DNA of 64,000 bases from Streptomyces sp. YIM 130001 (GTDB taxonomy: Bacteria > Actinomycetota > Actinomycetes > Streptomycetales > Streptomycetaceae): positions 124,001-188,000 of the forward strand of contig NZ_KZ984550.1 of the NCBI RefSeq assembly GCF_003574445.1. The letters run 5' to 3'. The notes under the pieces are model-generated. The model searched no databases. It had not been told where the DNA came from and saw only the letters and a list, made by a program, of their open reading frames with translations. Position numbers and translations under genes: made by a program. This document shows, piece by piece, positions 1-64,000 of the stretch. Within the stretch, counting starts at the first letter, position 1, and every line of letters starts with the position of its first letter.

Positions 1-1
1 C

Positions 2-589
2 TCCAAGGGGCAGCTGGGCGAGGTCGTCGCCACCAGCATCAGCCTGGGCCGGACGTACGCCTGCACCAGCGACGGCAAACTGGCCGGCAAGGGCGGCGAG
101 GACGGCACCCGCTCGGTACGGCTCGACACCAAGGTCGTCCGCAGCATCCCGGACGACAAGTGCTCGGCACTCGGTGAGCACACGCTGTCGCCCGGCGACG
201 GCGACGCGATCCGCTGGAGCGCGGCCGGGCGGACCGCGGAGCTGCGGCGGGTCGACAAGCCGGAGCGGCTCCCGGACGAGGTGATCGGCACGTGGGAGCG
301 GCCGCTGCCCGGCGGCGGCACCCAGAGCATGACGGTGCGGCAGAAGGCGGTCGGCAGCGCGGCCGCCGAGCTGGTGTCGGACAGCGGGAGCCTGCACTGC
401 GAGGCGGGCATGGTCCTGGTCTCGGCCGGCGGTGCGGCCGGTCCGATACGGGTCACGCCGCCGGACGTGGACAGTTCCGCGTCGTCGGGCGACTGCGCCA
501 CCGGCGACTCGTCGACGCTTCGGGCGGAGGGCGGCGAACTGGTACGGGAGTTCCCCGGCGGCGAGGTCCTGCGGTACACACCGGCCTGA
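2..589 (+). CDS. 3' end of an unrecognised gene (partial)
   Basis: The window opens inside this gene; the frame is open from base 2 to a TGA at 587-589, giving the last 195 residues. I do not recognise the family. The visible part is polar, rich in Gly, Asp and Ser, with four scattered cysteines that could form disulfides, and no membrane segment, so an extracytoplasmic domain or a C-terminal sensor domain is possible. The codon pattern is normal for the window. It is followed by about 190 bp before the next gene, so it probably ends a transcription unit. Confidence 0.6.
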   Translation, partial: SKGQLGEVVATSISLGRTYACTSDGKLAGKGGEDGTRSVRLDTKVVRSIPDDKCSALGEHTLSPGDGDAIRWSAAGRTAELRRVDKPERLPDEVIGTWERPLPGGGTQSMTVRQKAVGSAAAELVSDSGSLHCEAGMVLVSAGGAAGPIRVTPPDVDSSASSGDCATGDSSTLRAEGGELVREFPGGEVLRYTPA

Positions 590-778
590 CGGGGCCGGTC
601 CGGCAGGCGCCCCGACACCGCCATCCGGCGGATCGTGTCACCCGCCTGGACACCCCCGGCCCCCCACGGCGTGCACAGCGCGCGTGAAGCGCTTTGGCTC
701 GACAGCACGGAGCGTGGGGCCTTCCCGTTCGGGCAGTGCCACAGCGGCGCCGCCACCCGGGCTCCGTGGAGGGTGTTC

Positions 779-1387
779 ATGCGCACGATACGAATATCCG
801 GGCGTCCCGCCCTGGTTCTGGCCGCAGTCCCCACCGTCGTGGCCGCCCCGCTCGCCCTGCTGCTCGCCGCGAGCCCCGCCCGGGCCGAACCCGGCATCGA
901 CGTCACGTCCGATGCGGGCACCGTCCGGGTCTCCACCACCGACTGCCCGACCGGTGGCACCGCGGCCCTGATGGGCGGCGGCAACGCCACGTTCGCGGGC
1001 GGTCAGCAGGAGGCACTCGACGACGGCTCCCCCAGGACCGCGACCTGGTCATCGGTCGGCTCCGGGACCTATACGGTCGCCGTGATCTGCTCCGACGGCG
1101 GCGCCGCAGGCTCCCAGCGGGTCACCGTCAGCGGCTCCTCCTCCACTTCGCCCTCCCCCACCTCTCCGTCCCCCACCCCCACGGCCACCTCGTCGCCGAC
1201 CACCACCGCCACCCCGACCGCCAGCTCGTCGCCGACCGCGCCGACCGGCCAGGTCATGGGTGGTCTCGGCGGTTCGGACCGGGACGCCACGGCGCAGATC
1301 GCCGGAGGCGCCGCGCTCGCCCTGGCCACCGGGGCGGCCGGCACCTGGCTGATCCTCCGCCGGCGCCGCAGGGACTCCTCCTCCTGA
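779..1387 (+). CDS. Secreted, C-terminally membrane-anchored protein, possible class F sortase partner
   Basis: Predicted 202 residues. The ATG at 779 follows GTGGAGGGT and gives a clean signal peptide (arginine-containing start, hydrophobic core near residues 10-30, ending around SPARA). A compact domain with two cysteines (residues about 30-115) is followed by a long Ser/Thr/Pro spacer, a hydrophobic C-terminal helix and an arginine-rich tail ending RRRRRDSSS. That is the layout of a cell-wall or membrane anchored surface protein, but no LPxTG-like motif is present before the helix. The class F sortase gene lies 118 bp downstream on the same strand, so a functional link is inferred. No enzymatic function can be assigned. 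Confidence 0.8.
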   Translation: MRTIRISGRPALVLAAVPTVVAAPLALLLAASPARAEPGIDVTSDAGTVRVSTTDCPTGGTAALMGGGNATFAGGQQEALDDGSPRTATWSSVGSGTYTVAVICSDGGAAGSQRVTVSGSSSTSPSPTSPSPTPTATSSPTTTATPTASSSPTAPTGQVMGGLGGSDRDATAQIAGGAALALATGAAGTWLILRRRRRDSSS

Positions 1388-1504
1388 CCGTTCCGCGCGC
1401 CGCCCCCGGTCCGCACGCGGAGCAGGGGCGGCCGCGGGCCACGGCCCCCTGGGCCCCGCGTTCCGCCCTTTCTGTCCGACCGGTACACCAGCGGAGGTGA
1501 GCGC

Positions 1505-2137
1505 GTGCGCTCCTCGGATCAGGCTCCCCGCATCAAGGTCCCGTTGGCCGGGATCACGGCGCTCGGCATTCTCGTCGGTTCCTGGCTGATGACCGAAGGC
1601 GTACGGGCCGAGGACGGTCCGCCCCGGCCGGCCGCGGCACAGGCGGGCGAAGAGCGGGCCGGTACGGCGAAGCCGATGGCCCCGGCCCGGCCGCTGCGCA
1701 TCCGGATCCCGAGCATCCAGGTGGACGCGCCCCTGGCCGGTCTCGGTCTGCAGCCGGACGGCCGGCTCGAGGTGCCGCCGCCGGACCGGCCGGAGTCCGC
1801 GGGCTGGTTCGCGGGCGGCACGACGCCCGGTGCGCGCGGCACCGCGGTGACCGTCGGGCATCTGGACTCGGCGACCGGTCCCGCGGTGTTCTTCCGGCTC
1901 GGCGCGCTGAAGCGGGGCGCCACCATCGAGGTGGACCGCGACGACGGCAGTACGGCGGTCTTCACCGTCGAGGGCGTCGAGCTGCTGGACGGCGACACGT
2001 TCCCCGACGAGAAGGTCTACGGCCAGGCGAAGCGGCCCGAGCTCCGCGTCATCACCTGCGGCGGCACGTACTCCCGCACCGAGGGCGCCTATTCGGGCAA
2101 CACGGTGGTGTACGCGGGCCTCACCTCGAGCCGCTGA
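1505..2137 (+). CDS. Class F sortase
   Basis: 210 residues, GTG start with GGAGGTGAGC just upstream. An N-terminal hydrophobic stretch (about residues 15-30) anchors the enzyme, leaving the catalytic domain outside. Sortases are transpeptidases that cleave surface-protein sorting signals and join them to cell-wall precursors. The catalytic His is in TVGHLD (about residue 119), the Cys in RVITCGG (about residue 180), and an Arg follows near SRTEG. Length and motif order fit the actinobacterial class F group. The gene ends 3 bp from the convergent GMC oxidoreductase. The substrate is unknown; the gene just upstream is the obvious candidate. Confidence 0.9.
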   Translation: MRSSDQAPRIKVPLAGITALGILVGSWLMTEGVRAEDGPPRPAAAQAGEERAGTAKPMAPARPLRIRIPSIQVDAPLAGLGLQPDGRLEVPPPDRPESAGWFAGGTTPGARGTAVTVGHLDSATGPAVFFRLGALKRGATIEVDRDDGSTAVFTVEGVELLDGDTFPDEKVYGQAKRPELRVITCGGTYSRTEGAYSGNTVVYAGLTSSR

Positions 2138-2140
2138 CCG

Positions 2141-3904
2141 TCACCGCGCCGACCGGGGCCCGCGGCCGGCGCCCCGCAGCTCCCCGTACGCCCCCGTCGG
2201 CACCACGGGCGCGACAGGGGCCACCGCGGGCACGCGCGTGTACGGCGATCCCTGGTCGGGCCGGGTGTCGGTGTCGCCCTTGTTCGGCCACAGGGACATC
2301 GCGCGCTCGGCCTGTGCGGTGATCGTCAGGGACGGGTTGACCCCGAGGTTCGCGGACACCGCGGATCCGTCGACGACCGAGATCCCGGGGTGGCCCCAGA
2401 GCCGGTGGTACGGGTCGACCACACCGTCCTCGGGTCCGGCGCCGATCGGGCAGCCGCCGAGGAAGTGGGCGGTGAGCGGGCGGCCGAGCAGTTCGCCGAG
2501 ATTGGTGCCGGCGAGACCGCCGATCCGGTCGGCGAGCAGTCCTGCCGCGCGCCAGCCCTCCGGTATGTGGACGGGGTTGGGGCTGCCGTGCCCCTGGTCG
2601 GCGGTGAGCCGGCCGCGTCTGCCGAGCCGGGTGGTCAGCGAGTTGTCGTGGGTCTGCATCACCAGGCCGATGATGGTCCGCTCGGACCAGCGGTAGGTGG
2701 TGACGGTACGGGCGACCACCACCGGGTGGCGGGCGAAGGCGAGCACCGCCGCTACCGGTTTCGGTATCCGCTGCGAGTACTGCGGCACGCAGATCAGGGC
2801 CATCAAGTTGGAGCCCTTGCCGTAGCGGACGTTCTCGATGTGGGTGGCGGGGTCGGGGTGGATGGACGAGGTGATGGCGACGCCCTGGGTGAAGTCGGGG
2901 TTTCCGCTGCCGCCGCTGCGGCGGTGGCCGCGCGGGGTGGTCAGGGCGCCCACCAGGGCCTCGGAGTTGGTTCGGGTCAACTCGCCCAGCCGGTCGGACA
3001 GTCGGGGCAGCGCGCCACGTCTGCGCAGGGTGTGCAGCAGGGTCTGGGTGCCGTACGTGCCGGCCGCGAGGACGACGTGCCGGGCGCGCAGCACGCGTCG
3101 GCCGCGGCGTCCGCGGCCGGTGCGGGTGACGGTGACCTGGTGCCCGCCGCCGGGGGCCTCGCGCACATCGGTGACCGTGGTGAGCGGGTGGACGACGGCG
3201 CCGGCCCGTTCGGCGAGGTACAGGTAGTTCTCGGTGAGGGTGTTCTTGGCGCCCACCCGGCAGCCGGTCATGCACGATCCGCACTGCGTGCAGGCGCGGC
3301 GGGGCGGTCCGGCGCCGCCGAAGTAGGGGTCGGGGGCCTCGGCGCCGGGTTCGGCCCGGGTTCCTCCGTCGGCGTCCTCGCCGTCCCCGAAGAAGACTCC
3401 GACGGGGGTGAGCCGGAAGGTGTCCGGGACGCCCATCTCCCGTGCGGTGTCCCGCAGATGCTCGTCGGCCTCGGTGACGGTGGGGTTCTGCCGTACGCCG
3501 AGCATGCGCTGGGCCTGGTCGTAGTGCGGGGCGAGTTCGTCCTGCCAGTCGGTGATGGACGCCCATTGGCGGTCCTGGAAGAAGGCGGGCGGCGGTACGT
3601 AGAGCGTGTTGGCGTAGTTGAGGGAGCCGCCGCCGACTCCGGCGCCGGCCAGGACCATGACGTTGCGCAGCAGGTGGATGCGCTGGATGCCGCGCAGGCC
3701 GAGCCGGGGTGCCCACAGGTAGTCGCGCAGGGACCAGGAGGTGCTCGGCAGGGTGTCGCGGGTGAAGCGGCGGCCGGCTTCCAGGACACCGACCCGGTAG
3801 CCCTTCTCGGTCAGTCTGAGGGCGGTGACCGAGCCGCCGAATCCGGAGCCGACGACGAGCACGTCGTAGTCGAAGCCGGTCGTGGTGGCGTGCGGGTCAG
3901 TCAC
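2141..3904 (-). CDS. GMC-family FAD oxidoreductase, cholesterol-oxidase-like
   Basis: 587 residues with the GTG start at 3904, which overlaps the last 8 nt of the upstream acyl-CoA ligase gene, so the two are co-translated. The N-terminus carries the FAD dinucleotide motif VVGSGFGGSV. The middle holds a cysteine cluster, CTQCGSCMTGCRVGAKN (about residues 205-221), a feature of the ChoD/cholesterol oxidase-like branch of the GMC family. The C-terminal FAD/active-site segment includes HFLGGCPIG and DGSAVSANLGVNPSLT. It probably oxidises a lipid alcohol or sterol-like substrate in the cytoplasm; pairing with a fatty acyl-CoA ligase supports a lipid role. The exact substrate cannot be read from sequence. 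Confidence 0.87.
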   Translation of the reverse strand: MTDPHATTTGFDYDVLVVGSGFGGSVTALRLTEKGYRVGVLEAGRRFTRDTLPSTSWSLRDYLWAPRLGLRGIQRIHLLRNVMVLAGAGVGGGSLNYANTLYVPPPAFFQDRQWASITDWQDELAPHYDQAQRMLGVRQNPTVTEADEHLRDTAREMGVPDTFRLTPVGVFFGDGEDADGGTRAEPGAEAPDPYFGGAGPPRRACTQCGSCMTGCRVGAKNTLTENYLYLAERAGAVVHPLTTVTDVREAPGGGHQVTVTRTGRGRRGRRVLRARHVVLAAGTYGTQTLLHTLRRRGALPRLSDRLGELTRTNSEALVGALTTPRGHRRSGGSGNPDFTQGVAITSSIHPDPATHIENVRYGKGSNLMALICVPQYSQRIPKPVAAVLAFARHPVVVARTVTTYRWSERTIIGLVMQTHDNSLTTRLGRRGRLTADQGHGSPNPVHIPEGWRAAGLLADRIGGLAGTNLGELLGRPLTAHFLGGCPIGAGPEDGVVDPYHRLWGHPGISVVDGSAVSANLGVNPSLTITAQAERAMSLWPNKGDTDTRPDQGSPYTRVPAVAPVAPVVPTGAYGELRGAGRGPRSAR

Positions 3905-5837
3905 GGTAGATGCCCTCGATCTCCTCGGCGTAGGCGTCGGCGACCGCACGGCGCTTGATCTTGAGGGACGGCGTGAGCAGCCCGTTGTCCTCGGTGAACT
4001 CGCCCTCGACGAGGGTGAAGGAGCGGATGGACTCGGCGCGCGAGACCGCCTGGTTCGCGTAGTCGACGGCCTTCTGTACGTCAGCGGCCATCTCCGGGTC
4101 CTTGATCACCTCGGACATCGGGGTGTCGGCGGGGCGTTTGCGTACGGCGAGCCAGTGGGCGACGGAGTCGGGTTCGAGGGTGATGACGGCCGCGATGTAG
4201 GCGCGGTTGTCGCCGACGACCATGCACTGGCCGATCGGCGGGCGGCTGCGCAGCCGGTCCTCGAGGACGGCGGGCGAGACGTTCTTGCCGCCGCTGGTCA
4301 CCAGGATGTCCTTCTTGCGTCCGGTGATCGTGAGATAGCCCTCGTCGTCGAACGCTCCGAGGTCGCCGGTCGCGAACCAGCCGTCGTCCAGGGCCTGTCG
4401 GGTCGCCTCGGGGTCACCCCAGTAGGAGGTGAAGACGATGCCGCCCTTGATCAGCACCTCGCCGTCGTCGGCGATCCGGACGGCGGTGCCGGGCACCGGC
4501 AGGCCCACGGTGCCGGGGCGCGGCCTGAGCGGTGGGGTCACGGTGGCGGCGGCGGTGGTCTCGGTGAGGCCGTAGCCCTCGTAGACGACGATGCCGGCGG
4601 CGTAGAAGAAGAGGCTGAGGCGGGCGTCGAGCGGGGAGCCGCCGCTGATCGCGTATCTGAGGCGGCCGCCGAGTTCCTTGCGGACGCGGCGGTAGACCAG
4701 CAGGTCGTAGAGGCCCCAGGCGAGGGTGAGACCGACGGAGGGGCCGGGGGCGAGGCCGAGGAACTTGTCGAGGTGGGCGCCGCCGAAGCGCACCGCGATG
4801 CGGTCGGCGCGTTCGAAGGAGGCGCCGCGGCCCAGTTTCTCCGCGGTGGCGCGGCCGGTGTCGTGGATCCGCTCGAAGAGGTACGGCACTCCGACGATGA
4901 ACGTCGGCCTGAACGAGCGGAGTTCCGGGCGCAGTTCGTCCGGCTTGATGCTCGGGCAGTGGCCGAGCTCGATGCGTGCCTGCAGGCAGGCGATCTGCAG
5001 GGTGCGGCCGAGGATGTGGGCGAGCGGCAGGAACAGCAGGGTGGCGGCGACCTGCTCGGTGACCTCCTTGAAGATGGGGTGCAGCAGCTCGACGGTGTTG
5101 GCGGCCTCGGCGTGCAGGTTGGCGTGGGTGAGGACGCACCCCTTGGGCCGGCCGGTGGTCCCCGAGGTGTAGCAGAGGGTCGCGACGGTGTCGGGGGTGA
5201 GCGCGGCGCGACGCTCGGCGACCTCCTTGTCATCCAACTCACGTCCGAGTGCGACGAGTTCGGGGACGGCGCCGGAGTCGAGTTCGTGGATGCGCGGGGG
5301 TGCGGCGAGGGCGGCCGTCGCGGCGGTGGCGGTCGCCGTGTTCTCCGCGGTCTCGGTGATCATCAGCTGCGCCCCGGAGTCCTCGACGATCCAGGCGATC
5401 TGGTCGGCCGACGAGGTGGCGTACACAGGGACGCTCTGGCCGCCGGCCGCCCAGACGGCGAAGTCGAGCACGGCCCATTCGTAGCGGGTGCGGGACATCA
5501 GGGCGACTCGGCCGCCCGGCTCGAGGCCCGCGGCGATCAGGCCTTTCGCGGTCGCGGTGACTTCGCGGGCGAAGGCCTCGGCGGTGACCGGCCGCCAGGC
5601 GTCGCCCTCCCCCGCGTGCGCCTCGGCCGGATCCTTGCGGTGCAGGACGACCGCGTCGGGGGCCTCGGCCGCGTTGGTGAACGGTATGTCCGCGACGGTG
5701 CCCGTCGTGGGCCGCTCCACCAGGCTCTCGGTGCGCACCTCGCGCACCCGGCCGCCCTCCCGGACGAGTTCGGTGCGCATCCGCGACGCCAGGTCGCCGC
5801 GCTGCTTCGCCCGTTTCAGATCCTTGCGTACACCCAT
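3897..5837 (-). CDS. Long-chain fatty acid-CoA ligase (AMP-forming)
   Basis: 646 residues. The ATG at 5837 follows GGAGCCGACC and is preferred to an upstream start at 5909 that lacks a ribosome site. This ANL-superfamily enzyme activates a fatty acid with ATP to an acyl-adenylate and then to acyl-CoA. The P-loop-like A3 motif YTSGTTGRPKG and the downstream motifs GYGLTETTAA, FATGDLGAFD and GRKKDILVTSGGKN are all present in order. Length matches FACL15-like actinobacterial ligases. It overlaps the GMC oxidoreductase gene by 8 nt. It is divergent from an AraC regulator across a region with a 30-bp inverted repeat, which may control one or both directions. Confidence 0.92.
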   Translation of the reverse strand: MGVRKDLKRAKQRGDLASRMRTELVREGGRVREVRTESLVERPTTGTVADIPFTNAAEAPDAVVLHRKDPAEAHAGEGDAWRPVTAEAFAREVTATAKGLIAAGLEPGGRVALMSRTRYEWAVLDFAVWAAGGQSVPVYATSSADQIAWIVEDSGAQLMITETAENTATATAATAALAAPPRIHELDSGAVPELVALGRELDDKEVAERRAALTPDTVATLCYTSGTTGRPKGCVLTHANLHAEAANTVELLHPIFKEVTEQVAATLLFLPLAHILGRTLQIACLQARIELGHCPSIKPDELRPELRSFRPTFIVGVPYLFERIHDTGRATAEKLGRGASFERADRIAVRFGGAHLDKFLGLAPGPSVGLTLAWGLYDLLVYRRVRKELGGRLRYAISGGSPLDARLSLFFYAAGIVVYEGYGLTETTAAATVTPPLRPRPGTVGLPVPGTAVRIADDGEVLIKGGIVFTSYWGDPEATRQALDDGWFATGDLGAFDDEGYLTITGRKKDILVTSGGKNVSPAVLEDRLRSRPPIGQCMVVGDNRAYIAAVITLEPDSVAHWLAVRKRPADTPMSEVIKDPEMAADVQKAVDYANQAVSRAESIRSFTLVEGEFTEDNGLLTPSLKIKRRAVADAYAEEIEGIYRD

Positions 5838-5914
5838 GGTCGGCTCCGTTGTCGGCCCGTGTCCGTCGACCGTGAGGTCGGTGATTTCCGTACTGCGCGG
5901 TGTTCCCAAGTTCT

Positions 5915-5944
5915 TTACGCAGGAGTCAACTTACTCACGCGTAA
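5915..5944. promoter_or_regulatory. 30-bp inverted repeat between ligase and AraC genes (putative operator)
   Basis: Arms TTACGCAGGAGT (5915-5926) and ACTCACGCGTAA (5933-5944) are complementary at 10 of 12 positions around a 6-nt spacer. The right arm ends within the ribosome-binding region (GTAAGGAGA) of the AraC gene, so a bound protein could block its expression. Likely ligands are the AraC protein itself or a repressor encoded elsewhere; this is inference. Confidence 0.5.
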
Positions 5945-5954
5945 GGAGAAATCA

Positions 5955-6470
5955 ATGGGGCGGACGAGAGTTCGCGAAGATCCGCACCGCACGGTGCGCG
6001 ACGATCCCGGGCAGGCCGCGCTCCGGGGCCCCCTGTGCGATCGTGAGCGGGTGAATCTCGAGGATCTGGTGCTGCTACGACGGGCCCGCGACCGGATGGA
6101 CCGCGAGTACGCCGAGCCGCTCGACGTACCCGCCCTCGCCAAGGGCGCGCTCATGTCGCCCGGCCACTTCTCCCGCAGCTTCCGCGCGGCATACGGGGAG
6201 ACGCCGTACAGCTACCTCATGACCCGCCGCATAGAGCGGGCCAAGGCGCTGCTGCGCAGGGGCGACCTGTCGGTGACGGAGGTCTGCTTCGAGGTGGGCT
6301 GTACGTCTCTGGGGTCCTTCAGCACGCGCTTCACCGAACTGGTCGGCGAGAGCCCGAGCGCCTACCGGGCCCGCGACCACGAGCACGGCGAGGCCGTCCC
6401 GCCGTGCGTCGCCAAATACGCCACGAGACCGGTCAGGAACGGAGAAGCGAAGCGGGACCGGCAGTCGTAG
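5955..6470 (+). CDS. AraC-family transcriptional regulator
   Basis: 171 residues, ATG at 5955 preceded by AAGGAGA. A short N-terminal segment is followed by the AraC DNA-binding domain (about residues 38-140) with two helix-turn-helix units: ALAKGALMSPGHFSRSFRAA and the second around VTEVCFEVGCTSLGSFSTRF. There is no cupin sensor domain, so this is the short 'naked HTH' form often paired with a VOC-fold gene. The stop codon is immediately followed by the VOC gene, and both probably form one unit. A long alternative reading frame from 3882 is an artefact of the GC-rich antisense strand. Confidence 0.88.
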   Translation: MGRTRVREDPHRTVRDDPGQAALRGPLCDRERVNLEDLVLLRRARDRMDREYAEPLDVPALAKGALMSPGHFSRSFRAAYGETPYSYLMTRRIERAKALLRRGDLSVTEVCFEVGCTSLGSFSTRFTELVGESPSAYRARDHEHGEAVPPCVAKYATRPVRNGEAKRDRQS

Positions 6471-6480
6471 CGTGAGCCGC

Positions 6481-6897
6481 ATGGACATCAAACTCTCCAC
6501 TTGTTTCATCGCCGTCGACGACCACGACAAGGCGCTCGGCTTCTACCGGGACATCCTCGGACTCGAGGTCCGCGACGACGTGGGCTTCGAGGGCATGCGC
6601 TGGGTGACCGTCGGGTCCCCCGCGCAGCCGGACGTCAGCATCGTCCTGGAGCCGCCGCTCGCCGACCCGAACGCCTCGGCCGACGACCGGCGAGCCATGG
6701 CCGAGCTGCTCGCCAAGGGCCTGCTGCGCGGCGTCCTCTTCCACACCGACGACTGCGACGCGACGTTCGAGCGCATCAGCTCGGGCGGCGGGGAGGTCCT
6801 GCAGGAGCCGGTCGACCAGCCCTACGGCGTGCGCGACTGCGCCTTCCGCGACCCGTCGGGCAACATGCTCCGCTTCACTCAGCCCCGAAAGAGCTGA
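6481..6897 (+). CDS. VOC-family (glyoxalase/bleomycin-resistance fold) protein
   Basis: 138 residues from ATG 6481; a GTG at 6472, one base after the AraC stop, is an alternative. The sequence shows the beta-alpha-beta-beta-beta vicinal oxygen chelate fold twice: opening MDIKLSTCFIAVDDHDKALG with FYRDILGLEV, then GVLFHTDDCDATFERI and DCAFRDPSGNMLRF. VOC proteins are metal-dependent isomerases, dioxygenases or drug-binding proteins; the substrate here is unknown. AraC-short/VOC pairs recur in actinobacteria, so the upstream AraC protein is likely its activator. Confidence 0.85.
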   Translation: MDIKLSTCFIAVDDHDKALGFYRDILGLEVRDDVGFEGMRWVTVGSPAQPDVSIVLEPPLADPNASADDRRAMAELLAKGLLRGVLFHTDDCDATFERISSGGGEVLQEPVDQPYGVRDCAFRDPSGNMLRFTQPRKS

Positions 6898-6936
6898 ATT
6901 CGAGCCCGCGTCCGCGTCCACGTCCGCGTCCGCTCG

Positions 6937-7407
6937 TCACGGCTCGCAGGAGTCGTCCAGATAGGACCGGGTGAGCGCGGCGGCGCGGGTGAACCAGTCG
7001 GCCAGTACGGCGACTTCGTCGGGGGTGTACTCGGCGAACAGCTCCGTGAGCCGTGCGCCGTACGGCCCGTACACGGCCTCCACCCGTTCCGCCGCGGCCG
7101 GTACGGCGACGATGCGCACCCGGCGCCGGTCGACGGGGTCGGGACGTCGGGTGACCAGGCCGCCGCGTTCCAGACGGTTCACGATGCCGGTGACGGCTCC
7201 GGTCGTGACGTGGGCGCGGCCGGCCAGGTCGCCGGCGGTGACCGGGGAGTCGCCGGCCGCCAGGACGTGGGTGAAGCAGAGAAGGTCCGTGATGTTCAGG
7301 CCCAGATTCCGGGCGAACTCCTGCTGACCGGCGATGCTCGCCGCGACCAGGTCGTCCATCGCGGCGAGTGCCTCCGCCCCGGACGCGGAGCGGTGCCTGC
7401 CCTCCAT
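6937..7407 (-). CDS. MarR-family transcriptional regulator
   Basis: 156 residues. The winged helix-turn-helix occupies about residues 35-105: VTAGDLAGRAHVTTGAVTGI is the recognition region and RRPDPVDRRRVRI the wing. N- and C-terminal helices provide the usual MarR dimer interface. The gene is divergent from a small membrane protein gene. The region between them contains two 12-bp repeats 21 bp apart, which I take as its operator. MarR proteins typically respond to small phenolic or drug-like ligands; the ligand here is unknown. Confidence 0.9.
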   Translation of the reverse strand: MEGRHRSASGAEALAAMDDLVAASIAGQQEFARNLGLNITDLLCFTHVLAAGDSPVTAGDLAGRAHVTTGAVTGIVNRLERGGLVTRRPDPVDRRRVRIVAVPAAAERVEAVYGPYGARLTELFAEYTPDEVAVLADWFTRAAALTRSYLDDSCEP

Positions 7408-7417
7408 TGAATATCCC

Positions 7418-7450
7418 TTACTTCCTAAGATAAATTCCTCACTTGCTAAG
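7418..7450. promoter_or_regulatory. Two phased 12-bp repeats, putative MarR operator
   Basis: TTACTTCCTAAG (7418-7429) and TCACTTGCTAAG (7439-7450) match at 10 of 12 positions and start 21 bp apart, two turns of B-DNA. Each has CTTA/TAAG-like dyad character. They begin 11 bp upstream of the MarR start, a usual place for autoregulatory MarR sites. Confidence 0.55.
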
Positions 7451-7517
7451 GCATTCTAATCCGGCGCCGGCGGCACGGCCGCGGCATGTCCGCGATAGCG
7501 GGCACGAGGGGGCAGGC

Positions 7518-7937
7518 GTGAGTGAGCACGGGTACGACGAGGGCCACACCGTTGCCGGCTGGGCGGGCTGTGCCGTGGGGGTGGCCGCGGCGCTGGCTCT
7601 CGGCGCAGGGATCTGCGGCTGGACCCCGGGCTTCTGGGCGGGGCTCGTCCTCACGCCTGCGGCCCTGGTCACCACCTGGCTCCTCCACCTCGCCGGCTGG
7701 GGCAAGGCACCGGGCCCGCGCCCCGCGGCCGAACACCCTCTCACCGTCCGCGACACCGCTGCGGCCACGGGCCACCCGAACTGCCTCGCCTGCCGTTCGG
7801 CGGGGCGGTCCGGGCGAGCCGCCGGCGTCGGCCGAGCCTCATCGATCCCCTCGGCCCGGTCCGGGACAGCCTCCGGCCCGTCCGGGGCGCTCGTGGGGGA
7901 GTTCGAGGACCAGGACCGCCAGGGCCGGGCCCGGTAA
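7518..7937 (+). CDS. HGxxPAAW-family small membrane protein
   Basis: 139 residues from GTG 7518, preceded by GAGGGGG; an ORF start at 7443 lies inside the operator and is rejected. The N-terminus EHGYDEGHTVAGWAG resembles the HGxxPAAW signature. Two hydrophobic segments follow (about residues 15-35 and 40-65), then the conserved-looking LLHLAGWGKAPGPRP and a late CLACRSAGR patch. Family members are small streptomycete membrane proteins of unknown function, often with this tail. The last 50 residues are low complexity. Divergence from the MarR gene suggests control by it. Confidence 0.7.
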   Translation: MSEHGYDEGHTVAGWAGCAVGVAAALALGAGICGWTPGFWAGLVLTPAALVTTWLLHLAGWGKAPGPRPAAEHPLTVRDTAAATGHPNCLACRSAGRSGRAAGVGRASSIPSARSGTASGPSGALVGEFEDQDRQGRAR

Positions 7938-7967
7938 GCGGCCCCGCCCCGGCGGGAATCCGCGGGC

Positions 7968-9626
7968 TCAGGCCCCCAGGTCCCTCGCCTGCGCCACCGC
8001 CGCGGCGAGGTCCCGGACCGGCTTGTTCTCCATGTCGTCCGCCAACTCCTGCGCACGTTCGGTGAGTTCACCGAACCCGGGCGCGCCGGGCAGCGGCTCT
8101 CGACGTGCCCCCGTCCCCTCGGGCCCGGCCGTACGGTCACTGCGTGAGGAGCCCTCGACGCCGGAGGAGCCGCCCGAAGAACCCTCGCCGGGGGACTTCG
8201 TCCGCAACGCGTCCGCGAAGTAGGCCGCCACCGCCGCGACCTGGAAGTTGCGGTCCGCGCCGTCCCACAGCGACTCGTCGAGCGCGCCGCTGCGGATGCT
8301 CTTCGACTCCTCGGACGCCTTGCGTGTCTTCGGATCGAGCCAACGGACCGTCGCCTTCGCCACTTCCCCGCCGGCGGCCGCCCCTTCCTTCAGCCGCACC
8401 GCGTACAGCGCCGTCACCGTATGGCCGGGCCCGACCTCGCCGCCGTCCACGCTGTCGTCACGGAAGTCGTCGTCGGCGACCCGCCGGTTGTCGTAGCCGA
8501 TGAGCCGGAACTGCTCGACCGTCTTCCGGTCGAAGGCGACCTGCGCCTTCGCGTCGCGCGCCTTGAGGTCGATGTGCGCGGGCAGCTCGTCGCAGAACAC
8601 CTTCCGCGCCTGCTCGATGTCGGACACGTAACTCGTGTGCCCGTCACCCTTGTTGGTGAGCCGCTCCATCAGCGCGTCGCCGTAGTCGCTGCCGACGCCG
8701 ACGCCGAACAGGGTGATGCCGTGCTCGCGGCGGGCCGTGGCGATCTTCTCCAGGATGGCGTCGGCGTCGGTGTCACCGGTGTTGGCGAGGGCGTCGGAGA
8801 GCAGGACGACCCGGTTCGTCGCCCCCTTCTTCCGTCCCTCGACCGCCGCCGCGTACCCCTCCTGGATTCCCGCGTCGAGATTCGTGGAGGCCTGCGGCGA
8901 CAGCGACTCGACCGCGTCGCGCACCCGCCCCCGGTTCTCGCCGAGCCGGGTCATCGGCAGGACCGTCTCCGACTCGTCGCTGAAGGTCACGATCGACACC
9001 GAGTCGTCGGGCCGCAGCTGGTCGGTCATGATGCCGAGCGACTTCTTGGCCAGATCGAGCCGGTCCGGCTCGCCCATCGACCCGGAGACGTCGATGACGA
9101 AGGTGAGCGCCGCGGGCGGTCGCTCGCTGCTCGGCTCCGGGGCCTCGGTGGCGAGACCGACCCGCATCAGCGACCAGTCCTCGCCTGCGGGTGCGCGCGC
9201 ACCGTCCACGGACACCGAGAAGCCGTTGCCGTCCGGCCGTTCGTAGTCCTGCCGGAAGCTGTTCACGAACTCCTCGGGCCGTACGGTCGACGGCTGCGGC
9301 ATCCGGCCGTTCTCCAAGGTGCGCCGGGCGTAGCCGTACGAGGCGGTGTCGACGTCCAGGGCGAAGGTGGAGAGGTAGTCCGGGGGCGGCGCGGCGCCGC
9401 GCTTCCCGTTCTCCTGGCCGTCCTGCTCCGACCCCTCCGGCTTCGCCGCGTCCGGAGCGGCCGGCGCCGGTGCGCCCTCCCGCGCGCCGCCGGCCGCGTT
9501 GTCCGGGGCCGCCTGGCCGCCGTCTCCGCCGCCCGTGCAGCCGGTCAGCAGGACGCCGCCGGCCAGCACAGCGGCCAGCAGTCCGGTGCGTACGCGCCGC
9601 CCGCGCAATCGTCGTTCGTCCCGCAT
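7968..9626 (-). CDS. vWA-domain lipoprotein (YfbK-like)
   Basis: 552 residues from ATG 9626, chosen because GAGGGGG precedes it; longer starts lack a site. The signal peptide ends with the lipobox LLTGC (Cys about residue 30), so the mature protein is lipid-anchored outside. A vWF_A N-terminal segment (LDVDTASYGYARRTL) precedes a von Willebrand A domain with an intact metal-binding motif DVSGSMG. The C-terminal half matches the YfbK/DUF3520 layout. A low-complexity charged stretch lies between. vWA domains mediate metal-dependent protein contacts; the partner is unknown. The gene is divergent from the Ser/Thr kinase gene. Confidence 0.9.
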   Translation of the reverse strand: MRDERRLRGRRVRTGLLAAVLAGGVLLTGCTGGGDGGQAAPDNAAGGAREGAPAPAAPDAAKPEGSEQDGQENGKRGAAPPPDYLSTFALDVDTASYGYARRTLENGRMPQPSTVRPEEFVNSFRQDYERPDGNGFSVSVDGARAPAGEDWSLMRVGLATEAPEPSSERPPAALTFVIDVSGSMGEPDRLDLAKKSLGIMTDQLRPDDSVSIVTFSDESETVLPMTRLGENRGRVRDAVESLSPQASTNLDAGIQEGYAAAVEGRKKGATNRVVLLSDALANTGDTDADAILEKIATARREHGITLFGVGVGSDYGDALMERLTNKGDGHTSYVSDIEQARKVFCDELPAHIDLKARDAKAQVAFDRKTVEQFRLIGYDNRRVADDDFRDDSVDGGEVGPGHTVTALYAVRLKEGAAAGGEVAKATVRWLDPKTRKASEESKSIRSGALDESLWDGADRNFQVAAVAAYFADALRTKSPGEGSSGGSSGVEGSSRSDRTAGPEGTGARREPLPGAPGFGELTERAQELADDMENKPVRDLAAAVAQARDLGA

Positions 9627-9963
9627 CTGGTCCCCCTCGGTTCGCCGGTGCATGGCACTGTGACGAAGCAAGTGGCGGGTCGGAGCCGTCCTGGCGGTTT
9701 CGGAAGGATCTCGATTCGGCGACACCACCAGTTACGAAATCCGGCCACCACCGGTGCACCGTCCCGCACATCCGGGTTTCCGGAGACGATGCGCTCGCGC
9801 CGAGCGATCCTGTTGCGGACGCCGGGCATGATCTACGGGGCGTCGTACGGATGCGGGACGTCGTACCGGACAGGCGTTGGGCCAACTCCCCACGGGCGGG
9901 GCGGGGTTGGCTGGGCGCAGGACGTCGGGTAGGAACCGGGGAGTCGATGGACGAGGGGGCACG

Positions 9964-11817
9964 GTGGACGAGACGGGCGACGTGGAGCCGCTGCGGGCAG
10001 CCGATCCGGAACGGGTGGGGAACTTCGTCCTGCGCGGGCGCCTGGGCGCGGGAGGGATGGGTGAGGTGTTTCTGGGGCGCTCGCCCGGCGCCCGGTCGGC
10101 GGCGGTGAAGGTCGTACATCCGCATCTGGCGCGGCAGCCGGAGTTCCGGCGCCGGTTCCGTCGGGAAGCGGCTGCCGTACGGGCGGTCAGCGGGGCGTTC
10201 ACCGCTCCCGTGCTCGGCGCGGGCCCGGACGACGAGTTGCCGTGGATCGCGACCGTGTACATCCCGGGGCCGGACCTGGCCAAGGCCGTGGCGCGGACCG
10301 GGCCGCTGCCGGAGGAATCCGTGTGGGTACTGGCGGCCGGTCTGGCCGAGGCCCTGGCGGCCATCCAGGGCGCGGGCCTGTTCCACCGCGACCTCAAGCC
10401 GGCGAACGTGCTGCTGGCCGCGGACGGCCCCCGCGTCATCGACTTCGGGATCGCCCAGGCGCTGGAGGGCACCGTGCTGACCGGCGAGGGCACCTCGATC
10501 GGCACGCCCGGTTTCATGTCTCCGGAACAGGTGGAGGGCGGCGAACTCGGCCCGTCCTCCGACGTGTTCGCCCTCGGGGCCGTACTCGCCTTCGCGGCGA
10601 CCGGCCACGAGCCGTTCGGCCAGGGGCCGCCACTGGGCGTACTACACCGGGTCGTCTCCGGCGAACCGCGCCTCGACGGTCTGCACGGCCCGCTCCGCTC
10701 CCTGGTCACCGCCTGCCTGTCCAAGGATCGGGCCGAACGGCCCACGCCGGCCCAGGTGTTGGACCGGATCGCCGCCCACTGGAGCCCTGCCGACGACCTC
10801 CCCACCGCCTCGCCGTGGCACTCCGCCATGACGACCCTGATCCAGAGCTGGGCCACGACGCCCACCACTCCGTACACGACGCAGTCCACCGCCCCTCCCC
10901 CGCGGCCGCGTCCGGAGCCGGACCCCGAGCCGGCGGAGCCGTACCACGCCCGCATCGCCGCCGACACGGAACGGTCCCTGGGCGCCGACCACCCCGACAC
11001 CCTCCAGGCCCACCACGTGCACGCCTGGCACCTGACGAACATCGGCAAGTACGCACAGGCGGCGCCCATATTCGCCCGAGTCGCGGCGAAGCGCGCCCGT
11101 GTGCTCGGCCCTGACCACGGCGAGACCTTCCGAGCCCGGGGCAACCACGCCTGGAGCCTCCAGAAGGACGGCGACCACACCGAAGCCGCCGACCTCTACG
11201 CCCAACTCGCAGCCGACGAAGCCCGCGTACTCGGTGCCGACCACGAAGAGACACTCCAGACCCACCACAGCCACGCCTGGAACCTGGCAAAAGCCGGCAT
11301 CAACGCACAGGCCGCACACCTCTTCGCCCAGGTCGCCACGGACCGCGCCCGTGTACTCGGACCCGACCACCGCGAAACCCTCCGCGCCCGCTCCAACCAC
11401 GCCTGGGCCCTCGGCAGGGACGGCGACCACACCGAAGCCGCCGGCCTCTACGCCCGACTCGCCACCGATCGGACCCGCATACTCGGCGCCGACCACCCCG
11501 ACACGCTCGGCACACGACACAACCACGCCTGGAATCTCGGCCGCGCAGGCCGGCACACCGAGGCAGCCCACATCATGGCCCAGGTCGCGGCAGCCCAGTA
11601 CCACACACTGGGCAGGGACCACGAGGACACCTTGTGGAGCCGCCACATGCACGCCTGGAACCTCGGCCAGGCAGGCCAACACACCGCTGCCACACATTTC
11701 ATGGCCCAGGTCGTCGCCGACCGCACCCGCATACTCGGCGCCGACCATCCGGAAACACTGCGCTCACGCCGCAGCCACGCCTGGAACCTGGCACAGATCG
11801 AGACACGGAAGGTCTGA
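9964..11817 (+). CDS. Serine/threonine protein kinase with C-terminal TPR-like repeats
   Basis: 617 residues from GTG 9964, preceded by GAGGGGGC. The kinase domain (about 15-275) has the glycine loop RLGAGGMGEVFLG, the lysine of AAVKVV, catalytic HRDLKPANVLL and DFGIAQ. No transmembrane helix follows. From about residue 330, seven copies of a 42-residue repeat run to the end (the last incomplete), each with LGxDHxxTL, a central HAWxL and EAAxxxAxxA. These resemble the TPR_10 repeats of actinobacterial signalling ATPases, so the tail is probably a protein-binding scaffold. It is unlike the PASTA or periplasmic tails of many streptomycete kinases and suggests a cytoplasmic sensor. Confidence 0.92.
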   Translation: MDETGDVEPLRAADPERVGNFVLRGRLGAGGMGEVFLGRSPGARSAAVKVVHPHLARQPEFRRRFRREAAAVRAVSGAFTAPVLGAGPDDELPWIATVYIPGPDLAKAVARTGPLPEESVWVLAAGLAEALAAIQGAGLFHRDLKPANVLLAADGPRVIDFGIAQALEGTVLTGEGTSIGTPGFMSPEQVEGGELGPSSDVFALGAVLAFAATGHEPFGQGPPLGVLHRVVSGEPRLDGLHGPLRSLVTACLSKDRAERPTPAQVLDRIAAHWSPADDLPTASPWHSAMTTLIQSWATTPTTPYTTQSTAPPPRPRPEPDPEPAEPYHARIAADTERSLGADHPDTLQAHHVHAWHLTNIGKYAQAAPIFARVAAKRARVLGPDHGETFRARGNHAWSLQKDGDHTEAADLYAQLAADEARVLGADHEETLQTHHSHAWNLAKAGINAQAAHLFAQVATDRARVLGPDHRETLRARSNHAWALGRDGDHTEAAGLYARLATDRTRILGADHPDTLGTRHNHAWNLGRAGRHTEAAHIMAQVAAAQYHTLGRDHEDTLWSRHMHAWNLGQAGQHTAATHFMAQVVADRTRILGADHPETLRSRRSHAWNLAQIETRKV

Positions 11818-11939
11818 ACCCGCCGGGAACCGCGGGGCACCGACCGACCGCACCGGACGCACGCATGCGTCCACAAGCCGCCCGGCTGCATCCAGGACGC
11901 AACAACCTGCCGACGCACCCCGCAGGCGATCTCACCCCA

Positions 11940-12797
11940 TCAAGACACGATGTCCTTCCGCGCGAACGCCCGGAAGGCCAGCGCGAACAGCACCAGTGCA
12001 TACGCCACCGAGACGGCCGTGCCCTGCAGCATCCCGCCCCACTCCGGCCGCGGCTGCAGCGCGTCCACCCAGGCGAACTGCCAGTGCGCGGGCAGTGCGT
12101 TGCGCCAGTCGCCGAGCGCGGTGACCGCGTCCAGGACGTTGCCGACGATGGTCAGGCCGACCGCTCCGCCGACGGCCCCGAGCGGGGCGTCCGTCTTCGT
12201 CGACAGCCAGAACGCCAGCCCGGCGGTGACCAGTTGGGAGGCGAAGACGTAGCCGACCACGACGGTGAGCCGCCACGCCGCGTCGCCCGCGGCCAGACCG
12301 CCGCCCGTGGGCAGCTCCAGCGGCCCCCAGCCGTACGCGGCCGTACCCACCGCCAGCGCCACCAGCGGAAGCAGCACCATGGCGGCCGCGCTGAAGGCGA
12401 GCGCGACGGCGAGTTTGCTCCACAGCAGGCGGGCTCGCGGCACGGGCGCCGCGAGCAGATAGCGCAGCGAGGACCAGCTCGCCTCCGAGGCCACGGTGTC
12501 CCCGCAGAACAGCGCGACCGGCACCACCAGCAGGAAGCCGGCGGAGACGAAGAGGCACGTCGCCGCGAAGTTCGCACCGGACTCGGTGGCCGTCTGCATC
12601 AGGGACGGACCGCGCTGCGGGTTCCCCTCCGGCGTACCACCGATGGCGAACGCGGCCACCAGGACGAACGGCAGCAGCGCGAGCACCAGACCCATCACCT
12701 GGGTGCGGCGCCGCTTCAGCTGGCGCACCGCCTCCACGCGCAGCGGCAGGGTGCGTCCCGGCCGGAAGCCGGGCGCGGACTCGGTGAGCGTGCTCAC
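11940..12797 (-). CDS. ABC transporter permease (ABC-2 type)
   Basis: 285 residues with about six hydrophobic segments: near residues 35-53, 80-103, 126-160, 175-195, 205-225 and 262-280. The short polar N-terminus and the final motif FARKDIVS are typical of ABC-2 type permeases that export lipids, drugs or peptides. Its ATG overlaps the stop of the upstream ATPase/hydrolase fusion gene by 4 nt, so the two are translationally coupled and form one transporter. It lies convergent to the kinase gene, 122 bp away. Confidence 0.88.
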   Translation of the reverse strand: MSTLTESAPGFRPGRTLPLRVEAVRQLKRRRTQVMGLVLALLPFVLVAAFAIGGTPEGNPQRGPSLMQTATESGANFAATCLFVSAGFLLVVPVALFCGDTVASEASWSSLRYLLAAPVPRARLLWSKLAVALAFSAAAMVLLPLVALAVGTAAYGWGPLELPTGGGLAAGDAAWRLTVVVGYVFASQLVTAGLAFWLSTKTDAPLGAVGGAVGLTIVGNVLDAVTALGDWRNALPAHWQFAWVDALQPRPEWGGMLQGTAVSVAYALVLFALAFRAFARKDIVS

Positions 12798-15445
12798 GCG
12801 GAGCCTCCGATCAGGGTCAGGAACGCGTCCTCGAGGCGCCGGTGCGGACCGACCCCGGTGACCGGCACTTCGAGACGGAGCAGTTCGGCGAGCAGCTCCG
12901 GCACCGAGGCGCCGTCGAGCCGGACGAGCAGTCCGCCCTCGGCTGCGACCGCGGAGCCCACTCCGGGCAGCGCGTCGACCTTGCCGACCAGTGCATCCTC
13001 CAGCGGGACCTCGGTGCCGACGAGCAGCGTCTCGCCGGCTCCGGTGATCTCGGCGACCGGCCCGGCCTGTACGAGGCGGCCGCGGTCCATCACCACGAGG
13101 TGGGTACAGGACTGCTCGACCTCGGCGAGGAGGTGGCTGGAGACGATCACGGTGCGGCCGCCCTCCGCGTACCGGATCATCACCTCGCGCATCTCGCGGA
13201 TCTGCGGCGGGTCGAGGCCGTTGGTCGGCTCGTCGAGGATCAGCAGGTCCGGCAGTCCGAGCATGGCCTGCGCGATGGCGAGCCGCTGCCGCATGCCCTG
13301 CGAGTACGTGCGCACGGCGCGGGCCAGGGCGTCGCCGAGCCCGGCGATCTCGAGTGCCTCCTCGAGGTGCGCGTCCTCGGCGGGCCGGCCGGTGGCCTGC
13401 CAGTACAGCTCGAGGTTCTCCCGGCCCGCGAGATGCGGCAGGAAGCCGGCGCCCTCCACGAACGCGCCGACCCGGGACAGCACCGGTGCGCCAGGCCGGA
13501 TCGCGTGCCCGAAGACCCGGATCTCGCCGCCGTCGGGCCGGATGAGGCCCATCAGCATGCGCAGGGTGGTGGTCTTGCCCGCGCCGTTCGGTCCGAGCAG
13601 GCCGAGGACCTGCCCCTTCTCCACCCGGAACGTCAGGTCGCTGACCGCGTACCGCTCGGTCTTCTTCGCGTACTTCTTGCTCAAGTCGGTGATCTGCAGG
13701 GGCACTTCGGCGAGCTCTTCGTCCGGCGGCGGGCTCGTGGTGCGGCGCCGCGCGGTGAACAGCAGTCCGCCGCCCACCAGGGCCGCGCCGAGCGGCGCTC
13801 CCCAGACCCAGGCGGGTACGGGTGTCGCCTCGGTGGTCACGCTCGGCGCGGTCGGCACGTGCAGGTCGCCGCGCGGAGTCACCTTGTACGTGGCGGGCTC
13901 GACGGGTGAGGCGTAGCCGAGGTCGGTGGCCGAGACGACGAAGCGCAGCCGGTGGCCGGCCCGCACCTCGTGGTCGATCGCGGGCAGTGTCAGCTCGACG
14001 TCCTTGCCCTGCTTGGCGTCCGCCACCCGCGTGGGGGTGACGAGCTGGCTGGGCAGCACCTGTTCCGTGCCGTTCGGCCCCACGTCGTAGACCTTGCCGA
14101 ACAGGACGGCGTCGTCGCTGCTCGACTCGACGTGCACGGTCACCGAGGGCGATCCGGTGATCTGCAGGTCGCGGTCGAGCGGCTTCGAGTCGAAGGGGGC
14201 GTGCTGGCCGGGGAAGTCCATGGACAGGCCGCCGACGCCGAGCGCGCTGAGCTGGGTCATGCCGCCGGTGATGCCGGGTACTCCGGAGATGGAAGGCGGT
14301 CCGGCGCCCGCCGGGTTCTCGAACGTCTTCGTGCCGCGGCCGATCGCGATCGCGCGGTCGCCGCTGTCCAGGCCCGGGTACGCGGAGTCGGTGGCGCCGC
14401 GCAGCTGCGTCCTGCCATCGGTGGAGTCGACGCCTCCGGTGCGGCTGACGCGGAAGGCCGGGCCGGTGTCGGCGGACGTGTCCTTCTTCAGGTAGCGGTC
14501 GAACCAGTCGCCGACGCGTCCGGTGATCCGGTCCTGTTCGCCGTCGCCGCCGTCGTGACCGCCGGAGATCCAGTCGACGGCGACCGGTGCGCCGTTGTCC
14601 CCGATGGTCTTGGCCATGGTGTCGGCCTGGCCGAGCGGGAACAGCGAGTCGGTCTGGCCCTGCACGATCAGGCTGGGCACATCGATCTTGTCGCCGACCG
14701 CGGACGGGCTGCGCGCCTCGAGCAGCTCGCGGGCCTTCGCGTCCGGCTTCCCGGCGACCGCGACGCGCTCGTACATCTCACACAGTTGCTTCTCGAACTT
14801 CTTGCAGCCGCCGCCGGCGGAGAAGAACGTCCCCGCCCACAGCTTCTTGAACACCCCGTCCGGGAACAGCGCGTCCGCGAGATTCCAGTACGTGATCTGC
14901 GGGGCGATCGCGTCGACCCGCTTGTCGTGACCGGCGGCCAGCAGCGCCACGGCACCGCCGTAGGACGCTCCGCTCATGCCGACCCGGGGGTCGCCCGCCT
15001 TGTCGAGCTGCACCTCGGGGCGCTCGGCCAGCCAGTCGATGAGCCGGGAGGCGTCGGCGACCTCGGCCTTCGGGTCGTTGAGCCCGATCCGTCCGGTCGA
15101 TGCGCCGAATCCGCGGGCGGACCAGGTCAGCACCGCGTATCCCTCGCGGGCCAGCTGCTCGGCCTGCCCGCGCACATCGTTCTTGCTGCCGCCGAAACCG
15201 TGGCCGAGAAGGACCGCGGGCCGCTTCTCGTCGGCCGGCCCGGAGGTGAAGTACGAGGTGTCGATACGTACCCCGTCGTGCCGCATCACCTGGTCGGCGC
15301 GCCGCACCTCGGGCTCACCGCCGGTGGCGACGGCTGTCCAGGTGCCGGCGCCGACAAGCACGAGAAGGGCGGCCACCACTGCGAGCAGCCGCCGTCCGCG
15401 CAGCCACGCCGGTGGCCGGGGCAATCGGAGATCCATGCGCTCCAC
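12794..15445 (-). CDS. Fusion of exported S15/CocE-type hydrolase with an ABC transporter ATPase
   Basis: 883 residues (GTG 15445; ATG 15436 with a closer GGTGGAG is an alternative). Residues about 18-42 form a signal anchor. Residues about 55-320 are an alpha/beta hydrolase with nucleophile elbow GMSGASYGG, acid in QGQTDSLFP and His in SGGHDGG. About 330-530 is the beta-rich C-terminal domain of X-Pro dipeptidyl-peptidase/CocE enzymes. A second membrane helix (about 550-572) leads to a complete ABC ATPase: Walker A LLGPNGAGKTTT, signature YSQGMRQRLA, Walker B LLILDEPTNGL. The predicted topology is an external hydrolase tied to a cytoplasmic ATPase. The permease is encoded downstream. The substrate is unknown; coupled cleavage and transport is inference. 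Confidence 0.9.
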   Translation of the reverse strand: MERMDLRLPRPPAWLRGRRLLAVVAALLVLVGAGTWTAVATGGEPEVRRADQVMRHDGVRIDTSYFTSGPADEKRPAVLLGHGFGGSKNDVRGQAEQLAREGYAVLTWSARGFGASTGRIGLNDPKAEVADASRLIDWLAERPEVQLDKAGDPRVGMSGASYGGAVALLAAGHDKRVDAIAPQITYWNLADALFPDGVFKKLWAGTFFSAGGGCKKFEKQLCEMYERVAVAGKPDAKARELLEARSPSAVGDKIDVPSLIVQGQTDSLFPLGQADTMAKTIGDNGAPVAVDWISGGHDGGDGEQDRITGRVGDWFDRYLKKDTSADTGPAFRVSRTGGVDSTDGRTQLRGATDSAYPGLDSGDRAIAIGRGTKTFENPAGAGPPSISGVPGITGGMTQLSALGVGGLSMDFPGQHAPFDSKPLDRDLQITGSPSVTVHVESSSDDAVLFGKVYDVGPNGTEQVLPSQLVTPTRVADAKQGKDVELTLPAIDHEVRAGHRLRFVVSATDLGYASPVEPATYKVTPRGDLHVPTAPSVTTEATPVPAWVWGAPLGAALVGGGLLFTARRRTTSPPPDEELAEVPLQITDLSKKYAKKTERYAVSDLTFRVEKGQVLGLLGPNGAGKTTTLRMLMGLIRPDGGEIRVFGHAIRPGAPVLSRVGAFVEGAGFLPHLAGRENLELYWQATGRPAEDAHLEEALEIAGLGDALARAVRTYSQGMRQRLAIAQAMLGLPDLLILDEPTNGLDPPQIREMREVMIRYAEGGRTVIVSSHLLAEVEQSCTHLVVMDRGRLVQAGPVAEITGAGETLLVGTEVPLEDALVGKVDALPGVGSAVAAEGGLLVRLDGASVPELLAELLRLEVPVTGVGPHRRLEDAFLTLIGGSA

Positions 15446-15553
15446 CGTACGGGTGCGCGAGTGCCTTCAACGCCGCCACCGGGCGGAACCCTCCCACCTC
15501 CCTCAGGCGTATATGGCACGCGCCGCATACCGCGCCCGTGGTACGAACACGCC

Positions 15554-16012
15554 ATGAATCCTGGGAGTGAAACGGATCACGACATCCGCCGGGCCACCGA
15601 CGTCGAAACGGTCCTCCTGGCCCCGGAGCTCTTCGACCACACCCCGACCCCGGAGGCCACCCGCCGTTTCCTGGCCGCACCGGGCCACCACATGTTCTTC
15701 GCGTACGCGGCCGACGCCCCGGCCGGCATTCCCGTCGGCTTCATCACCGGAATCGAGATGCTGCACCCCGACAAGGGCGTCGAGATGTGCCTCTACGAAC
15801 TCGGCGTGGCCGAGGACTACCGCCGCCGCGGCATCGCCACAGCCCTCATCCACACCCTCCACACCCTCGCCCGCGACCTCGACTGCTACGACATGTGGGT
15901 CGCCGTCGACACGGACAACGACCCTGCACTGGGGGCGTACCGCGGCACGGGGGCTACGGACGACGGGGGGTGTGCGGTGCTGACCTGGGAGTTGGGTGAC
16001 GGGGTGGAGTAG
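15554..16012 (+). CDS. GNAT-family N-acetyltransferase, AAC(3)-I-like
   Basis: 152 residues from ATG 15554. The acetyl-CoA binding motif A is clear: YELGVAEDYRRRGIATALI (about residues 78-96), followed by a helix and a strand carrying AVDTDNDPALGAYR. The spacing and wording of this block resemble the AAC(3)-I aminoglycoside acetyltransferase branch, but many environmental members do not confer resistance, so only family membership is claimed. The gene is divergent from the hydrolase-ABC fusion and ends in front of a strong hairpin. Confidence 0.82.
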   Translation: MNPGSETDHDIRRATDVETVLLAPELFDHTPTPEATRRFLAAPGHHMFFAYAADAPAGIPVGFITGIEMLHPDKGVEMCLYELGVAEDYRRRGIATALIHTLHTLARDLDCYDMWVAVDTDNDPALGAYRGTGATDDGGCAVLTWELGDGVE

Positions 16013-16161
16013 TTCCGCGGCGGGCGTGACTGGTGCATACGAAGGTCATCTTCGTGAACGGCGGCCGGAGTGAACTCGGCCCCGCCCCGGCGCGGGTCGG
16101 CACCGAGTTCGTACGAGCACGCCGCGACCAGCGAGCCGGGCGTCCTGACGGAGGTACCTCC

Positions 16162-16196
16162 GCGGAACGTCACCGCCTGAGCCGGTGACGTTCCGC
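16162..16196. terminator. Perfect 14-bp hairpin, bidirectional terminator
   Basis: GCGGAACGTCACCG (16162-16175) pairs perfectly with CGGTGACGTTCCGC (16183-16196) around a 7-nt loop. It lies between the converging acetyltransferase and a small minus-strand gene whose stop is 15 bp away. No T-run follows, as is usual for streptomycete terminators. Confidence 0.8.
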
Positions 16197-16211
16197 AGCA
16201 TCTGCGCGAAG

Positions 16212-16685
16212 TCAGGCGCGACCATGCGCGGTTGGCGCTGCGAGCGCTTCCCACTGATCTCTTACGTCGGCATTGCGCCACGACTCGGCCTGTTGCACCC
16301 GGTCCAGATCGCGGAAGAAACGCAGCGCCGCTTCCTTGAGCGTCGAGACGGTCGAAGTGAGCTCGGCTTCGGCCTTCTTTTCCCCGCACCGGATCATCAG
16401 GCGGGAACCTTCACGACGGAACGCCAGCTCCAAAGGCTGGTCCGGGAACAGCGTGAACGCTTCACCCGAATCCACAACCTCATGCAACATGCGCGCGATA
16501 TAGGCCCAGAGCTGGTCGACCAGGTCCCAATCCTCGGCCCCCATCACCTCCCTTCCACCCATGACGATGCGGATGTACCCCTCGACGTAGTCCGGGTCAC
16601 CAGGAGGCCGATCCATGTCTCCGGAGGACACGTACTCGCCCCCTGGAACCCTCACGAAACTCTCAACTGACACGTCGCTGATCAT
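16212..16685 (-). CDS. Small hypothetical protein, candidate immunity protein
   Basis: 157 residues from ATG 16685; ATG 16709, preceded by GGGGCAGG, is a credible longer start. I do not recognise the family. The sequence is acidic and soluble, with conserved-looking patches VEGYIRIVMGGREVMGAEDW and LVDQLWAYIARMLHEVV, and an amphipathic helix near the C-terminus. It is the most distal of three small minus-strand genes trailing the HINT toxin gene, the place where immunity genes or leftover immunity cassettes usually accumulate. Function is inferred only from that context. Confidence 0.6.
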   Translation of the reverse strand: MISDVSVESFVRVPGGEYVSSGDMDRPPGDPDYVEGYIRIVMGGREVMGAEDWDLVDQLWAYIARMLHEVVDSGEAFTLFPDQPLELAFRREGSRLMIRCGEKKAEAELTSTVSTLKEAALRFFRDLDRVQQAESWRNADVRDQWEALAAPTAHGRA

Positions 16686-16870
16686 CGCTCTACGTCCAGT
16701 CCCCGTCATGACCTGCCCCGGCATGGAATTCTTCGCGTTACAGCGACTTACACTTCGACGGACCTCGCCGCGATTGTCGCCATTCTGAGAGGTCCTTGAC
16801 GACAGGCCCAACTACGTTCGTCGCGCCGCAAGCATACGCGAGCCAACATTCTTCACACGGGAACGCCGAC

Positions 16871-17311
16871 TCACCAATCGAAGTCGAGTCCCACCACTGC
16901 CGCCTCGACTTCATCAGGCCCGAATCCCGCCCGCAGGAACAATTCACGGGACCCCAGAGCAGAAACAATTGGCTGCACCAGCGCATGCCACTGTTTAACA
17001 ATTCGAGACGGGATACCCGCCGTAACCTCTGACCTTGAAGCGCCCGCACCATCCGCTTCGCCTGCCAAGACTCGAAGCCCGGCAGGAGCCTCCGCCTCAT
17101 CGCCGCCCAGCTGGATACACACTCGCGAAGCATCGGCCACATGGGCATCGACATTGCGGAGTGCGTCAATCAGTTTCTGCAGTTCGGCCGCCGTGAACCC
17201 AATCTCCATGGGTCGGGACTCCTGGAGATTGACCGTTTGATGCGTGACCTGGAAGATCACTTCAAACTGGTCGACGCCGAGAGTGATGGAACGAGCCGGT
17301 GACTCAGCCAC
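16871..17311 (-). CDS. Small hypothetical protein, candidate immunity protein
   Basis: 146 residues; GTG at 17311. No recognised domain. The protein is acidic, with beta-prone N-terminal segments (residues about 8-35), a helix at FTAAELQKLIDALRNVDAHV and a C-terminus ending AVVGLDFDW. The gene stands alone between two 185-370 bp gaps with lower GC than the flanks. Together with its neighbours it looks like part of a downstream immunity array of the polymorphic toxin. No sequence evidence ties it to a specific toxin. Confidence 0.6.
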   Translation of the reverse strand: MAESPARSITLGVDQFEVIFQVTHQTVNLQESRPMEIGFTAAELQKLIDALRNVDAHVADASRVCIQLGGDEAEAPAGLRVLAGEADGAGASRSEVTAGIPSRIVKQWHALVQPIVSALGSRELFLRAGFGPDEVEAAVVGLDFDW

Positions 17312-17679
17312 TCGATCGCCCCTGCCTCATCGGAAGGCATTATCGAAGCAGGTCGTTGAGGCCTTGGATCGCCGCGCGCCACGCCCCCCGCCCTACGCCG
17401 CAACGGCCACCTGAGCCTTCCACTGACGTTGCAGTCCGCAACTTCCGTCAGACACCTCAGGCGCCCCGCCGGGACGCGCCACCGGGACACATGCATTGCT
17501 ATCGCGCGTGGGTCGGATGGCTTGACCCGCTCACTCTGCACTCAATTCGACTCGCCTTCGAACCTTGTAGCCATCGAACGAACTCTGCAGCCCTCGAAAT
17601 CCTTCCAGATCTCAAGTACGTCACCTGGAGTCAGCAGAACTACTCCACAGGTGCTTCAGCGGACAGCTCCTGGGGCGGT
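17312..17679. other. 368-bp gap inside the toxin/immunity array, no supported gene
   Basis: The stretch has lower GC and mixed codon usage. On the minus strand a frame stays open from 17655 to a TGA at 17542, encoding a peptide with LLTPGDVLEIWKDFEGCRV, but it has no start or ribosome site. It may be the remnant of a cassette or chance. Nothing else is supported. Confidence 0.4.
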
Positions 17680-18111
17680 CTATTCCTTCGACTTGGCCTG
17701 CAAACGCCGGACCTCCTGCTCGTCGCCCCATCCGCGCCCCACGCAGGCAGTGGCCAACTCGCCTCCCACGCGTTTCAACGACTCACGCAACTCGCCCAAG
17801 TCGACAGCCTCCTGTCGCTCGACGCCATCGATTCTGACTGAGAGGTGCAATGCACCATCGCCGCGACCGGCCAGGTCGATCCAGAACGGACCGTCGAAGA
17901 ACCTCACCCTTGCCTGTTTATCCGAAGCCCCATCGAGCGATTCAACCGCGTCCAGTAGTTCAACGAGGAGTGCCACCGCCATGTCATTCCAGTGAGATTC
18001 CGGGTAGGCGTATCCAGACATGTCGACCCAAATGTCTCCCCAGATGGCACCCGACCTGGCCCGATCGAGCGAGTGCACGTCGCAGTACACCTCGAAACCC
18101 AACAATCTCAC
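17680..18111 (-). CDS. Probable immunity protein of the HINT toxin
   Basis: 143 residues if the GTG at 18111 is used, giving a 4-nt GTGA overlap with the toxin stop; a TTG at 18117 is possible. The family is unknown to me. The protein is acidic and soluble, alternating beta-like segments (VYCDVHSL, IWVDMSGYAYPESHW) with helices (AVALLVELLDAVESL). Immediate overlap with a toxin gene is the classic position of the cognate immunity gene, and the acidic character fits neutralising a basic RNase tip. Assignment is by position, not homology. GC is lower than in the upstream toxin body, matching the toxin tip. Confidence 0.75.
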   Translation of the reverse strand: MRLLGFEVYCDVHSLDRARSGAIWGDIWVDMSGYAYPESHWNDMAVALLVELLDAVESLDGASDKQARVRFFDGPFWIDLAGRGDGALHLSVRIDGVERQEAVDLGELRESLKRVGGELATACVGRGWGDEQEVRRLQAKSKE

Positions 18112-19643
18112 TTCCAAACCGGATAGGCGGTTTCAATCATGCGGGTCTTCTTGTTGACCCACATCTCGACGTCGAGCCCATTCGCCTTCCCTCGAAGGAA
18201 GACGCGATTCCCTTGCGATCTTCCTGCTATTGAGGACGACTTGTAGGCCTGGCGAATGGTCGACTTGATCCTCTTCGTGGACATACCGTCCGGAAATTTG
18301 GTCTTGATGCCGCTCTGCCTGTACGTCCGACCTGCTGCGGTATGCCGGTCGAGGACATGATCTATATCTATGTCCACTTTCCGCCACCCCGGGAGGTTGG
18401 CTGGCTTGGTGCAATTCTGATTGTGCACCAGGACCGTCGTCCTGCCCGCCAGCACATAGTACGTATGGATACCGGCGACGGTGAGGTCGTGGGTGGTCTG
18501 ACGCTTTGTGTAGCGGGACAGAGAGGTGACGGCGCGGGATGTGCCCTCGGCGGTGCGGAGGCGGTCGCCCGTGGTGATGTCGCCTGCGTCCGCCCAGCGA
18601 TTCTCGGACGGGAGCCAGAAGGGGTGGGTGTCTGTCGCAGTGAGGGTTTCGTTGCCTGGACCAGCGCCGGAGCCACCGACCATGAGGCGGGTGAAGTGTT
18701 TGTCTTCGTGGGTGGTGATGGTGCCGGTGACCGGGCGGGCTGCCGTGGTATCCGTCGCCGGGTCCGTGGCCAGGACCTTGTCGCCGACATCGACGGTCTC
18801 GATGGGGACGCGGCGGCCGTCGGCCAGGAGGACTGAAGTGCCGGGCAGGAAGGAGTGTTTGGGCTTGCAGGCCTTTGCCGCCGCCTTCTTCAGGGCCGCC
18901 TCGGCCTTGGCGACGCGCTTCTTGTTCTTGATCAGGCCCTTGATGCCGGAGTAGAGGTCGCCGCCGTGCTTCTTGAGGGTTTTGATCAGGTCGGCGGCTT
19001 CGTCCCATTTCCAGGGGACGCCGTACTTCTTGGCGAGTTTGCCGACCGCTCCGCCCACGAGGGACGACAGGACGTTCAGTACCGTCTCCGTGCAGGCCGA
19101 GGATTCGCCCTTGGTGATGCAGTCGAAGGCGTCCTTGATGCCCAGTTCCTCGGACAGAATGCGGGCCAGTTCACCGGCGGCGTGCTTCGCCTTCGCGTTG
19201 TCGGACTTGTACGCCTTCTGCGCTGCCGCCAACTCCCGCTGCGCAGCCGCGTATTCCTCGTCCTCCTTCGACGCCGCCTGCTTCGCCCCGTCGCCCTGCT
19301 TGTTGCTGTTGCCGGGGTTCGTCCCGTCGGTGACCGGGGAGTCCTTGCCGCCGGCCTGCGCGCCGCCGGCGTCCGCGCAGTCGCCGCCGACGATGCGGCA
19401 CACCTGCGTGGACACCTTCTCCGCGACCGTGTCGCCGAGCGACAGGCCCATCACGGACACGACGATCGCCGTCACGAGCACCAGAACGCCCGCGTACTCG
19501 ACCATGCTCGCGCCGCGATCGAGGTGCGCGACTCCGAACTGCCGCGCTATCCGGTGCCCCCAAGTTTCCCGCCGCCGGCGGCCGTTCATGCGCCGCCGCC
19601 TGCGACCGCGCATGGCCGTCGCGCTCTTGGAATGGCCGTGCAT
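18108..19643 (-). CDS. Polymorphic toxin: Flp-prepilin-like N-terminus, HINT domain, EndoU-like RNase tip
   Basis: 511 residues from ATG 19643 (GAGGGGG upstream), 27 nt after the lipoprotein gene. Residues about 40-70 read RGASMVEYAGVLVLVTA, matching the Flp prepilin G|xxxxEY site followed by a membrane helix. A charged, alanine-rich, coiled-coil-prone region follows. A pretoxin HINT domain starts near HSFLPGTSVLLADG and ends TYYVLAGRTTVLVHN (about 265-405), which should self-cleave and release the last 100 residues. That tip has HVLDRH, KFPDGMSTKRIKS and ETAYPVW, resembling bacterial EndoU/BECR-fold RNases. The tip's GC is visibly lower than the body's, as expected for a swapped module. The RNase call is tentative. 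Confidence 0.85.
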   Translation of the reverse strand: MHGHSKSATAMRGRRRRRMNGRRRRETWGHRIARQFGVAHLDRGASMVEYAGVLVLVTAIVVSVMGLSLGDTVAEKVSTQVCRIVGGDCADAGGAQAGGKDSPVTDGTNPGNSNKQGDGAKQAASKEDEEYAAAQRELAAAQKAYKSDNAKAKHAAGELARILSEELGIKDAFDCITKGESSACTETVLNVLSSLVGGAVGKLAKKYGVPWKWDEAADLIKTLKKHGGDLYSGIKGLIKNKKRVAKAEAALKKAAAKACKPKHSFLPGTSVLLADGRRVPIETVDVGDKVLATDPATDTTAARPVTGTITTHEDKHFTRLMVGGSGAGPGNETLTATDTHPFWLPSENRWADAGDITTGDRLRTAEGTSRAVTSLSRYTKRQTTHDLTVAGIHTYYVLAGRTTVLVHNQNCTKPANLPGWRKVDIDIDHVLDRHTAAGRTYRQSGIKTKFPDGMSTKRIKSTIRQAYKSSSIAGRSQGNRVFLRGKANGLDVEMWVNKKTRMIETAYPVWK

Positions 19644-19670
19644 CACGTCCCCCTCCCCGCGCCGCAACGG

Positions 19671-20510
19671 CTACTTGAGCTTGGCCACCTGAGCCTCGAC
19701 CGCCTCGCCCGGGACCTTCGCGGGAGCGCCCGGCTCCAGTCCCATCGCGTAGAAGACCGCGACGGTCTGGCCCTTGCGGACGACATGGAAGTCGAGCGGG
19801 ACGGACATCCCGCCGAGGTCGCCGGCCAGTTCGTACGAGAAGGCCTCATCGCCCGCATCCGGGGCCGGCGCCTCGATCAACTCGGCCTTCTTGTAGACCT
19901 TCGCGCCGGACGGCGTGGTCGTGTCGAAGCCCTTCGCGCACGCCTCGACGGACTGCTTGAGGGTGTCGACGTAGGACGCGCCCGCCTTCTCCCCGTAGGA
20001 GAGCAGGAAGGTGAAGACGGCCGGGGCGCGGTCCTTGGGCTCCGCCTCGGTGGAGTTCAGCTGGCGCATCACCTTCGCGGCCGGTTCCGGAGTGGTGGGC
20101 GACCCGCCGAGCAGATCCGCCAGCGGTGCGCAGGCCGGCTTCTTCGCCTTCTCCTCACCCATCCCCTCCATGTCGGAGGCACTGGGCTTCTTCACCGTGT
20201 AACCGGCCGCCTTCACGTCGGCCGACGTGGCCGCCGCCTTCTCCAGGTCCGCCGTGGAGGGGTGGGGGCCGGTGACCTTCGTTGCGTCCTCGCCCGGCTC
20301 CGTTGCATCGGGCGACGCTTCAGGCGCTCCGTCGCCCGCGGCCTCCTTCTCCTTCTCCGTCCCCTTCTCCTGCTGGCCCTGCTCACTCGCCGCCGGAGCA
20401 TCCGCCTTCGCGTCCTCGTCACCCGAACCGCCACAGGCCACGGCCCCACCGCCCAGCGCCAGAACGACCACCGAGGCGACGAGCCCACGCCGTACCGCCG
20501 TGACCAACAC
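19671..20510 (-). CDS. Lipoprotein of unknown function in the toxin operon
   Basis: 279 residues. GTG 20510 is chosen because GGGAG lies 8 nt upstream; TTG 20525 is possible. The signal peptide ends in lipobox GGAVACGG, so it is membrane-anchored outside. A long low-complexity Glu/Lys/Ala/Pro linker (residues about 30-85) leads to a globular domain of about 190 residues with two cysteines. I do not recognise it. The toxin gene begins 27 nt after its stop, so both are transcribed together. A role in display or export of the toxin, or self-protection at the envelope, is possible but unsupported. Confidence 0.75.
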   Translation of the reverse strand: MLVTAVRRGLVASVVVLALGGGAVACGGSGDEDAKADAPAASEQGQQEKGTEKEKEAAGDGAPEASPDATEPGEDATKVTGPHPSTADLEKAAATSADVKAAGYTVKKPSASDMEGMGEEKAKKPACAPLADLLGGSPTTPEPAAKVMRQLNSTEAEPKDRAPAVFTFLLSYGEKAGASYVDTLKQSVEACAKGFDTTTPSGAKVYKKAELIEAPAPDAGDEAFSYELAGDLGGMSVPLDFHVVRKGQTVAVFYAMGLEPGAPAKVPGEAVEAQVAKLK

Positions 20511-20911
20511 CCACACCACTCCCAAAGTTCAGCAGTAAACCAAAATGCCTTGCGTACGCGAACATCAAGCGGCCGAAATGAGACAGGACATTACAAACTC
20601 GGGCACATCTCGCCTATTTGATAATTGCTTTCGCGAATCATTCCACGCGGCCATCAACTCTGCACCGTCGAATCAGACCCAAATCGGGCTTCCGGTACGT
20701 GAGTTGCATCACATAGTCCGTGGTGCGGTGGACGGCTCTATGGGCATGAGCGGCTGCGGGTGAGGTGTCGGGCGGGGGCATGGACGAGACCGACGCCGGC
20801 GCAGAGCGCGGTCAGGCACCGACACGCGAAAGTGCCCCCGCACCGAACTGGCACGGAGGCACTTGCACTGCCCGTCAAGCGTGGCGCGCTACGCCAGGAG
20901 CTCGCCCACAA
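20511..20911. other. 401-bp intergenic region
   Basis: Upstream region of the lipoprotein/toxin operon. The part near 20530-20660 is unusually AT-rich for this window and probably contains the operon promoter. The far end holds a terminator-like hairpin for the DUF397 gene. No coding sequence is supported. Confidence 0.5.
20830..20864 (-). terminator. Hairpin terminator after DUF397 gene
   Basis: AAGTGCC-C-CCG (20830-20840) pairs with CGG-A-GGCACTT (20854-20864) with one internal mismatch and a 13-nt loop. It lies 48 bp beyond the DUF397 stop on the minus strand. Confidence 0.65.
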
Positions 20912-21172
20912 CTACGGCTTGAGCGCCGCGACGAAGGCGGTCCACGCCGAAGCGGAGAAGGCAAGGACGTCGCCGCCCTCGACGGCGGTCTTGGAGTCGC
21001 GGACACGGAGCGCGTCAGCGGCAGGGAAGTGACCAGAAACCTCTAGGCAGTTGCCACCGTCGCCGCTGCTGTGACTCGATTTCCACCAGCGGTCGGAGAC
21101 CTCCAGGCAGTTGCCGCCGCTGCCGTCGCTGTAGCTCGACTTCCGCCAGTTCTCAGGGGTGTTGATGCTCAT
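20912..21172 (-). CDS. DUF397 protein with two tandem motifs
   Basis: 86 residues. DUF397 proteins are small actinobacterial partners of Scr1/DUF5753-type regulators. Here the signature is doubled: WRKSSYSDGSGGNCLEVS followed by WWKSSHSSGDGGNCLEVS, then the usual ending VRDSKTAV and FSASAWTAFVAALK. The start overlaps the regulator gene's end by 20 nt, indicating coupled translation. In characterised WhiJ/bald-type loci such partners modulate the regulator; biochemical function is unknown. Confidence 0.9.
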   Translation of the reverse strand: MSINTPENWRKSSYSDGSGGNCLEVSDRWWKSSHSSGDGGNCLEVSGHFPAADALRVRDSKTAVEGGDVLAFSASAWTAFVAALKP

Positions 21173-21995
21173 GGCGGTAATCCTCCGCGATGGACTGAAT
21201 CAAGGCCAGGGAGTGGCGCGGAGACGATGCGACGGACCACAACCGAGCGTAGGTCCGCTCGAAGGCAGCGACAGTCGCTGGATCATCCTCAAGTCGCCCT
21301 TGCCCAGGGCCTTCGAAGTAGACGAAGGCCGGGTCGTCGGCAAAGTACATGAGCTTTAGGGAGCCGCCCATGGCGCTGTGCGCACCTTCCCCGAAGGGGA
21401 TCACCTGAGCTGTGATGCGGTGAGCCTCGATCAGGGCGACGAGATGACCGAGCGCGTCCATCATGGCTCCGGCGCCCCCGACCTTTCGCCGTAGCGCCGC
21501 CTCGTCCAGAACGACATCCAACAACGGGGTCGTTGGATCCGTAAGCAGATGCGCCCGGTCCAGCCGAGCCGCCACCAGGCCGTCGATCACGGCCGCTGGG
21601 CCCGTAGGCCGATAGGCGCGGAAGACGGCTCGCGCGTACGCCTCCGTCTGAACGAGTCCGGGGATCAACAGGCCCGAATAGTCACGGATTTCGGTGGCCC
21701 TCGCCTCCGCATCTGCCGCTTCAGCGAAATGGTCCGGGTGCTGCGACCTGACGGACACCTTCCCGTTGCGAGCGAAGAAGCCACGCGTACCGAGAATCTC
21801 GTCGAGTCGGACAGCGACGTCCGGCTGAATGCGACGGGTCCCTGCTTCGAGCTGACCGATGAAGGAACCGCTGACAAAGAGCGGCTCCCCCAACGCATCC
21901 TGGGACAGGCCCGCTCGCTCGCGCGCATGACGCAGTTCCGCTCCGAGCATCGCGCGCGGCGACGCAGAAGGGTCGAGGTCCTTGGGTGCGGGCAC
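21153..21995 (-). CDS. Scr1-family helix-turn-helix regulator (DUF5753, WhiJ-like)
   Basis: 280 residues. An N-terminal XRE-type HTH (about residues 17-72: LRHARERAGLSQDALGEPLF, SGSFIGQLEAGTRRI) precedes a C-terminal DUF5753 domain starting near YSGLLIPGLVQTEAYARAV. This combination defines the large streptomycete family linked to morphological differentiation and sometimes named as toxin-antitoxin-like. The DUF397 gene follows with overlap. A divergently read ATPase of the anti-sigma type lies 115 bp away, completing the usual trio. Which promoters it controls is unknown. Confidence 0.92.
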   Translation of the reverse strand: MPAPKDLDPSASPRAMLGAELRHARERAGLSQDALGEPLFVSGSFIGQLEAGTRRIQPDVAVRLDEILGTRGFFARNGKVSVRSQHPDHFAEAADAEARATEIRDYSGLLIPGLVQTEAYARAVFRAYRPTGPAAVIDGLVAARLDRAHLLTDPTTPLLDVVLDEAALRRKVGGAGAMMDALGHLVALIEAHRITAQVIPFGEGAHSAMGGSLKLMYFADDPAFVYFEGPGQGRLEDDPATVAAFERTYARLWSVASSPRHSLALIQSIAEDYRHEHQHP

Positions 21996-22110
21996 GGCAA
22001 CTCCTCGTCCAACAACTCACGTTGTAGACACAACGCCTCTGGCGAGCGTAGCCCGACCCTCACCACGCTAGGTGACGAACAGCAACACTCAGCGAGCGAA
22101 GGGCACGCCC

Positions 22111-22578
22111 GTGAACAGGACATCGGCGACTCAGCCGACCGTGGTGACCGAATGGTCCGGCGACTACCCGCCGCGAGGCGCTTCCGTGGGCAAGGCCCGC
22201 GCCCGTACCCGGCTGCTGCTGACGGTCTGGCGCTGGTCGGGTGACGTGGAGGACGCCGTGCTGGTCGTGTCGGAACTCGTCACCAACGCCGTGCGGCACG
22301 CCGCCCGCCCCGGACGCGTTCTGGTCCTGCGCCTTGCCGTACTCGAGAACGGCACCCTGCTCGTGGACGTCTCCGACCCAGTGCCCGGCCTCGGCCCAAC
22401 AGGCACGGCGACCTCGGAGTGCGGCCGCGGTCTGAGCATCGTGCGCGCGCTGTGCACCCGCGTCGAGTGGTTCCTGCGCCCGCACACCGGCAAAACGGTC
22501 CGTGCGCAGATGCCCGGCCAAGTCACGGCTGCCAGTCAGGAACCGGTGCCGCAGCCGAGTGCCGCGCCACCCAAGTAA
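22111..22578 (+). CDS. HATPase_c ATP-binding protein, anti-sigma-factor-like
   Basis: 155 residues from GTG 22111 with AAGGG upstream; the GTG at 22072 lacks a site. The GHKL ATP-binding fold is seen in AVLVVSELVTNAVRHA (N box), LLVDVSDPVPGL (G1) and GRGLSIVRALCTRVEW (G2). RsbW/SpoIIAB-like proteins of this size are abundant in Streptomyces and act as anti-sigma kinases or orphan regulators. It is divergent from the Scr1-type regulator and belongs to the same module. Confidence 0.9.
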   Translation: MNRTSATQPTVVTEWSGDYPPRGASVGKARARTRLLLTVWRWSGDVEDAVLVVSELVTNAVRHAARPGRVLVLRLAVLENGTLLVDVSDPVPGLGPTGTATSECGRGLSIVRALCTRVEWFLRPHTGKTVRAQMPGQVTAASQEPVPQPSAAPPK

Positions 22579-23157
22579 GCGCGTTAGATGCCCAGTTGGC
22601 TTCGCGTATCGCACGGCCCGCACGGCCCGCACAGTCAGCCGTACGACCCTCGCGCACGAGGCCACCGCGACACGTGGGCCGCCATCGACACGGACACCGA
22701 CCCTGGACCCGGACCCGCACTGGCGGCACACCCTGGCGCGATCGCCACCCACGACGGCGAACTCGCCTTACACCGGGAGGAGTTGGGCGGGAACCCGGGC
22801 CGAACGTCAGCGATCCGCCCCGGAGCCGGTTGCCGCTACTCCCCTACCCCTCCGAACGTCGGCACAGCACCCCCCAGCACGGGCCGATGCCGGCAAGTGC
22901 GGCTATGGAGGCTTGCGGAATGCCCAAGGGACCGAGGGAATGCCGACAGGGCCCGCAACCGCCGGCAGCGCCTGCCCCCTGCCCGCGCCGCGCCCCAGCA
23001 CCGCCGCGCCCCAGCACCGCCGCGGCGACGGTCGGGACACCGGCCACGTTCCCGGCGGTGGCACGCCCGCCGGCGGGTCCCGTCGCCACGAATGACGCCT
23101 GCAGGCCGCACCGGCACTGACCTGTACTCCGGCAGCGTTCCGGGGTGGCCGTGCCCC
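22579..23157. other. 579-bp region without a supported gene
   Basis: Frames on both strands are open only because of high GC; none has a ribosome site, a normal codon pattern or recognisable protein. The segment is rich in Pro/Arg/His-like codon runs in every frame. It contains a two-copy 16-bp tandem repeat (22987-23018) and otherwise nothing I can name. Confidence 0.5.
22987..23018. repeat. Two-copy 16-bp tandem repeat
   Basis: GCCGCGCCCCAGCACC occurs twice head to tail (22987-23002 and 23003-23018) with a partial third copy after it, in non-coding DNA. Confidence 0.7.
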
Positions 23158-23805
23158 TCAGGAGTGCCCCAGGTCGTCGGCGCTGCGGCCGTAGCGGGCG
23201 AGCATCGTGGTGACCGCCTCCTCGACGGCGTGGCCGACGTCGGCCGGCGCGGGGCTCCAGTCGGCGAGCAGCATCCGCGGCCACAGGACGTAGTTGGCGA
23301 TCATTCCGAGGAACTGGTTGGTGGCGCTCTCCGCGTCGGGTACCACCGCAGTGTCCGCGGCGTGCTCGGCCTCCAGGTAGTGCTGGACGGAGATGAAGTA
23401 GGGCAGCTTGCCCAGCTCGAACTGAGCCCGTCCCAGTTCCGGGAAGCGCGGCAGTTCGGCGATGACGATGCGGAAGAGGGCCGCCATCGCGGGGCGGCCG
23501 ACCAGGTCCGCGTACTGGCGGCCGGTCGCGCTCAGACCGGCGCGCAGGTCACCGGGCTGCGCCGCGGGCGCCGCCGGGTCCGGCCCGCCCTTCCAGTACT
23601 CGGTGACGATGGCCTCGAAGAGCGCTGCCTTGGTGGGGAACTGTTTGAACAGCGTGGACTTCGAGACGGCCGCCTCCTGCGCGATCTTCGCCAGCGAGGT
23701 CCCGTCGTAGCCCCGTTCCAGGAACAGCTTCGTGGCCGCGGCGGTGATCGCCTCGCGCTTGCGCTGAGCGAGACGTCGATGGTGCGCGGAGAGTCCTGCG
23801 GTCAT
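23158..23805 (-). CDS. TetR/AcrR-family transcriptional regulator
   Basis: 215 residues. The N-terminal HTH is typical: AITAAATKLFLERGYDGTSL, IAQEAAVSKSTLFKQFPTKA (about residues 18-62). The rest forms the all-helical ligand-binding and dimerisation domain. It is divergent from an SDR oxidoreductase gene, and the 158 bp between them carries two closely related palindromes, a strong sign of local autoregulation. The ligand is probably the substrate or product of the SDR enzyme (inference). Confidence 0.92.
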   Translation of the reverse strand: MTAGLSAHHRRLAQRKREAITAAATKLFLERGYDGTSLAKIAQEAAVSKSTLFKQFPTKAALFEAIVTEYWKGGPDPAAPAAQPGDLRAGLSATGRQYADLVGRPAMAALFRIVIAELPRFPELGRAQFELGKLPYFISVQHYLEAEHAADTAVVPDAESATNQFLGMIANYVLWPRMLLADWSPAPADVGHAVEEAVTTMLARYGRSADDLGHS

Positions 23806-23829
23806 GGGCCCAGTATGCCTCCATCACGA

Positions 23830-23849
23830 GGCGAGTCACTTGACTCGCC
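23830..23849. promoter_or_regulatory. TetR operator copy 1
   Basis: GGCGAGTCA-CT-TGACTCGCC is a perfect 9-2-9 palindrome 25 bp upstream of the TetR start. Confidence 0.8.
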
Positions 23850-23877
23850 ATTGCGTGGATGTTTACGTGGAAAGGGA

Positions 23878-23897
23878 GGCGAGTCACTCGACTCGCA
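23878..23897. promoter_or_regulatory. TetR operator copy 2
   Basis: GGCGAGTCACTCGACTCGCA repeats copy 1 with 18 of 20 identical bases, 48 bp downstream of it. GCGAGTC and GACTCGC form the arms. It lies about 67 bp before the SDR start. Confidence 0.75.
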
Positions 23898-23963
23898 TCT
23901 GCCCGGCGGGAACACGGGAGCACCACCGCCGGCGTCGTTCCGCTCCCGCAGGAAGAAGCACTC

Positions 23964-24722
23964 ATGGAGTCAGGCAAGATCGCATTGGTGACCGGCGGCA
24001 ATCGCGGACTTGGCCGGGCCACGGCCCAGTCGCTGGCCGGGCACGGGCTGCGCGTCATCGTCACCCACCGCGGCGACGCGCAGGAGGACGAGGAGACGGT
24101 CACGAGCATTCAGGACGCCGGCGCCACGGCCGCCGCACTGCGCCTCGACATCAGCGACGTGGCCTCCTTTCCCGCCTTCGCCTCCCACCTGGCCGCGCAG
24201 CTGGAGCGCTGGGACGCGACCCGGCTGGACGTCCTCGTCAACAATGCCGGGATCGGGCTGTTCGGACCGCTGGAAGCGGTCACGTTCGACGACTACGACG
24301 CGGTGATGGACACCAACGTGCGCGGCACGTTCTTCCTCATCCAGGCGCTTGCGCCCGTGCTGGCCGACGGGGGTCGGATCATCAACGTCTCGTCCTCCCT
24401 CAGCCGCCACACCAGCGCCGGCACCTCGGTGTACTCGGCCTCCAAAGCGGCGGTCGAGGTCCTCAGCCGGACCCTGGCCGTGGAGCTGGGGGCGCGCAAG
24501 ATCCGCGTCAACGCCATCGCACCGGGGCCGACCGCCACGGACTTCAACGGCGGCGCCATGCGGGACGACGCGCAGATGCGCGAGGGCTTGGGCGCGCAGA
24601 CCGCGCTCGGCCGCGTCGGCGAACCGCAGGAGATCGCCGACGCCATCGCCGCGCTCGCCTCCGAGGACCTGCGATGGGTCACCGCCCAGCGCCTCGAAGT
24701 ATCCGGCGGCGCCCTGTTGTAG
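23964..24722 (+). CDS. SDR-family NAD(P)-dependent oxidoreductase
   Basis: 252 residues from ATG 23964 with AGGAAGAAG upstream. It is a classical short-chain dehydrogenase: cofactor motif TGGNRGLG (residues about 11-18), NNAG with following IG, catalytic Ser in NVSSSLS and YSASK. The Arg/His context after the glycine motif suggests NADPH preference but is not decisive. Two operator-like palindromes precede it and the divergent TetR gene probably controls it. The substrate is unknown; drug- or metabolite-detoxifying reductases often have this arrangement. Confidence 0.92.
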   Translation: MESGKIALVTGGNRGLGRATAQSLAGHGLRVIVTHRGDAQEDEETVTSIQDAGATAAALRLDISDVASFPAFASHLAAQLERWDATRLDVLVNNAGIGLFGPLEAVTFDDYDAVMDTNVRGTFFLIQALAPVLADGGRIINVSSSLSRHTSAGTSVYSASKAAVEVLSRTLAVELGARKIRVNAIAPGPTATDFNGGAMRDDAQMREGLGAQTALGRVGEPQEIADAIAALASEDLRWVTAQRLEVSGGALL

Positions 24723-24775
24723 CCACCCCGGCCCACACCGTGTGCCGCAACGAGGTCGAGCGGGCGCAGCCGGGT

Positions 24776-25765
24776 CTACGACGCGTGACCACTCGCTGCC
24801 AAGTCGCCGCCGCGCGGCGGTGAAGGGTGGGGCGGAGTCTTCGCGGCGCGGCGGGCCTCGGCCGCGTAGTGCCTGATTGCTTCGGGGCGCACGGGCATAG
24901 GTGGCTGCGGCGGCTGGTCGCCGCGGCAGGCGGCGCATTCGCCGCCGCTGAGTGCCTCCGGGCTGCCGGGGGCGCGGCAGGTGACGCACTCGAGCATGCG
25001 TACGGCGGGCGGTCGCGGCGGGAGGGCGGGTGGCAGCTTTTCCGTCAGGCGGATCTCGGTCACGCGGCGGGGAGAGTGGACTTCCGGCGGGAGGCCTGAG
25101 GTGAGGACGTGCATGATGCGGTCCCGGGTCGCGCCACGCCGCAGCCAGTCCTCGACCAGCGGGGCGAGGGCCGTGCAGTCGGCTGCCGAAAGGCTCAACC
25201 GCACGTCCACCAGGCCGACTTCGGCGAGCAGGGAGTAGGCCTCACTCGGCGGCGGTGTCACCGACGGGGTCCGGTGGTCGACGGCGGTACGGGGCTCCGG
25301 GCCGGAGGGAGTACGGGGTTCCGCCGTCTCTCCGTACGCATCCTCGGCGCCCCGAGGAGCCGGAGACCAGGCCCCCATGTCCTGCCCCTCGACGTACGCA
25401 CCCCACCAGTCGTCACCGCGCGCCACCCGCGAGAAGTGCGTCCGGGTCACCCACTGGCTCGCCCCGTCCGCAGCCACCCGCTCGCGGATGCGCCGCAGGT
25501 GGCCGGTCCGCGCCAGCTCACGCAGCGCGGTGCCGATCGCGGCCTGGCCGCGCGGGAGTTGGGCGGCGAGGCCCTTGATGGAGATGTCGGCGCCGTCGGG
25601 CAGCCGGTCGACGTAGGCCGCGACGGCGGCAGCGACCGGGGACAACGCCTCGAAGTCGGTTCTACGCCGTGGGCCCTGACCTGGCACGGACTGCTTCCCG
25701 AAGCCGGATGCGGCCATGGGGTGGGCGGTGGAGGGCGCGGCAAAGATAAGCTTGGCAACAGCCAT
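24776..25765 (-). CDS. Helix-turn-helix protein with CxxC cluster
   Basis: 329 residues, ATG 25765 with AGGAAAACG upstream. Residues about 40-95 form a winged-helix domain (SIKGLAAQLPRGQAAIGTAL, ELARTGHLRRIRE). A Pro-rich linker leads to a C-terminal domain ending with a cysteine pair arrangement CVTC...CAAC (about residues 270-290) that could bind zinc. I recognise it only as a streptomycete HTH protein of unknown role. Its leader contains a strong hairpin (25803-25838). Confidence 0.75.
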   Translation of the reverse strand: MAVAKLIFAAPSTAHPMAASGFGKQSVPGQGPRRRTDFEALSPVAAAVAAYVDRLPDGADISIKGLAAQLPRGQAAIGTALRELARTGHLRRIRERVAADGASQWVTRTHFSRVARGDDWWGAYVEGQDMGAWSPAPRGAEDAYGETAEPRTPSGPEPRTAVDHRTPSVTPPPSEAYSLLAEVGLVDVRLSLSAADCTALAPLVEDWLRRGATRDRIMHVLTSGLPPEVHSPRRVTEIRLTEKLPPALPPRPPAVRMLECVTCRAPGSPEALSGGECAACRGDQPPQPPMPVRPEAIRHYAAEARRAAKTPPHPSPPRGGDLAASGHAS

Positions 25766-26112
25766 GGGATCGTTTTCCTGTACATGTCGATCTTCGTGGT
25801 CAGACCCCCGGAGGTGTTGGTAGCACCTGGCGGGGGTCGTTTCTTGTGGCGAACGCTACACACACTTCCCGCGCCGCCGCGACCTGATCACGAAATGTCA
25901 CATCTCTTGCGCAGCAAGGCAGTTGAACCCGTGACAATGCCGCGGATCGGTCTCGATCAGCCGAGGTCGACCTGGAGGGAGGGCGGGAAAAACCTCCCAC
26001 CCTTTCCACTCAAAACACCGCTCGACACCTGGGTCGAGAGCTCCGAGACCCGGGCGGCGGCACGTCCGATTCATTCAAGAAGTCGATCCGGCGACTCCCT
26101 ACCATCGCCGAC
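25766..26112. other. 347-bp intergenic region between divergent genes
   Basis: Divergent upstream region of the HTH gene (minus) and the SRPBCC gene (plus). Apart from the hairpin at 25803-25838 it has lower GC in the middle (25850-25960), where the promoters are likely. No coding sequence is supported. Confidence 0.5.
25803..25838. promoter_or_regulatory. Two-tier hairpin in the leader of the HTH gene
   Basis: GACCCCCG (25803-25810) pairs with CGGGGGTC (25831-25838) and inside it AGGTG pairs with CACCT around a 7-nt loop. Read on the plus strand it is followed by GTTTCTTG, like an intrinsic terminator; on the minus strand it lies 38 bp ahead of the HTH start and could act as a leader structure. 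Confidence 0.6.
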
Positions 26113-26523
26113 ATGACCAGCACAGACACAGCATCACGCCACCTCAGCGTCGCTATCGACCGCGGTGTCGACGACGTCTACGCCTATGCGTCGAACCCAG
26201 CCAACCTGCCCGCTTGGGCCAGCGGCCTGGGAACCTCCATCGAGCGGATCGACCATCAGTGGGTCGCAGAATCCGCCGCCATGGGACGGGTCGTGGTGAC
26301 CTTCGCTCCGAGCAACGAGCTGGGTGTACTCGACCACGACGTCACGCTCCCCTCCGGGGAGACCGTCTACAACCCGGTCCGCGTCATCGCCGACGGCGCG
26401 GGGAGCGAAGTGGTTTTCACCCTTCGCCGTCAGCCGCAGATGCGCGACGCCGACTTCGAGCGCGACGCCGCCACAGTCGCCGCCGATCTGCACCGACTCA
26501 AGGAACTGATGGAGTCCGCCTAG
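26113..26523 (+). CDS. SRPBCC-family (START-like) protein
   Basis: 136 residues from ATG 26113. The opening RHLSVAIDRGVDDVYAYASN followed by PANLPAWASG is the polyketide-cyclase/START-like SRPBCC start, and the later strand block VVFTLRRQPQM and the long C-terminal helix DAATVAADLHRLKELME complete the helix-grip fold. Such proteins bind hydrophobic small molecules. No catalytic residues can be named and there is no informative neighbour. Confidence 0.8.
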   Translation: MTSTDTASRHLSVAIDRGVDDVYAYASNPANLPAWASGLGTSIERIDHQWVAESAAMGRVVVTFAPSNELGVLDHDVTLPSGETVYNPVRVIADGAGSEVVFTLRRQPQMRDADFERDAATVAADLHRLKELMESA

Positions 26524-26652
26524 TCCGGCTAGTTCGCCTGCCAGGTGGAGCGGCGCCGAGTAGCCACCGATGCGAAGGCCCAGTTCGGCGACCTGCCCAA
26601 CATCACCGTTCACGTCATCTGACGTACGGCCGGGCGGACTTGGGGTCGAGCC

Positions 26653-26699
26653 GGAGCCCCCAACGTGAGACCTGGTGAAGATCAAACGCCGGGGGCTCC
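26653..26699. terminator. Long-loop hairpin between converging genes
   Basis: GGAGCCCCC (26653-26661) and GGGGGCTCC (26691-26699) are perfectly complementary across a 29-nt loop. The position, between the SRPBCC and collagen-like genes that converge here, suggests a terminator. Confidence 0.5.
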
Positions 26700-26727
26700 A
26701 CGACCTGAAGCACGGGCCGGTTAAGGC

Positions 26728-27591
26728 TCAGGGCACCGGCTGAAGGCAGGTCACGTGCGCTCTGACCGTGTGGGCCGTATCGCCCTCATTGATCACGCTG
26801 AATTCGACAGCTCGGTCGGTCACGTTCTTGGCGGTCCAGGTAATGGCCTGATCGCCGCCCGATCCTTCGATGTACCGGCCGACCAGCTGTGAACCGACAG
26901 GACACTCAGCGTTCAGCACCAGGCGAGTTCCGGGCTGGGCAGGGCCGTCTTCTCCGGCGACGTCGACTGAGCGCACAGTGGCGGCGTCACCCTTGGCTCC
27001 CGGGGCGCCATCCTTACCGGGCTCGCCTTTGGCCCCGTCCTTGCCGTCAGCTCCCGGGGCGCCATCCTTACCCGGCTCGCCTTTGGCCCCGTCCTTGCCG
27101 TCAGCTCCCGGGGCGCCATCCTTACCCGGCTCGCCTTTGGCCCCGTCCTTGCCGTCAGCTCCCGGGGCGCCGGGGTTCCCCTTATCTCCCTTGACGCCCG
27201 GGGCTCCCTTGTCACCCTTGTCGCCCTTGGGTCCCGGAGGCCCGGGAGGGCCGACCTTGCCGTGGTCCTCGTCCCCGCACGTCGGCACCGGCGCGAGGTT
27301 CTTGGTGTACCGGGCGCTGAGCCAGCCCTTGCCGCTGCTCAGCTTGTACCAGACGGCGTTTCCGGCGACGTTCTGACCCTTCGCTTTGCAGTCGACCGCG
27401 ACCCGCGCACCGCTACGGAATGAACCGGTGGCCGCAGACGCGGTAGTCGGCTGGGCACGGGACTTCTGCCCGATCTTCGCGACAACTTGGGCCGGCACAG
27501 CGGCCGCTGACGCCGCTTCCACAACCGTGGCTGACGTCGCCGTCAGGCCGGCGAGCAGAACAATTGCGGCTCTGGTTCGTGTATGGATCAT
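26728..27591 (-). CDS. Secreted collagen-like triple-helix protein
   Basis: 287 residues from ATG 27591; a longer ORF start at 27660 has no ribosome site. A signal peptide (about 1-30) is followed by an SH3-like segment ([17 protein letters not shown] to [11 protein letters not shown]), then 30 uninterrupted Gly-X-Y triplets ([19 protein letters not shown] onward), then a globular C-terminal domain with two cysteines that may trimerise the chains. Three near-identical 18-residue units ([18 protein letters not shown]) are encoded by 54-bp DNA repeats. Bacterial collagen-like proteins are extracellular adhesins or structural fibres. No sortase signal or anchor is visible, so it is probably released. 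Confidence 0.9.
26996..27157 (-). repeat. Three 54-bp tandem repeats in the collagen gene
   Basis: Units at 26996-27049, 27050-27103 and 27104-27157 are identical except for one base in the first. They encode 18-residue Gly-X-Y blocks. Near-perfect DNA identity implies recent expansion and probable length variation between strains. Confidence 0.95.
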
Positions 27592-27705
27592 GGTCAGCAC
27601 ATTAGAAGAGATGCCTGTTATACGACTGTTCGACACGAATGGGTACGTCGATCGGCCCAACAGATGCGCGGCTGGCGTTCGTCAAAAGTCTCAGCTTCCT
27701 CGAAT

Positions 27706-27745
27706 GGGAAGGGCCCCCGACCGCGAACGATCGGGGGCCCTTCCC
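27706..27745 (-). terminator. Terminator of the inositol operon
   Basis: GGGAAGGGCCCCCGA (27706-27720) pairs perfectly with TCGGGGGCCCTTCCC (27731-27745), a 15-bp stem with a 10-nt loop, 32 bp beyond the mmsA stop on the minus strand. Confidence 0.85.
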
Positions 27746-27776
27746 GGAGCACACGTCAGGCGTCACGCCAGACGCA

Positions 27777-29288
<1,512 letters not shown>

Positions 29289-29322
29289 GTCGAAAGCTCC
29301 TTCAGCGATGGCGGCAGCTCCC

Positions 29323-31230
29323 TCAGAGATGGCGGCGTCGGGCCGCCACGTGCCGTTCGTACTCCTCCCGGGCCGAGGTCGCGGACGGGCGGGTCGCGGT
29401 CTCGGCCACGGGCACATCCCACCACGCTTCGCCGGACGGCACCCCCGACACTGTGTCTGCCGTTTCCGTCTCCACATAGACACATGTGGGCACGTCCGAA
29501 GCCTGTGCCTCACGCAGCGCCTTGTCGAGACCGCGCACGGTGTCGGCGGTGAGGACGCGCATACCGAGCGAGGCGGCGTTCGCGGCGAGGTCGACGGGCA
29601 GCGGATCGCCGGTGTACGTCCGGTCCGCGGCGCGGTAGCGGTAGGCGGTGCCGAAGCGTTCGGCGCCGACGGTCTCGGAGAGGCCGCCGATGGATGCGTA
29701 GCCGTGGTTCTGCAGGATCACGAGCTTGATCGGGAGGCCTTCCTGCACGGCCGTGACGAGTTCGGTGGGCAGCATCAGGTACGTGCCGTCGCCGACGACC
29801 GGCCACACCCGCCGCTCGGGGGCGGCCAGTTGGACGCCGATCGCCGCGGGGATCTCGTAGCCCATGCAGGAGTAGCCGTACTCGACGTGGTACTGCCGCG
29901 GGTCGCGGGCGCGCCACAGTGCGTGCAGGTCGCCGGGGAGCGATCCCGCCGCGTTGATCAGTACGTCGTCGGCGGTGAACAGGGCGTCCAGGGCACCGAC
30001 GACCTGGGCCTGGGTCGGCCGGGCGTGCTCGTCGGGGGCGGTGAAGGCGCGGGTGACGCGCCGCTCCCAGTCGGCCTTGGCGCGGCGGTACTCCTGCTCG
30101 TAGGCCTCGGACACGCGGTGGCCCGGCGTCCGTTCGCCGTCCACCGCGTGCTCGCGCAGCTCGCCGTGCAGGTGCTGCAGTCCGGCCCGCGCGTCGCCGG
30201 TCAACGAGGTGGCGGCGCCCATCTTGTGGCTGTCGAAGCCGGTGATGTTGAGGTTGACGAAGCGGACTTCGGGGTTCTGGAAGAGGGTGCCGGAAGCGGT
30301 GGTGAAGTCCGAGTAGCGGGTGCCGATGCCGAGGATCAGGTCGGCGGTGCGGGCGAGGTGGTTGGCGGTCGCGGTGCCGGTGGAGCCGATTCCGCCGACG
30401 TCGGCGGGGTGGTCGTGGTCGAGGCTGCCCTTGCCGGCCTGGGTGGAGGCGACGGGCATGGCTGTCGAGTCGACGAGGGTGCGCAGGGCTTCTTCGGCGG
30501 CGCTGTGGTGCACGCCGCCGCCGGCGATGATCAGCGGCCTCTCGGCGGACCGGATCAGCGCCAACGCCTCGTGCACGTCCTGGCGTTCGGGCTCCGGGCG
30601 CGGCACCCGCCACACCCGTTCGGCGAAGAACTCCTCCGGCCAGTCGTACGCCTCCGCCTGGACGTCCTGCGGCAGCGCGAGCGTGACCGCACCGGTCTCG
30701 GCCGGGTCGGCGAGCACCCGCATCGCGGCGAGCGCTGCCGGGATCAGGGCCTCGGGGCGGGTGATCCGGTCGAAGTAGCGCGAGACGGGGCGCAGGCAGT
30801 CGTTGACCGACACATCGCCCGCGTAGGGGACTTCGAGCTGCTGGAGCACGGGGTCGGCGGGCCGGGCGGCGAAGGTGTCTCCGGGCAGCAGCAGGACCGG
30901 GAGCCGGTTGATGGTGGCGAGGGCGGCGCCGGTGACGAGGTTGGTCGCGCCGGGGCCGATGGAGGTGGTGACGGCGTGCGCGGAGAGCCGGCCGGACTGG
31001 CGGGCGTAGCCGACGGCGGCGTGCACCATGGCCTGCTCGTTGCGGCCCTGGTGGTACGGCATCTCGTCGCCGTACTCGAGGAGGGCCTGGCCGATGCCGG
31101 CGACGTTCCCGTGGCCGAAGATGCCCCAGGTGGCGCCGATCAGCCGCTGTCGGGTGCCGTCGCGTTCGGTGAACTGGCGGGTCAGGAAGGCGAGCAGGGC
31201 CTGCGCGGTGGTGAGCCGGCGGGTGGTCAT
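29323..31230 (-). CDS. iolD: 3D-(3,5/4)-trihydroxycyclohexane-1,2-dione acylhydrolase (IolD)
   Basis: 635 residues, ATG 31230 overlapping the iolB stop by 4 nt. This ThDP-dependent enzyme opens the ring of the inositol-derived diketone to give 5-deoxy-glucuronate. ThDP-enzyme landmarks are present: the N-terminal glutamate region HGNVAGIGQALLEYGDEMPY, GPGATNLVTGAALATINRLP, and the C-terminal cofactor motif VVGDGTYLM with downstream LVILQNHGYASIGGL. Length matches IolD. Neighbours iolB and mmsA confirm the pathway. Confidence 0.95.
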   Translation of the reverse strand: MTTRRLTTAQALLAFLTRQFTERDGTRQRLIGATWGIFGHGNVAGIGQALLEYGDEMPYHQGRNEQAMVHAAVGYARQSGRLSAHAVTTSIGPGATNLVTGAALATINRLPVLLLPGDTFAARPADPVLQQLEVPYAGDVSVNDCLRPVSRYFDRITRPEALIPAALAAMRVLADPAETGAVTLALPQDVQAEAYDWPEEFFAERVWRVPRPEPERQDVHEALALIRSAERPLIIAGGGVHHSAAEEALRTLVDSTAMPVASTQAGKGSLDHDHPADVGGIGSTGTATANHLARTADLILGIGTRYSDFTTASGTLFQNPEVRFVNLNITGFDSHKMGAATSLTGDARAGLQHLHGELREHAVDGERTPGHRVSEAYEQEYRRAKADWERRVTRAFTAPDEHARPTQAQVVGALDALFTADDVLINAAGSLPGDLHALWRARDPRQYHVEYGYSCMGYEIPAAIGVQLAAPERRVWPVVGDGTYLMLPTELVTAVQEGLPIKLVILQNHGYASIGGLSETVGAERFGTAYRYRAADRTYTGDPLPVDLAANAASLGMRVLTADTVRGLDKALREAQASDVPTCVYVETETADTVSGVPSGEAWWDVPVAETATRPSATSAREEYERHVAARRRHL

Positions 31231-32042
31231 CGGTATCCCTCCGCGTGATCCGGGTGGAAGCGGATCTTCCACTCCCGTTCGTCGCCCGGCCCGGCCATCA
31301 CGTTCAGGTAGTACATCCGGTGGCCGGGCTGCGCGATCGACGGTCCGTGCCAGCCGTCCGGCACCAACACCGTGTCCCCGGTGCGGACTTCGGCGAGTAC
31401 ATCCGTACCGCCGGGACGCGAGGGCGACACCCGCTGGTAACCGAAACCGCCCGCACCCTCGATCTCGAAGTAGTAGATCTCCTCGAGTTCGCTCTCCTCG
31501 CCGGGCAGGTGCTCGTCGTGCTTGTGCGGCGGGTACGAGGACCAGTTACCGCCGGGGGTGATCACCTCCACGGCGATCAGCCGGTCGCACTCGAAGGCGT
31601 CGGCGGCGGCGAATCCGCGCACCTCCCGCGCGCTGTTCCCGCTGCCGCGTTGCTCGAGCGGTACCTCCGGCGCGGGGCCGTAGCGGGCGGGGAGTCGACG
31701 CTCGCACTTCGCTCCTGCCAGGGCGAAGCGGCCTCCCGCACCGGAGGCGATCTGCACATGGGTGTCGCGCGGTACGCGGACGAAGTCGCTCGCCCCGCCG
31801 AACACGTCCTCGCGGCCCATGAGTTCGAAGAACTCGCCGTTCGCGTGCACCGTACATCCGCCGGACAGCGGCAGCACGATCCACTCGCAGTCGCCGGTGT
31901 CGACGGAGAGCGAGCCGCCCGGCGGCAGTTCGGCGATCCGCAGCGCGCTGTGCGCGAGCCCGGCCTTCCCCGCCCCGTCGCTGCCCGCGTCGATCCGCAG
32001 GGCGTACGGCCCCTCAGCCGTCGAGCCCGCCGGTACGTACAT
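31227..32042 (-). CDS. iolB: 5-deoxy-glucuronate isomerase (IolB)
   Basis: 271 residues from ATG 32042, which overlaps the upstream gene's TGA (TGATG); a GTG at 32045 is also possible. IolB isomerises 5-deoxy-glucuronate to 2-deoxy-5-keto-gluconate. The bicupin metal-binding block is clear: PPHKHDEHLPGEESELEEIY with YYFEIEGAGGFGYQRV and later VPDGWHGPSIAQPGHRMYYL. Length is typical. It is translationally coupled on both sides within the iol operon. Confidence 0.95.
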   Translation of the reverse strand: MYVPAGSTAEGPYALRIDAGSDGAGKAGLAHSALRIAELPPGGSLSVDTGDCEWIVLPLSGGCTVHANGEFFELMGREDVFGGASDFVRVPRDTHVQIASGAGGRFALAGAKCERRLPARYGPAPEVPLEQRGSGNSAREVRGFAAADAFECDRLIAVEVITPGGNWSSYPPHKHDEHLPGEESELEEIYYFEIEGAGGFGYQRVSPSRPGGTDVLAEVRTGDTVLVPDGWHGPSIAQPGHRMYYLNVMAGPGDEREWKIRFHPDHAEGYR

Positions 32043-32941
32043 CACGCCTCCCCGACCAGGGCGACCGCGGTGTCCACGGCCGCCGTCACATCGTCATCCG
32101 CCGGATACAACAACGACCGTCCCACCACGAGTCCCTGAACGGTCGGAAGGCGCAGCGCGCCCCGCCATTTCTCGTACGCCGCGTCCTGCTCGGCGAGTGT
32201 CCTGCCGGTGTCGCCGCCGAGCAGCACGACGGGCAGGGTCGAGGTCTCCAGGGCCCGCGCCGTACCGTCCGCGTCATCGGTGACCGGCACCTTCAGCCAG
32301 GTGTACGCCGAAGTACCGGCCAGGCCCGAGGCGACGGCGATGGAAGTGGTGACCGCTTCGGGACTGAGGTCGTTGCCGAGCCGGCCGTCGGTCCGGCGGG
32401 ACAGGAACGGCTCGACGAACACCGGAAGGCCCCGCTGCGCCATCGCGTCGATCACACGGGCGCCGGTTTCGAGCGTGTCGAGCGAGCCGGGGTCGGAGTA
32501 GTCGATGCGCAGCAGTAGCTTGCCCGCGTCGAGGCCGAGGCGTTCGAGGTCCTCCGGCCGGTAGCCGGTGAACCGGTCGTCGAGTTCGAAGGCCGAACCG
32601 GCGAGCCCGCCACGGTTCATGGAGCCCATCACCACCTTGCCGTCCAGGGCGCCGAGCAGCAGCAGGTCCTCGACGATGTCGGCGGTGGCGAGGACCCCGT
32701 CCACGCCCGGGCGGCCGAGCGCGAGGCACAGGCGCTCGAGGAGGTCGAGCCGGTTGGCCATCGCCAGGCGGCGGCCACCGGCGGAGAGCGCGCCGCGCGC
32801 CGGATGGTCCGCGGCGACGATCATCAGCCGGCCGCCGGGGCCGACCAGTGGTCTGCGCTTGCGGCGGGCGGCCGCCTCGGCGAAGGCCTCCGGATGCCTG
32901 GCCCGCACCCGGGCCAGTTCGCCGGGGCTGATGGCGCTCAC
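32042..32941 (-). CDS. Cgl0159-type (beta/alpha)8 aldolase, probable DKGP aldolase
   Basis: 299 residues from GTG 32941, overlapping the iolC stop by 4 nt (GTGA). It is a TIM-barrel related to class I aldolases/DeoC, of the kind found beside iolC in corynebacterial iol clusters. Motifs include LMIVAADHPARGAL, a candidate Schiff-base lysine in YTWLKVPVT and a phosphate-binding VVLLGGDTGRTL and VQGLVVGRSLLYP. The cluster has no class II IolJ, so this gene probably supplies the cleavage of 2-deoxy-5-keto-gluconate-6-phosphate into dihydroxyacetone phosphate and malonate semialdehyde. The family call is firm; the reaction is inferred. Confidence 0.85.
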   Translation of the reverse strand: MSAISPGELARVRARHPEAFAEAAARRKRRPLVGPGGRLMIVAADHPARGALSAGGRRLAMANRLDLLERLCLALGRPGVDGVLATADIVEDLLLLGALDGKVVMGSMNRGGLAGSAFELDDRFTGYRPEDLERLGLDAGKLLLRIDYSDPGSLDTLETGARVIDAMAQRGLPVFVEPFLSRRTDGRLGNDLSPEAVTTSIAVASGLAGTSAYTWLKVPVTDDADGTARALETSTLPVVLLGGDTGRTLAEQDAAYEKWRGALRLPTVQGLVVGRSLLYPADDDVTAAVDTAVALVGEA

Positions 32942-33972
32942 ACCAGGCCGCCTTCCATGGCCTCGGTGACCTCGTGCGCGTACGGCATGGCCGAGGAGCA
33001 GGCGAGGCGGGAGGCGACGATCGCGCCGGCGGCGTTGGCGAACCGCACGGTCTGCTCGAGGGGCAGTCCGGCGAGCAGACCGTGGCAGAGCGCGCCGCCG
33101 AACGCGTCGCCCGCGCCCAGGCCGTTGACGACCTCCACCGGGACGGGCGGCACCTCGGCGCTGCGGCCGTCGGCGGCGAGCGCCAGCACGCCCTTCGGGC
33201 CCTGCTTCACCACGGCCAGTTCGACCCCGGCGGCGATCAACGCCCGTGCTGCGGCGCCCGGTTCGCTCTCGCCGGTGGCGACCCGGCACTCCTCCAGGTT
33301 GCCCACGGCGACGGTGGCGTGCGCGAGTGCTTCTTCGTACGGGGCGCGGGCGCTGTCCGGATCGGGCCAGAACATCGGCCGCCAGTCCAGATCGAGCACC
33401 GTGGTCCCGGACTTCGCCCGGTGCCGCAGCGCGTCCAGGGTCGCCGTACGGCTCGGCTCGGCGCACAGTCCGGTGCCGGTCACCCAGAAGATGCGGGCGG
33501 CGCGGATCGCGTCCAGGTCGAGTTCCCCGGTGCGGATCTCCAGGTCGGGGGCCTTGGGCTGCCGGTAGAAGTAGAGCGGGAAGTCGTCCGGCGGGAAGAT
33601 CTCGCAGAACGTCACCGGTGTCGGCAGCCCGGGCACGCCGCTCACCCAGCGGTCGTCCACCCCGAACTCCCGTAGCGCCTCGTGGAGATACGTGCCGAAC
33701 GGGTCCTGCCCGGTCCGGGTCACCACCGCCGCCCGGTGGCCGAGCCGCGCCGCGGCGACCGCGACATTGCTCGGCGATCCGCCGAGGAACTTCCCGAACG
33801 TCTCGACCCGCTCCAGCGGGACACCGGTCTGCAGCGGGTAGAGGTCGACGCCGATGCGGCCCATGGTGATGAGCTCGTGCGGGTCACTCGCCCCGGCGCC
33901 CGGGGGCTCGGTGGGCGCGGCCCGGTGTGGGTCCGTGGGTGGTGGGGTCACGTCCTGCGGATCGGTCACCAT
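32938..33972 (-). CDS. iolC: 5-dehydro-2-deoxygluconokinase (IolC)
   Basis: 344 residues, ATG 33972 after AAGGGACATGG. A PfkB-family kinase that phosphorylates 2-deoxy-5-keto-gluconate. The first 30 residues are a proline-rich extension. Then come ITMGRIGVDLYPLQTGVPLE, the substrate motif FLGGSPSNVAVAAARLG and the catalytic-base motif NGLGAGDAFGGAL. It is the first gene of the minus-strand iol operon and is divergent from the iolE-like gene across a 40-bp inverted repeat. Confidence 0.95.
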   Translation of the reverse strand: MVTDPQDVTPPPTDPHRAAPTEPPGAGASDPHELITMGRIGVDLYPLQTGVPLERVETFGKFLGGSPSNVAVAAARLGHRAAVVTRTGQDPFGTYLHEALREFGVDDRWVSGVPGLPTPVTFCEIFPPDDFPLYFYRQPKAPDLEIRTGELDLDAIRAARIFWVTGTGLCAEPSRTATLDALRHRAKSGTTVLDLDWRPMFWPDPDSARAPYEEALAHATVAVGNLEECRVATGESEPGAAARALIAAGVELAVVKQGPKGVLALAADGRSAEVPPVPVEVVNGLGAGDAFGGALCHGLLAGLPLEQTVRFANAAGAIVASRLACSSAMPYAHEVTEAMEGGLV

Positions 33973-34069
33973 CCATGTCCCTTCGGTGCGCCCGGGGTCC
34001 GGACGGAGCCCGGCGGGCCGCGCCGCCCGGGTCCCGCGTATCCCCAGGTCTAGTCCCGCGGTCCGGCAC

Positions 34070-34109
34070 TGTCAACATTTTGTCCTTACATTCGGACGAA
34101 GGCTTGACA
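34070..34109. promoter_or_regulatory. 40-bp inverted repeat, putative iol operator
   Basis: TGTCAACATTTTGTCC (34070-34085) and GGACGAAGGCTTGACA (34094-34109) are complementary at 12 of 16 positions, with perfect outer TGTCAA/TTGACA and inner GTCC/GGAC parts, around an 8-nt spacer. It lies in the 168-bp divergent promoter region of iolC and the iolE-like gene, in a locally AT-rich patch. Confidence 0.7.
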
Positions 34110-34140
34110 CCTCTCTCCGCCCGCCAGGAGGCTGAACGTC

Positions 34141-35037
34141 ATGACGCTGTCGCGCATCCGCATCGGTTCGGCGCCCGACTCCTGGGGCGTGTGGTTCCCC
34201 GACGACCCGCAGCAGGTCCCCTGGCAACGCTTCCTCGACGAGGTCTCCGGCTCCGGCTACGAGTGGATCGAGCTGGGCCCCTACGGCTATCTCCCCACCG
34301 ACCCCGACCGGCTCCGCGCGGAGACCGAACGCCGCGCCCTGCGCGTCTCGGCGGGCACCGTCTTCACCGGTCTGCACCACGGCCCCGAGGTGTGGGACGC
34401 GACCTGGGAGCACGTGGCCCGGGTCGCCGAACTGACGCGGGCCACCGGCGCCGGGCACCTGGTGGTGATCCCCGCGTTCTGGCGCGACGACAAGACGGGC
34501 AAGGTCCTCGAGGACCGCGAGCTGACGGCGGAGCAGTGGCGGCATCTGTCCACCCAGACGGAGCGCCTCGCCCGCGAGGTGGGCGACCGCTACGGCCTGA
34601 GCATCGTGGTCCACCCGCACGCGGACACCCATGTCGACACCGAGGAGAACGTCACCCGCTTCCTCGACGCGACCGACCCCGACCTGGTCCAACTCTGCCT
34701 GGACACCGGTCACTACGCGTACTGCGGCGGCGACAGCGTCCGGTTGATCGAGACCTACGGGGAACGCATCGGCTATCTGCACCTCAAACAGGTGGACCCC
34801 GCCGTACTGGCCGAAGTCCGCACCGATGACCTGCCGTTCGGGCCGGCCGTGGCACGCGGCGTGATGTGCGAACCACCGCTCGGCGTACCGGAGCTGCCCC
34901 CTGTGCTCCAGGCGGCGCAGGGACTCGGCGTCGACCTGTTCGCCATCGTCGAGCAGGACATGTATCCGTGCCCGCCCGACCGGCCCCTGCCGATCGCCCG
35001 GCGCACCCGCCAGTACCTGCGCGGCTGCGGGGCCTGA
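34141..35037 (+). CDS. Sugar isomerase/epimerase-fold protein, IolE-like inosose dehydratase
   Basis: 298 residues, ATG 34141 preceded by CAGGAGGCTGAAC. It is an AP-endonuclease-2-type TIM barrel: opening RIRIGSAPDSWGVWFPDDP, metal ligands likely in ELGPYGYLP, VVHPHADTHVDTEEN, CLDTGHYAYCGGD and YLHLKQVDPAV. The opening resembles 2-keto-myo-inositol dehydratase (GxAPxxW), and the position, divergent from the iol operon with a shared operator, points to the IolE step. An IolH-like or other isomerase role cannot be excluded. Confidence 0.8.
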   Translation: MTLSRIRIGSAPDSWGVWFPDDPQQVPWQRFLDEVSGSGYEWIELGPYGYLPTDPDRLRAETERRALRVSAGTVFTGLHHGPEVWDATWEHVARVAELTRATGAGHLVVIPAFWRDDKTGKVLEDRELTAEQWRHLSTQTERLAREVGDRYGLSIVVHPHADTHVDTEENVTRFLDATDPDLVQLCLDTGHYAYCGGDSVRLIETYGERIGYLHLKQVDPAVLAEVRTDDLPFGPAVARGVMCEPPLGVPELPPVLQAAQGLGVDLFAIVEQDMYPCPPDRPLPIARRTRQYLRGCGA

Positions 35038-35060
35038 GCGGGGCGGGTCAGGCACCCGAC

Positions 35061-35089
35061 GGGGCGGTCCGGCATCGATGACCGGCCCC
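35061..35089 (+). terminator. Hairpin after the iolE-like gene
   Basis: GGGGCGGTC (35061-35069) pairs with GACCGGCCCC (35080-35089) with one bulged C and a 10-nt loop, 23 bp past the stop. Confidence 0.6.
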
Positions 35090-35318
35090 TCTGCAACCAC
35101 TCCGTCACCAAAGTCCCTCTTCGGTCACATATATCTCGTTCACGCGGGTTCCCCGTCACACACCGTCAACAAGCGCTCTCTCAGAGTCGTGACGGCTCGT
35201 TCACCGGGCACAGGCCGAGTGATCGCGATGCGCCGCCCTCAGCTCCCTGGGGGTCCCCCCGGACGAAGTCTGGCTCCCTGGCCGAGGCTGCGGCGCGTAG
35301 CAGGAGGTGCCACCGAAG

Positions 35319-35516
35319 ATGACCGACCGACGGCTCTGGTCGTACAAGGAGATCGCCGCACATATCAAGGTCCAGCCGGACACTGTGCGCTCCTACCGCA
35401 AGCACGGGCTGCTGCCGCCCCCGGACCACGTGGAGCGGGGCAAGCCCTACTGGTACGCGGACACCGTGCGGACCTGGGTCTCCCGCCGCCCCCGCAACCG
35501 CGGCCGAGCCGACTAG
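35319..35516 (+). CDS. Small HTH (MerR/AlpA-fold) DNA-binding protein
   Basis: 65 residues from ATG 35319 with AGGAGG 11 nt upstream; GTG 35307 would sit on top of the ribosome site. The sequence RLWSYKEIAAHIKVQPDTVR, then SYRKHGLLPPPD is a single winged helix-turn-helix of the MerR/excisionase/BldC fold, with an Arg-rich C-terminus. Such short proteins act as regulators or architectural factors in Streptomyces. Nothing nearby looks like a phage or plasmid, so an excisionase role is unlikely. Confidence 0.8.
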   Translation: MTDRRLWSYKEIAAHIKVQPDTVRSYRKHGLLPPPDHVERGKPYWYADTVRTWVSRRPRNRGRAD

Positions 35517-35544
35517 ACCGCCCCCTCGCCCCCTCCCCCGTATT

Positions 35545-35583
35545 CGCCGGCCCCGCCGCCCTTCGCGGGCGCCGGGGCCGGCG
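35545..35583. terminator. Bidirectional terminator hairpin
   Basis: CGCCGGCCCCG (35545-35555) pairs with CGGGGCCGGCG (35573-35583); the inside refolds as CGCCC-TTCG-CGGGCG. It separates the HTH gene from the converging alcohol dehydrogenase, whose stop is 8 bp away. Confidence 0.8.
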
Positions 35584-35590
35584 CCCGCGT

Positions 35591-36649
35591 TCAGGCGATC
35601 CCGCGCCACGGCTCGATCACCGTGACGCCGGCCCCCGCGGCCCCCTGCCCGAGCGAGGCGAGCGCGGCCGGCGCCTCGTCCAGGGCGATGACGGAGGTGA
35701 CGAGGAGGTCGGGGCGCAACAGACCCGACCGCACCAGCTCCATCATCGGCGGATACGCATGCGCGGCCATGCCGTGGCTGCCCAGGATCTCCAGTTCCAG
35801 GGCGATCACCCGGGACATCGGTACGACGGGGTCACCGGCCGCCGACGGCAGCAGCCCCACCTGCACATGCCGCCCGTGCCGGCGCAGACTCCCCACGGAG
35901 GACGCGCAGGTCTCCGGGGAGCCGAGCGCGTCCAGGGACAACTGGGCGCCGCCGCCGGTGAGATCGCGCACCACGGCGGCCGCCCCGCCGGGCACTCCGG
36001 AAGCATCGACGCACTCCGCCGCTCCGAACCTCCGGGCCATCTCGAGTGCCGCCGCCGAGACGTCGACGGCCACCACCCGGGCGCCGGAGGCCGCGGCGAT
36101 CATCACCGCCGAGAGCCCCACGCCGCCGCAGCCGTGCACGGCCACCCACTCGCCGGGCGCCACCCGGCCCTGGGCGACGACGGCGCGGAACGCGGTGGCG
36201 AACCGGCAGCCGAGCCCCGCCGCCGTCGCGTACGAGAGCTCGCGGGGTACCGCCACCAGGTTCACATCGGCGTGCTCGAGCGCGACGTACTCGGCGAACG
36301 AACCCCAGTGCGTGAAGCCGGGCTGGGTCTGCCGGTCGCAGACCTGCTGCTGCCCCGCGGCGCACGGGTCGCAGTGTCCGCAGGCGCAGACGAACGGCAC
36401 GGTGACCCGGTCCCCGAGCCGCCAACGGGTGACCTCGGGACCCAACGCCGCGATCACTCCGGCCAGTTCGTGCCCGGGGACGTGCGGCAGCGTGACGTCG
36501 GGATCGTGGCCCATCCAGCCGTGCCAGTCGCTGCGGCACAGGCCCGTCGCCTCCACCCTGACGACCGCGCCCGCCGGCGCGGGCTCCGGGTCGGGCACGG
36601 TCCGCACCTGCGCCTCCTGGCCGAACTGCTCGAACACCACTGCCCGCAT
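35591..36649 (-). CDS. Zinc-dependent alcohol dehydrogenase (MDR family)
   Basis: 352 residues from ATG 36649; GTG 36658 is possible. Medium-chain dehydrogenase with the catalytic zinc ligands in [10 protein letters not shown] and GHELAGVI, a structural zinc site [17 protein letters not shown], and the Rossmann motif [10 protein letters not shown]. It oxidises an alcohol or polyol with NAD(P). The presence of both zinc sites groups it with class III/ketose-reductase-type enzymes rather than quinone reductases. Neighbours do not reveal the substrate. Confidence 0.9.
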
Positions 36650-36779
36650 CCCTGCCACCCTTCACCGCATCGGATCAGGCCGCCTCACGGAAGCCTCACC
36701 GCACGCTAATCGGCCCGCCGGCAGCTCGGCCGCCTCCGGTGAGCGCCGAGGCTGATCCACGAAGGCCCGTGACGTTCCG

Positions 36780-39169
36780 TCAGTGATCCAGCGTGACCGT
36801 TCCCGCAGCACCGTCGACGGTGACCAGCTCACCGGTGCGGATCCGTTCCGTGGCGGCCGGTACGCAGATGACCGCGGGAATGCCGTACTCACGCGCGACC
36901 GTCGGTCCGTGGGCCATGACGGCACCGGTCTCGGCGACGAGACCGCCGGCCGTGAGGAACAGCGGGGTCCAGCCCGGGTCGGTCGTCGGGACGACGAGGA
37001 TCTCCCCGGGTTCGACGACCGCACCGGAGGGGTCACGGACCACCCGGGCACGGCCGGTGACGCGTCCGGAGGCCGCGCCCATTCCGTTGAGCGACCGGCC
37101 GTCGGACGGCGGGGCCGGCAGGAGGGTCTCCACATCCGTACCGTCCGAGAGCAGAGCGACCGGGACGGTACGGCGCCTCAGTTCGCGCTCGTACTCCGCG
37201 CGCCGGGCGGCGATCGTGCCGCGCAGATCGGCGCCGGCCTCGACTGCCGTGCGCAGCTCGGGGAGCTGGAGGAACATGACGTCGTCACGGTCCTCGAGCA
37301 GTCCCTCGGCCTGGAGCTCCGCGCCGATCAGGAGCAGACGGCGACGACGGTCGCGCAAGGCGTAGAGACCGGCGAACTTGCCCGCTTCGCGCAGCCCCGA
37401 CAACTGCCTCGACCTCCGCAGGAAGAAGCCGGCGAGCCGACCACGCAGCGCCCGCTCGCGACGGGCCCGCCCGGCCACCTCAATGAGCATCGACTCGGCC
37501 CTGGCCGCGGCGCGTTCGAAGCGGCGGTCCGGGGCTTGGTCGGGGTCCGCGACGCGCAGGTAGTTGGCGAGCATCGTGAACACCGGTGTCGGGTCCTCGG
37601 CCCAGCGGGGTACGCCGACGTCGACCTCGGCGGCGGAGCGGATGCCGTACCTCTCGAGGAATGCGTCGAGACCGAAGTCGGGCAGTTCACCGCCAGTTGG
37701 GCCGCAGCGAGTTCCGACGGCGGGGTGTTGAGCAGCCTCTCGCGATGCGGCGCTGCCCGCCGGGCCACGGCCCACAGCGCGAGGTCCATCTCGATCGTGA
37801 CGTTGTGCGGCATGCCGGCGAGCACCGTGTGGATCTCGTCCTCGCTCGCGATGCCCTTGAGCAGTGACGGCAGCGCGGCGGATACGGCGAGCCCACTGAC
37901 GACGGGCCAGACGATCGCGTCGGCGCGCGTACTCGACTCCGCGTCCTGCTCGACCACATCGAGGAGTTCAGCTGCCGAGCCCGGATCGGTGACCGGCTCC
38001 CGGCGGAGGCGTTCGATCTCGCCGAACACGCGGGCGCGCGCCCGGTCCGGCCTGGCCAGCGCTCCGAGGATCCCGGCGGCTGCCTTGGGGCCGGTCTTCA
38101 TGGCGGCGGCGTTGCGCTTACGGGGAGTCTTCCGCGGCGCGAACCGCGGGTCGTCCAGGAGGTGTGCGACCGCGTTCTGGGCACGCGGCCCGAAGTCGAC
38201 GGCCATCATCTTGACGAGCCGCTGTCTCGTCGCGGGGTCGCGCAGCGCGTCGGTCAGGTCGCCGTAGAGCCGTCCGCCGATATCGACGATCTCCACCGTG
38301 AGGCCGAACGCCGCGAGCATGCCCGCCAGCATCGACTTCAGAGTCGACATGCCCATCGGGGTGGCGGGCCGCAGCATCCCCTGGACGTGGCCGAACTCGA
38401 CATACAGCCGCGGGCCCGGCTTGTCGCTCGCCGGCGGCGTGGGAAAGAGGGTGGTGATCGGGCGGGCTTGCAGCAGCCACAGTTTCGCCTCGCGGTCGTA
38501 GGCCCACTCGATGTCCTGTTCCGCGCCGAGCAGGTGCCTGATCCGCGCACCGGCGGCGCGCAGTTCCTCGCGGCGGGCCGGTGCGAGGCAGCCGCGCTCC
38601 CGTTCCTGCGTGCCGTCGAGTACGTAGTGGTCCGCTGCCGCCGCCCCGTCGACGACCGACGGCCCCGGTCCCGGCGCGGCGTCGACCACGCTCGCGCTGC
38701 GCGAGCCGGTCAGCGGGTCGGCGGTGAACAGCACGCCCGCGACTTCGGCGTCGACCATGCGCTGCACGACGACGGCCATCCGTACGGAAGCGTGCGGGAT
38801 GCCGTTGGCCTCCCGGTAGGCAGTCGCGCGCTCGGAGTGCAGCGAGGCCCAGCAGGACTCGACGGCCTCGATCAGTGCCTCGTCGCCCGTGACGCCGAGG
38901 TACGTGTCCTGCTGGCCGGCGAAGCTCGCGTGCGGCAGGTCCTCTCCCGTGGCGCTGGAGCGGACCGCGACCGGCCCGCCACCGAGGCGTTGGTACGCCG
39001 CGAGCACCTCGGCTCGCGGCACCTGCCCGTCCCCGTACGCCTCGGTCGTCACGCAGAAGCCCTCCGGCACCCGCTCGCCGAGCCGGATCAACGCGGCGAG
39101 GCCGTCGGCCTTCCCGCCCACCAGGTCCCACTTTCCGCGGCCGATCTCCGTCAGCTCGAGCACGTTCAT
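36780..39169 (-). pseudogene. PEP/pyruvate-binding phosphotransferase (PEP synthase/rifampin phosphotransferase-like), frameshifted
   Basis: From ATG 39169 (GGAGGTGG upstream) the frame encodes the N-terminal PPDK ATP-grasp domain: GGKADGLAALIRLGERVPEG, GPVAVRSSATGEDLPHASFA, EWAYDREAKLWLLQARPITT. It breaks at about 37689-37694. The rest, in another frame from GELPDFGLDAFLERYG to the TGA at 36780, carries the phosphohistidine domain with AVMAHGPTVAREYGIPAVI. Adding one G at CTGGCGGTGAA restores a single protein of about 796 residues, with no other lesion. The intact enzyme would move phosphate from ATP or PEP via the histidine. A sequencing error is as likely as real decay. Confidence 0.85.
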
Positions 39170-39220
39170 GCCGGCCACCTCCCTCGCGCCGACCACGTAC
39201 TCCGCGGGCGGCCGCACCGT

Positions 39221-39273
39221 TTTTGCAATACGACTGCAATGCACGTTCTTGACAATACAGTCGCAATGCAAAA
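39221..39273. promoter_or_regulatory. Long inverted repeat, putative TetR operator
   Basis: Arm 39221-39241 (TTTTGCAATACGACTGCAATG) matches the complement of arm 39253-39273 at 17 of 21 positions, with an 11-nt spacer. It occupies the 118-bp region between the frameshifted phosphotransferase and the divergent TetR gene and is much more AT-rich than its surroundings, so promoters of both genes probably overlap it. Confidence 0.75.
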
Positions 39274-39287
39274 TGTAAACTGGCCGC

Positions 39288-39857
39288 ATGCCACGCAAGG
39301 TCGACCACCGTGAACGCCGGGAACTGCTCGCCGACGCCCTGATGCGCCTCGCCGCCACAGAAGGGCTGGCGGGCGTGAGCCTGCGCCAGGTGGCGGCCGA
39401 GGCGGGCGTCTCGACCGGGATGGTGCAGCACTACTTCCGCACCAAGGACGAGATGATGACGTTCGCACTCGGCATGGTCGGGGACCGGGTCCGCGCCCGC
39501 TCCGAAGCAACCGCAACACCGGTTTCACCGCGCGAGCTCGTCCGCGGCCTCCTGCTCCAGATCCTGCCGCTCGACGACACCCGACGGCTCGAGGGCCACG
39601 TCGGGCTCGCGTTCCTCGCGTACGCCGCGGTGAAGCCGGCGATCCGGCAAGGACTGCGCGAGGACGCCGAGGCGATCCGCGCGTTCGTCGCGCAGCAACT
39701 GCGTGCGGCCGGAGCCGGCGGCGTCGATCCCGAGCTCGCGGCGATCGGCCTGATGGCGCTCGTCGACGGCCTCGGCATGCAGCTCCTCTCACGGCAGTAC
39801 ACCGAGAAGGACGCGGTCGCCGCCCTGGACACCCAACTCGCCCTGATCTTCGGCTAG
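39288..39857 (+). CDS. TetR-family transcriptional regulator
   Basis: 189 residues from ATG 39288. HTH domain about residues 10-55: RELLADALMRLAATEGLAGV, SLRQVAAEAGVSTGMVQHYF. The C-terminal helices resemble the BetI-like TetR_C_6 type that represses neighbouring catabolic or efflux genes. It faces the frameshifted phosphotransferase gene across a near-perfect inverted repeat, so it likely represses both. The ligand is unknown. Confidence 0.9.
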   Translation: MPRKVDHRERRELLADALMRLAATEGLAGVSLRQVAAEAGVSTGMVQHYFRTKDEMMTFALGMVGDRVRARSEATATPVSPRELVRGLLLQILPLDDTRRLEGHVGLAFLAYAAVKPAIRQGLREDAEAIRAFVAQQLRAAGAGGVDPELAAIGLMALVDGLGMQLLSRQYTEKDAVAALDTQLALIFG

Positions 39858-39940
39858 GGCGTGCCAGAGCCGCACCCCCGAGCCGGCCCCACACCCCTGC
39901 ATCTCCGCCACCCGGCGACACGGCCAGGCCATTTGGTTAG

Positions 39941-39956
39941 TACCCCCTAGGGGTAT
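39941..39956. promoter_or_regulatory. CsoR-type copper operator
   Basis: TACCCCCTAGGGGTAT contains the palindrome TACCCC-CTA-GGGGTA, the known style of CsoR box in Streptomyces. It overlaps a TATAGA-like -10 element and lies 107 bp before copZ, so the Cu(I)-free repressor would block transcription. csoR itself is not in the window. Confidence 0.85.
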
Positions 39957-40062
39957 AGAGTCGACGGTGTGGTGAAGCCTGGGACTCCTCGCCCGAGTCC
40001 GGCTCCCCGCCGGGCGGTCGCGAGCCGTCCAGCCACCCGTACTTCGCGATGAGGAGACCGAC

Positions 40063-40329
40063 ATGACCGCCAAGACCGACGCCACCGAGACCGGTTCCCG
40101 CCAGCCGCACCCCGGCGCCGTCACCGCCGTGTACCAGGTCTCCGGCATGAGCTGCGGCCACTGCGAGGGAGCGGTGTCGAGCGAACTCTCCGAGCTGCCG
40201 GGCGTCACCTCGGTGCAGGCCGTCGCCGCGACCGGCCAGGTCACCGTCGTCTCCGAGTCCGCGCTCGACGAGGACGCGGTCCGCGCCGCGGTCGACGAGG
40301 CCGGGTACGAGCTGACCGGCCGCGCCTGA
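40063..40329 (+). CDS. copZ: Copper chaperone (heavy-metal-associated domain)
   Basis: 88 residues, ATG 40063. One ferredoxin-like HMA domain with the Cu(I)-binding motif GMSCGHC (about residues 28-34), the helix AVSSELSELPGVTSVQAV and the closing AVDEAGYEL. It carries cytoplasmic copper to the efflux ATPase. The 20-residue polar N-terminal extension is usual in Streptomyces. It is first in a copper operon with copA, behind a CsoR box. Confidence 0.95.
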   Translation: MTAKTDATETGSRQPHPGAVTAVYQVSGMSCGHCEGAVSSELSELPGVTSVQAVAATGQVTVVSESALDEDAVRAAVDEAGYELTGRA

Positions 40330-40346
40330 GCGGTCTCACCCGACCG

Positions 40347-40382
40347 GCCGCCGGCGGTGCGTGTCCCCGCACCGCCGGCGGC
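40347..40382 (+). terminator. Strong hairpin between copZ and copA
   Basis: GCCGCCGGCGGTGCG (40347-40361) pairs perfectly with CGCACCGCCGGCGGC (40368-40382) around 6 nt. It lies 17 bp after copZ and 142 bp before copA, so it can lower readthrough and give more chaperone than ATPase. Confidence 0.8.
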
Positions 40383-40524
40383 GGGCACGCACCGCGCCCC
40401 CGCGGAAATACCCTGGAGCCCCTCCGCCCTTGAGACCGATGAGGGCCCCGAACACCGCGCCGGGTCCGCCCCGAAGACCACGCCGGGCGACAGCGCACCC
40501 GGCAAGAGCCGGAAAGAACCGCCC

Positions 40525-42795
40525 ATGCCCCAGGCGCCCACCGCGGCCGCCCCGCCGCTGCACGACTCCGAGGCCGAGCTGGCCATCGGCGGGATGACCT
40601 GCGCCTCCTGCTCCTCCCGTATCGAGAAGAAGCTGAACCGCCTGGACGGCGTGACGGCCTCGGTCAACCTCGCCACCGAGCGGGCCCACGTCTCGTACGC
40701 CGAGGGCCGCGAGGTCGCCGAACTGATCGCCACCGTGGAGAAGCTCGGCTACTCCGCCGAGGAGTTGCGCCCGCCGGACCCGGACACCGCGCAGACCACT
40801 GCGGCCGCCGAGCCGGCCGAGAGCGAGGCCGACGCGCTCCGGCACCGCTTCACGGTCTCGGCCGTCCTCGCGCTGCCGGTCGTACTCCTGGCGATGATCC
40901 CGGCCCTGCAGTTCGACAACTGGCAGTGGCTCTCGCTGACCCTCGCCGCGCCTGTCGTCGTCTGGGGCGGACTGCCGTTCCACCGTGCCGCCTGGACCAA
41001 CGCCCGGCACGGCGCCGCCACCATGGACACGCTGGTCTCGGTCGGCACGCTCGCCGCCTTCGGCTGGTCACTGTGGGCGCTGTTCCTCGGCGACGCGGGG
41101 ATGCCGGGGATGCGGCACGGCTTCGATCTCACCGTGTCCCGGGCCGACGCCGCCGGGACCATCTATCTCGAGGTCGCCGCCGGCGTCGTGGCCTTCATCC
41201 TGCTGGGCCGCTGGCTCGAGGCCCGCGCCAAGCGGAAGGCCGGCGCCGCCCTGCACGCGCTGCTCGACCTCGGCGCCAAGGACGTGTCCCTGCTGCGCGG
41301 CGGCACCGAGGTCCGGGTCCCGGTGTCCCGGCTGGCGGTCGGCGACCGGTTCGCCGTACGGCCGGGCGAGACGATCGCCACCGACGGCACGGTCGTGACG
41401 GGCACCTCCGCCGTCGACACCTCCATGCTCACCGGCGAATCCGCGTCGCAGGACGCCACCGAGGGCGACACGGTCACCGGCGGCTGCCTGAACCTCTCCG
41501 GCCGCCTGGTCGTCGAGGCCACCCGGGTCGGCACCGACACCCGACTCGCCCGTATCGCCCGCCTGGTGGAGAACGCGCAGACCGGCAAGGCCGAGGTGCA
41601 GCGTCTCGCCGACCGGATCTCGGCGGTGTTCGTCCCGGCGGTCCTGCTGATCGCGGCCGGCACGCTCGGCGCCTGGCTCGGTCTCACCGGGGACGTCACG
41701 GCCGCGTTCACCGCCGCCGTGGCCGTACTGATCATCGCCTGCCCCTGCGCCCTCGGCCTCGCCACCCCCACCGCCCTCATGGTCGGCACCGGACGCGGCG
41801 CCCAACTCGGCATCCTCATCAAGGGACCCGAAGTCCTCGAATCCACCCGCAAGATCGACACCGTCGTCCTCGACAAGACCGGAACCATCACCACCGGCCG
41901 CATGACCCTCCTCGCCACCCACACCACCGAGGGGTACGAGGAGACGGACCTGCTCCGCCTCGCGGGCGCCGTCGAGCACGCCTCCGAGCATCCTGTCGCC
42001 CGAGCCGTCGCCGATGCGGCCACCCAGGCCGTCGGTACCCTGCCGCCCGTCACCGACTTCCGGAACGTGCCCGGCCTCGGCGTCCTCGGCACTGTCGAGG
42101 GCCACCGCGTACTCGCCGGCCGCGAAGACCTCCTGGACGACGCGGGAATCGGCCTGCCCGAGACACTCGTCGAGGCCCTCGCGGCAGCTCGCCAGGAGGG
42201 ACGTACCGCGGTGGCCGTCGCCGTCGACGGCACCGCGTGCGGTGTCCTGGCCGTCGCCGACGCGGTGAAGGAGACCAGCGCCGACGCCGTCACGGAACTC
42301 CGCGCCCTCGGCCTCACTCCGGTACTCCTCACCGGCGACCACCGCTCGGTCGCGGAGGCGGTCGCCGCCGAGGTCGGCATCGAGCCCGGGCACGTGTACG
42401 CGGAGGTACTTCCGGAGGACAAGGTGGCCGTCGTCGAGCGGCTGCGCGCCGAGGGCCGGGCGGTCGCCATGGTCGGCGACGGCGTGAACGACGCCGCGGC
42501 GCTCGCCACATCGGATCTGGGCCTCGCGATGGGGACGGGCACGGACGCGGCGATCGAGGCGGGTGACCTCACCCTGGTCCGCGGCGACCTCCGGGTGGCC
42601 GCGGTGGCGATCCGGCTCGCCCGCAGGACGCTGACCACCATCAAGGGAAACCTGGGCTGGGCGTTCGGCTACAACGTGGCCGCGCTGCCCCTCGCGGCGG
42701 CCGGACTGCTCAACCCGATGATCGCGGGCGCCGCGATGGCCTTCTCCTCGGTGTTCGTGGTGACCAACAGCCTTCGCCTGAAGACCTTCACATAG
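40525..42795 (+). CDS. copA: Copper-exporting P1B-type ATPase (CopA)
   Basis: 756 residues from ATG 40525 with GGAAAG upstream. Exports Cu(I) across the cytoplasmic membrane using ATP. One N-terminal metal-binding domain with GMTCASC, about eight membrane helices, the actuator motif LTGES, the channel CPC in IIACPCALGLATP, phosphorylation site DKTGTIT, SEHPVARAV (P1B His-Pro) and GDGVNDAAAL. All key residues are intact. Co-transcribed with copZ, with an attenuating hairpin in between. Confidence 0.96.
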   Translation: MPQAPTAAAPPLHDSEAELAIGGMTCASCSSRIEKKLNRLDGVTASVNLATERAHVSYAEGREVAELIATVEKLGYSAEELRPPDPDTAQTTAAAEPAESEADALRHRFTVSAVLALPVVLLAMIPALQFDNWQWLSLTLAAPVVVWGGLPFHRAAWTNARHGAATMDTLVSVGTLAAFGWSLWALFLGDAGMPGMRHGFDLTVSRADAAGTIYLEVAAGVVAFILLGRWLEARAKRKAGAALHALLDLGAKDVSLLRGGTEVRVPVSRLAVGDRFAVRPGETIATDGTVVTGTSAVDTSMLTGESASQDATEGDTVTGGCLNLSGRLVVEATRVGTDTRLARIARLVENAQTGKAEVQRLADRISAVFVPAVLLIAAGTLGAWLGLTGDVTAAFTAAVAVLIIACPCALGLATPTALMVGTGRGAQLGILIKGPEVLESTRKIDTVVLDKTGTITTGRMTLLATHTTEGYEETDLLRLAGAVEHASEHPVARAVADAATQAVGTLPPVTDFRNVPGLGVLGTVEGHRVLAGREDLLDDAGIGLPETLVEALAAARQEGRTAVAVAVDGTACGVLAVADAVKETSADAVTELRALGLTPVLLTGDHRSVAEAVAAEVGIEPGHVYAEVLPEDKVAVVERLRAEGRAVAMVGDGVNDAAALATSDLGLAMGTGTDAAIEAGDLTLVRGDLRVAAVAIRLARRTLTTIKGNLGWAFGYNVAALPLAAAGLLNPMIAGAAMAFSSVFVVTNSLRLKTFT

Positions 42796-42924
42796 TGGCC
42801 ACAACTCCCTTACTCTTGGCTTCAGATCGACGATTCGGGGCCCTTGCGCACGTTCGAGACATAAGCAAGAGACGTAGATCACAGCGATCCGAACGTAACC
42901 ATTGAGGGGTCTCGTAGGTCTAAA

Positions 42925-43003
42925 TCTGCGGTGGATGAAACGTCTTGGGGGGCGTTTCAGACATCACGGGACGTCTTGGGGGACGTTCCAGTCCGAGGTA
43001 CCT
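42925..43003 (-). ncRNA. Probable 6C small RNA
   Basis: On the minus strand two similar hairpins lie 9 nt apart. The first (42989-42968) has stem ACGTC/GACGT with loop CCCCAA, extended by outer G-C pairs. The second (42958-42937) has a perfect GAAACG/CGTTTC stem and a loop starting CCCCCC followed by AAGA. Two adjacent hairpins with runs of about six C in the loop define the actinobacterial 6C RNA family. The exact ends are estimated. The plus strand would show G-loops and does not fit the family, so the strand is clear. Function in this organism is unknown. Confidence 0.75.
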
Positions 43004-43169
43004 CGCGGGCCCGCACGGTCGCGAGGAAAGCGTTGCCGGGGCACGTGCACCGGGGAGCTTGAGCGGCCCTCCCGTACGTACGCGTCCCGGCAGACACGCG
43101 CGGCACCACCGCGCACCACCCAGAACGCCCGGCCGGATCCCGTGGGGGGAATCCGCACCGGGAACATGG

Positions 43170-43216
43170 AAGCGCCCCGACCGTCGGCCCGTGGGGGGAC
43201 CGGCGGCGGGGCGCTT
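43170..43216 (-). terminator. Terminator after citrate synthase
   Basis: AAGCGCCCCG (43170-43179) pairs with CGGGGCGCTT (43207-43216), a perfect 10-bp stem with further pairing inside, 50 bp past the gltA stop on the minus strand; a T-rich flank (TTCTCTTG) is on the plus side. Confidence 0.75.
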
Positions 43217-43265
43217 CTCTTGAGTCAGGTCGGCCGGCGGTCGGATCGGACCGCCGGACCGTGCC

Positions 43266-44564
43266 TCAGCGGGCCTCGACGGGGACGAAGTCCCGCTCGA
43301 CGACGCCCGTGTAGATCTGCCGCGGACGGCCGATGCGGGATCCGGGCTCCTTGATCATCTCGTGCCACTGGGCGATCCAGCCGGGCAGCCGGCCGAGCGC
43401 GAAGAGCACGGTGAACATCTCGGTGGGGAAGCCCATCGCCCGGTAGATCAGACCGGTGTAGAAGTCCACGTTCGGGTAGAGCTTGCGCTCGACGAAGTAC
43501 TCGTCGTTCAGCGCGTGCTCCTCGAGCTTGAGGGCGATGTCGAGCAGCTCGTCGGACTTGCCGAGCGCGGAGAGGACATCGTGCGCGGCGGCCTTGATGA
43601 TCTTCGCGCGCGGGTCGAAGTTCTTGTAGACCCGGTGGCCGAAGCCCATCAGGCGGACGCCGTCCTCCTTGTCCTTCACCTTGCGGATGAAGGTGTCCAC
43701 GTCGTTGCCCGAGTCGCGGATGCCCTCGAGCATCTCCAGGACGGATTGGTTGGCGCCGCCGTGCAGCGGGCCCCAGAGCGCGGAGATGCCGGCGGAGATC
43801 GAGGCGAACATGTTCGCCTGCGAGGAGCCGACCAGGCGGACGGTGGAGGTCGAACAGTTCTGCTCGTGGTCCGCGTGCAGGATGAGCAGCTTGTCGAGCG
43901 CGGAGACCACGGTCGGGTCGAGGTCGTACTCGGCGGCCGGCACGGAGAACGTCATGCGCAGGAAGTTCTCGACGTAGCCCAGGTTGTTGCTCGGGTAGAC
44001 CACCGGGTGGCCGACCGACTTCTTGTACGCGTACGCCGCGATCGTCGGCAGCTTGGCGAGCAGCCGGATCGTCGAGAGGTGGCGCTGCTTCTCGTCGAAC
44101 GGGTTGTGGCTGTCCTGGTAGAACGTCGACAGGGCGCTGACCACCGAGGACAGCATCGCCATCGGGTGGGCGTCGCGCGGGAAGCCGTCGTAGAACCGCT
44201 TGACGTCCTCGTGCAGCAGGGTGTGCTGGGTGATCTCGTCACGGAAGGTGGCGAGCTCGTCGACCGTCGGCAGTTCGCCGTTGATCAGCAGGTACGCCAC
44301 CTCGACGAAGGTCGAGCGCTCGGCGAGCTGCTCGATCGGGTAGCCGCGGTAGCGCAGGATGCCCTGCTCGCCGTCCAGGTAGGTGACACCGGATTTATAG
44401 GCGGCGGTATTGCCGTAGCCGCTGTCCAGGGTCACCAGACCGGTCTGGGCGCGGAGCTTGCCGATATCGAAGCCCTTGTCACCGACGGTGCTGTCGACCA
44501 CCGGGTAGGTGTACTCGTCGTCGCCGTACCGAAGTACTACCGCGTTGTCGTTGTGCTCGCTCAC
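43266..44564 (-). CDS. gltA: Citrate synthase (type II-like)
   Basis: 432 residues from GTG 44564 with GAGGGATGAC upstream; the longer frame to 44621 lacks support. Condenses acetyl-CoA with oxaloacetate at the entry of the TCA cycle. The fold signature includes GILRYRGYPIEQLAE, catalytic His in GPLHGGANQSVLEML and GFGHRVYKNFDPRA, and the Asp in KLYPNVDFYTGLIYRAMG. Length is typical of the hexameric type II form. It is monocistronic by spacing, with its own terminator. Confidence 0.96.
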   Translation of the reverse strand: MSEHNDNAVVLRYGDDEYTYPVVDSTVGDKGFDIGKLRAQTGLVTLDSGYGNTAAYKSGVTYLDGEQGILRYRGYPIEQLAERSTFVEVAYLLINGELPTVDELATFRDEITQHTLLHEDVKRFYDGFPRDAHPMAMLSSVVSALSTFYQDSHNPFDEKQRHLSTIRLLAKLPTIAAYAYKKSVGHPVVYPSNNLGYVENFLRMTFSVPAAEYDLDPTVVSALDKLLILHADHEQNCSTSTVRLVGSSQANMFASISAGISALWGPLHGGANQSVLEMLEGIRDSGNDVDTFIRKVKDKEDGVRLMGFGHRVYKNFDPRAKIIKAAAHDVLSALGKSDELLDIALKLEEHALNDEYFVERKLYPNVDFYTGLIYRAMGFPTEMFTVLFALGRLPGWIAQWHEMIKEPGSRIGRPRQIYTGVVERDFVPVEAR

Positions 44565-44760
44565 GTCATCCCTCACCGACGTTGTGCCTCTTCTTCGAGG
44601 TGCCCTGACTGTCTCTACCATCCCCCATTTGGACCTGAAAGGTGCACTCGGGGTCGACCAATGGGCCCAATGGCGGCACTGAGTGCCGCCAACCTACTCA
44701 TCCTGCCCGCTCAGGCCCCGCGCGGGAAGACCTGCGTGACACATCCCACCAAATGATCGA

Positions 44761-46983
44761 TCAAAATTGCGGCGGCCGGTGGCCGCCCAGCCGGTGATCC
44801 AGAGCCGTGCACCGCCTGCCCGCGGAAACCGTACGGACAGCCTGCCCCAAAGCCTTGCGCGAACCCACCAGTACGACCAGCTTCTTCGCCCGAGTCACCG
44901 CCGTGTAGAGGAGGTTGCGCTGGAGCATCATCCAGGCGCTGGTGGTCACGGGGATCACCACGGCCGGGTACTCGCTGCCCTGGGAGCGGTGGATGGTCAT
45001 CGCGTAGGCGTGGGCCAGTTCGTCGAGTTCGTCGAAGTCGTAGCCCACCTCCTCGTCCTCGTCGGTGCGCACGGTGAGGTGCTGCTCGTCGGGGTCGAGT
45101 GCGGTGACCACGCCGACCGTGCCGTTGAAGACTCCGTTGGCGCCCTTGTCGTAGTTGTTTCTGATCTGGGTGACCTTGTCCCCCACGCGGAACGTACGGC
45201 CGCCGAAGCGCTTCTCCGGGAGTTCCGGGCGGGCGGGCGTGATCGCCTGCTGCAGCAGGCCGTTGAGCGTGCCGGCGCCCGCGGGGCCGCGGTGCATCGG
45301 GGCGAGTACCTGGACGTCGCGTCTCGGGTCGAGGCCGAACTTCGCGGGGACCCGGCGGGCCGCGACGTCCACCGTGAGCCGGCCCGCCTCCTCGGTGTCG
45401 TCCTCGACGAAGAGGAAGAAGTCCTTCAGGCCCTGAGTGAGCGGTGGCGAACCCGAGTTGATCCGGTGAGCGTTGGTCACCACCCCGGACTGCTGCGCCT
45501 GCCGGAAGATGCGGGTGAGGCGGACCGCGGGCACCGGGCCGCCCTCGGCGAGCAGATCCCTGAGGACCTCGCCCGCGCCGACGCTCGGCAGCTGGTCCAC
45601 GTCCCCGACGAACAGCAGGTGGGCGCCCGGGGGTACGGCCTTCACCAGCTTGTTCGCCAGGAGCAGGTCCAGCATGGAGGCCTCGTCGACGACGACCAGG
45701 TCGGCGTCGAGCGGGCGGTCCCGGTCGTACGCCGCGTCGCCGCCCGGCTTCAGCTCCAGGAGCCGGTGCACGGTGGAGGCTTCCGCTCCGGTCAGCTCGG
45801 CGAGGCGCTTCGCGGCTCGGCCCGTGGGCGCCGCGAGGATCACCTGGGCGCCCTTGGCGCGGGCCAGTTCGACGATGGAGCGGACCGTGAAGGACTTGCC
45901 GCAGCCCGGGCCGCCGGTGAGCACCGCGACCTTCCGGGTCAGCGCCAGCTTGACGGCCTCCTCCTGCTCGGGGGCGAGTTCGGCGCCGGTGCGGCCGCGC
46001 AGCCAGCCGAGCGCACGGTCCCAGTCGACGTCCCGGAAGGCGGGCATCCGGTCCTCGTCGCTGCGCAGCAGCCGCAGCAGCTGCCCGGACATCGACAACT
46101 CGGCCCGGTGGAACGGCACCAGATAGACCGCGGTGACCGGGGAGCCGCCCTCCGGACCCGGCACCTGCTCCCGTACGACACCCTCCTCCTCTCCGGCCAG
46201 CTCGCCGAGGCAGTCGATGACCAGGCCGGTGTCGACCTGGAGCAGCTTGACCGCGTCACCGATCAGCTGCTCCTCGGGCAGGAAGCAGTGGCCCTGATCG
46301 CTGGACTGTGAAAGGGCGTACTGCAGACCCGCCTTGACCCGGTCCGGGCTGTCGTGCGGGATGCCGACGGCCTGGGCGATGCGGTCGGCCGTGAGGAAGC
46401 CGATGCCCCAGACGTCGGCGGCCAGGCGGTACGGCTGGTTTCTGACCACCGAGATCGAGGCGTCCGCGTACTTCTTGTAGATGCGGACCGCGATGGAGGT
46501 GGAGACGCCGACGCCCTGCAGGAAGACCATGACCTCCTTGATGGCCTTCTGCTCCTCCCAGGCCGCACCGATCAGCTTGGTGCGCTTGGGGCCGAGGCCC
46601 TCCACCTCGATCAGCCGGCCGGGCTCCTGCTCGATGACGTCCAGGGTGTCGGTCCCGAAGTGGGCCACGATGCGCTCGGCGATGCGCGGGCCGATGCCCT
46701 TGATGAGTCCTGAACCCAGATAGCGGCGGATGCCCTGGATGGTGGCGGGGAGCACCGTCGTGTAGTTCTCCACCGTGAACTGCTTGCCGTACTGCGGGTG
46801 CGAGCCCCAACGGCCCTCCATGCGCAGCGACTCGCCGGCCTGGGCGCCGAGCAGGGAGCCGACGACGGTCAGCAGGTCGCCCGCGCCGCGGCCGGTGTCC
46901 ACGCGGGCCACCGTGTAGCCGTTCTCCTCGTTGGCGTAGGTGATCCGCTCCAGGACCCCCTCGACCACCGCCATGTTCGCCAT
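44761..46983 (-). CDS. RecD2-like ATP-dependent 5'-3' DNA helicase
   Basis: 740 residues (ATG 46983; ATG 46974 possible). SF1B helicase of the RecD/TraA type, with an N-terminal extension containing OB-like and helix-hairpin-helix segments (GSGLIKGIGPRIAERIVAHF, EVEGLGPKRTKLI), Walker A TGGPGCGKSFT, motif II VVVDEASMLD, motif III FVGDVDQLPSVG and the C-terminal motifs YAMTIHRSQGSEYPAV and YTAVTRAKK. Absence of RecB/RecC genes and presence of the N-terminal domain identify it as RecD2, involved in fork or repair processing. Confidence 0.93.
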   Translation of the reverse strand: MANMAVVEGVLERITYANEENGYTVARVDTGRGAGDLLTVVGSLLGAQAGESLRMEGRWGSHPQYGKQFTVENYTTVLPATIQGIRRYLGSGLIKGIGPRIAERIVAHFGTDTLDVIEQEPGRLIEVEGLGPKRTKLIGAAWEEQKAIKEVMVFLQGVGVSTSIAVRIYKKYADASISVVRNQPYRLAADVWGIGFLTADRIAQAVGIPHDSPDRVKAGLQYALSQSSDQGHCFLPEEQLIGDAVKLLQVDTGLVIDCLGELAGEEEGVVREQVPGPEGGSPVTAVYLVPFHRAELSMSGQLLRLLRSDEDRMPAFRDVDWDRALGWLRGRTGAELAPEQEEAVKLALTRKVAVLTGGPGCGKSFTVRSIVELARAKGAQVILAAPTGRAAKRLAELTGAEASTVHRLLELKPGGDAAYDRDRPLDADLVVVDEASMLDLLLANKLVKAVPPGAHLLFVGDVDQLPSVGAGEVLRDLLAEGGPVPAVRLTRIFRQAQQSGVVTNAHRINSGSPPLTQGLKDFFLFVEDDTEEAGRLTVDVAARRVPAKFGLDPRRDVQVLAPMHRGPAGAGTLNGLLQQAITPARPELPEKRFGGRTFRVGDKVTQIRNNYDKGANGVFNGTVGVVTALDPDEQHLTVRTDEDEEVGYDFDELDELAHAYAMTIHRSQGSEYPAVVIPVTTSAWMMLQRNLLYTAVTRAKKLVVLVGSRKALGQAVRTVSAGRRCTALDHRLGGHRPPQF

Positions 46984-47296
46984 GATCCGACGCTACCGCC
47001 GGGGTACGACAGCCCGGGCGGCCCGTCGGCGACGGGCCGGGCGGACCGGAATCGGCTCCCTGCCGCACCGTCTGAAATCAGCCAGACATACTTCGAGGGG
47101 GCCCGGTCCGCGGACCGAGCCCCCTCGCGGTTCCCCTCCCCACCAGGACCTCTCCGAATCCCCCCGGATCCCCCTCCAGAAGTCCTGATGCCAAGTACGA
47201 CCCACGTGCCGGGCAAAGGGTTGCACGGCCGACGCAGGTTTCTGCGAAGAAATTCTCCGGGTGCCGACGGCCTGCTCCGGCCGTAGCGTTTCGGAC
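46984..47296. other. 313-bp divergent intergenic region
   Basis: Upstream of recD2 (minus) and the DUF937 gene (plus). The only structure is the strong hairpin at 47094-47127; a TTTCTGCGAAGAAATTC stretch near 47240 may belong to the plus promoter. No coding sequence is supported. Confidence 0.5.
47094..47127. terminator. Strong hairpin in a divergent region
   Basis: CGAGGGGGC (47094-47102) pairs with GCCCCCTCG (47119-47127), and inside, CGGTCCG pairs with CGGACCG. It looks like a terminator but lies upstream of both flanking genes, so it may end an unseen short transcript. Confidence 0.55.
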
Positions 47297-47854
47297 ATGA
47301 GCGACCACTCTTCTGAAGAGCCGGCAGAGCCGGCGAGGCTCGAGACCGACGTACTCCAGGAGCTGGGCGACGACCGGCTCGGCGAGATCGCGGAGGTCCT
47401 CGGCACCGACCGCGGCGGCGCCGAGGACGTCGTACGGACCACGGTGTCCGCGCTGTCCGGCGGGCTGCAGGAGAAGGCGGCCGGACCGCCCGAGGAGGCG
47501 GACGAGGTACGGCAGGCTCTCGACGAGACGGCCGAAACCCCCGAGTCCGCCGAACCGCCGCTGCAGGGTGTGTCCACCCTGGGTGGTTTCGGTGGCGGCC
47601 TCGGCGGGCTGCTCGGCGGCGGCATGATGGCCGGGGTGCTGGCCAAGGTCAGCAAGCCGGTGGCGACGGCCGTGGCGAAGCGGACCGGGCTCCCGGTACC
47701 CGCTGTGACGCGGGCGATCGAGCTGATGATCCCGGTGGTGCTGGCCGTCCTGTCCAAGCGCACCAAGTCCGCGAAGACGGGCCCGCGCGCGTCCGGCGGC
47801 TCCCCGGACCTCGGCGACCTGCTCGGCAGCGTGCTCGGCAGACGCCCGAAGTGA
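47297..47854 (+). CDS. DUF937-domain protein
   Basis: 185 residues, ATG 47297. The N-terminal acidic part contains VLQELGDDRLGEIAEVLGTD, the DUF937 start; a glycine-rich hinge GGFGGGLGGLLGGGMMAG follows; then TGLPVPAVTRAIELMIPVVL and the end LGDLLGSVLGRRPK. DUF937 (YidB-like) proteins are small helical proteins of unknown function. No signal peptide or true membrane helix. Transcribed alone and ended by a strong hairpin. Confidence 0.8.
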   Translation: MSDHSSEEPAEPARLETDVLQELGDDRLGEIAEVLGTDRGGAEDVVRTTVSALSGGLQEKAAGPPEEADEVRQALDETAETPESAEPPLQGVSTLGGFGGGLGGLLGGGMMAGVLAKVSKPVATAVAKRTGLPVPAVTRAIELMIPVVLAVLSKRTKSAKTGPRASGGSPDLGDLLGSVLGRRPK

Positions 47855-47905
47855 CCCGTACCCGGCGCGAGCGGTGGCGGACCCGCGCGAGGTGACGGCG
47901 TACGG

Positions 47906-47951
47906 CGGCCGCGCGGGGGCGCGTCGGAGCGCCGGGCTCCCCGCGCGGCCG
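47906..47951. terminator. Bidirectional terminator hairpin
   Basis: CGGCCGCGCGGGG (47906-47918) pairs perfectly with CCCCGCGCGGCCG (47939-47951); outer AGGTGAC/GTCACCT bases can add a lower stem. It sits between the converging DUF937 and sugar isomerase genes. Confidence 0.85.
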
Positions 47952-47988
47952 CGGTCACCTCACGGGCGGGTGCGGGCGGACGGCCGCC

Positions 47989-48822
47989 TCACGTGTGCAG
48001 CAGGAACCGCTCCGCCGTCTCCGCCAGGACCTCGCCGCCGTCGCGCTCCCAGAGCCCGGAGTTGAAGAGCTCCACCTCCACGGGGCCGGTGTGCCCGGCC
48101 TCGCGGGCCAGGCCGCACCAGGCCCGCATGTCCACGGACCCGTCCCCCAGCTGCCCGCGGCCCGTCATCACGCCCGCCGGCAACGGCGTGACCCAGTCCG
48201 CCAGTTGGAAGGCGTGCAGCCGTCCGTTCGCGCCGGCCCTGGCCAGCTCGCCTGGCGCGGTGTCGTCCCACCAGACGTGGTACGTGTCCACGCAGACGCC
48301 GACCTGCTCCGCCGGGAACCGCTCCGCCAGGTCGTTCGCCTGCCGCAGCGTGGAGACCACGCAGCGGTCCGCGGCGTACATCGGATGCAGCGGTTCGATG
48401 GCGAGCCGCACGCTTCGCTCGGCGGCGTACGGCCCGAGTTCCGCCAGCGCTTCGGCGATCCGCTCACGCGCGCCGGTCAGGTCCTTGCTGCCCTCGGGCA
48501 GGCCGCCCGAGACCAGGACCAGCGTGTCGGTGCCGAGGGCCGCCGCCTCGTCGACGGCCCGCTTGTTGTCGTCGACGGCGGCCACGCGCGCGTGGCCCTC
48601 GATATCCGTGAGGAATCCGCCGCGGCACAGCGTGGTCACCGAGAGCCCTGCGTCGCGCATCAGCTTGGCGGCCGACTCGACGCCGTACTCCTGGACCGGC
48701 TCGCGCCAGAGCCCCACCTGACCGACGCCCACGCGCGCGCAGGCCTCGGTGAGTTCGGGCAGGGACAGCTGCTTCACGGTCATCTGGTTGATGCTGAAGC
48801 GGGACAGGTCCGGCACGGTCAT
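47989..48822 (-). CDS. Sugar phosphate isomerase/epimerase family TIM-barrel protein
   Basis: 277 residues; ATG 48822 overlaps the DUF993 stop by 4 nt. AP-endonuclease-2 superfamily: VGQVGLWREPVQEYG, the metal ligand set in LAIEPLHPMYAADRC, VCVDTYHVWWDD, FQLADWVTPLP and VEVELFNSGLW. It probably isomerises or epimerises a sugar or keto-sugar. It is the third gene of an operon with a Gfo/Idh/MocA dehydrogenase and a DUF993 protein under likely LacI control, so it acts in the same catabolic route. The substrate is unknown. Confidence 0.88.
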   Translation of the reverse strand: MTVPDLSRFSINQMTVKQLSLPELTEACARVGVGQVGLWREPVQEYGVESAAKLMRDAGLSVTTLCRGGFLTDIEGHARVAAVDDNKRAVDEAAALGTDTLVLVSGGLPEGSKDLTGARERIAEALAELGPYAAERSVRLAIEPLHPMYAADRCVVSTLRQANDLAERFPAEQVGVCVDTYHVWWDDTAPGELARAGANGRLHAFQLADWVTPLPAGVMTGRGQLGDGSVDMRAWCGLAREAGHTGPVEVELFNSGLWERDGGEVLAETAERFLLHT

Positions 48823-50003
48823 TGGGCGGCTCCGTGTACGTGCAGCAGGGACTTGATACGGCTCTCGGCCAGTGCGGGGTCCGGGAACAGGCCGAGCCCG
48901 TCCGCCAGTTCGTAGGCACGCGCCAGATGCGGCAGTGAGCGGGCCGACTGCAGACCGCCGACCATGGTGAAGTGCGACTGGTGCCCGGCCAGCCAGGCGA
49001 GCAGCACCACCCCGGTCTTGTAGTAGCGCGTCGGGCGCTCGAACAGGTGCCGGGACAGCTCGACGGTGGGGTCGAGCAGCGCACGGAACCCCTGCCGGTC
49101 ACCGGTGTCCAGTACGCGCACGGCCTCGGCCGCGATCGGCGCGAGCGGGTCGAAGATGCCGAGCAGTGCGTGGCTGAAGCGGCCTCCGGTGCCCGGCTCG
49201 TCCCCCGCGATCAGCTCGGGGTAGTTGAAGTCGTCACCGGTGTAGCAGCGCACGCCCTCGGGGAGCCGGCGCCGGATGTCGATCTCGCGCTGTGCGTCGA
49301 GGAGCGAGACCTTGATGCCGTCGACCTTGTCCGGATGGGCGGCGATCACCTCCAGGAAGGTGTCGGTCGCGGCGTCCAGGTCCGACGAGCCCCAGTAGCC
49401 CTCCAGGGCGGGGTCGAACATCGGGCCGAGCCAGTGCAGGATCACCGGCTCGGTCGCCTGCCGCAGCAGGTGCCCGTACGTCTCCAGATAGTCCTCGGGC
49501 CCGCGGGCGGCGGCCGCGAGGGCGCGCGAGGCCATCAGGATGGCCTGGGAACCCGACTCCTCGACGAGGGCCAACTGCTCCTCGTAGGCGGCCCGTACGG
49601 CCTTCAGGGCACCGTCGGCGGAGCCGTGCCCGGCGGGCGGCAGCTGGTCCGTGCCGACACCGCAGGCGATGCGGCCGCCGACGGACTTCGCCTCGGCCGA
49701 CGAGCGGCGGATCAGTTCGGCCGCGCCCGCCCAGTCGAGGCCCATGCCGCGCTGCGCGGTGTCCATGGCCTCGGCGACACCGAGCCCCTGGGCCCACAGG
49801 TGACGGCGGAAGGCGAGGGTCGCCTCCCAGTCGACCACGGCCGGATCGTCGATCGACACGTCCGCGAACGGGTCGGCGACGACGTGCGCGGCCGAGAAGA
49901 CGGTGCGCGAGACGAGCGGGGCGCCCGGGGAGAGGGCCAGCGGCTCGGTGCGGGGCGTGTGGACGGTGGTGGTGCCGTCCGGGCGGGGCAGTACGACAGT
50001 CAC
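48819..50003 (-). CDS. DUF993 protein (dihydrodipicolinate-synthase-like TIM barrel)
   Basis: 394 residues from GTG 50003, overlapping the Gfo/Idh/MocA stop by 4 nt. The family is distantly related to DHDPS/NAL aldolases: segments GLDWAGAAELIRRSSAEAKS, ILHWLGPMFDPALEGYWG and DGIKVSLLDAQREI, where the Lys of GIKVS is the likely Schiff-base residue. DUF993 genes are regularly found in sugar-oxidation operons with dehydrogenases and isomerases. A retro-aldol or dehydration step on a keto-sugar acid is a reasonable inference; no reaction is established from sequence. Confidence 0.85.
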   Translation of the reverse strand: MTVVLPRPDGTTTVHTPRTEPLALSPGAPLVSRTVFSAAHVVADPFADVSIDDPAVVDWEATLAFRRHLWAQGLGVAEAMDTAQRGMGLDWAGAAELIRRSSAEAKSVGGRIACGVGTDQLPPAGHGSADGALKAVRAAYEEQLALVEESGSQAILMASRALAAAARGPEDYLETYGHLLRQATEPVILHWLGPMFDPALEGYWGSSDLDAATDTFLEVIAAHPDKVDGIKVSLLDAQREIDIRRRLPEGVRCYTGDDFNYPELIAGDEPGTGGRFSHALLGIFDPLAPIAAEAVRVLDTGDRQGFRALLDPTVELSRHLFERPTRYYKTGVVLLAWLAGHQSHFTMVGGLQSARSLPHLARAYELADGLGLFPDPALAESRIKSLLHVHGAAQ

Positions 50004-51163
50004 AGGCCCAGCTCCGGAACCTCGTAACGGCGGCCCTCTGCCGAGGACTTGAGGCCGAGGTCGGCGAGCTGCACGCCGCGGGCGCCGGCGAGCAGGTCCC
50101 AGTGGTAGGGCTCGTCGGCGTACACGTGGCGCAGGAACAGTTCCCACTGCGCCTTGAAGCCGTTGGAGAAGTCCCCGCCCTCCGGCTGGTTGTCGGGGAC
50201 TTCCTGCCACTGGTCGCGGAACGCCTCGGTGGCGGGCAGGTCCGGGTTCCACACCGGCTTCGGGGTGGCGGAGCGGTGCTGGGCGCGGCAGTTGCGCAGA
50301 CCGGCGACGGCGGAGCCCTCGGTGCCGTCGACCTGGAACTCGACGAGTTCGTCGCGGTTGACCCGGACCGTCCAGGAGGAGTTGATCTGGGCGATCGCGC
50401 CGCCCTCCAGCTCGAAGATGCCGTACGCGGCGTCGTCGGCGGTCGCCTGGTACGGCTTGCCCCGCTCGTCGAAGCGTTCGGGGATGTGGGTGGCGGTGCG
50501 CGCGGTGACCGAGGTGACGCGGCCGAACAGCTCGTGCAGGACGTACTCCCAGTGCGGGAACATGTCGACGACGATGCCGCCGCCGTCCTCGGAGCGGTAG
50601 TTCCAGGACGGGCGCTGTGCCTCCTGCCAGTCACCCTCGAAGACCCAGTAGCCGAACTCGCCGCGTACGGACAGGATGCGGCCGAAGAAGCCGCCGTCGA
50701 TCAGGCGCTTCAGCTTGAGCAGGCCCGGCAGGAAGATCTTGTCCTGGACGACGCCGTGCTTGATGCCGGCGGCGTTCGCCAGGCGGGCCAGCTCCAGGGC
50801 ACCGTCGAGGCCGGTGGCGCTGGGCTTCTCGGTGTAGATGTGCTTGCCGGCGGAGATCGCTTTCTTCAGCGCCTCCTCGCGGGCCGAGGTGACCTGCGCG
50901 TCGAAGTAGATGTCGATGCTGTCGTCGGCGAGCACCGCGTCCAGGTCCGTGCTGAAGTGCTCCAGGCCGTGCCGCTCGGCCAGCGCGCGCAGCGCGTGCT
51001 CGCGCCGGCCGACGAGCACGGGTTCGGGCCACAGGACCGTGCCGTCCCCGAGGTCGAGGCCGCCCTGCTCGCGGAGCGCGAGGATCGAGCGGACCAGATG
51101 CTGGCGGTGTCCCATCCGCCCCGTCACACCGTTCATGGCGATGCGCACCGTCTTGCGTGTCAC
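50000..51163 (-). CDS. Gfo/Idh/MocA-family oxidoreductase
   Basis: 387 residues from GTG 51163 (GGAGGAGTTCT upstream). N-terminal Rossmann fold RIAMNGVTGRMGHRQHL, then the catalytic-lysine motif HIYTEKPSATG, and the alpha/beta C-terminal substrate domain with DMFPHWEYVLHELFG. It oxidises or reduces a sugar or inositol-like substrate with NAD(P). The nucleotide motif GVTGRMG is less canonical than GxGxxG but typical of a subgroup. It is first in the operon, 66 bp downstream of a LacI-type operator. Confidence 0.9.
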   Translation of the reverse strand: MTRKTVRIAMNGVTGRMGHRQHLVRSILALREQGGLDLGDGTVLWPEPVLVGRREHALRALAERHGLEHFSTDLDAVLADDSIDIYFDAQVTSAREEALKKAISAGKHIYTEKPSATGLDGALELARLANAAGIKHGVVQDKIFLPGLLKLKRLIDGGFFGRILSVRGEFGYWVFEGDWQEAQRPSWNYRSEDGGGIVVDMFPHWEYVLHELFGRVTSVTARTATHIPERFDERGKPYQATADDAAYGIFELEGGAIAQINSSWTVRVNRDELVEFQVDGTEGSAVAGLRNCRAQHRSATPKPVWNPDLPATEAFRDQWQEVPDNQPEGGDFSNGFKAQWELFLRHVYADEPYHWDLLAGARGVQLADLGLKSSAEGRRYEVPELGL

Positions 51164-51228
51164 AGAACTCCTCCGAACGCGGCATCGGCTCGCCCCGGTC
51201 CGGCCGTCGGACACTTCACCGGACCTCG

Positions 51229-51244
51229 TAGCAAGCGCTTTCTA
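51229..51244. promoter_or_regulatory. LacI/GalR-type operator
   Basis: TAGCAAGCGCTTTCTA is palindromic at 14 of 16 positions around AAGCGCTT, the classical LacI-family core. It lies between the divergent Gfo/Idh/MocA operon and the lacI gene, 66 bp from the dehydrogenase start. Confidence 0.8.
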
Positions 51245-51393
51245 TGCGTAAGAAAGCTAGCCTGCCAGCCAAGCCCTGTACAAGGGGGTGTCGCGAAAGT
51301 CGCCTCGGCGGGGCTTCGGACACCCCCGGACCTCTCCCGCGGCGCCACGGATGTGCGGCGCGGGCCCGGATTCCCGACGTTCCGGAGGACTGG

Positions 51394-51453
51394 ATGACCG
51401 TGAAGTGCCCTCAGTACGCGACGACCGCGGTGGCGTTCCGGAGGCCGCGATGA
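51394..51453 (+). CDS. Micro-ORF 1 of a coupled leader
   Basis: 19 codons (MTVKCPQYATTAVAFRRPR) from ATG 51394 with CCGGAGGACTGG upstream. Its TGA overlaps the ATG of micro-ORF 2 (ATGA). Every ribosome site and start here resembles that of lacI, so it is either a translated leader or the residue of a duplicated start region. Confidence 0.45.
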   Translation: MTVKCPQYATTAVAFRRPR

Positions 51454-51479
51454 CGACCGCGAACGTCCGGAGGCCGTGA
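51450..51479 (+). CDS. Micro-ORF 2 of a coupled leader
   Basis: 9 codons (MTTANVRRP) from ATG 51450 with TCCGGAGGCCGCG upstream, ending in TGATG, which starts micro-ORF 3. Overlap on both sides would let ribosomes re-initiate directly. Confidence 0.45.
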   Translation: MTTANVRRP

Positions 51480-51511
51480 TGACGAACGTCGAGCCCCGGA
51501 GGACGAGATGA
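51479..51511 (+). CDS. Micro-ORF 3 of a coupled leader
   Basis: 10 codons (MTNVEPRRTR) from ATG 51479 with TCCGGAGGCCGTG upstream. Its stop overlaps the lacI start by 4 nt (ATGA), so lacI translation is probably coupled to it. Confidence 0.45.
   Translation: MTNVEPRRTR
51508..51508 (+). promoter_or_regulatory. lacI start codon within a fourfold repeated SD-start module
   Basis: The lacI ATG is the fourth in a series, each preceded by CCGGAGG and 4-6 nt: starts at 51394, 51450, 51479 and 51508, all beginning ATGAC. The SD used for lacI is CCGGAGGACGAG. Confidence 0.6.
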
Positions 51512-52548
51512 CCGTGACCCTGGCGGACGTCGCGGCGCGCGCGCAGGTCTCCCCCGCCACCGTCTCCCGTGTCCTGAACGGCAATTACCCGGTGGCCGCC
51601 GGCACCCGCGAGCGGGTGCTGCGTGCGGTCGACGAGCTGGACTACGTCCTCAACGGCCCGGCCAGTTCGCTCGCCGCCTCCGCATCCGACCTGGTCGGCA
51701 TCCTGGTCAACGACATCGCCGACCCGTTCTTCGGGATCATGGCCGGGGCCGTGCAGTCCGAGATCGGCGGCCCCGGCGGCCGCGCCGGCGGCGAGCGTCT
51801 GGCCGTCGTCTGCAACACCGGCGGCTCCCCCGAGCGCGAACTGACCTACCTGACCCTGCTCCAGCGCCAGCGCGCCGACGCGGTCGTCATCACCGGCGGC
51901 GCGATCGAGGACGCCGAGCACATGGAGGCGCTGGCCGCGAAGATGGAACGGCTCACGGACGCCGGCACCCGCGTGGTCCTCTGCGGCCGCCCGCCGGCCC
52001 CCGGCACCGGCGCCGTCGCCCTCACCTTCGACAACCGCGGCGGCGGGCGACGCCTCACCGAGCACCTGCTCGGCCTCGGCCACCGCGTGATCGGCTACAT
52101 CGCGGGCCCCGAGGAGCGGACCACCACCCGGCACCGCCTCGAAGGCCACCGCGCCGCACTCGCCGCCGCCGGCCTGCCCGACGGAGCGACCGTGCACGGC
52201 CCCTACGACCGCAGCGCAGGCTACGACGCGGCGCTCGAACTCCTGCGCCGCGAGCCGTCGTTGACGGCGATCGTGGCCGCGAACGACTCGGTCGCACTCG
52301 GCGCGAGCGCGGCCCTGCGCGACACCGGCCGACGTATCCCCGACGACGTCTCGGTGGCCGGCTTCGACGATCTGCCGTTCAGCATCGACACGGTCCCGGC
52401 CCTGACGACCGTACGGCTCCCGCTGCACGAGGCGGGCGCCCGCGCGGGCCGGATCGCGACGGGCCGGGAGAACGAACCGCCGGGCGGCGTCGCCACGGTG
52501 CACGGCGAACTGATGGTCCGGGGGTCGACGGCACCGCCGCGTGGCTGA
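51508..52548 (+). CDS. LacI-family transcriptional regulator
   Basis: 346 residues, ATG 51508. N-terminal HTH TLADVAARAQVSPATVSRVL and hinge region to about residue 60, then a periplasmic-binding-protein-like sensor domain (LVGILVNDIADPFFGIMAGA, GYIAGPEERTTTRHRLEGH, IVAANDSVALGASAALRDTG, VSVAGFDDLPF). It probably represses the divergent Gfo/Idh/MocA-DUF993-isomerase operon through the AAGCGCTT palindrome and releases on a sugar-derived ligand. Its translation start is embedded in a micro-ORF cascade. Confidence 0.93.
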   Translation: MTVTLADVAARAQVSPATVSRVLNGNYPVAAGTRERVLRAVDELDYVLNGPASSLAASASDLVGILVNDIADPFFGIMAGAVQSEIGGPGGRAGGERLAVVCNTGGSPERELTYLTLLQRQRADAVVITGGAIEDAEHMEALAAKMERLTDAGTRVVLCGRPPAPGTGAVALTFDNRGGGRRLTEHLLGLGHRVIGYIAGPEERTTTRHRLEGHRAALAAAGLPDGATVHGPYDRSAGYDAALELLRREPSLTAIVAANDSVALGASAALRDTGRRIPDDVSVAGFDDLPFSIDTVPALTTVRLPLHEAGARAGRIATGRENEPPGGVATVHGELMVRGSTAPPRG

Positions 52549-52646
52549 GCGGGCGGCTGTCCGGTTTTCGCCACCCCTTCGGCAGCTTCCCACCGGTCTG
52601 GTGCGCGCTTAGGCTCCGCAGCACTGTCTAGGACCGGGAGCCCCTG

Positions 52647-53447
52647 ATGAAGCTCGCCTTTTCCACGCTCGGGGTGCCCGGGCTCGCTCCGCCCGAGGTC
52701 GTACGGATCGCGGGTGAGTACGGGTACCACGGCGTGGAGCTGCGGGCACACGCCGAGGAGCCCCTGCATCCGGGGGTCGGGCAGGGCGAACGGGACGACG
52801 CCGTGGGGCAGTTCAAGGACGCGGGTCTGGAGGTGGTGGGCGTCGCCGGTTATCCGCGGGTGGCCGCGCCGGGCGACGACGCTCCCGTGCTCGCGGAGAT
52901 CCGCGCGCTCACCGAACTCGCCCGCGATCTCGGCGCCGGATACGTACGGGTCTTCCCGGGCGGTGGCGGGGCGACGAGCCCCGAGGAGGCGGACGCGACC
53001 GCCATCCGCCGCCTCGCCGCGGCGGCCGGCCCCGCGACCGAACTCGGCATCCGCGTGCTGCTCGAGACGCACGACTCGCACCGGACCGGAGCCGACGCGG
53101 CCCGTGTGCTCGGGCCCGTCGGACACCGCGGTGCGGGCGCCCTGTGGGACGTGATGCACACCTGGCTCGGCGGCGAGGAGCCCGCCGACACGTATGCCGA
53201 ACTCGCCCCGTACCTCGGCTATGTACAGGTCAAGGACATCGCCTCGGCCGACGACACCACCCCGCTCGCCCTCGGCTCCGGAGTGCTGCCGCTCGCCGAG
53301 TGCCTGGACGTGCTCAGCCGCGCGGGCTGGGACGGCTGGCTGTGCTGGGAGTACGAGGCCCGCTGGTATCCGCAGGCACAGGCGCTGCCGCCGCTGCTCG
53401 CCGCGGGCCGGGAGCATCTGGCGCGGCTGCTGAACGACGCGGCGTGA
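52647..53447 (+). CDS. Sugar phosphate isomerase/epimerase family TIM-barrel protein
   Basis: 266 residues from ATG 52647 with CCGGGAGCC upstream. Typical opening MKLAFSTLGVPGLAPPEVVR, then GYHGVELRAHAEEP, metal-site segments VLLETHDSHRTGAD, GALWDVMHTWLGGEE and YVQVKDIASADDTT, and WDGWLCWEYEARWYP. Same superfamily as the isomerase at 47989-48822 but clearly different in sequence. It lies 98 bp after lacI on the same strand and may belong to the same regulon. Substrate unknown. Confidence 0.87.
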   Translation: MKLAFSTLGVPGLAPPEVVRIAGEYGYHGVELRAHAEEPLHPGVGQGERDDAVGQFKDAGLEVVGVAGYPRVAAPGDDAPVLAEIRALTELARDLGAGYVRVFPGGGGATSPEEADATAIRRLAAAAGPATELGIRVLLETHDSHRTGADAARVLGPVGHRGAGALWDVMHTWLGGEEPADTYAELAPYLGYVQVKDIASADDTTPLALGSGVLPLAECLDVLSRAGWDGWLCWEYEARWYPQAQALPPLLAAGREHLARLLNDAA

Positions 53448-53801
53448 CAGCCGTGCCGGCGGGGCGGGGGATCGGCTGAGGACCGCGGTCGCACCCGTCG
53501 GGCGGGCGGACGCATCGGCTCGACCCGCCGTCCACGGGCGAAAAGGGACCGCCACCGGCGCTCTGGAGGGTGTGCGCCGGTGACGGCCCGCTGCCGGCCG
53601 TACGCGGTGGGAGAGGGGGGTCAGCCATCGCCGGCAGGGTGCGTCGCCGACGCCGCGCCACGGGGACTCCCCGGCAGCTCGCGGCTTGGACGTGCGGGCC
53701 GGTCCGTCGGTTCCGCACCCCTTGACCGGCAATAACTTTCCGGATATCCGTAACTCCTTGGAAGTTTCCTTCACTTCACTCCTCCATCCCCGGGAGCGCC
53801 C
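53448..53801. other. 354-bp intergenic region with the GH3 promoter
   Basis: GC-rich and featureless until about 53720; the last 80 bp are AT-rich and contain the promoter-like elements of the GH3 gene. No coding sequence is supported. Confidence 0.5.
53732..53760 (+). promoter_or_regulatory. Candidate promoter of the GH3 gene
   Basis: TTGACC (53732-53737) and TATCCG (53755-53760) are separated by 17 bp, a good spacing for a housekeeping-sigma promoter. A small palindrome GGAAGTTTCC directly follows (53760-53769). The start codon is 42 bp from the -10. Confidence 0.5.
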
Positions 53802-55661
53802 GTGCAGCACAGCCCCGTGAGCCCCTCCAGACGCACCCTGCTCGCCGCCGGCGCGGGCGGCGCCGCGGCCGTCGCCGTCGGCCAGAGCCCCGCCGTCGCT
53901 GCCGAGTCCGCCGAGTCCGCCGAGTCCGCCGACGAGGCCCGGGCCGCCCGCCGCGACCGGCTCCGGCGGATCATCGGCCGGATGTCGCTGGAAGAGAAGG
54001 TCGGCCAGCTCTTCGTGATGCGGGTGTACGGCACCTCGGCCACCGACCCCGACCAGGCCGACGTCGACAAGAACCTCGAAGAGACCGGCGTACGCAACGC
54101 GACCGAGCTGATCGCCAAGTTCCGCCTCGGCGGCATCATCTACTTCGGCTGGGCGAACAACACGAAGGAACCGCACCAGACAGCCGACCTGTCGAACGGC
54201 ATCCAGCGCGCCGCCCTCCAACAGGACTCCGAGATACCCCTGTTGATATCCACCGACCAGGAGTACGGCATCGTCGCCCGCGTCGGAGAGCCGGCCACCC
54301 TGATGCCGGGGGCGATGGCTCTCGGCGCGGGCGGCTCGCGCAGCGACGCGCGCCGGGCCGCCAGGATCGCCGGTGCGGAACTGGCCGCGCTCGGCATCAT
54401 GCAGGACTACGCCCCGCTCGCGGACGTCAACGTGAACCCGGCGAACCCGGTGATCGGCGTGCGCTCCTTCGGCTCCGACCCCGAGGCCGTGGCCCGGATG
54501 GTCGTCGCGCAGGTCGAGGGCTACCAGAGTGCCGGCATCGCCTCCACCTCGAAGCACTTCCCCGGGCACGGCGACACCGAGACCGACAGTCACACCGCGC
54601 TGCCGACCATCCACCACACCCGCGAGCAGTGGCAGGAGCTGGACGCCCCGCCGTTCCGCGCGGCGATCGAGGCGGGTATCGACTCGATCATGACCGCGCA
54701 CATCGTGGTGCCCGCCCTCGACCCCGCCGAGGACCCGGCGACCCTCTCGCACCCCATCCTGACCGGCATCCTGCGCGAGGAACTCGGCTACGACGGCGTC
54801 GTCGTGACCGACTCGCTCGGCATGGCAGGCGTGCGCACCAAGTACGGCGACGACCGCGTGCCGGTACTCGCCGTCAAGGCCGGCGTGGACCAGCTGCTCA
54901 ATCCGCCCGAGCCGGAGATCGCCTGGAACGCGCTGCTCGCGGCCGTGCGGGACGGCGAGCTGACCGAGGAGCGGCTCGACGAGTCGATCCTGCGGATCCT
55001 CGAACTCAAGTCCAGGCGCGGCCTGTTCAAGGACCCCTTCGTCACGCACCAGGGCGTGGACCGTACGGTCGGCACCCGGCAGCACCTCGCCGCCGCCGAC
55101 CGCATCACCGAGCGCACCACCACCGTGCTGGCCAACGCGGACGGCCTGCTCCCGCTCTCGCGCCGCCGGCACCGCAACCTCCTGGTGGTCGGCGCGGATC
55201 CGGACTCGCCGTCCGGCACCACCGGGCCGCCGACCAGCACGCTGGCCGAGGCGTTCACCGAACTCGGCTTCTCGGCAACGGCGTTGTCCACCGGCACCGA
55301 CCCCGAGCAGGCGACGATCGACGAGGCGGTGGCCGCCGCGGACGGGATGGACGCGGTCCTGGTGGGCACGTACAACGTCACGGCCGACAGCCCGCAGCGC
55401 GCCCTGGTGAGCGCGCTCGCCGAGACCGGCGTCCCCGTCGTCACACTCGCCATCCGCAATCCGTACGACATCGCGTACCTGCCGGAGGCCGGGACCCGCG
55501 CCTCGCTGGCGTCCTACTCGTGGACGGACGTCGAACTGCGCGCGGCGGCACGGGTGATCGCGGGCCGGGCGAGGCCGGCCGGCCGCCTGCCGGTCCCCGT
55601 GCCCGGCGCGGACGACCCGGAGCAGGTGCTGTATCCGGTGGGCCACGGGCTGTCGTACTGA
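53802..55661 (+). CDS. Secreted glycoside hydrolase family 3 protein (NagZ-like)
   Basis: 619 residues, GTG 53802 with GGGAG upstream. A twin-arginine signal SPSRRTLLAAGAGG suggests Tat export. The GH3 domain has the N-acetylglucosaminidase-type motif KHFPGHGDTETDSH (about residues 250-263), where the His-Asp pair acts as acid/base, and the nucleophile Asp in GVVVTDSLGMAG. A C-terminal GH3 domain follows (from about 430). The likely activity is beta-N-acetylhexosaminidase on chitin or peptidoglycan fragments; a phosphorylase activity is also known for this motif type. Confidence 0.92.
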   Translation: MQHSPVSPSRRTLLAAGAGGAAAVAVGQSPAVAAESAESAESADEARAARRDRLRRIIGRMSLEEKVGQLFVMRVYGTSATDPDQADVDKNLEETGVRNATELIAKFRLGGIIYFGWANNTKEPHQTADLSNGIQRAALQQDSEIPLLISTDQEYGIVARVGEPATLMPGAMALGAGGSRSDARRAARIAGAELAALGIMQDYAPLADVNVNPANPVIGVRSFGSDPEAVARMVVAQVEGYQSAGIASTSKHFPGHGDTETDSHTALPTIHHTREQWQELDAPPFRAAIEAGIDSIMTAHIVVPALDPAEDPATLSHPILTGILREELGYDGVVVTDSLGMAGVRTKYGDDRVPVLAVKAGVDQLLNPPEPEIAWNALLAAVRDGELTEERLDESILRILELKSRRGLFKDPFVTHQGVDRTVGTRQHLAAADRITERTTTVLANADGLLPLSRRRHRNLLVVGADPDSPSGTTGPPTSTLAEAFTELGFSATALSTGTDPEQATIDEAVAAADGMDAVLVGTYNVTADSPQRALVSALAETGVPVVTLAIRNPYDIAYLPEAGTRASLASYSWTDVELRAAARVIAGRARPAGRLPVPVPGADDPEQVLYPVGHGLSY

Positions 55662-55679
55662 ACGTCCGCGGGAAAAGGG

Positions 55680-55712
55680 CCGCGCCCGCTGCCGTGCAGG
55701 CAACGGGCGCGG
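55680..55712. terminator. Bidirectional terminator
   Basis: CCGCGCCCG (55680-55688) pairs with CGGGCGCGG (55704-55712), with TGCC/GGCA pairing inside, between the converging GH3 and S37 peptidase genes. Confidence 0.8.
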
Positions 55713-55733
55713 TCGTGCGGAACGGGACGTGCG

Positions 55734-57161
55734 CTACGGGCGCAGCGCCGGCTCCCGCTGCAGCTTCTGCTGGTCGAGCTCGGCGTCGTAGGTCGCCAGC
55801 GGCTTCGCCTTGGCCGGGTCGGCCTCGACCGAGGCCGGTGCGACGCCCGCCCAGTCCAGGATGGCCGCCGTGGCCTGTGCCTTCTCGTCGGGCACCAGGC
55901 CCTCGACGTCGGCTCCGTGGTTGGCGCCGGGCGCGGTGAAGACGTGGGTGTCACGGGTGTGCTTGCCCGGGCGGAAACGCTCGGAGCCCCACGGGTCGTT
56001 CTCGCCGTAGACCCACATCATGCGGGTGGCCTTGTGCCGGACCCAGGTGTCGACGTCCCGCATCGCGTCGTGCTTGAACTTCATCGGGATCTCGCGCGGT
56101 ACGAAGTTCCGCGGCGGCTGGTAGCCGTAGCGGGTCAGGCCGTCCAGGTGCGGGACGCTGATGGTGGGCGCGCCCATCTCGGTGCCTGCCTGGTAGTAGT
56201 ACGGCGTGTACGGCTCCAGGCCCTGGTCGGTGTAGGCGGAGAACCCGGAGACCTCGTCGACGTAGTCGTAGATCTCCTGGTCGGTGGCGGTGGTGGCGTC
56301 CGGCACGTCGGCGCAGTCCGCCTCCAGGCCGTACTGCCAGAAGCCCCAGACCAGGTCGAGGACGACGGCCTCGTAGGCCTTGTCGAGGGTGCCGACCGTC
56401 GTGAACGTGGCGTCCTCGGACTTCGCCCAGTCCGCGTACTTCTTCTCCAGCGGCTCGCGGCGCACCAGGGCCTCTCGCTGCACGGCGTTCAGGGCGTCGC
56501 GGCACTCGGCGGTGCCGACGGTCTCGAAGAACTCGTCGTAGGCCGAATCCTCCTTGTTCACCACGTCGTTGGGGGCGACGTAGGCGACGACGCCGTCCAT
56601 GTCGCGCGGGTGGAAGCGCTCGTAGTACGTGGCGGTCATGCCGCCCTTCGAACCGCCGGTGGCCAGCCACTTCTGGTCGTAGATCGGCTCGAGCGCCCGG
56701 AAGATGCGGTGCTGGTCGTCCGCGGCCTGGCGGATGTCGAGCTTCGACCAGTCGGCGGGCTCGGGGCGGGACGGTGTGAAGTAGCGGTATTCCAGGGAGA
56801 TCTGGTTGCCGTCGACGATCCGGGTCGGCTCGCTGCGGCCCGGGGTGGTGGAGACGCCGTAGCCGGAGGTCTGGAAGACCGTGGGGCGCGCGGTGTCCTT
56901 GTGCAGCACGGTCAGGCGCTGCTGGAAGGTCCCCTTGGACGGGCGACGGTGGTCGACCGGCTGCTCGAAGTTGAGGACGAAGTAGCGATAGCCGTCGTAG
57001 GGCTTCTCCTCGATCAGGCTCATGCCCGGTATCGCGAGCAGCCGTTCCTTGATGTCGGTGCTCGCTCCTGCCTCCGGCTGTGCGGCGGTGGCCGCGCCGG
57101 CCGTACTCACGGTGCCTATCAGCACCACGAGCGACAGCAGCCATCTGAGCGCCTTGCTCAT
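55734..57161 (-). CDS. Secreted S37-family tri/tetrapeptidyl aminopeptidase (PS-10-like)
   Basis: 475 residues, ATG 57161 with GGGGAGGG upstream. A Sec signal peptide (LLSLVVLIGTVSTAGAATAA) directs secretion. The alpha/beta hydrolase nucleophile is in GGSKGGMTATYYERFHPRD (about residues 177-195), the acid in VYGENDPWGSERF and the His in PGANHGADVEG. Sequence and length match the streptomycete PS-10/S37 prolyl tripeptidyl aminopeptidases that trim proteins in the medium or process transglutaminase-type proenzymes. Monocistronic. Confidence 0.92.
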   Translation of the reverse strand: MSKALRWLLSLVVLIGTVSTAGAATAAQPEAGASTDIKERLLAIPGMSLIEEKPYDGYRYFVLNFEQPVDHRRPSKGTFQQRLTVLHKDTARPTVFQTSGYGVSTTPGRSEPTRIVDGNQISLEYRYFTPSRPEPADWSKLDIRQAADDQHRIFRALEPIYDQKWLATGGSKGGMTATYYERFHPRDMDGVVAYVAPNDVVNKEDSAYDEFFETVGTAECRDALNAVQREALVRREPLEKKYADWAKSEDATFTTVGTLDKAYEAVVLDLVWGFWQYGLEADCADVPDATTATDQEIYDYVDEVSGFSAYTDQGLEPYTPYYYQAGTEMGAPTISVPHLDGLTRYGYQPPRNFVPREIPMKFKHDAMRDVDTWVRHKATRMMWVYGENDPWGSERFRPGKHTRDTHVFTAPGANHGADVEGLVPDEKAQATAAILDWAGVAPASVEADPAKAKPLATYDAELDQQKLQREPALRP

Positions 57162-57285
57162 GCACCCTCCCCTTGGTTCACGTGTGTGCGCCGGAACCTA
57201 GCGGAGCAACCGGAGTGGCACCAGGGGCGGTTGGGGAAAGGTCACGTATGCCCGGATCGGGTGGGGAAGGCCGCGGCGGGGAGCA

Positions 57286-57681
57286 TCAGCACAGTATCCA
57301 GCCGGAGTTGACCGAAGCCCTGCCGACGGTCGCCTTGATCCGGACGCAGCGCTTGCCCGCGTGGACGTTCACCGGGCCCGCGTACCGCGTGAAGCGGCCC
57401 TCGTTCTTGACCGCGCGGTGGCCGCGGGCCTGCACGCTGACACTCATGTGCCGCCGCTTTCCCGGGCGTTCGGCATGGGCGGTCACGCAGACGAAACCGC
57501 TCTTGCGGTAGATCTGCACCGTGCCGGTGGAGAAGGAGAGCCCCCGCGCCTTGTGCCCCGAGCAGGCTGCCGCGTGCGCCTGACCGCCGGCGGGTCCGAG
57601 CAGAGCGAGCAGCAGTCCGGCCACGAGCGTGCCGACGACCGTCGCCCACCGCCGCCGGCCGGATATCGCCGCAGAATCCAC
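57286..57681 (-). CDS. Small secreted protein of unknown function
   Basis: 131 residues from GTG 57681, preceded by GGGAGGGGG; a longer frame to 57939 is non-coding. A clear signal peptide (TVVGTLVAGLLLALLGPAGG, cleavage near AHA-AA) leaves a basic domain of about 90 residues with four cysteines (ACSG, FVCVT, RCVRI and the very last residue), likely two disulfides. Strand-rich pattern such as GTVQIYRKSGFVCVTAHA. I do not recognise the family. Confidence 0.7.
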   Translation of the reverse strand: MDSAAISGRRRWATVVGTLVAGLLLALLGPAGGQAHAAACSGHKARGLSFSTGTVQIYRKSGFVCVTAHAERPGKRRHMSVSVQARGHRAVKNEGRFTRYAGPVNVHAGKRCVRIKATVGRASVNSGWILC

Positions 57682-57997
57682 TCCTGCCCCCTCCCCGCAC
57701 AGCAGCGTACTGATGTACGGACGCGGCAGGGGATCGGATGGTTGCGGCGGCCCCGGGCCGGTGGACGCGTCGCACGACGGCCTGCCGCTCTGCGTAGCTT
57801 CACGACTCCTCAGGGCAACACTCGGCCTCATATCGCGTGAGGGTTGCGTTATTAGCAAGCGCCGTGCACATTTGAGTTGCTGCATGGTGGACGCGAGTGC
57901 GCCCGACGTCCGGAAGGACCACGGCGCCGCAGGGTCCACGTGCTCCCGCGACAGTCACAGAGGCGCCCGCAGTGCCTTCCTGAGCGATGAGGACGAC
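57682..57997. other. 316-bp divergent intergenic region
   Basis: Between the small secreted protein gene and the MFS transporter gene. It contains one copy of the IclR-type element (57844-57858) about 140 bp ahead of the transporter start. No coding sequence is supported. Confidence 0.5.
57844..57858. promoter_or_regulatory. IclR-type operator copy 1 (transporter promoter)
   Basis: TTGCGTTATTAGCAA, sharing TTGCNNTATTAGCAA with the copies at 61958 and 62046; TTGC/GCAA form the dyad. It lies upstream of the MFS-aldolase-kinase operon. Confidence 0.75.
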
Positions 57998-59344
57998 ATG
58001 CCAGAACAGACCATTGATCCCGAGCGCCGACCCTCGACCGGGCCCGACCCCGACGGGGTGGCGAAAGCCTCGCCGCGCAAGGTGCTGGTCGCCGCCGGCG
58101 CGGGGCACTTCGTCGAGTGGTTCGACCTGGGCATCTACGGCACGCTGTCGACGATCATCGCGGCGAACTTCTTCGCCGACGGGGACGAGACCGCGGCACT
58201 GCTCTCGACGTTCGCCGTGTTCGCCGCGGGGTTCGTGGTGCGGCCCCTTGGCGGGCTCTTCTTCGGGCCGCTGGCGGACCGGATCGGCCGCAAGCGCGTC
58301 CTGGCGATCATCGTCCTGGTGACGTCGCTGACCACGTTCGGCATGGGGGTCCTGCCCACCTACGCGACCATCGGCGCCGCCGCGCCCCTGCTGCTCGTGG
58401 CCCTGCGGCTGATCCAGGGGTTCGCGGCAGGTGGCGAGACCTCGAGCGCGGTCAGCATGCTCTTCGAGTACGCACCACGGAACCGGCGCGGCTACTACAC
58501 CAGTTGGAGCGCCGCCATCGGCTTCCTGGCGTTCGTGGTCGGATCCGGCCTGGCGCTCGCCCTGACCGCAGGACTCGGTGACGCGACGATGTCCTCCTGG
58601 GGCTGGCGGGTGCCCTTCCTCCTCGCGCTGCCGCTCGGCATGACCGGCCTCTACCTCCGTCTGAAGATGGAGGACACCCCGGAGTTCCGCGCCATGAAGG
58701 AGTCGGGGGACATCTCGGACTCACCGACGCGCGAGACGTTCCGCACCGCGCGCGTGGCCATGCTGGTGCTCGCCGGAATCATGGTCATCAAGGGCGTGGG
58801 CCACTGGATGCTCCAGACCTTCATGGTGAGTTACCTGCAGAACACGATGGACTTCAGCAAGGTCCACTCGTTCCTCGCCGCCACCGTCTGCCTCGCCGTG
58901 GTCGCCGTCCTCGTACCGTTCATGGGACTGCTCTCGGACAAGATCGGCCGCAGGCCGCTGCTGATCGGGGGCACGGCGGGGATGCTGGTCCTCGCATGGC
59001 CGGCCCTCCAACTGATGGCGCTGCACAACACCGCGTTCGCCATCCTCGGCATGGTGCTTCTGGGGCTGCCGCTCGCCGCCTACGACGGCGCGATCAACGC
59101 CGTGATGGCCGAGCTCTTCCCGCCCAGGATCCGCTCCGGCGCCATCGCCATTCCGTACAACATGTCCGTGACGCTCTTCGGCGGCACCGCGCCGTACGTC
59201 GCGACCTGGCTGATCGGGGCCACGGGCAACGACTTCTCCCCCGCCTTCTACCTCATGCTGGCCGCCGCCGTAACGCTGATCACGGTGCTGCGCTGGGTGA
59301 AGGAGACGAGCGGCCCCAAGGCGGACATCACCGTCGAGGGCTGA
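57998..59344 (+). CDS. MFS transporter, metabolite:H+ symporter type
   Basis: 448 residues from ATG 57998 with GATGAGGAC upstream. Twelve membrane segments; the family signatures GHFVEWFDLGIYGTL, DRIGRKRVL and LRLIQGFAAGGETSSA identify the MHS/sugar-acid symporter branch. Being first in an operon with KDPG aldolase and KDG kinase, it probably imports the sugar acid degraded by this cluster. Expression is probably controlled through the upstream IclR-type element. Confidence 0.92.
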   Translation: MPEQTIDPERRPSTGPDPDGVAKASPRKVLVAAGAGHFVEWFDLGIYGTLSTIIAANFFADGDETAALLSTFAVFAAGFVVRPLGGLFFGPLADRIGRKRVLAIIVLVTSLTTFGMGVLPTYATIGAAAPLLLVALRLIQGFAAGGETSSAVSMLFEYAPRNRRGYYTSWSAAIGFLAFVVGSGLALALTAGLGDATMSSWGWRVPFLLALPLGMTGLYLRLKMEDTPEFRAMKESGDISDSPTRETFRTARVAMLVLAGIMVIKGVGHWMLQTFMVSYLQNTMDFSKVHSFLAATVCLAVVAVLVPFMGLLSDKIGRRPLLIGGTAGMLVLAWPALQLMALHNTAFAILGMVLLGLPLAAYDGAINAVMAELFPPRIRSGAIAIPYNMSVTLFGGTAPYVATWLIGATGNDFSPAFYLMLAAAVTLITVLRWVKETSGPKADITVEG

Positions 59345-59426
59345 TCACCGGCGGACACGGCCGCCGGACCGCCTCCGGCCCGCATCGCGCCCCACCTCCC
59401 CCGCACTTACGCCCCGAAAGGCCGCC

Positions 59427-60086
59427 ATGCCGCCCGCACCCGCCCCGAGTCCCGACCCGCTGCTGACGGCACTGCGCCGGCACCGGCTCGTGGCCATCCT
59501 CCGCACCCGGACCGAGGCTCCCCTCCTCGACGTGATCCGCGTCCTCGCCGACGCGGGCGTACGGATCGTCGAGGTCACCGTCCCCACCCCGGGCAGCACC
59601 GGGGCGATCCGCACGGCCGCCGCGGAGTTGGGCCCGGAGGTACTGGTCGGAGCGGGCACGGTCACCCGCGCCGAGGAGGTGACGCGGACCGCCGAGGCGG
59701 GCGGACGGTTCATCGTCTGCCCGCACACCGATCCCGCACTGATCGGTGCGGCCCGGGCCGCGGGGCTCGGCTCCCTGCCCGGCGCGTACACGCCGACCGA
59801 GGCGCTCACCGCATGGCGCTGCTCCGCGTCGGCGGTCAAGATCTTCCCGGCTTCCCAGCTCGGCCCCCGGTATGTCGCCGACCTCGCCGCGCCCCTGCCT
59901 GATCTGCCGGTCGTACCCACCGGCGGCGTGGAGGTCTGCGACATCGCCCCGTACCGCGAGGCGGGAGCCACCGCCGTCGCAGTGAGTTCGCCCCTGATCG
60001 GTGACGCGCTCGCCGGCGGTTCGCTGGCCGAACTGCACCGCCGCGCACGCCGCTACGTCCACGCAGCCGAAGGTGCCCCCGTATGA
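59427..60086 (+). CDS. eda: 2-dehydro-3-deoxyphosphogluconate (KDPG) aldolase
   Basis: 219 residues, ATG 59427 with GAAAGGCCGCC upstream. Cleaves KDPG to pyruvate and glyceraldehyde-3-phosphate. Class I TIM barrel with LVAILRTRTEAP, IVEVTVPTPGSTGAIR, GAGTVTRAEEV, and the Schiff-base Lys in ASAVKIFPASQLGPRYV, then PTGGVEVCDI. The stop overlaps the kinase ATG by 4 nt, so both Entner-Doudoroff-like lower steps are translated together. Confidence 0.94.
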   Translation: MPPAPAPSPDPLLTALRRHRLVAILRTRTEAPLLDVIRVLADAGVRIVEVTVPTPGSTGAIRTAAAELGPEVLVGAGTVTRAEEVTRTAEAGGRFIVCPHTDPALIGAARAAGLGSLPGAYTPTEALTAWRCSASAVKIFPASQLGPRYVADLAAPLPDLPVVPTGGVEVCDIAPYREAGATAVAVSSPLIGDALAGGSLAELHRRARRYVHAAEGAPV

Positions 60087-61048
60087 ACAGGCAGTCCGCC
60101 GTCGACCTGACCACCCTCGGAGAGACCCTGGCCGTCCTCGCGCCCGACCACATCGGGCCTCTGCGGCACGCGCGGTCCCTCGGTCTCACGGTCGCCGGGT
60201 CGGAGTCGACGGTGGCGATCGGGGTGCGGCGCCTGGGGCACTCGGCCGCCTGGGCCGGTCGGGTGGGCGACGACGAGCTGGGCCGCCTGGTGACGGACCG
60301 GCTGCGCGGCGAGGACCTGAGGGTGCACGCCGTCACCGACGCGTCGGCACCCACCGGTCTGTTCCTCAAGGACCAGCCGCTCGCGGGCAGTCGGCGCGTC
60401 CACTACTACCGCGGCGGCTCGGCGGGCTCACATCTGTGTCCCGAGGATCTGCCGCCGGGTGTTGTGGAGGGCAGCCGGGTGGTGCACACGTCCGGAATCA
60501 CCTCGGCGCTGTCCGACGCGGCCGCGAGGACGGTTCGCACGGCACTGGCCCGGGCCCGGTCCGTCGGCGTCACGGTGTCCTTCGATCTGAACCACCGCAC
60601 CCGGCTGTGGTCCGACGAGCGGGCCCGTACGGAGCTGTGGCAGGTGGTGCCCCTGGTCGACCTCCTGTTCGCGAGCGACGACGAGGCGGCGCTGCTCGTA
60701 CCGGAGGCGGGGGGTGACCCGGAACGGGCCGCGCACGCCCTGCGGGAGCACGGACCGGAGACGGTCGTGGTCACCATGGGCGCGGCCGGTTCGCTGTCCG
60801 TCGGCCCCGAGGGCGTACGGCTCGGGGCCGCGCCGGCCGTCCTTGAGGTCGATCCGATCGGTGCGGGGGACTCGTTCGTCGCGGGCTATCTCTCCGCGTT
60901 CCTCGACGGGTGCGCGGAGCCGGAACGCCTGGTCCGGGCCTCCGCGGTCGCGGCCGTGTGCGTGGCCACCCAGGGGGACTGGGAAGGGCTGCCGGACCGG
61001 GCGGTCCTGGAGCTCGCGCTCGCGCCGGCCGGCACCGTCACACGGTGA
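60083..61048 (+). CDS. 2-dehydro-3-deoxygluconokinase (PfkB family)
   Basis: 321 residues, overlapping the aldolase gene by ATGA. PfkB kinase with GGSAGSHLCPEDLPPG as substrate region, SFDLNHRTRLWSDERAR and the C-terminal signature DPIGAGDSFVAGYLSAFLDG. In this context it most likely phosphorylates 2-keto-3-deoxygluconate (or its epimer) to KDPG for the aldolase next door. Length is normal for KdgK. Confidence 0.9.
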   Translation: MNRQSAVDLTTLGETLAVLAPDHIGPLRHARSLGLTVAGSESTVAIGVRRLGHSAAWAGRVGDDELGRLVTDRLRGEDLRVHAVTDASAPTGLFLKDQPLAGSRRVHYYRGGSAGSHLCPEDLPPGVVEGSRVVHTSGITSALSDAAARTVRTALARARSVGVTVSFDLNHRTRLWSDERARTELWQVVPLVDLLFASDDEAALLVPEAGGDPERAAHALREHGPETVVVTMGAAGSLSVGPEGVRLGAAPAVLEVDPIGAGDSFVAGYLSAFLDGCAEPERLVRASAVAAVCVATQGDWEGLPDRAVLELALAPAGTVTR

Positions 61049-61087
61049 ACCCGACGTCGTGTACCGGAGGTTGACGGAACGGGGCAC

Positions 61088-61127
61088 GCGGAGGCGGGCA
61101 CCGACCCGCGAGTCGGCCGGCCTCCGC
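61088..61127. terminator. Bidirectional terminator
   Basis: GCGGAGGC (61088-61095) pairs with GCCTCCGC (61120-61127), enclosing a second hairpin CCGAC/GTCGG, between the converging kinase and IclR genes. Confidence 0.7.
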
Positions 61128-61139
61128 CCCCGTGCCGGA

Positions 61140-61937
61140 TCACCCGACGCTGGGCGCCTGCACCGGTCCCAGGTAGCCGAGGCCGACACTGATGGTGTCC
61201 GCGGCCTCGATGACGACGCTGCCGAGCGCGTCCTGGCGGTCGTCGAGCGCGATGGCCGAGAGCGCTCCCGACAGCGAAAGGGCCGCCACCACCTTGCCGG
61301 TGTGGTTGCGCACGGGAGCGGCGAGGCAGGCCCGCCCGAGGGCCAACTCCTCGACCTCGGTGGCGTATCCGCGCTCCTCGGCCTCCGTCAGGCTCTCCGT
61401 CAACTGCTCGTGGCCGGTCAGCGTGCGCGTCGTGTAGGCGGTGAACGGTTCCTCGCCGAGCAGGTCGACCCGCTCCTGCGCGGAGAGTCCGAGCAGCAGG
61501 CACTTGCCCATGCCGGTCGCGTGCAGCGGGTTGCGCTGCCCCATCAGCGAGAACGACTTCTGCGCGAGGTGGCCCTCGACATTGAGCAGGTAGAACAGCT
61601 GGTCCCCGGAGAGCACCGCCACGTTGGCCGCGAGGCCGAGCTCCGCGGCGAGACGCTGTGCGACCGGGCGGGCCTGGCGGTAGATGGAGTCGTTGTTCAG
61701 CGCGACACCCGCCATCGTGAGGACGGACGGCCCCAGTTCGTAGAGCTGACTGACCGGGTCGCGGCGCACCAACTGGGCGCTCTCCAGGGTCGAGAGCAGT
61801 CGCGAGGTGATGGAGAGGCCCAGGCCCACCTCCTTGGCGACGTCGGAGACCCGGAGGGCCGGCCGGCCCAGCGTGAAGGCGTTGAGCACGGCCGCGGCCC
61901 GCTCGACGCTCTGATTGCCACCGCGTTCAGAAACCAT
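61140..61937 (-). CDS. IclR-family transcriptional regulator
   Basis: 265 residues from ATG 61937 (AGGA upstream; GTG 61955 possible). N-terminal winged helix SVERAAAVLNAFTLGRPALR, VSDVAKEVGLGLSITSRLLS; C-terminal effector domain with NPLHATGMGKCLLLGLSAQE and RACLAAPVRNHTGKVVAALS. It is divergent from the dehydratase gene. Copies of TTGCNNTATTAGCAA before itself, the dehydratase and the distant transporter operon suggest it controls the whole sugar-acid regulon. Confidence 0.93.
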   Translation of the reverse strand: MVSERGGNQSVERAAAVLNAFTLGRPALRVSDVAKEVGLGLSITSRLLSTLESAQLVRRDPVSQLYELGPSVLTMAGVALNNDSIYRQARPVAQRLAAELGLAANVAVLSGDQLFYLLNVEGHLAQKSFSLMGQRNPLHATGMGKCLLLGLSAQERVDLLGEEPFTAYTTRTLTGHEQLTESLTEAEERGYATEVEELALGRACLAAPVRNHTGKVVAALSLSGALSAIALDDRQDALGSVVIEAADTISVGLGYLGPVQAPSVG

Positions 61938-61957
61938 GGAGCAATCCTGATTCACAC

Positions 61958-61972
61958 TTCCGCTATTAGCAA
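61958..61972. promoter_or_regulatory. IclR-type operator copy 2 (iclR promoter)
   Basis: TTCCGCTATTAGCAA matches the consensus TTGCNNTATTAGCAA in 12 of 13 defined bases. It starts 20 bp upstream of the IclR ATG, suited to autoregulation. Confidence 0.7.
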
Positions 61973-62045
61973 GGCATGTGCGAAATGCGAAGAAGACGCA
62001 AGGGAGGCGACACCACGACAGTCGTGTTCAAATAACGGCACTCGC

Positions 62046-62060
62046 TTGCACTATTAGCAA
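62046..62060. promoter_or_regulatory. IclR-type operator copy 3 (dehydratase promoter)
   Basis: TTGCACTATTAGCAA, a full match to the consensus, 48 bp upstream of the dehydratase ATG. Confidence 0.75.
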
Positions 62061-62108
62061 CTGCGGCGCATGGTTGATGAACCGGCAACGACGAAAGGCC
62101 CGAGCCAG

Positions 62109-63275
62109 ATGCGCATCACCGACGTCAGGACGTTCGTCCTGAAGATCCAAGGCCCCCAGGCGTACCTCGGACGACTGGACGACGGCGCGGAACTCACCGC
62201 AGACCGCGGCTATGTCGTACGAGAGCCCTGGCGCAGCCTGTACTCGGGACGCTTCGAGACCCTGCTCGTCCGAGTGGACACCGACGAAGGCCTCAGTGGC
62301 TGGGGCGAAGCACTCGCCCCTGTCGGCCCGGAGATTCCCCGGGCCGTGGTGGACCGGCTCCTGGCCGGATGGCTCGTCGGCCGCGACCCCCGCGGCGTAC
62401 GCCCGCTGTGGGAAGAGATGCGTCAACTCATGCGGGAACGCGGCCATCTCGTCGGGCACCAGGCGGACGCGATGGCCGCCGTGGACATCGCCCTGTGGGA
62501 CCTGCACGGAAAGATCACCGGCCTGTCCGTGGCCGAGCTCCTCGGCGGCCCGCTGCGCACGACCGTCCCCGCGTACGTCTCGGGCCTGCCGGAGCCCACC
62601 GACGAGGCGCGGGCCGCGCTGGCCGCACAGTGGGCAGGCAAAGGCGCGACGAGGGTCAAACTCGCCCTCGGCAAGGGCATCGAGGCCGACCTCGCCACCT
62701 TCGACGCCGTCACGGCGGCGGCACCCTCGCTGGCCGTCGCGGTCGACGCACACTGGGCCTACCGGCTCGGCGAGGCACTCGAACTGGGCCGTGAACTCGA
62801 CCGCCGCAAGGCCCTCTTCTACGAGGCCCCGCTGGCGCCGGAGGACATCGAGGGCCACCGCGAGCTCGCCGGACAGCTGTCCACACCGGTCGCCGTCGGG
62901 GAAGCGCTGCGCAACCGCTACGAGTTCGCGGACTGGCTGACGCGGCGGGCCGTACGCCTCGCGCAACCGGATGTGGCCCGCACCGGCATCACCGAAGCCA
63001 TGGTGATCAGCGATCTGGCCTCCGCCCACCATGTGCCGGTCGCCTGCCACCACTCCGTCGGCCTCGGCATCGCGCTGGCCGCCGGCATCCACGTGTCCGC
63101 GGTCGCCACCGACAGCCCCTTCTTCGAGTTCCAGGCCGACGTCCTGCCGGTGGCCCAGAGCATCCTGCGCACCCCGCTGGCCGCGGACGCCTCCGGCTAC
63201 GCGCTGCCCACCGGCCCCGGGCTCGGCATCGACGTCGACACCGAGAAGATCACCGCACTCTCCGAGGAGCACTGA
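62109..63275 (+). CDS. Enolase-superfamily sugar-acid dehydratase (mandelate racemase/muconate lactonising type)
   Basis: 388 residues from ATG 62109; an upstream ATG at 62070 is 9 bp past the operator and lacks a ribosome site. N-terminal capping domain, then the barrel with Mg ligands in AVAVDAHWAYRL, YEAPLAPEDIEGH and AVGEALRNRYEF, and the general acid/base His region in CHHSVGLGIALAAGI. It probably dehydrates an aldonic or uronic acid to a 2-keto-3-deoxy acid, the substrate of the neighbouring kinase or aldolase. The exact sugar acid is not determinable. Confidence 0.9.
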   Translation: MRITDVRTFVLKIQGPQAYLGRLDDGAELTADRGYVVREPWRSLYSGRFETLLVRVDTDEGLSGWGEALAPVGPEIPRAVVDRLLAGWLVGRDPRGVRPLWEEMRQLMRERGHLVGHQADAMAAVDIALWDLHGKITGLSVAELLGGPLRTTVPAYVSGLPEPTDEARAALAAQWAGKGATRVKLALGKGIEADLATFDAVTAAAPSLAVAVDAHWAYRLGEALELGRELDRRKALFYEAPLAPEDIEGHRELAGQLSTPVAVGEALRNRYEFADWLTRRAVRLAQPDVARTGITEAMVISDLASAHHVPVACHHSVGLGIALAAGIHVSAVATDSPFFEFQADVLPVAQSILRTPLAADASGYALPTGPGLGIDVDTEKITALSEEH

Positions 63276-63277
63276 CC

Positions 63278-64000
63278 ATGGCCAAGCCGCCCACCGGCCT
63301 CATTCCCATCCTGGCGACCCCCTTCACCTCGGCCGGAGAGCTGGACGTCCGCTCGCTCCACTCGCTCGTGGAGTTCCAACTCGACGCCGGTGTCGACGGG
63401 TTGGCCGTCTTCGGCATGGCCAGCGAAGGCTTCGCCCTGACCGAGCGGGAGAAGGCCGTCATCCTGCACGAGGTCCGACGGGTGACCGGCCCCGGCCTGC
63501 CCGTCGTCGCCGGCGTCAACGGCACGAGCACGGTCACCGCGCTGGAACAGGCCCGGGCCGCCGCGGACGGCGGGGCCGACCAGCTGATGGTGCTGCCCCC
63601 GTTCCTCAGCAAGCCCGCACCCGACCAGGTCGGCGAGTTCTTCACCGACGTCGCGGCAGGCGGTGGAGCGCCGGTGATGGTGCAGGACGCGCCCGGCGTC
63701 ACCGGAGTGACCCTGCCCGCGCCGACGCTCGCGGAGCTCTCGCGCGTCCCCGGCATCACCTCGGTCAAGGTGGAGACACCTCCCACCGTCACGAAGATCG
63801 CCGCCCTGCGGGGCCTGCTGCCGGACGAGTTCGCCGTACTCGGCGGGCTCAACGCCCAGGCGCTCATAGAGGAGTACGACCACGGGTCCGTCGGCACCAT
63901 GCCGGCCTGCGAATTCGCCGACCTGCTGCGGCCGTTGCTCGACGATCTCGCGGCCGGCCGGCGCGACGACGCGCGCGCCGCGTACCACCGGCTGCTGCCG
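63278..64000 (+). CDS. Dihydrodipicolinate-synthase-family aldolase (3' end outside window)
   Basis: At least 241 residues; ATG 63278 lies 2 nt after the dehydratase stop. DHDPS/NAL-fold aldolase: GLIPILATPFTSAGELDVRS, GLAVFGMASEGFALTEREK, VVAGVNGTSTVTALEQARAA and the Schiff-base Lys in ITSVKVETPPTV. The usual Tyr of the PPYY block is replaced (LPPFLSKP), arguing against true DapA activity. In this operon it probably cleaves or dehydrates a 2-keto-3-deoxy sugar acid, as KDG aldolases and keto-deoxyglucarate dehydratases do. The gene continues beyond the window. Confidence 0.88.
   Translation, partial: MAKPPTGLIPILATPFTSAGELDVRSLHSLVEFQLDAGVDGLAVFGMASEGFALTEREKAVILHEVRRVTGPGLPVVAGVNGTSTVTALEQARAAADGGADQLMVLPPFLSKPAPDQVGEFFTDVAAGGGAPVMVQDAPGVTGVTLPAPTLAELSRVPGITSVKVETPPTVTKIAALRGLLPDEFAVLGGLNAQALIEEYDHGSVGTMPACEFADLLRPLLDDLAAGRRDDARAAYHRLLP

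Follow-up and report, generated by a model that had tools for sequence, protein, structure and literature searches.

Before a lacI gene in Streptomyces sp. YIM 130001, an SD motif and an ATG occur four times in series, and each short frame so opened ends on the next start. Do ribosomes pass down this series to reach lacI, or is it the harmless residue of a duplication? The window, meaning the whole stretch of DNA analysed, is 64,000 nt of the forward strand of contig NZ_KZ984550.1, and the features discussed are these.

51233..51242, no strand assigned: operator-like block AAGCGCTTTC within AGCAAGCGCTTTCTAT
51254..51264, + strand: promoter-like block AAGCTAGCCTG, from conservation
51382..51398, + strand: most upstream module, CCGGAGG, 5 nt, ATGAC
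51394..51453, + strand: micro-ORF 1, 19 codons, MTVKCPQYATTAVAFRRPR*, with its 3' end in an ATGA overlap
51437..51512, + strand: 29-bp tandem repeat, 2.6 copies, 83% matches (Tandem Repeats Finder)
51438..51454, + strand: second module (unit W2), CCGGAGG, 5 nt, ATGAC
51450..51479, + strand: micro-ORF 2, 9 codons, MTTANVRRP*, with its 3' end in a TGATG overlap
51467..51483, + strand: third module (unit W1), CCGGAGG, 5 nt, ATGAC
51479..51511, + strand: micro-ORF 3, 10 codons, MTNVEPRRTR*, with its 3' end in an ATGA overlap onto lacI
51496..51512, + strand: lacI's own SD and start
51508..52548, + strand: LacI-family repressor, 346 aa (Pfam PF00356, PF13377, PF00532)

Coordinates derived afresh agree with the original prediction, which had described four CCGGAGG-N-ATGAC modules and three micro-ORFs (19, 9 and 10 codons) joined through ATGA, TGATG and ATGA overlaps. 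The modules span 51382-51512, with SDs beginning at 51382, 51438, 51467 and 51496, ATGs at 51394, 51450, 51479 and 51508, and a spacer of exactly 5 nt in each; they lie 56, 29 and 29 nt apart, every value being 2 mod 3. Stop and start overlap at all three junctions, and micro-ORF 2 has a further in-frame TGA directly after its stop. Located inside each micro-ORF is the CCGGAGG-N5-ATG that supplies the SD for the downstream start, and the Arg-Arg close to the end of all three micro-peptides is that next SD (CGG AGG) read in frame. The lacI product carries Pfam LacI HTH and Peripla_BP domains. The gene is divergent from those of a Gfo/Idh/MocA oxidoreductase and a DUF993 protein, and xylose-isomerase-like TIM-barrel proteins are encoded on both sides of it.

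The reading that we favour, with a rough probability of 0.5, is that this lineage-specific duplicated start region works as a termination-reinitiation ladder onto lacI; we infer both translation of the leader and an effect on LacI from sequence. The operator/promoter-like block near 51233-51264 would drive transcription of the leader. Ribosomes that bind the upstream SDs would read a short run of codons, stop at the overlap and begin again at each next ATG, the last being that of lacI. SD, start and phase would matter and the peptide sequence would be irrelevant. LacI output would thereby be set, or kept even, at a higher or a lower level, and the number of modules could change by slippage.

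With both strands of the window searched, the pattern CCGGAGGN{3,8}ATGA matched four times, always in the lacI array; shuffled windows gave a mean of 0.21 matches and at most 2, and none of 100 reached four. When the 240 nt preceding lacI were dinucleotide-shuffled 20,000 times, P was 0.0017 for four chained ORFs and 5e-5 for three chained with an SD, values that assume independent modules, which tandem copies are not. Across the 8.04-Mb genome the strict double-module pattern found only the two overlapping matches of this array, and the reversed control was empty. A looser pattern added one place, C11:62145-62199, which was rejected as a micro-ORF because a long ORF (frame open 218 codons upstream) there overlaps the next gene. 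The looser pattern with an ATGB second start, one without an A after it, matched the same genome at one place, on C25.

The ladder needs a transcript that begins above the array. The block AGCAAGCGCTTTCTAT, with core AAGCGCTTTC, is a putative LacI-type operator. Of 131 orthologous loci, 126 have the core in the 450 nt ahead of lacI, at 65-395 nt from the start (275 nt in the window), and in 108 of the 131 it is followed by [AG]GCTA[AG]CCT. In short-leader orthologues the operator/promoter-like block comes shortly before the SD, and since the SD is close behind it in the shortest leaders, the lacI transcript most likely starts just after the block. The array would then sit inside a long leader in the window. 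A transcription start below 51480, named in the original prediction as evidence against the cascade, looks unlikely by the same argument, because short-leader orthologues keep the block directly before the SD. For comparison, 5' UTRs in S. coelicolor have a median of 44 nt and 15.3% exceed 150 nt (PMC4895711). A consensus scan of 51140-51560 gave no Sigma-70 consensus promoter, so it is conservation that assigns the promoter; the same interval has no terminator-like site on the + strand.

The leader is predicted to be no more stable than its shuffles (z 0.41), which gives a structured leader no support; a known RNA family was rejected, the only matches being two snoRNAs far under their Rfam gathering scores. 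One hairpin is predicted at 51284-51327 (GGGGGTGTC...GACACCCCC), early in the presumed leader, and the stretch is mostly gapped in the alignment with S. triticagri. Ranked with the least accessible first, the lacI SD of the window is 54th of 131 and that of S. triticagri 128th. In these predicted folds the lacI SD thus appears not to be unusually hidden, and RNA folding lends no support to a role in which ribosomes melt it free.

How did the array arise? Every unit contains ATGAC and the spacing is 2 mod 3, so an upstream ORF stops at the TGA within the next ATGA, and a single duplication of suitable length (2 mod 3) would make an ATGA-coupled chain at once. The period-29 repeat and the presence of the array in just two sister species bear out, as to origin, the suggestion in the original prediction that a duplicated start region left it behind; tandem copying of the start is the supported account of where it came from.

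The phylogenetic spread was read from 131 orthologue loci including the window (125 distinct coding sequences). Fourteen of the loci L001-L144 were left out of this set: window copies (L001, L005, L115, L141, L142), paralogous fragments (L002-L004), a second S. triticagri copy identical to L035 over 700 nt (L006), loci with a start unlike the motif used (L027, L029, L033, L034) and a locus that lies too close to the end of its contig (L085). Only the window and S. triticagri (L035) had at least three GGAGG-N4-10-ATG modules within 200 nt of lacI. Loss of the micro-ORF frames in close relatives had been offered as a possible argument against the cascade. Such loss is what we see outside the sister species, the other 129 loci having at most two modules within 200 nt (126 have fewer than two; L057, L059 and L132 have two), but S. 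triticagri keeps a chain. A single module was counted in each of the near loci L143 and L144 (both part of the 131), L187 and L188. S. triticagri is the nearest row to the window in the lacI tree, in a two-row set with support 100 (FastTree). No closer member of the clade turned up in overlapping draws of 392 (genus), 394 (family), 99 (S. triticagri relatives) and 391 (order) genomes; in the genus draw 266 of 392 genomes matched lacI and leaders were inspected in best matches only, so a weaker array-bearing match could escape. Among the leaders read, the array appears young and confined to the two sister species. By eye, the lacI leaders of L036, L037, L077 and L114, just upstream of position 3001, show other lineage-specific repeats in the operator-to-lacI spacer.

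Origin by duplication leaves a main and serious rival to the ladder: a neutral relic, in which RBS-start copies duplicated by slippage matter little or not at all to lacI and persist since a 2 mod 3 spacing is harmless. We consider it quite possible, if short of even odds. It would sit well with an operator-to-lacI spacer that ranges over 65-395 nt and holds other repeats in other species, and with an array of at least three modules in two sister species only. The comparison of the two arrays bears on it from both sides.

Two units per species were compared, in an alignment anchored on the SD and start motifs themselves. All six pairings agree fully over CCGGAGG and ATGACG (13/13 each), and so the two orthologous ones together give 26 of 26. 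The SD-ATG spacers of the four units are 5, 5, 10 and 8 nt and all tails are 11 nt. Ungapped, the tails match at 4/11 and 5/11 positions in the orthologous pairings (9/22 together) and at 2 to 4 of 11 in the others; allowing gaps brings some of them closer, in one case to 7 matches among 8 aligned bases at the cost of 6 gapped ones. At fourfold sites of lacI, 66 of 241 differ between the window and S. triticagri, and at that rate 26 unchanged motif bases of 26 have P = 2.4e-4. Just 9 unchanged tail bases of 22 have P = 0.0018, so that the tails changed faster than by neutral substitution; this suggests units that turned over or were copied, more than base-by-base change, and it suits the relic.

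Chaining is also complete in both species. Every leader ATG tested has an ORF that ends on another start, 4/4 within 240 nt in the window (P = 0.0017 against shuffles) and 7/7 within 160 nt in S. triticagri (P = 0.00135), the copies not being independent. Identity of SD and start motifs over the four units, and chains without exception in the two species, both speak against a neutral relic, yet copying could give either. SD and ATG could stay alike through concerted evolution, with the constrained start of lacI as the source. The S. triticagri leader contains one 15-bp repeat without mismatch, in keeping with copying, and other short direct repeats; Tandem Repeats Finder reports no array there. 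That re-initiation sets the repressor level, as the original prediction proposed, is plausible in view of motifs kept while tails differ and of the chained ATGs in both species; its translational step is a deduction from the DNA.

Two further explanations allow the leader a function without the ladder. The upstream SDs might draw ribosomes in, as decoys or landing sites, and so lower or buffer translation of lacI with no true re-initiation. All four modules do carry the full CCGGAGG, and ribosomes are in general lost at each stop; exact stop-start overlaps, however, would then be unnecessary, and we hold this to be improbable. Alternatively the micro-peptides might form an attenuator that reports amino-acid supply or stalls ribosomes, in line with the original prediction that the Cys, Pro and Arg codons of the first peptide sense translation. 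These codons are present. The chain peptides of S. triticagri (MHDPEAAAR*, MTTVRCRRAAR*, MTGMEARRTR*) are unlike those of the window, the fold is no better than shuffles, no Rfam match reaches a gathering score, and Arg-Arg is accounted for by the next SD in frame. The sensing claim gains no support from the comparison, and we regard a peptide-sensing attenuator as very improbable.

Does the rest of the genus have a simpler form, a single upstream ORF? After dereplication to 103 loci, with the window and S. triticagri among them, ATGs at most 60 nt upstream of lacI fall in phases 2/0/1 as 58/9/7, with 49, 7 and 6 loci having such an ATG in phase 2, 0 and 1, respectively. On a quick lacI tree of the 131 loci, open-ATG states in phase 2, 0 and 1 (64, 7 and 4 loci) change 21, 7 and 3 times. 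Of the 48 loci with ACCGGAGG at equal distance, 30 carry the ATG of the commonest upstream ORF, MRDRRTTR* (8 codons, at -23, ending in ATGA on lacI; e.g. L008, L017 and L019), and no base between -24 and -17 is less conserved than the T of this ATG (31/48). A conserved single upstream ORF under selection was dropped as a candidate, this ATG having no extra conservation. The phase-2 bias of upstream ATGs seems to owe much to shared descent, and phase 2 is evidently tolerated.

A more ambitious version of the ladder is that it is a natural multi-step device, made of ATGA-coupled modules varied by slippage, with selected phase and SDs and with copy number as an evolvable dial for the repressor, and that one-step counterparts ahead of unrelated genes make up a broader class of natural Streptomyces fore-cistrons, not recognised so far. 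We think this unlikely in full. The strict tandem SD-ATGA pattern matched 24 times in 21 of 150 Streptomyces genomes, against 0 in the reversed control, with a spacing of 2 mod 3 in 13 of the 24, 0 in 11 and 1 in none; the 13 include two from the window and one from S. triticagri. At 10 of the 11 spacing-2 loci outside the window (one of which is the S. triticagri lacI), a frame of at least 181 codons is open at the second ATG. In L165 and L166 the ATGA overlap follows MNVLRRLV* and MNVLRRLI*, in a frame with 235 open codons upstream, and each looks like the tail of a longer gene. The frame is likewise open upstream for at least 503 codons in L153 (to the locus end) and for 179 in L146, and at several spacing-2 strict loci besides L165 and L166 a longer frame ends at the first (micro-)ATG. 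Such frames mean that ordinary operon overlaps feed the phase bias, with the proviso that in a high-GC genome long open frames can arise by chance and are no proof either way.

Run on 238 genomes with a looser pattern, the survey returned 52 matches spread over 44 of them, with phases 0/1/2 of 22/11/19 and 7 reversed-control matches; its counterpart with an ATGB second start gave 121 matches in 97 genomes, with phases of 87/22/12 and about 76 control matches. Phases 2 and 1 thus stand at 19/11 with ATGA second starts versus 12/22 with ATGB (Fisher P 0.044), a weak contrast whose P becomes 0.075 when near-identical matches are collapsed for ATGA and left as they are for ATGB. In L160, L171, L152, L163, L148 and L153, unrelated genes are preceded by a tandem RBS-start pair whose short frame, a putative micro-ORF, ends in ATGA. 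The same 14-mer occurs twice in two of these, GGAGGACGAGATGA 26 nt apart in L160 and GGAGGCAGCCATGA 29 nt apart in L171. To judge from L160 and L171, start duplications do occur elsewhere in the genus; a wider class of natural fore-cistrons in Streptomyces is tentative and weakened by these surveys.

If the array is translated, duplication of a start codon with its SD by a length of 2 mod 3 would be a simple bacterial route to translational control, the coupled leader being immediate, and the array would be a natural counterpart to synthetic bicistronic designs. More cases could be sought as tandem SD-ATGA pairs with a spacing of 2 mod 3, excluding the ends of longer genes.

Among known systems, leader-peptide attenuators have short ORFs in the leader; the lacI leader differs from them in that it shows no conserved peptide or structure signal. 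We found no such ladder described in the open-licence literature, judged by titles and abstract openings. In a study of gene overlaps in H. volcanii and E. coli, strict coupling was seen for 13 of the 14 overlapping stop-start pairs tested, with a role of the SD that varies (PMC6728339). Termination-reinitiation at those ATGA and TGATG overlaps has in common with the array a 4- or 1-nt stop/start overlap and an SD within the upstream frame; here, by contrast, the upstream frames are micro-ORFs of 9-19 codons, three in series and apparently duplicated from the start of the downstream gene. A bicistronic design for Corynebacterium requires translation of the fore-cistron and an active SD (PMC10367133) and, like the array, has a short leader ORF that bears the target's SD and overlaps its start. 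The array differs from that design in being natural, in its three serial fore-cistrons and in ATGA and TGATG overlaps in place of TAATG. The parts are known; what would be new is a run of three serial fore-cistrons apparently made from the target gene's own start.
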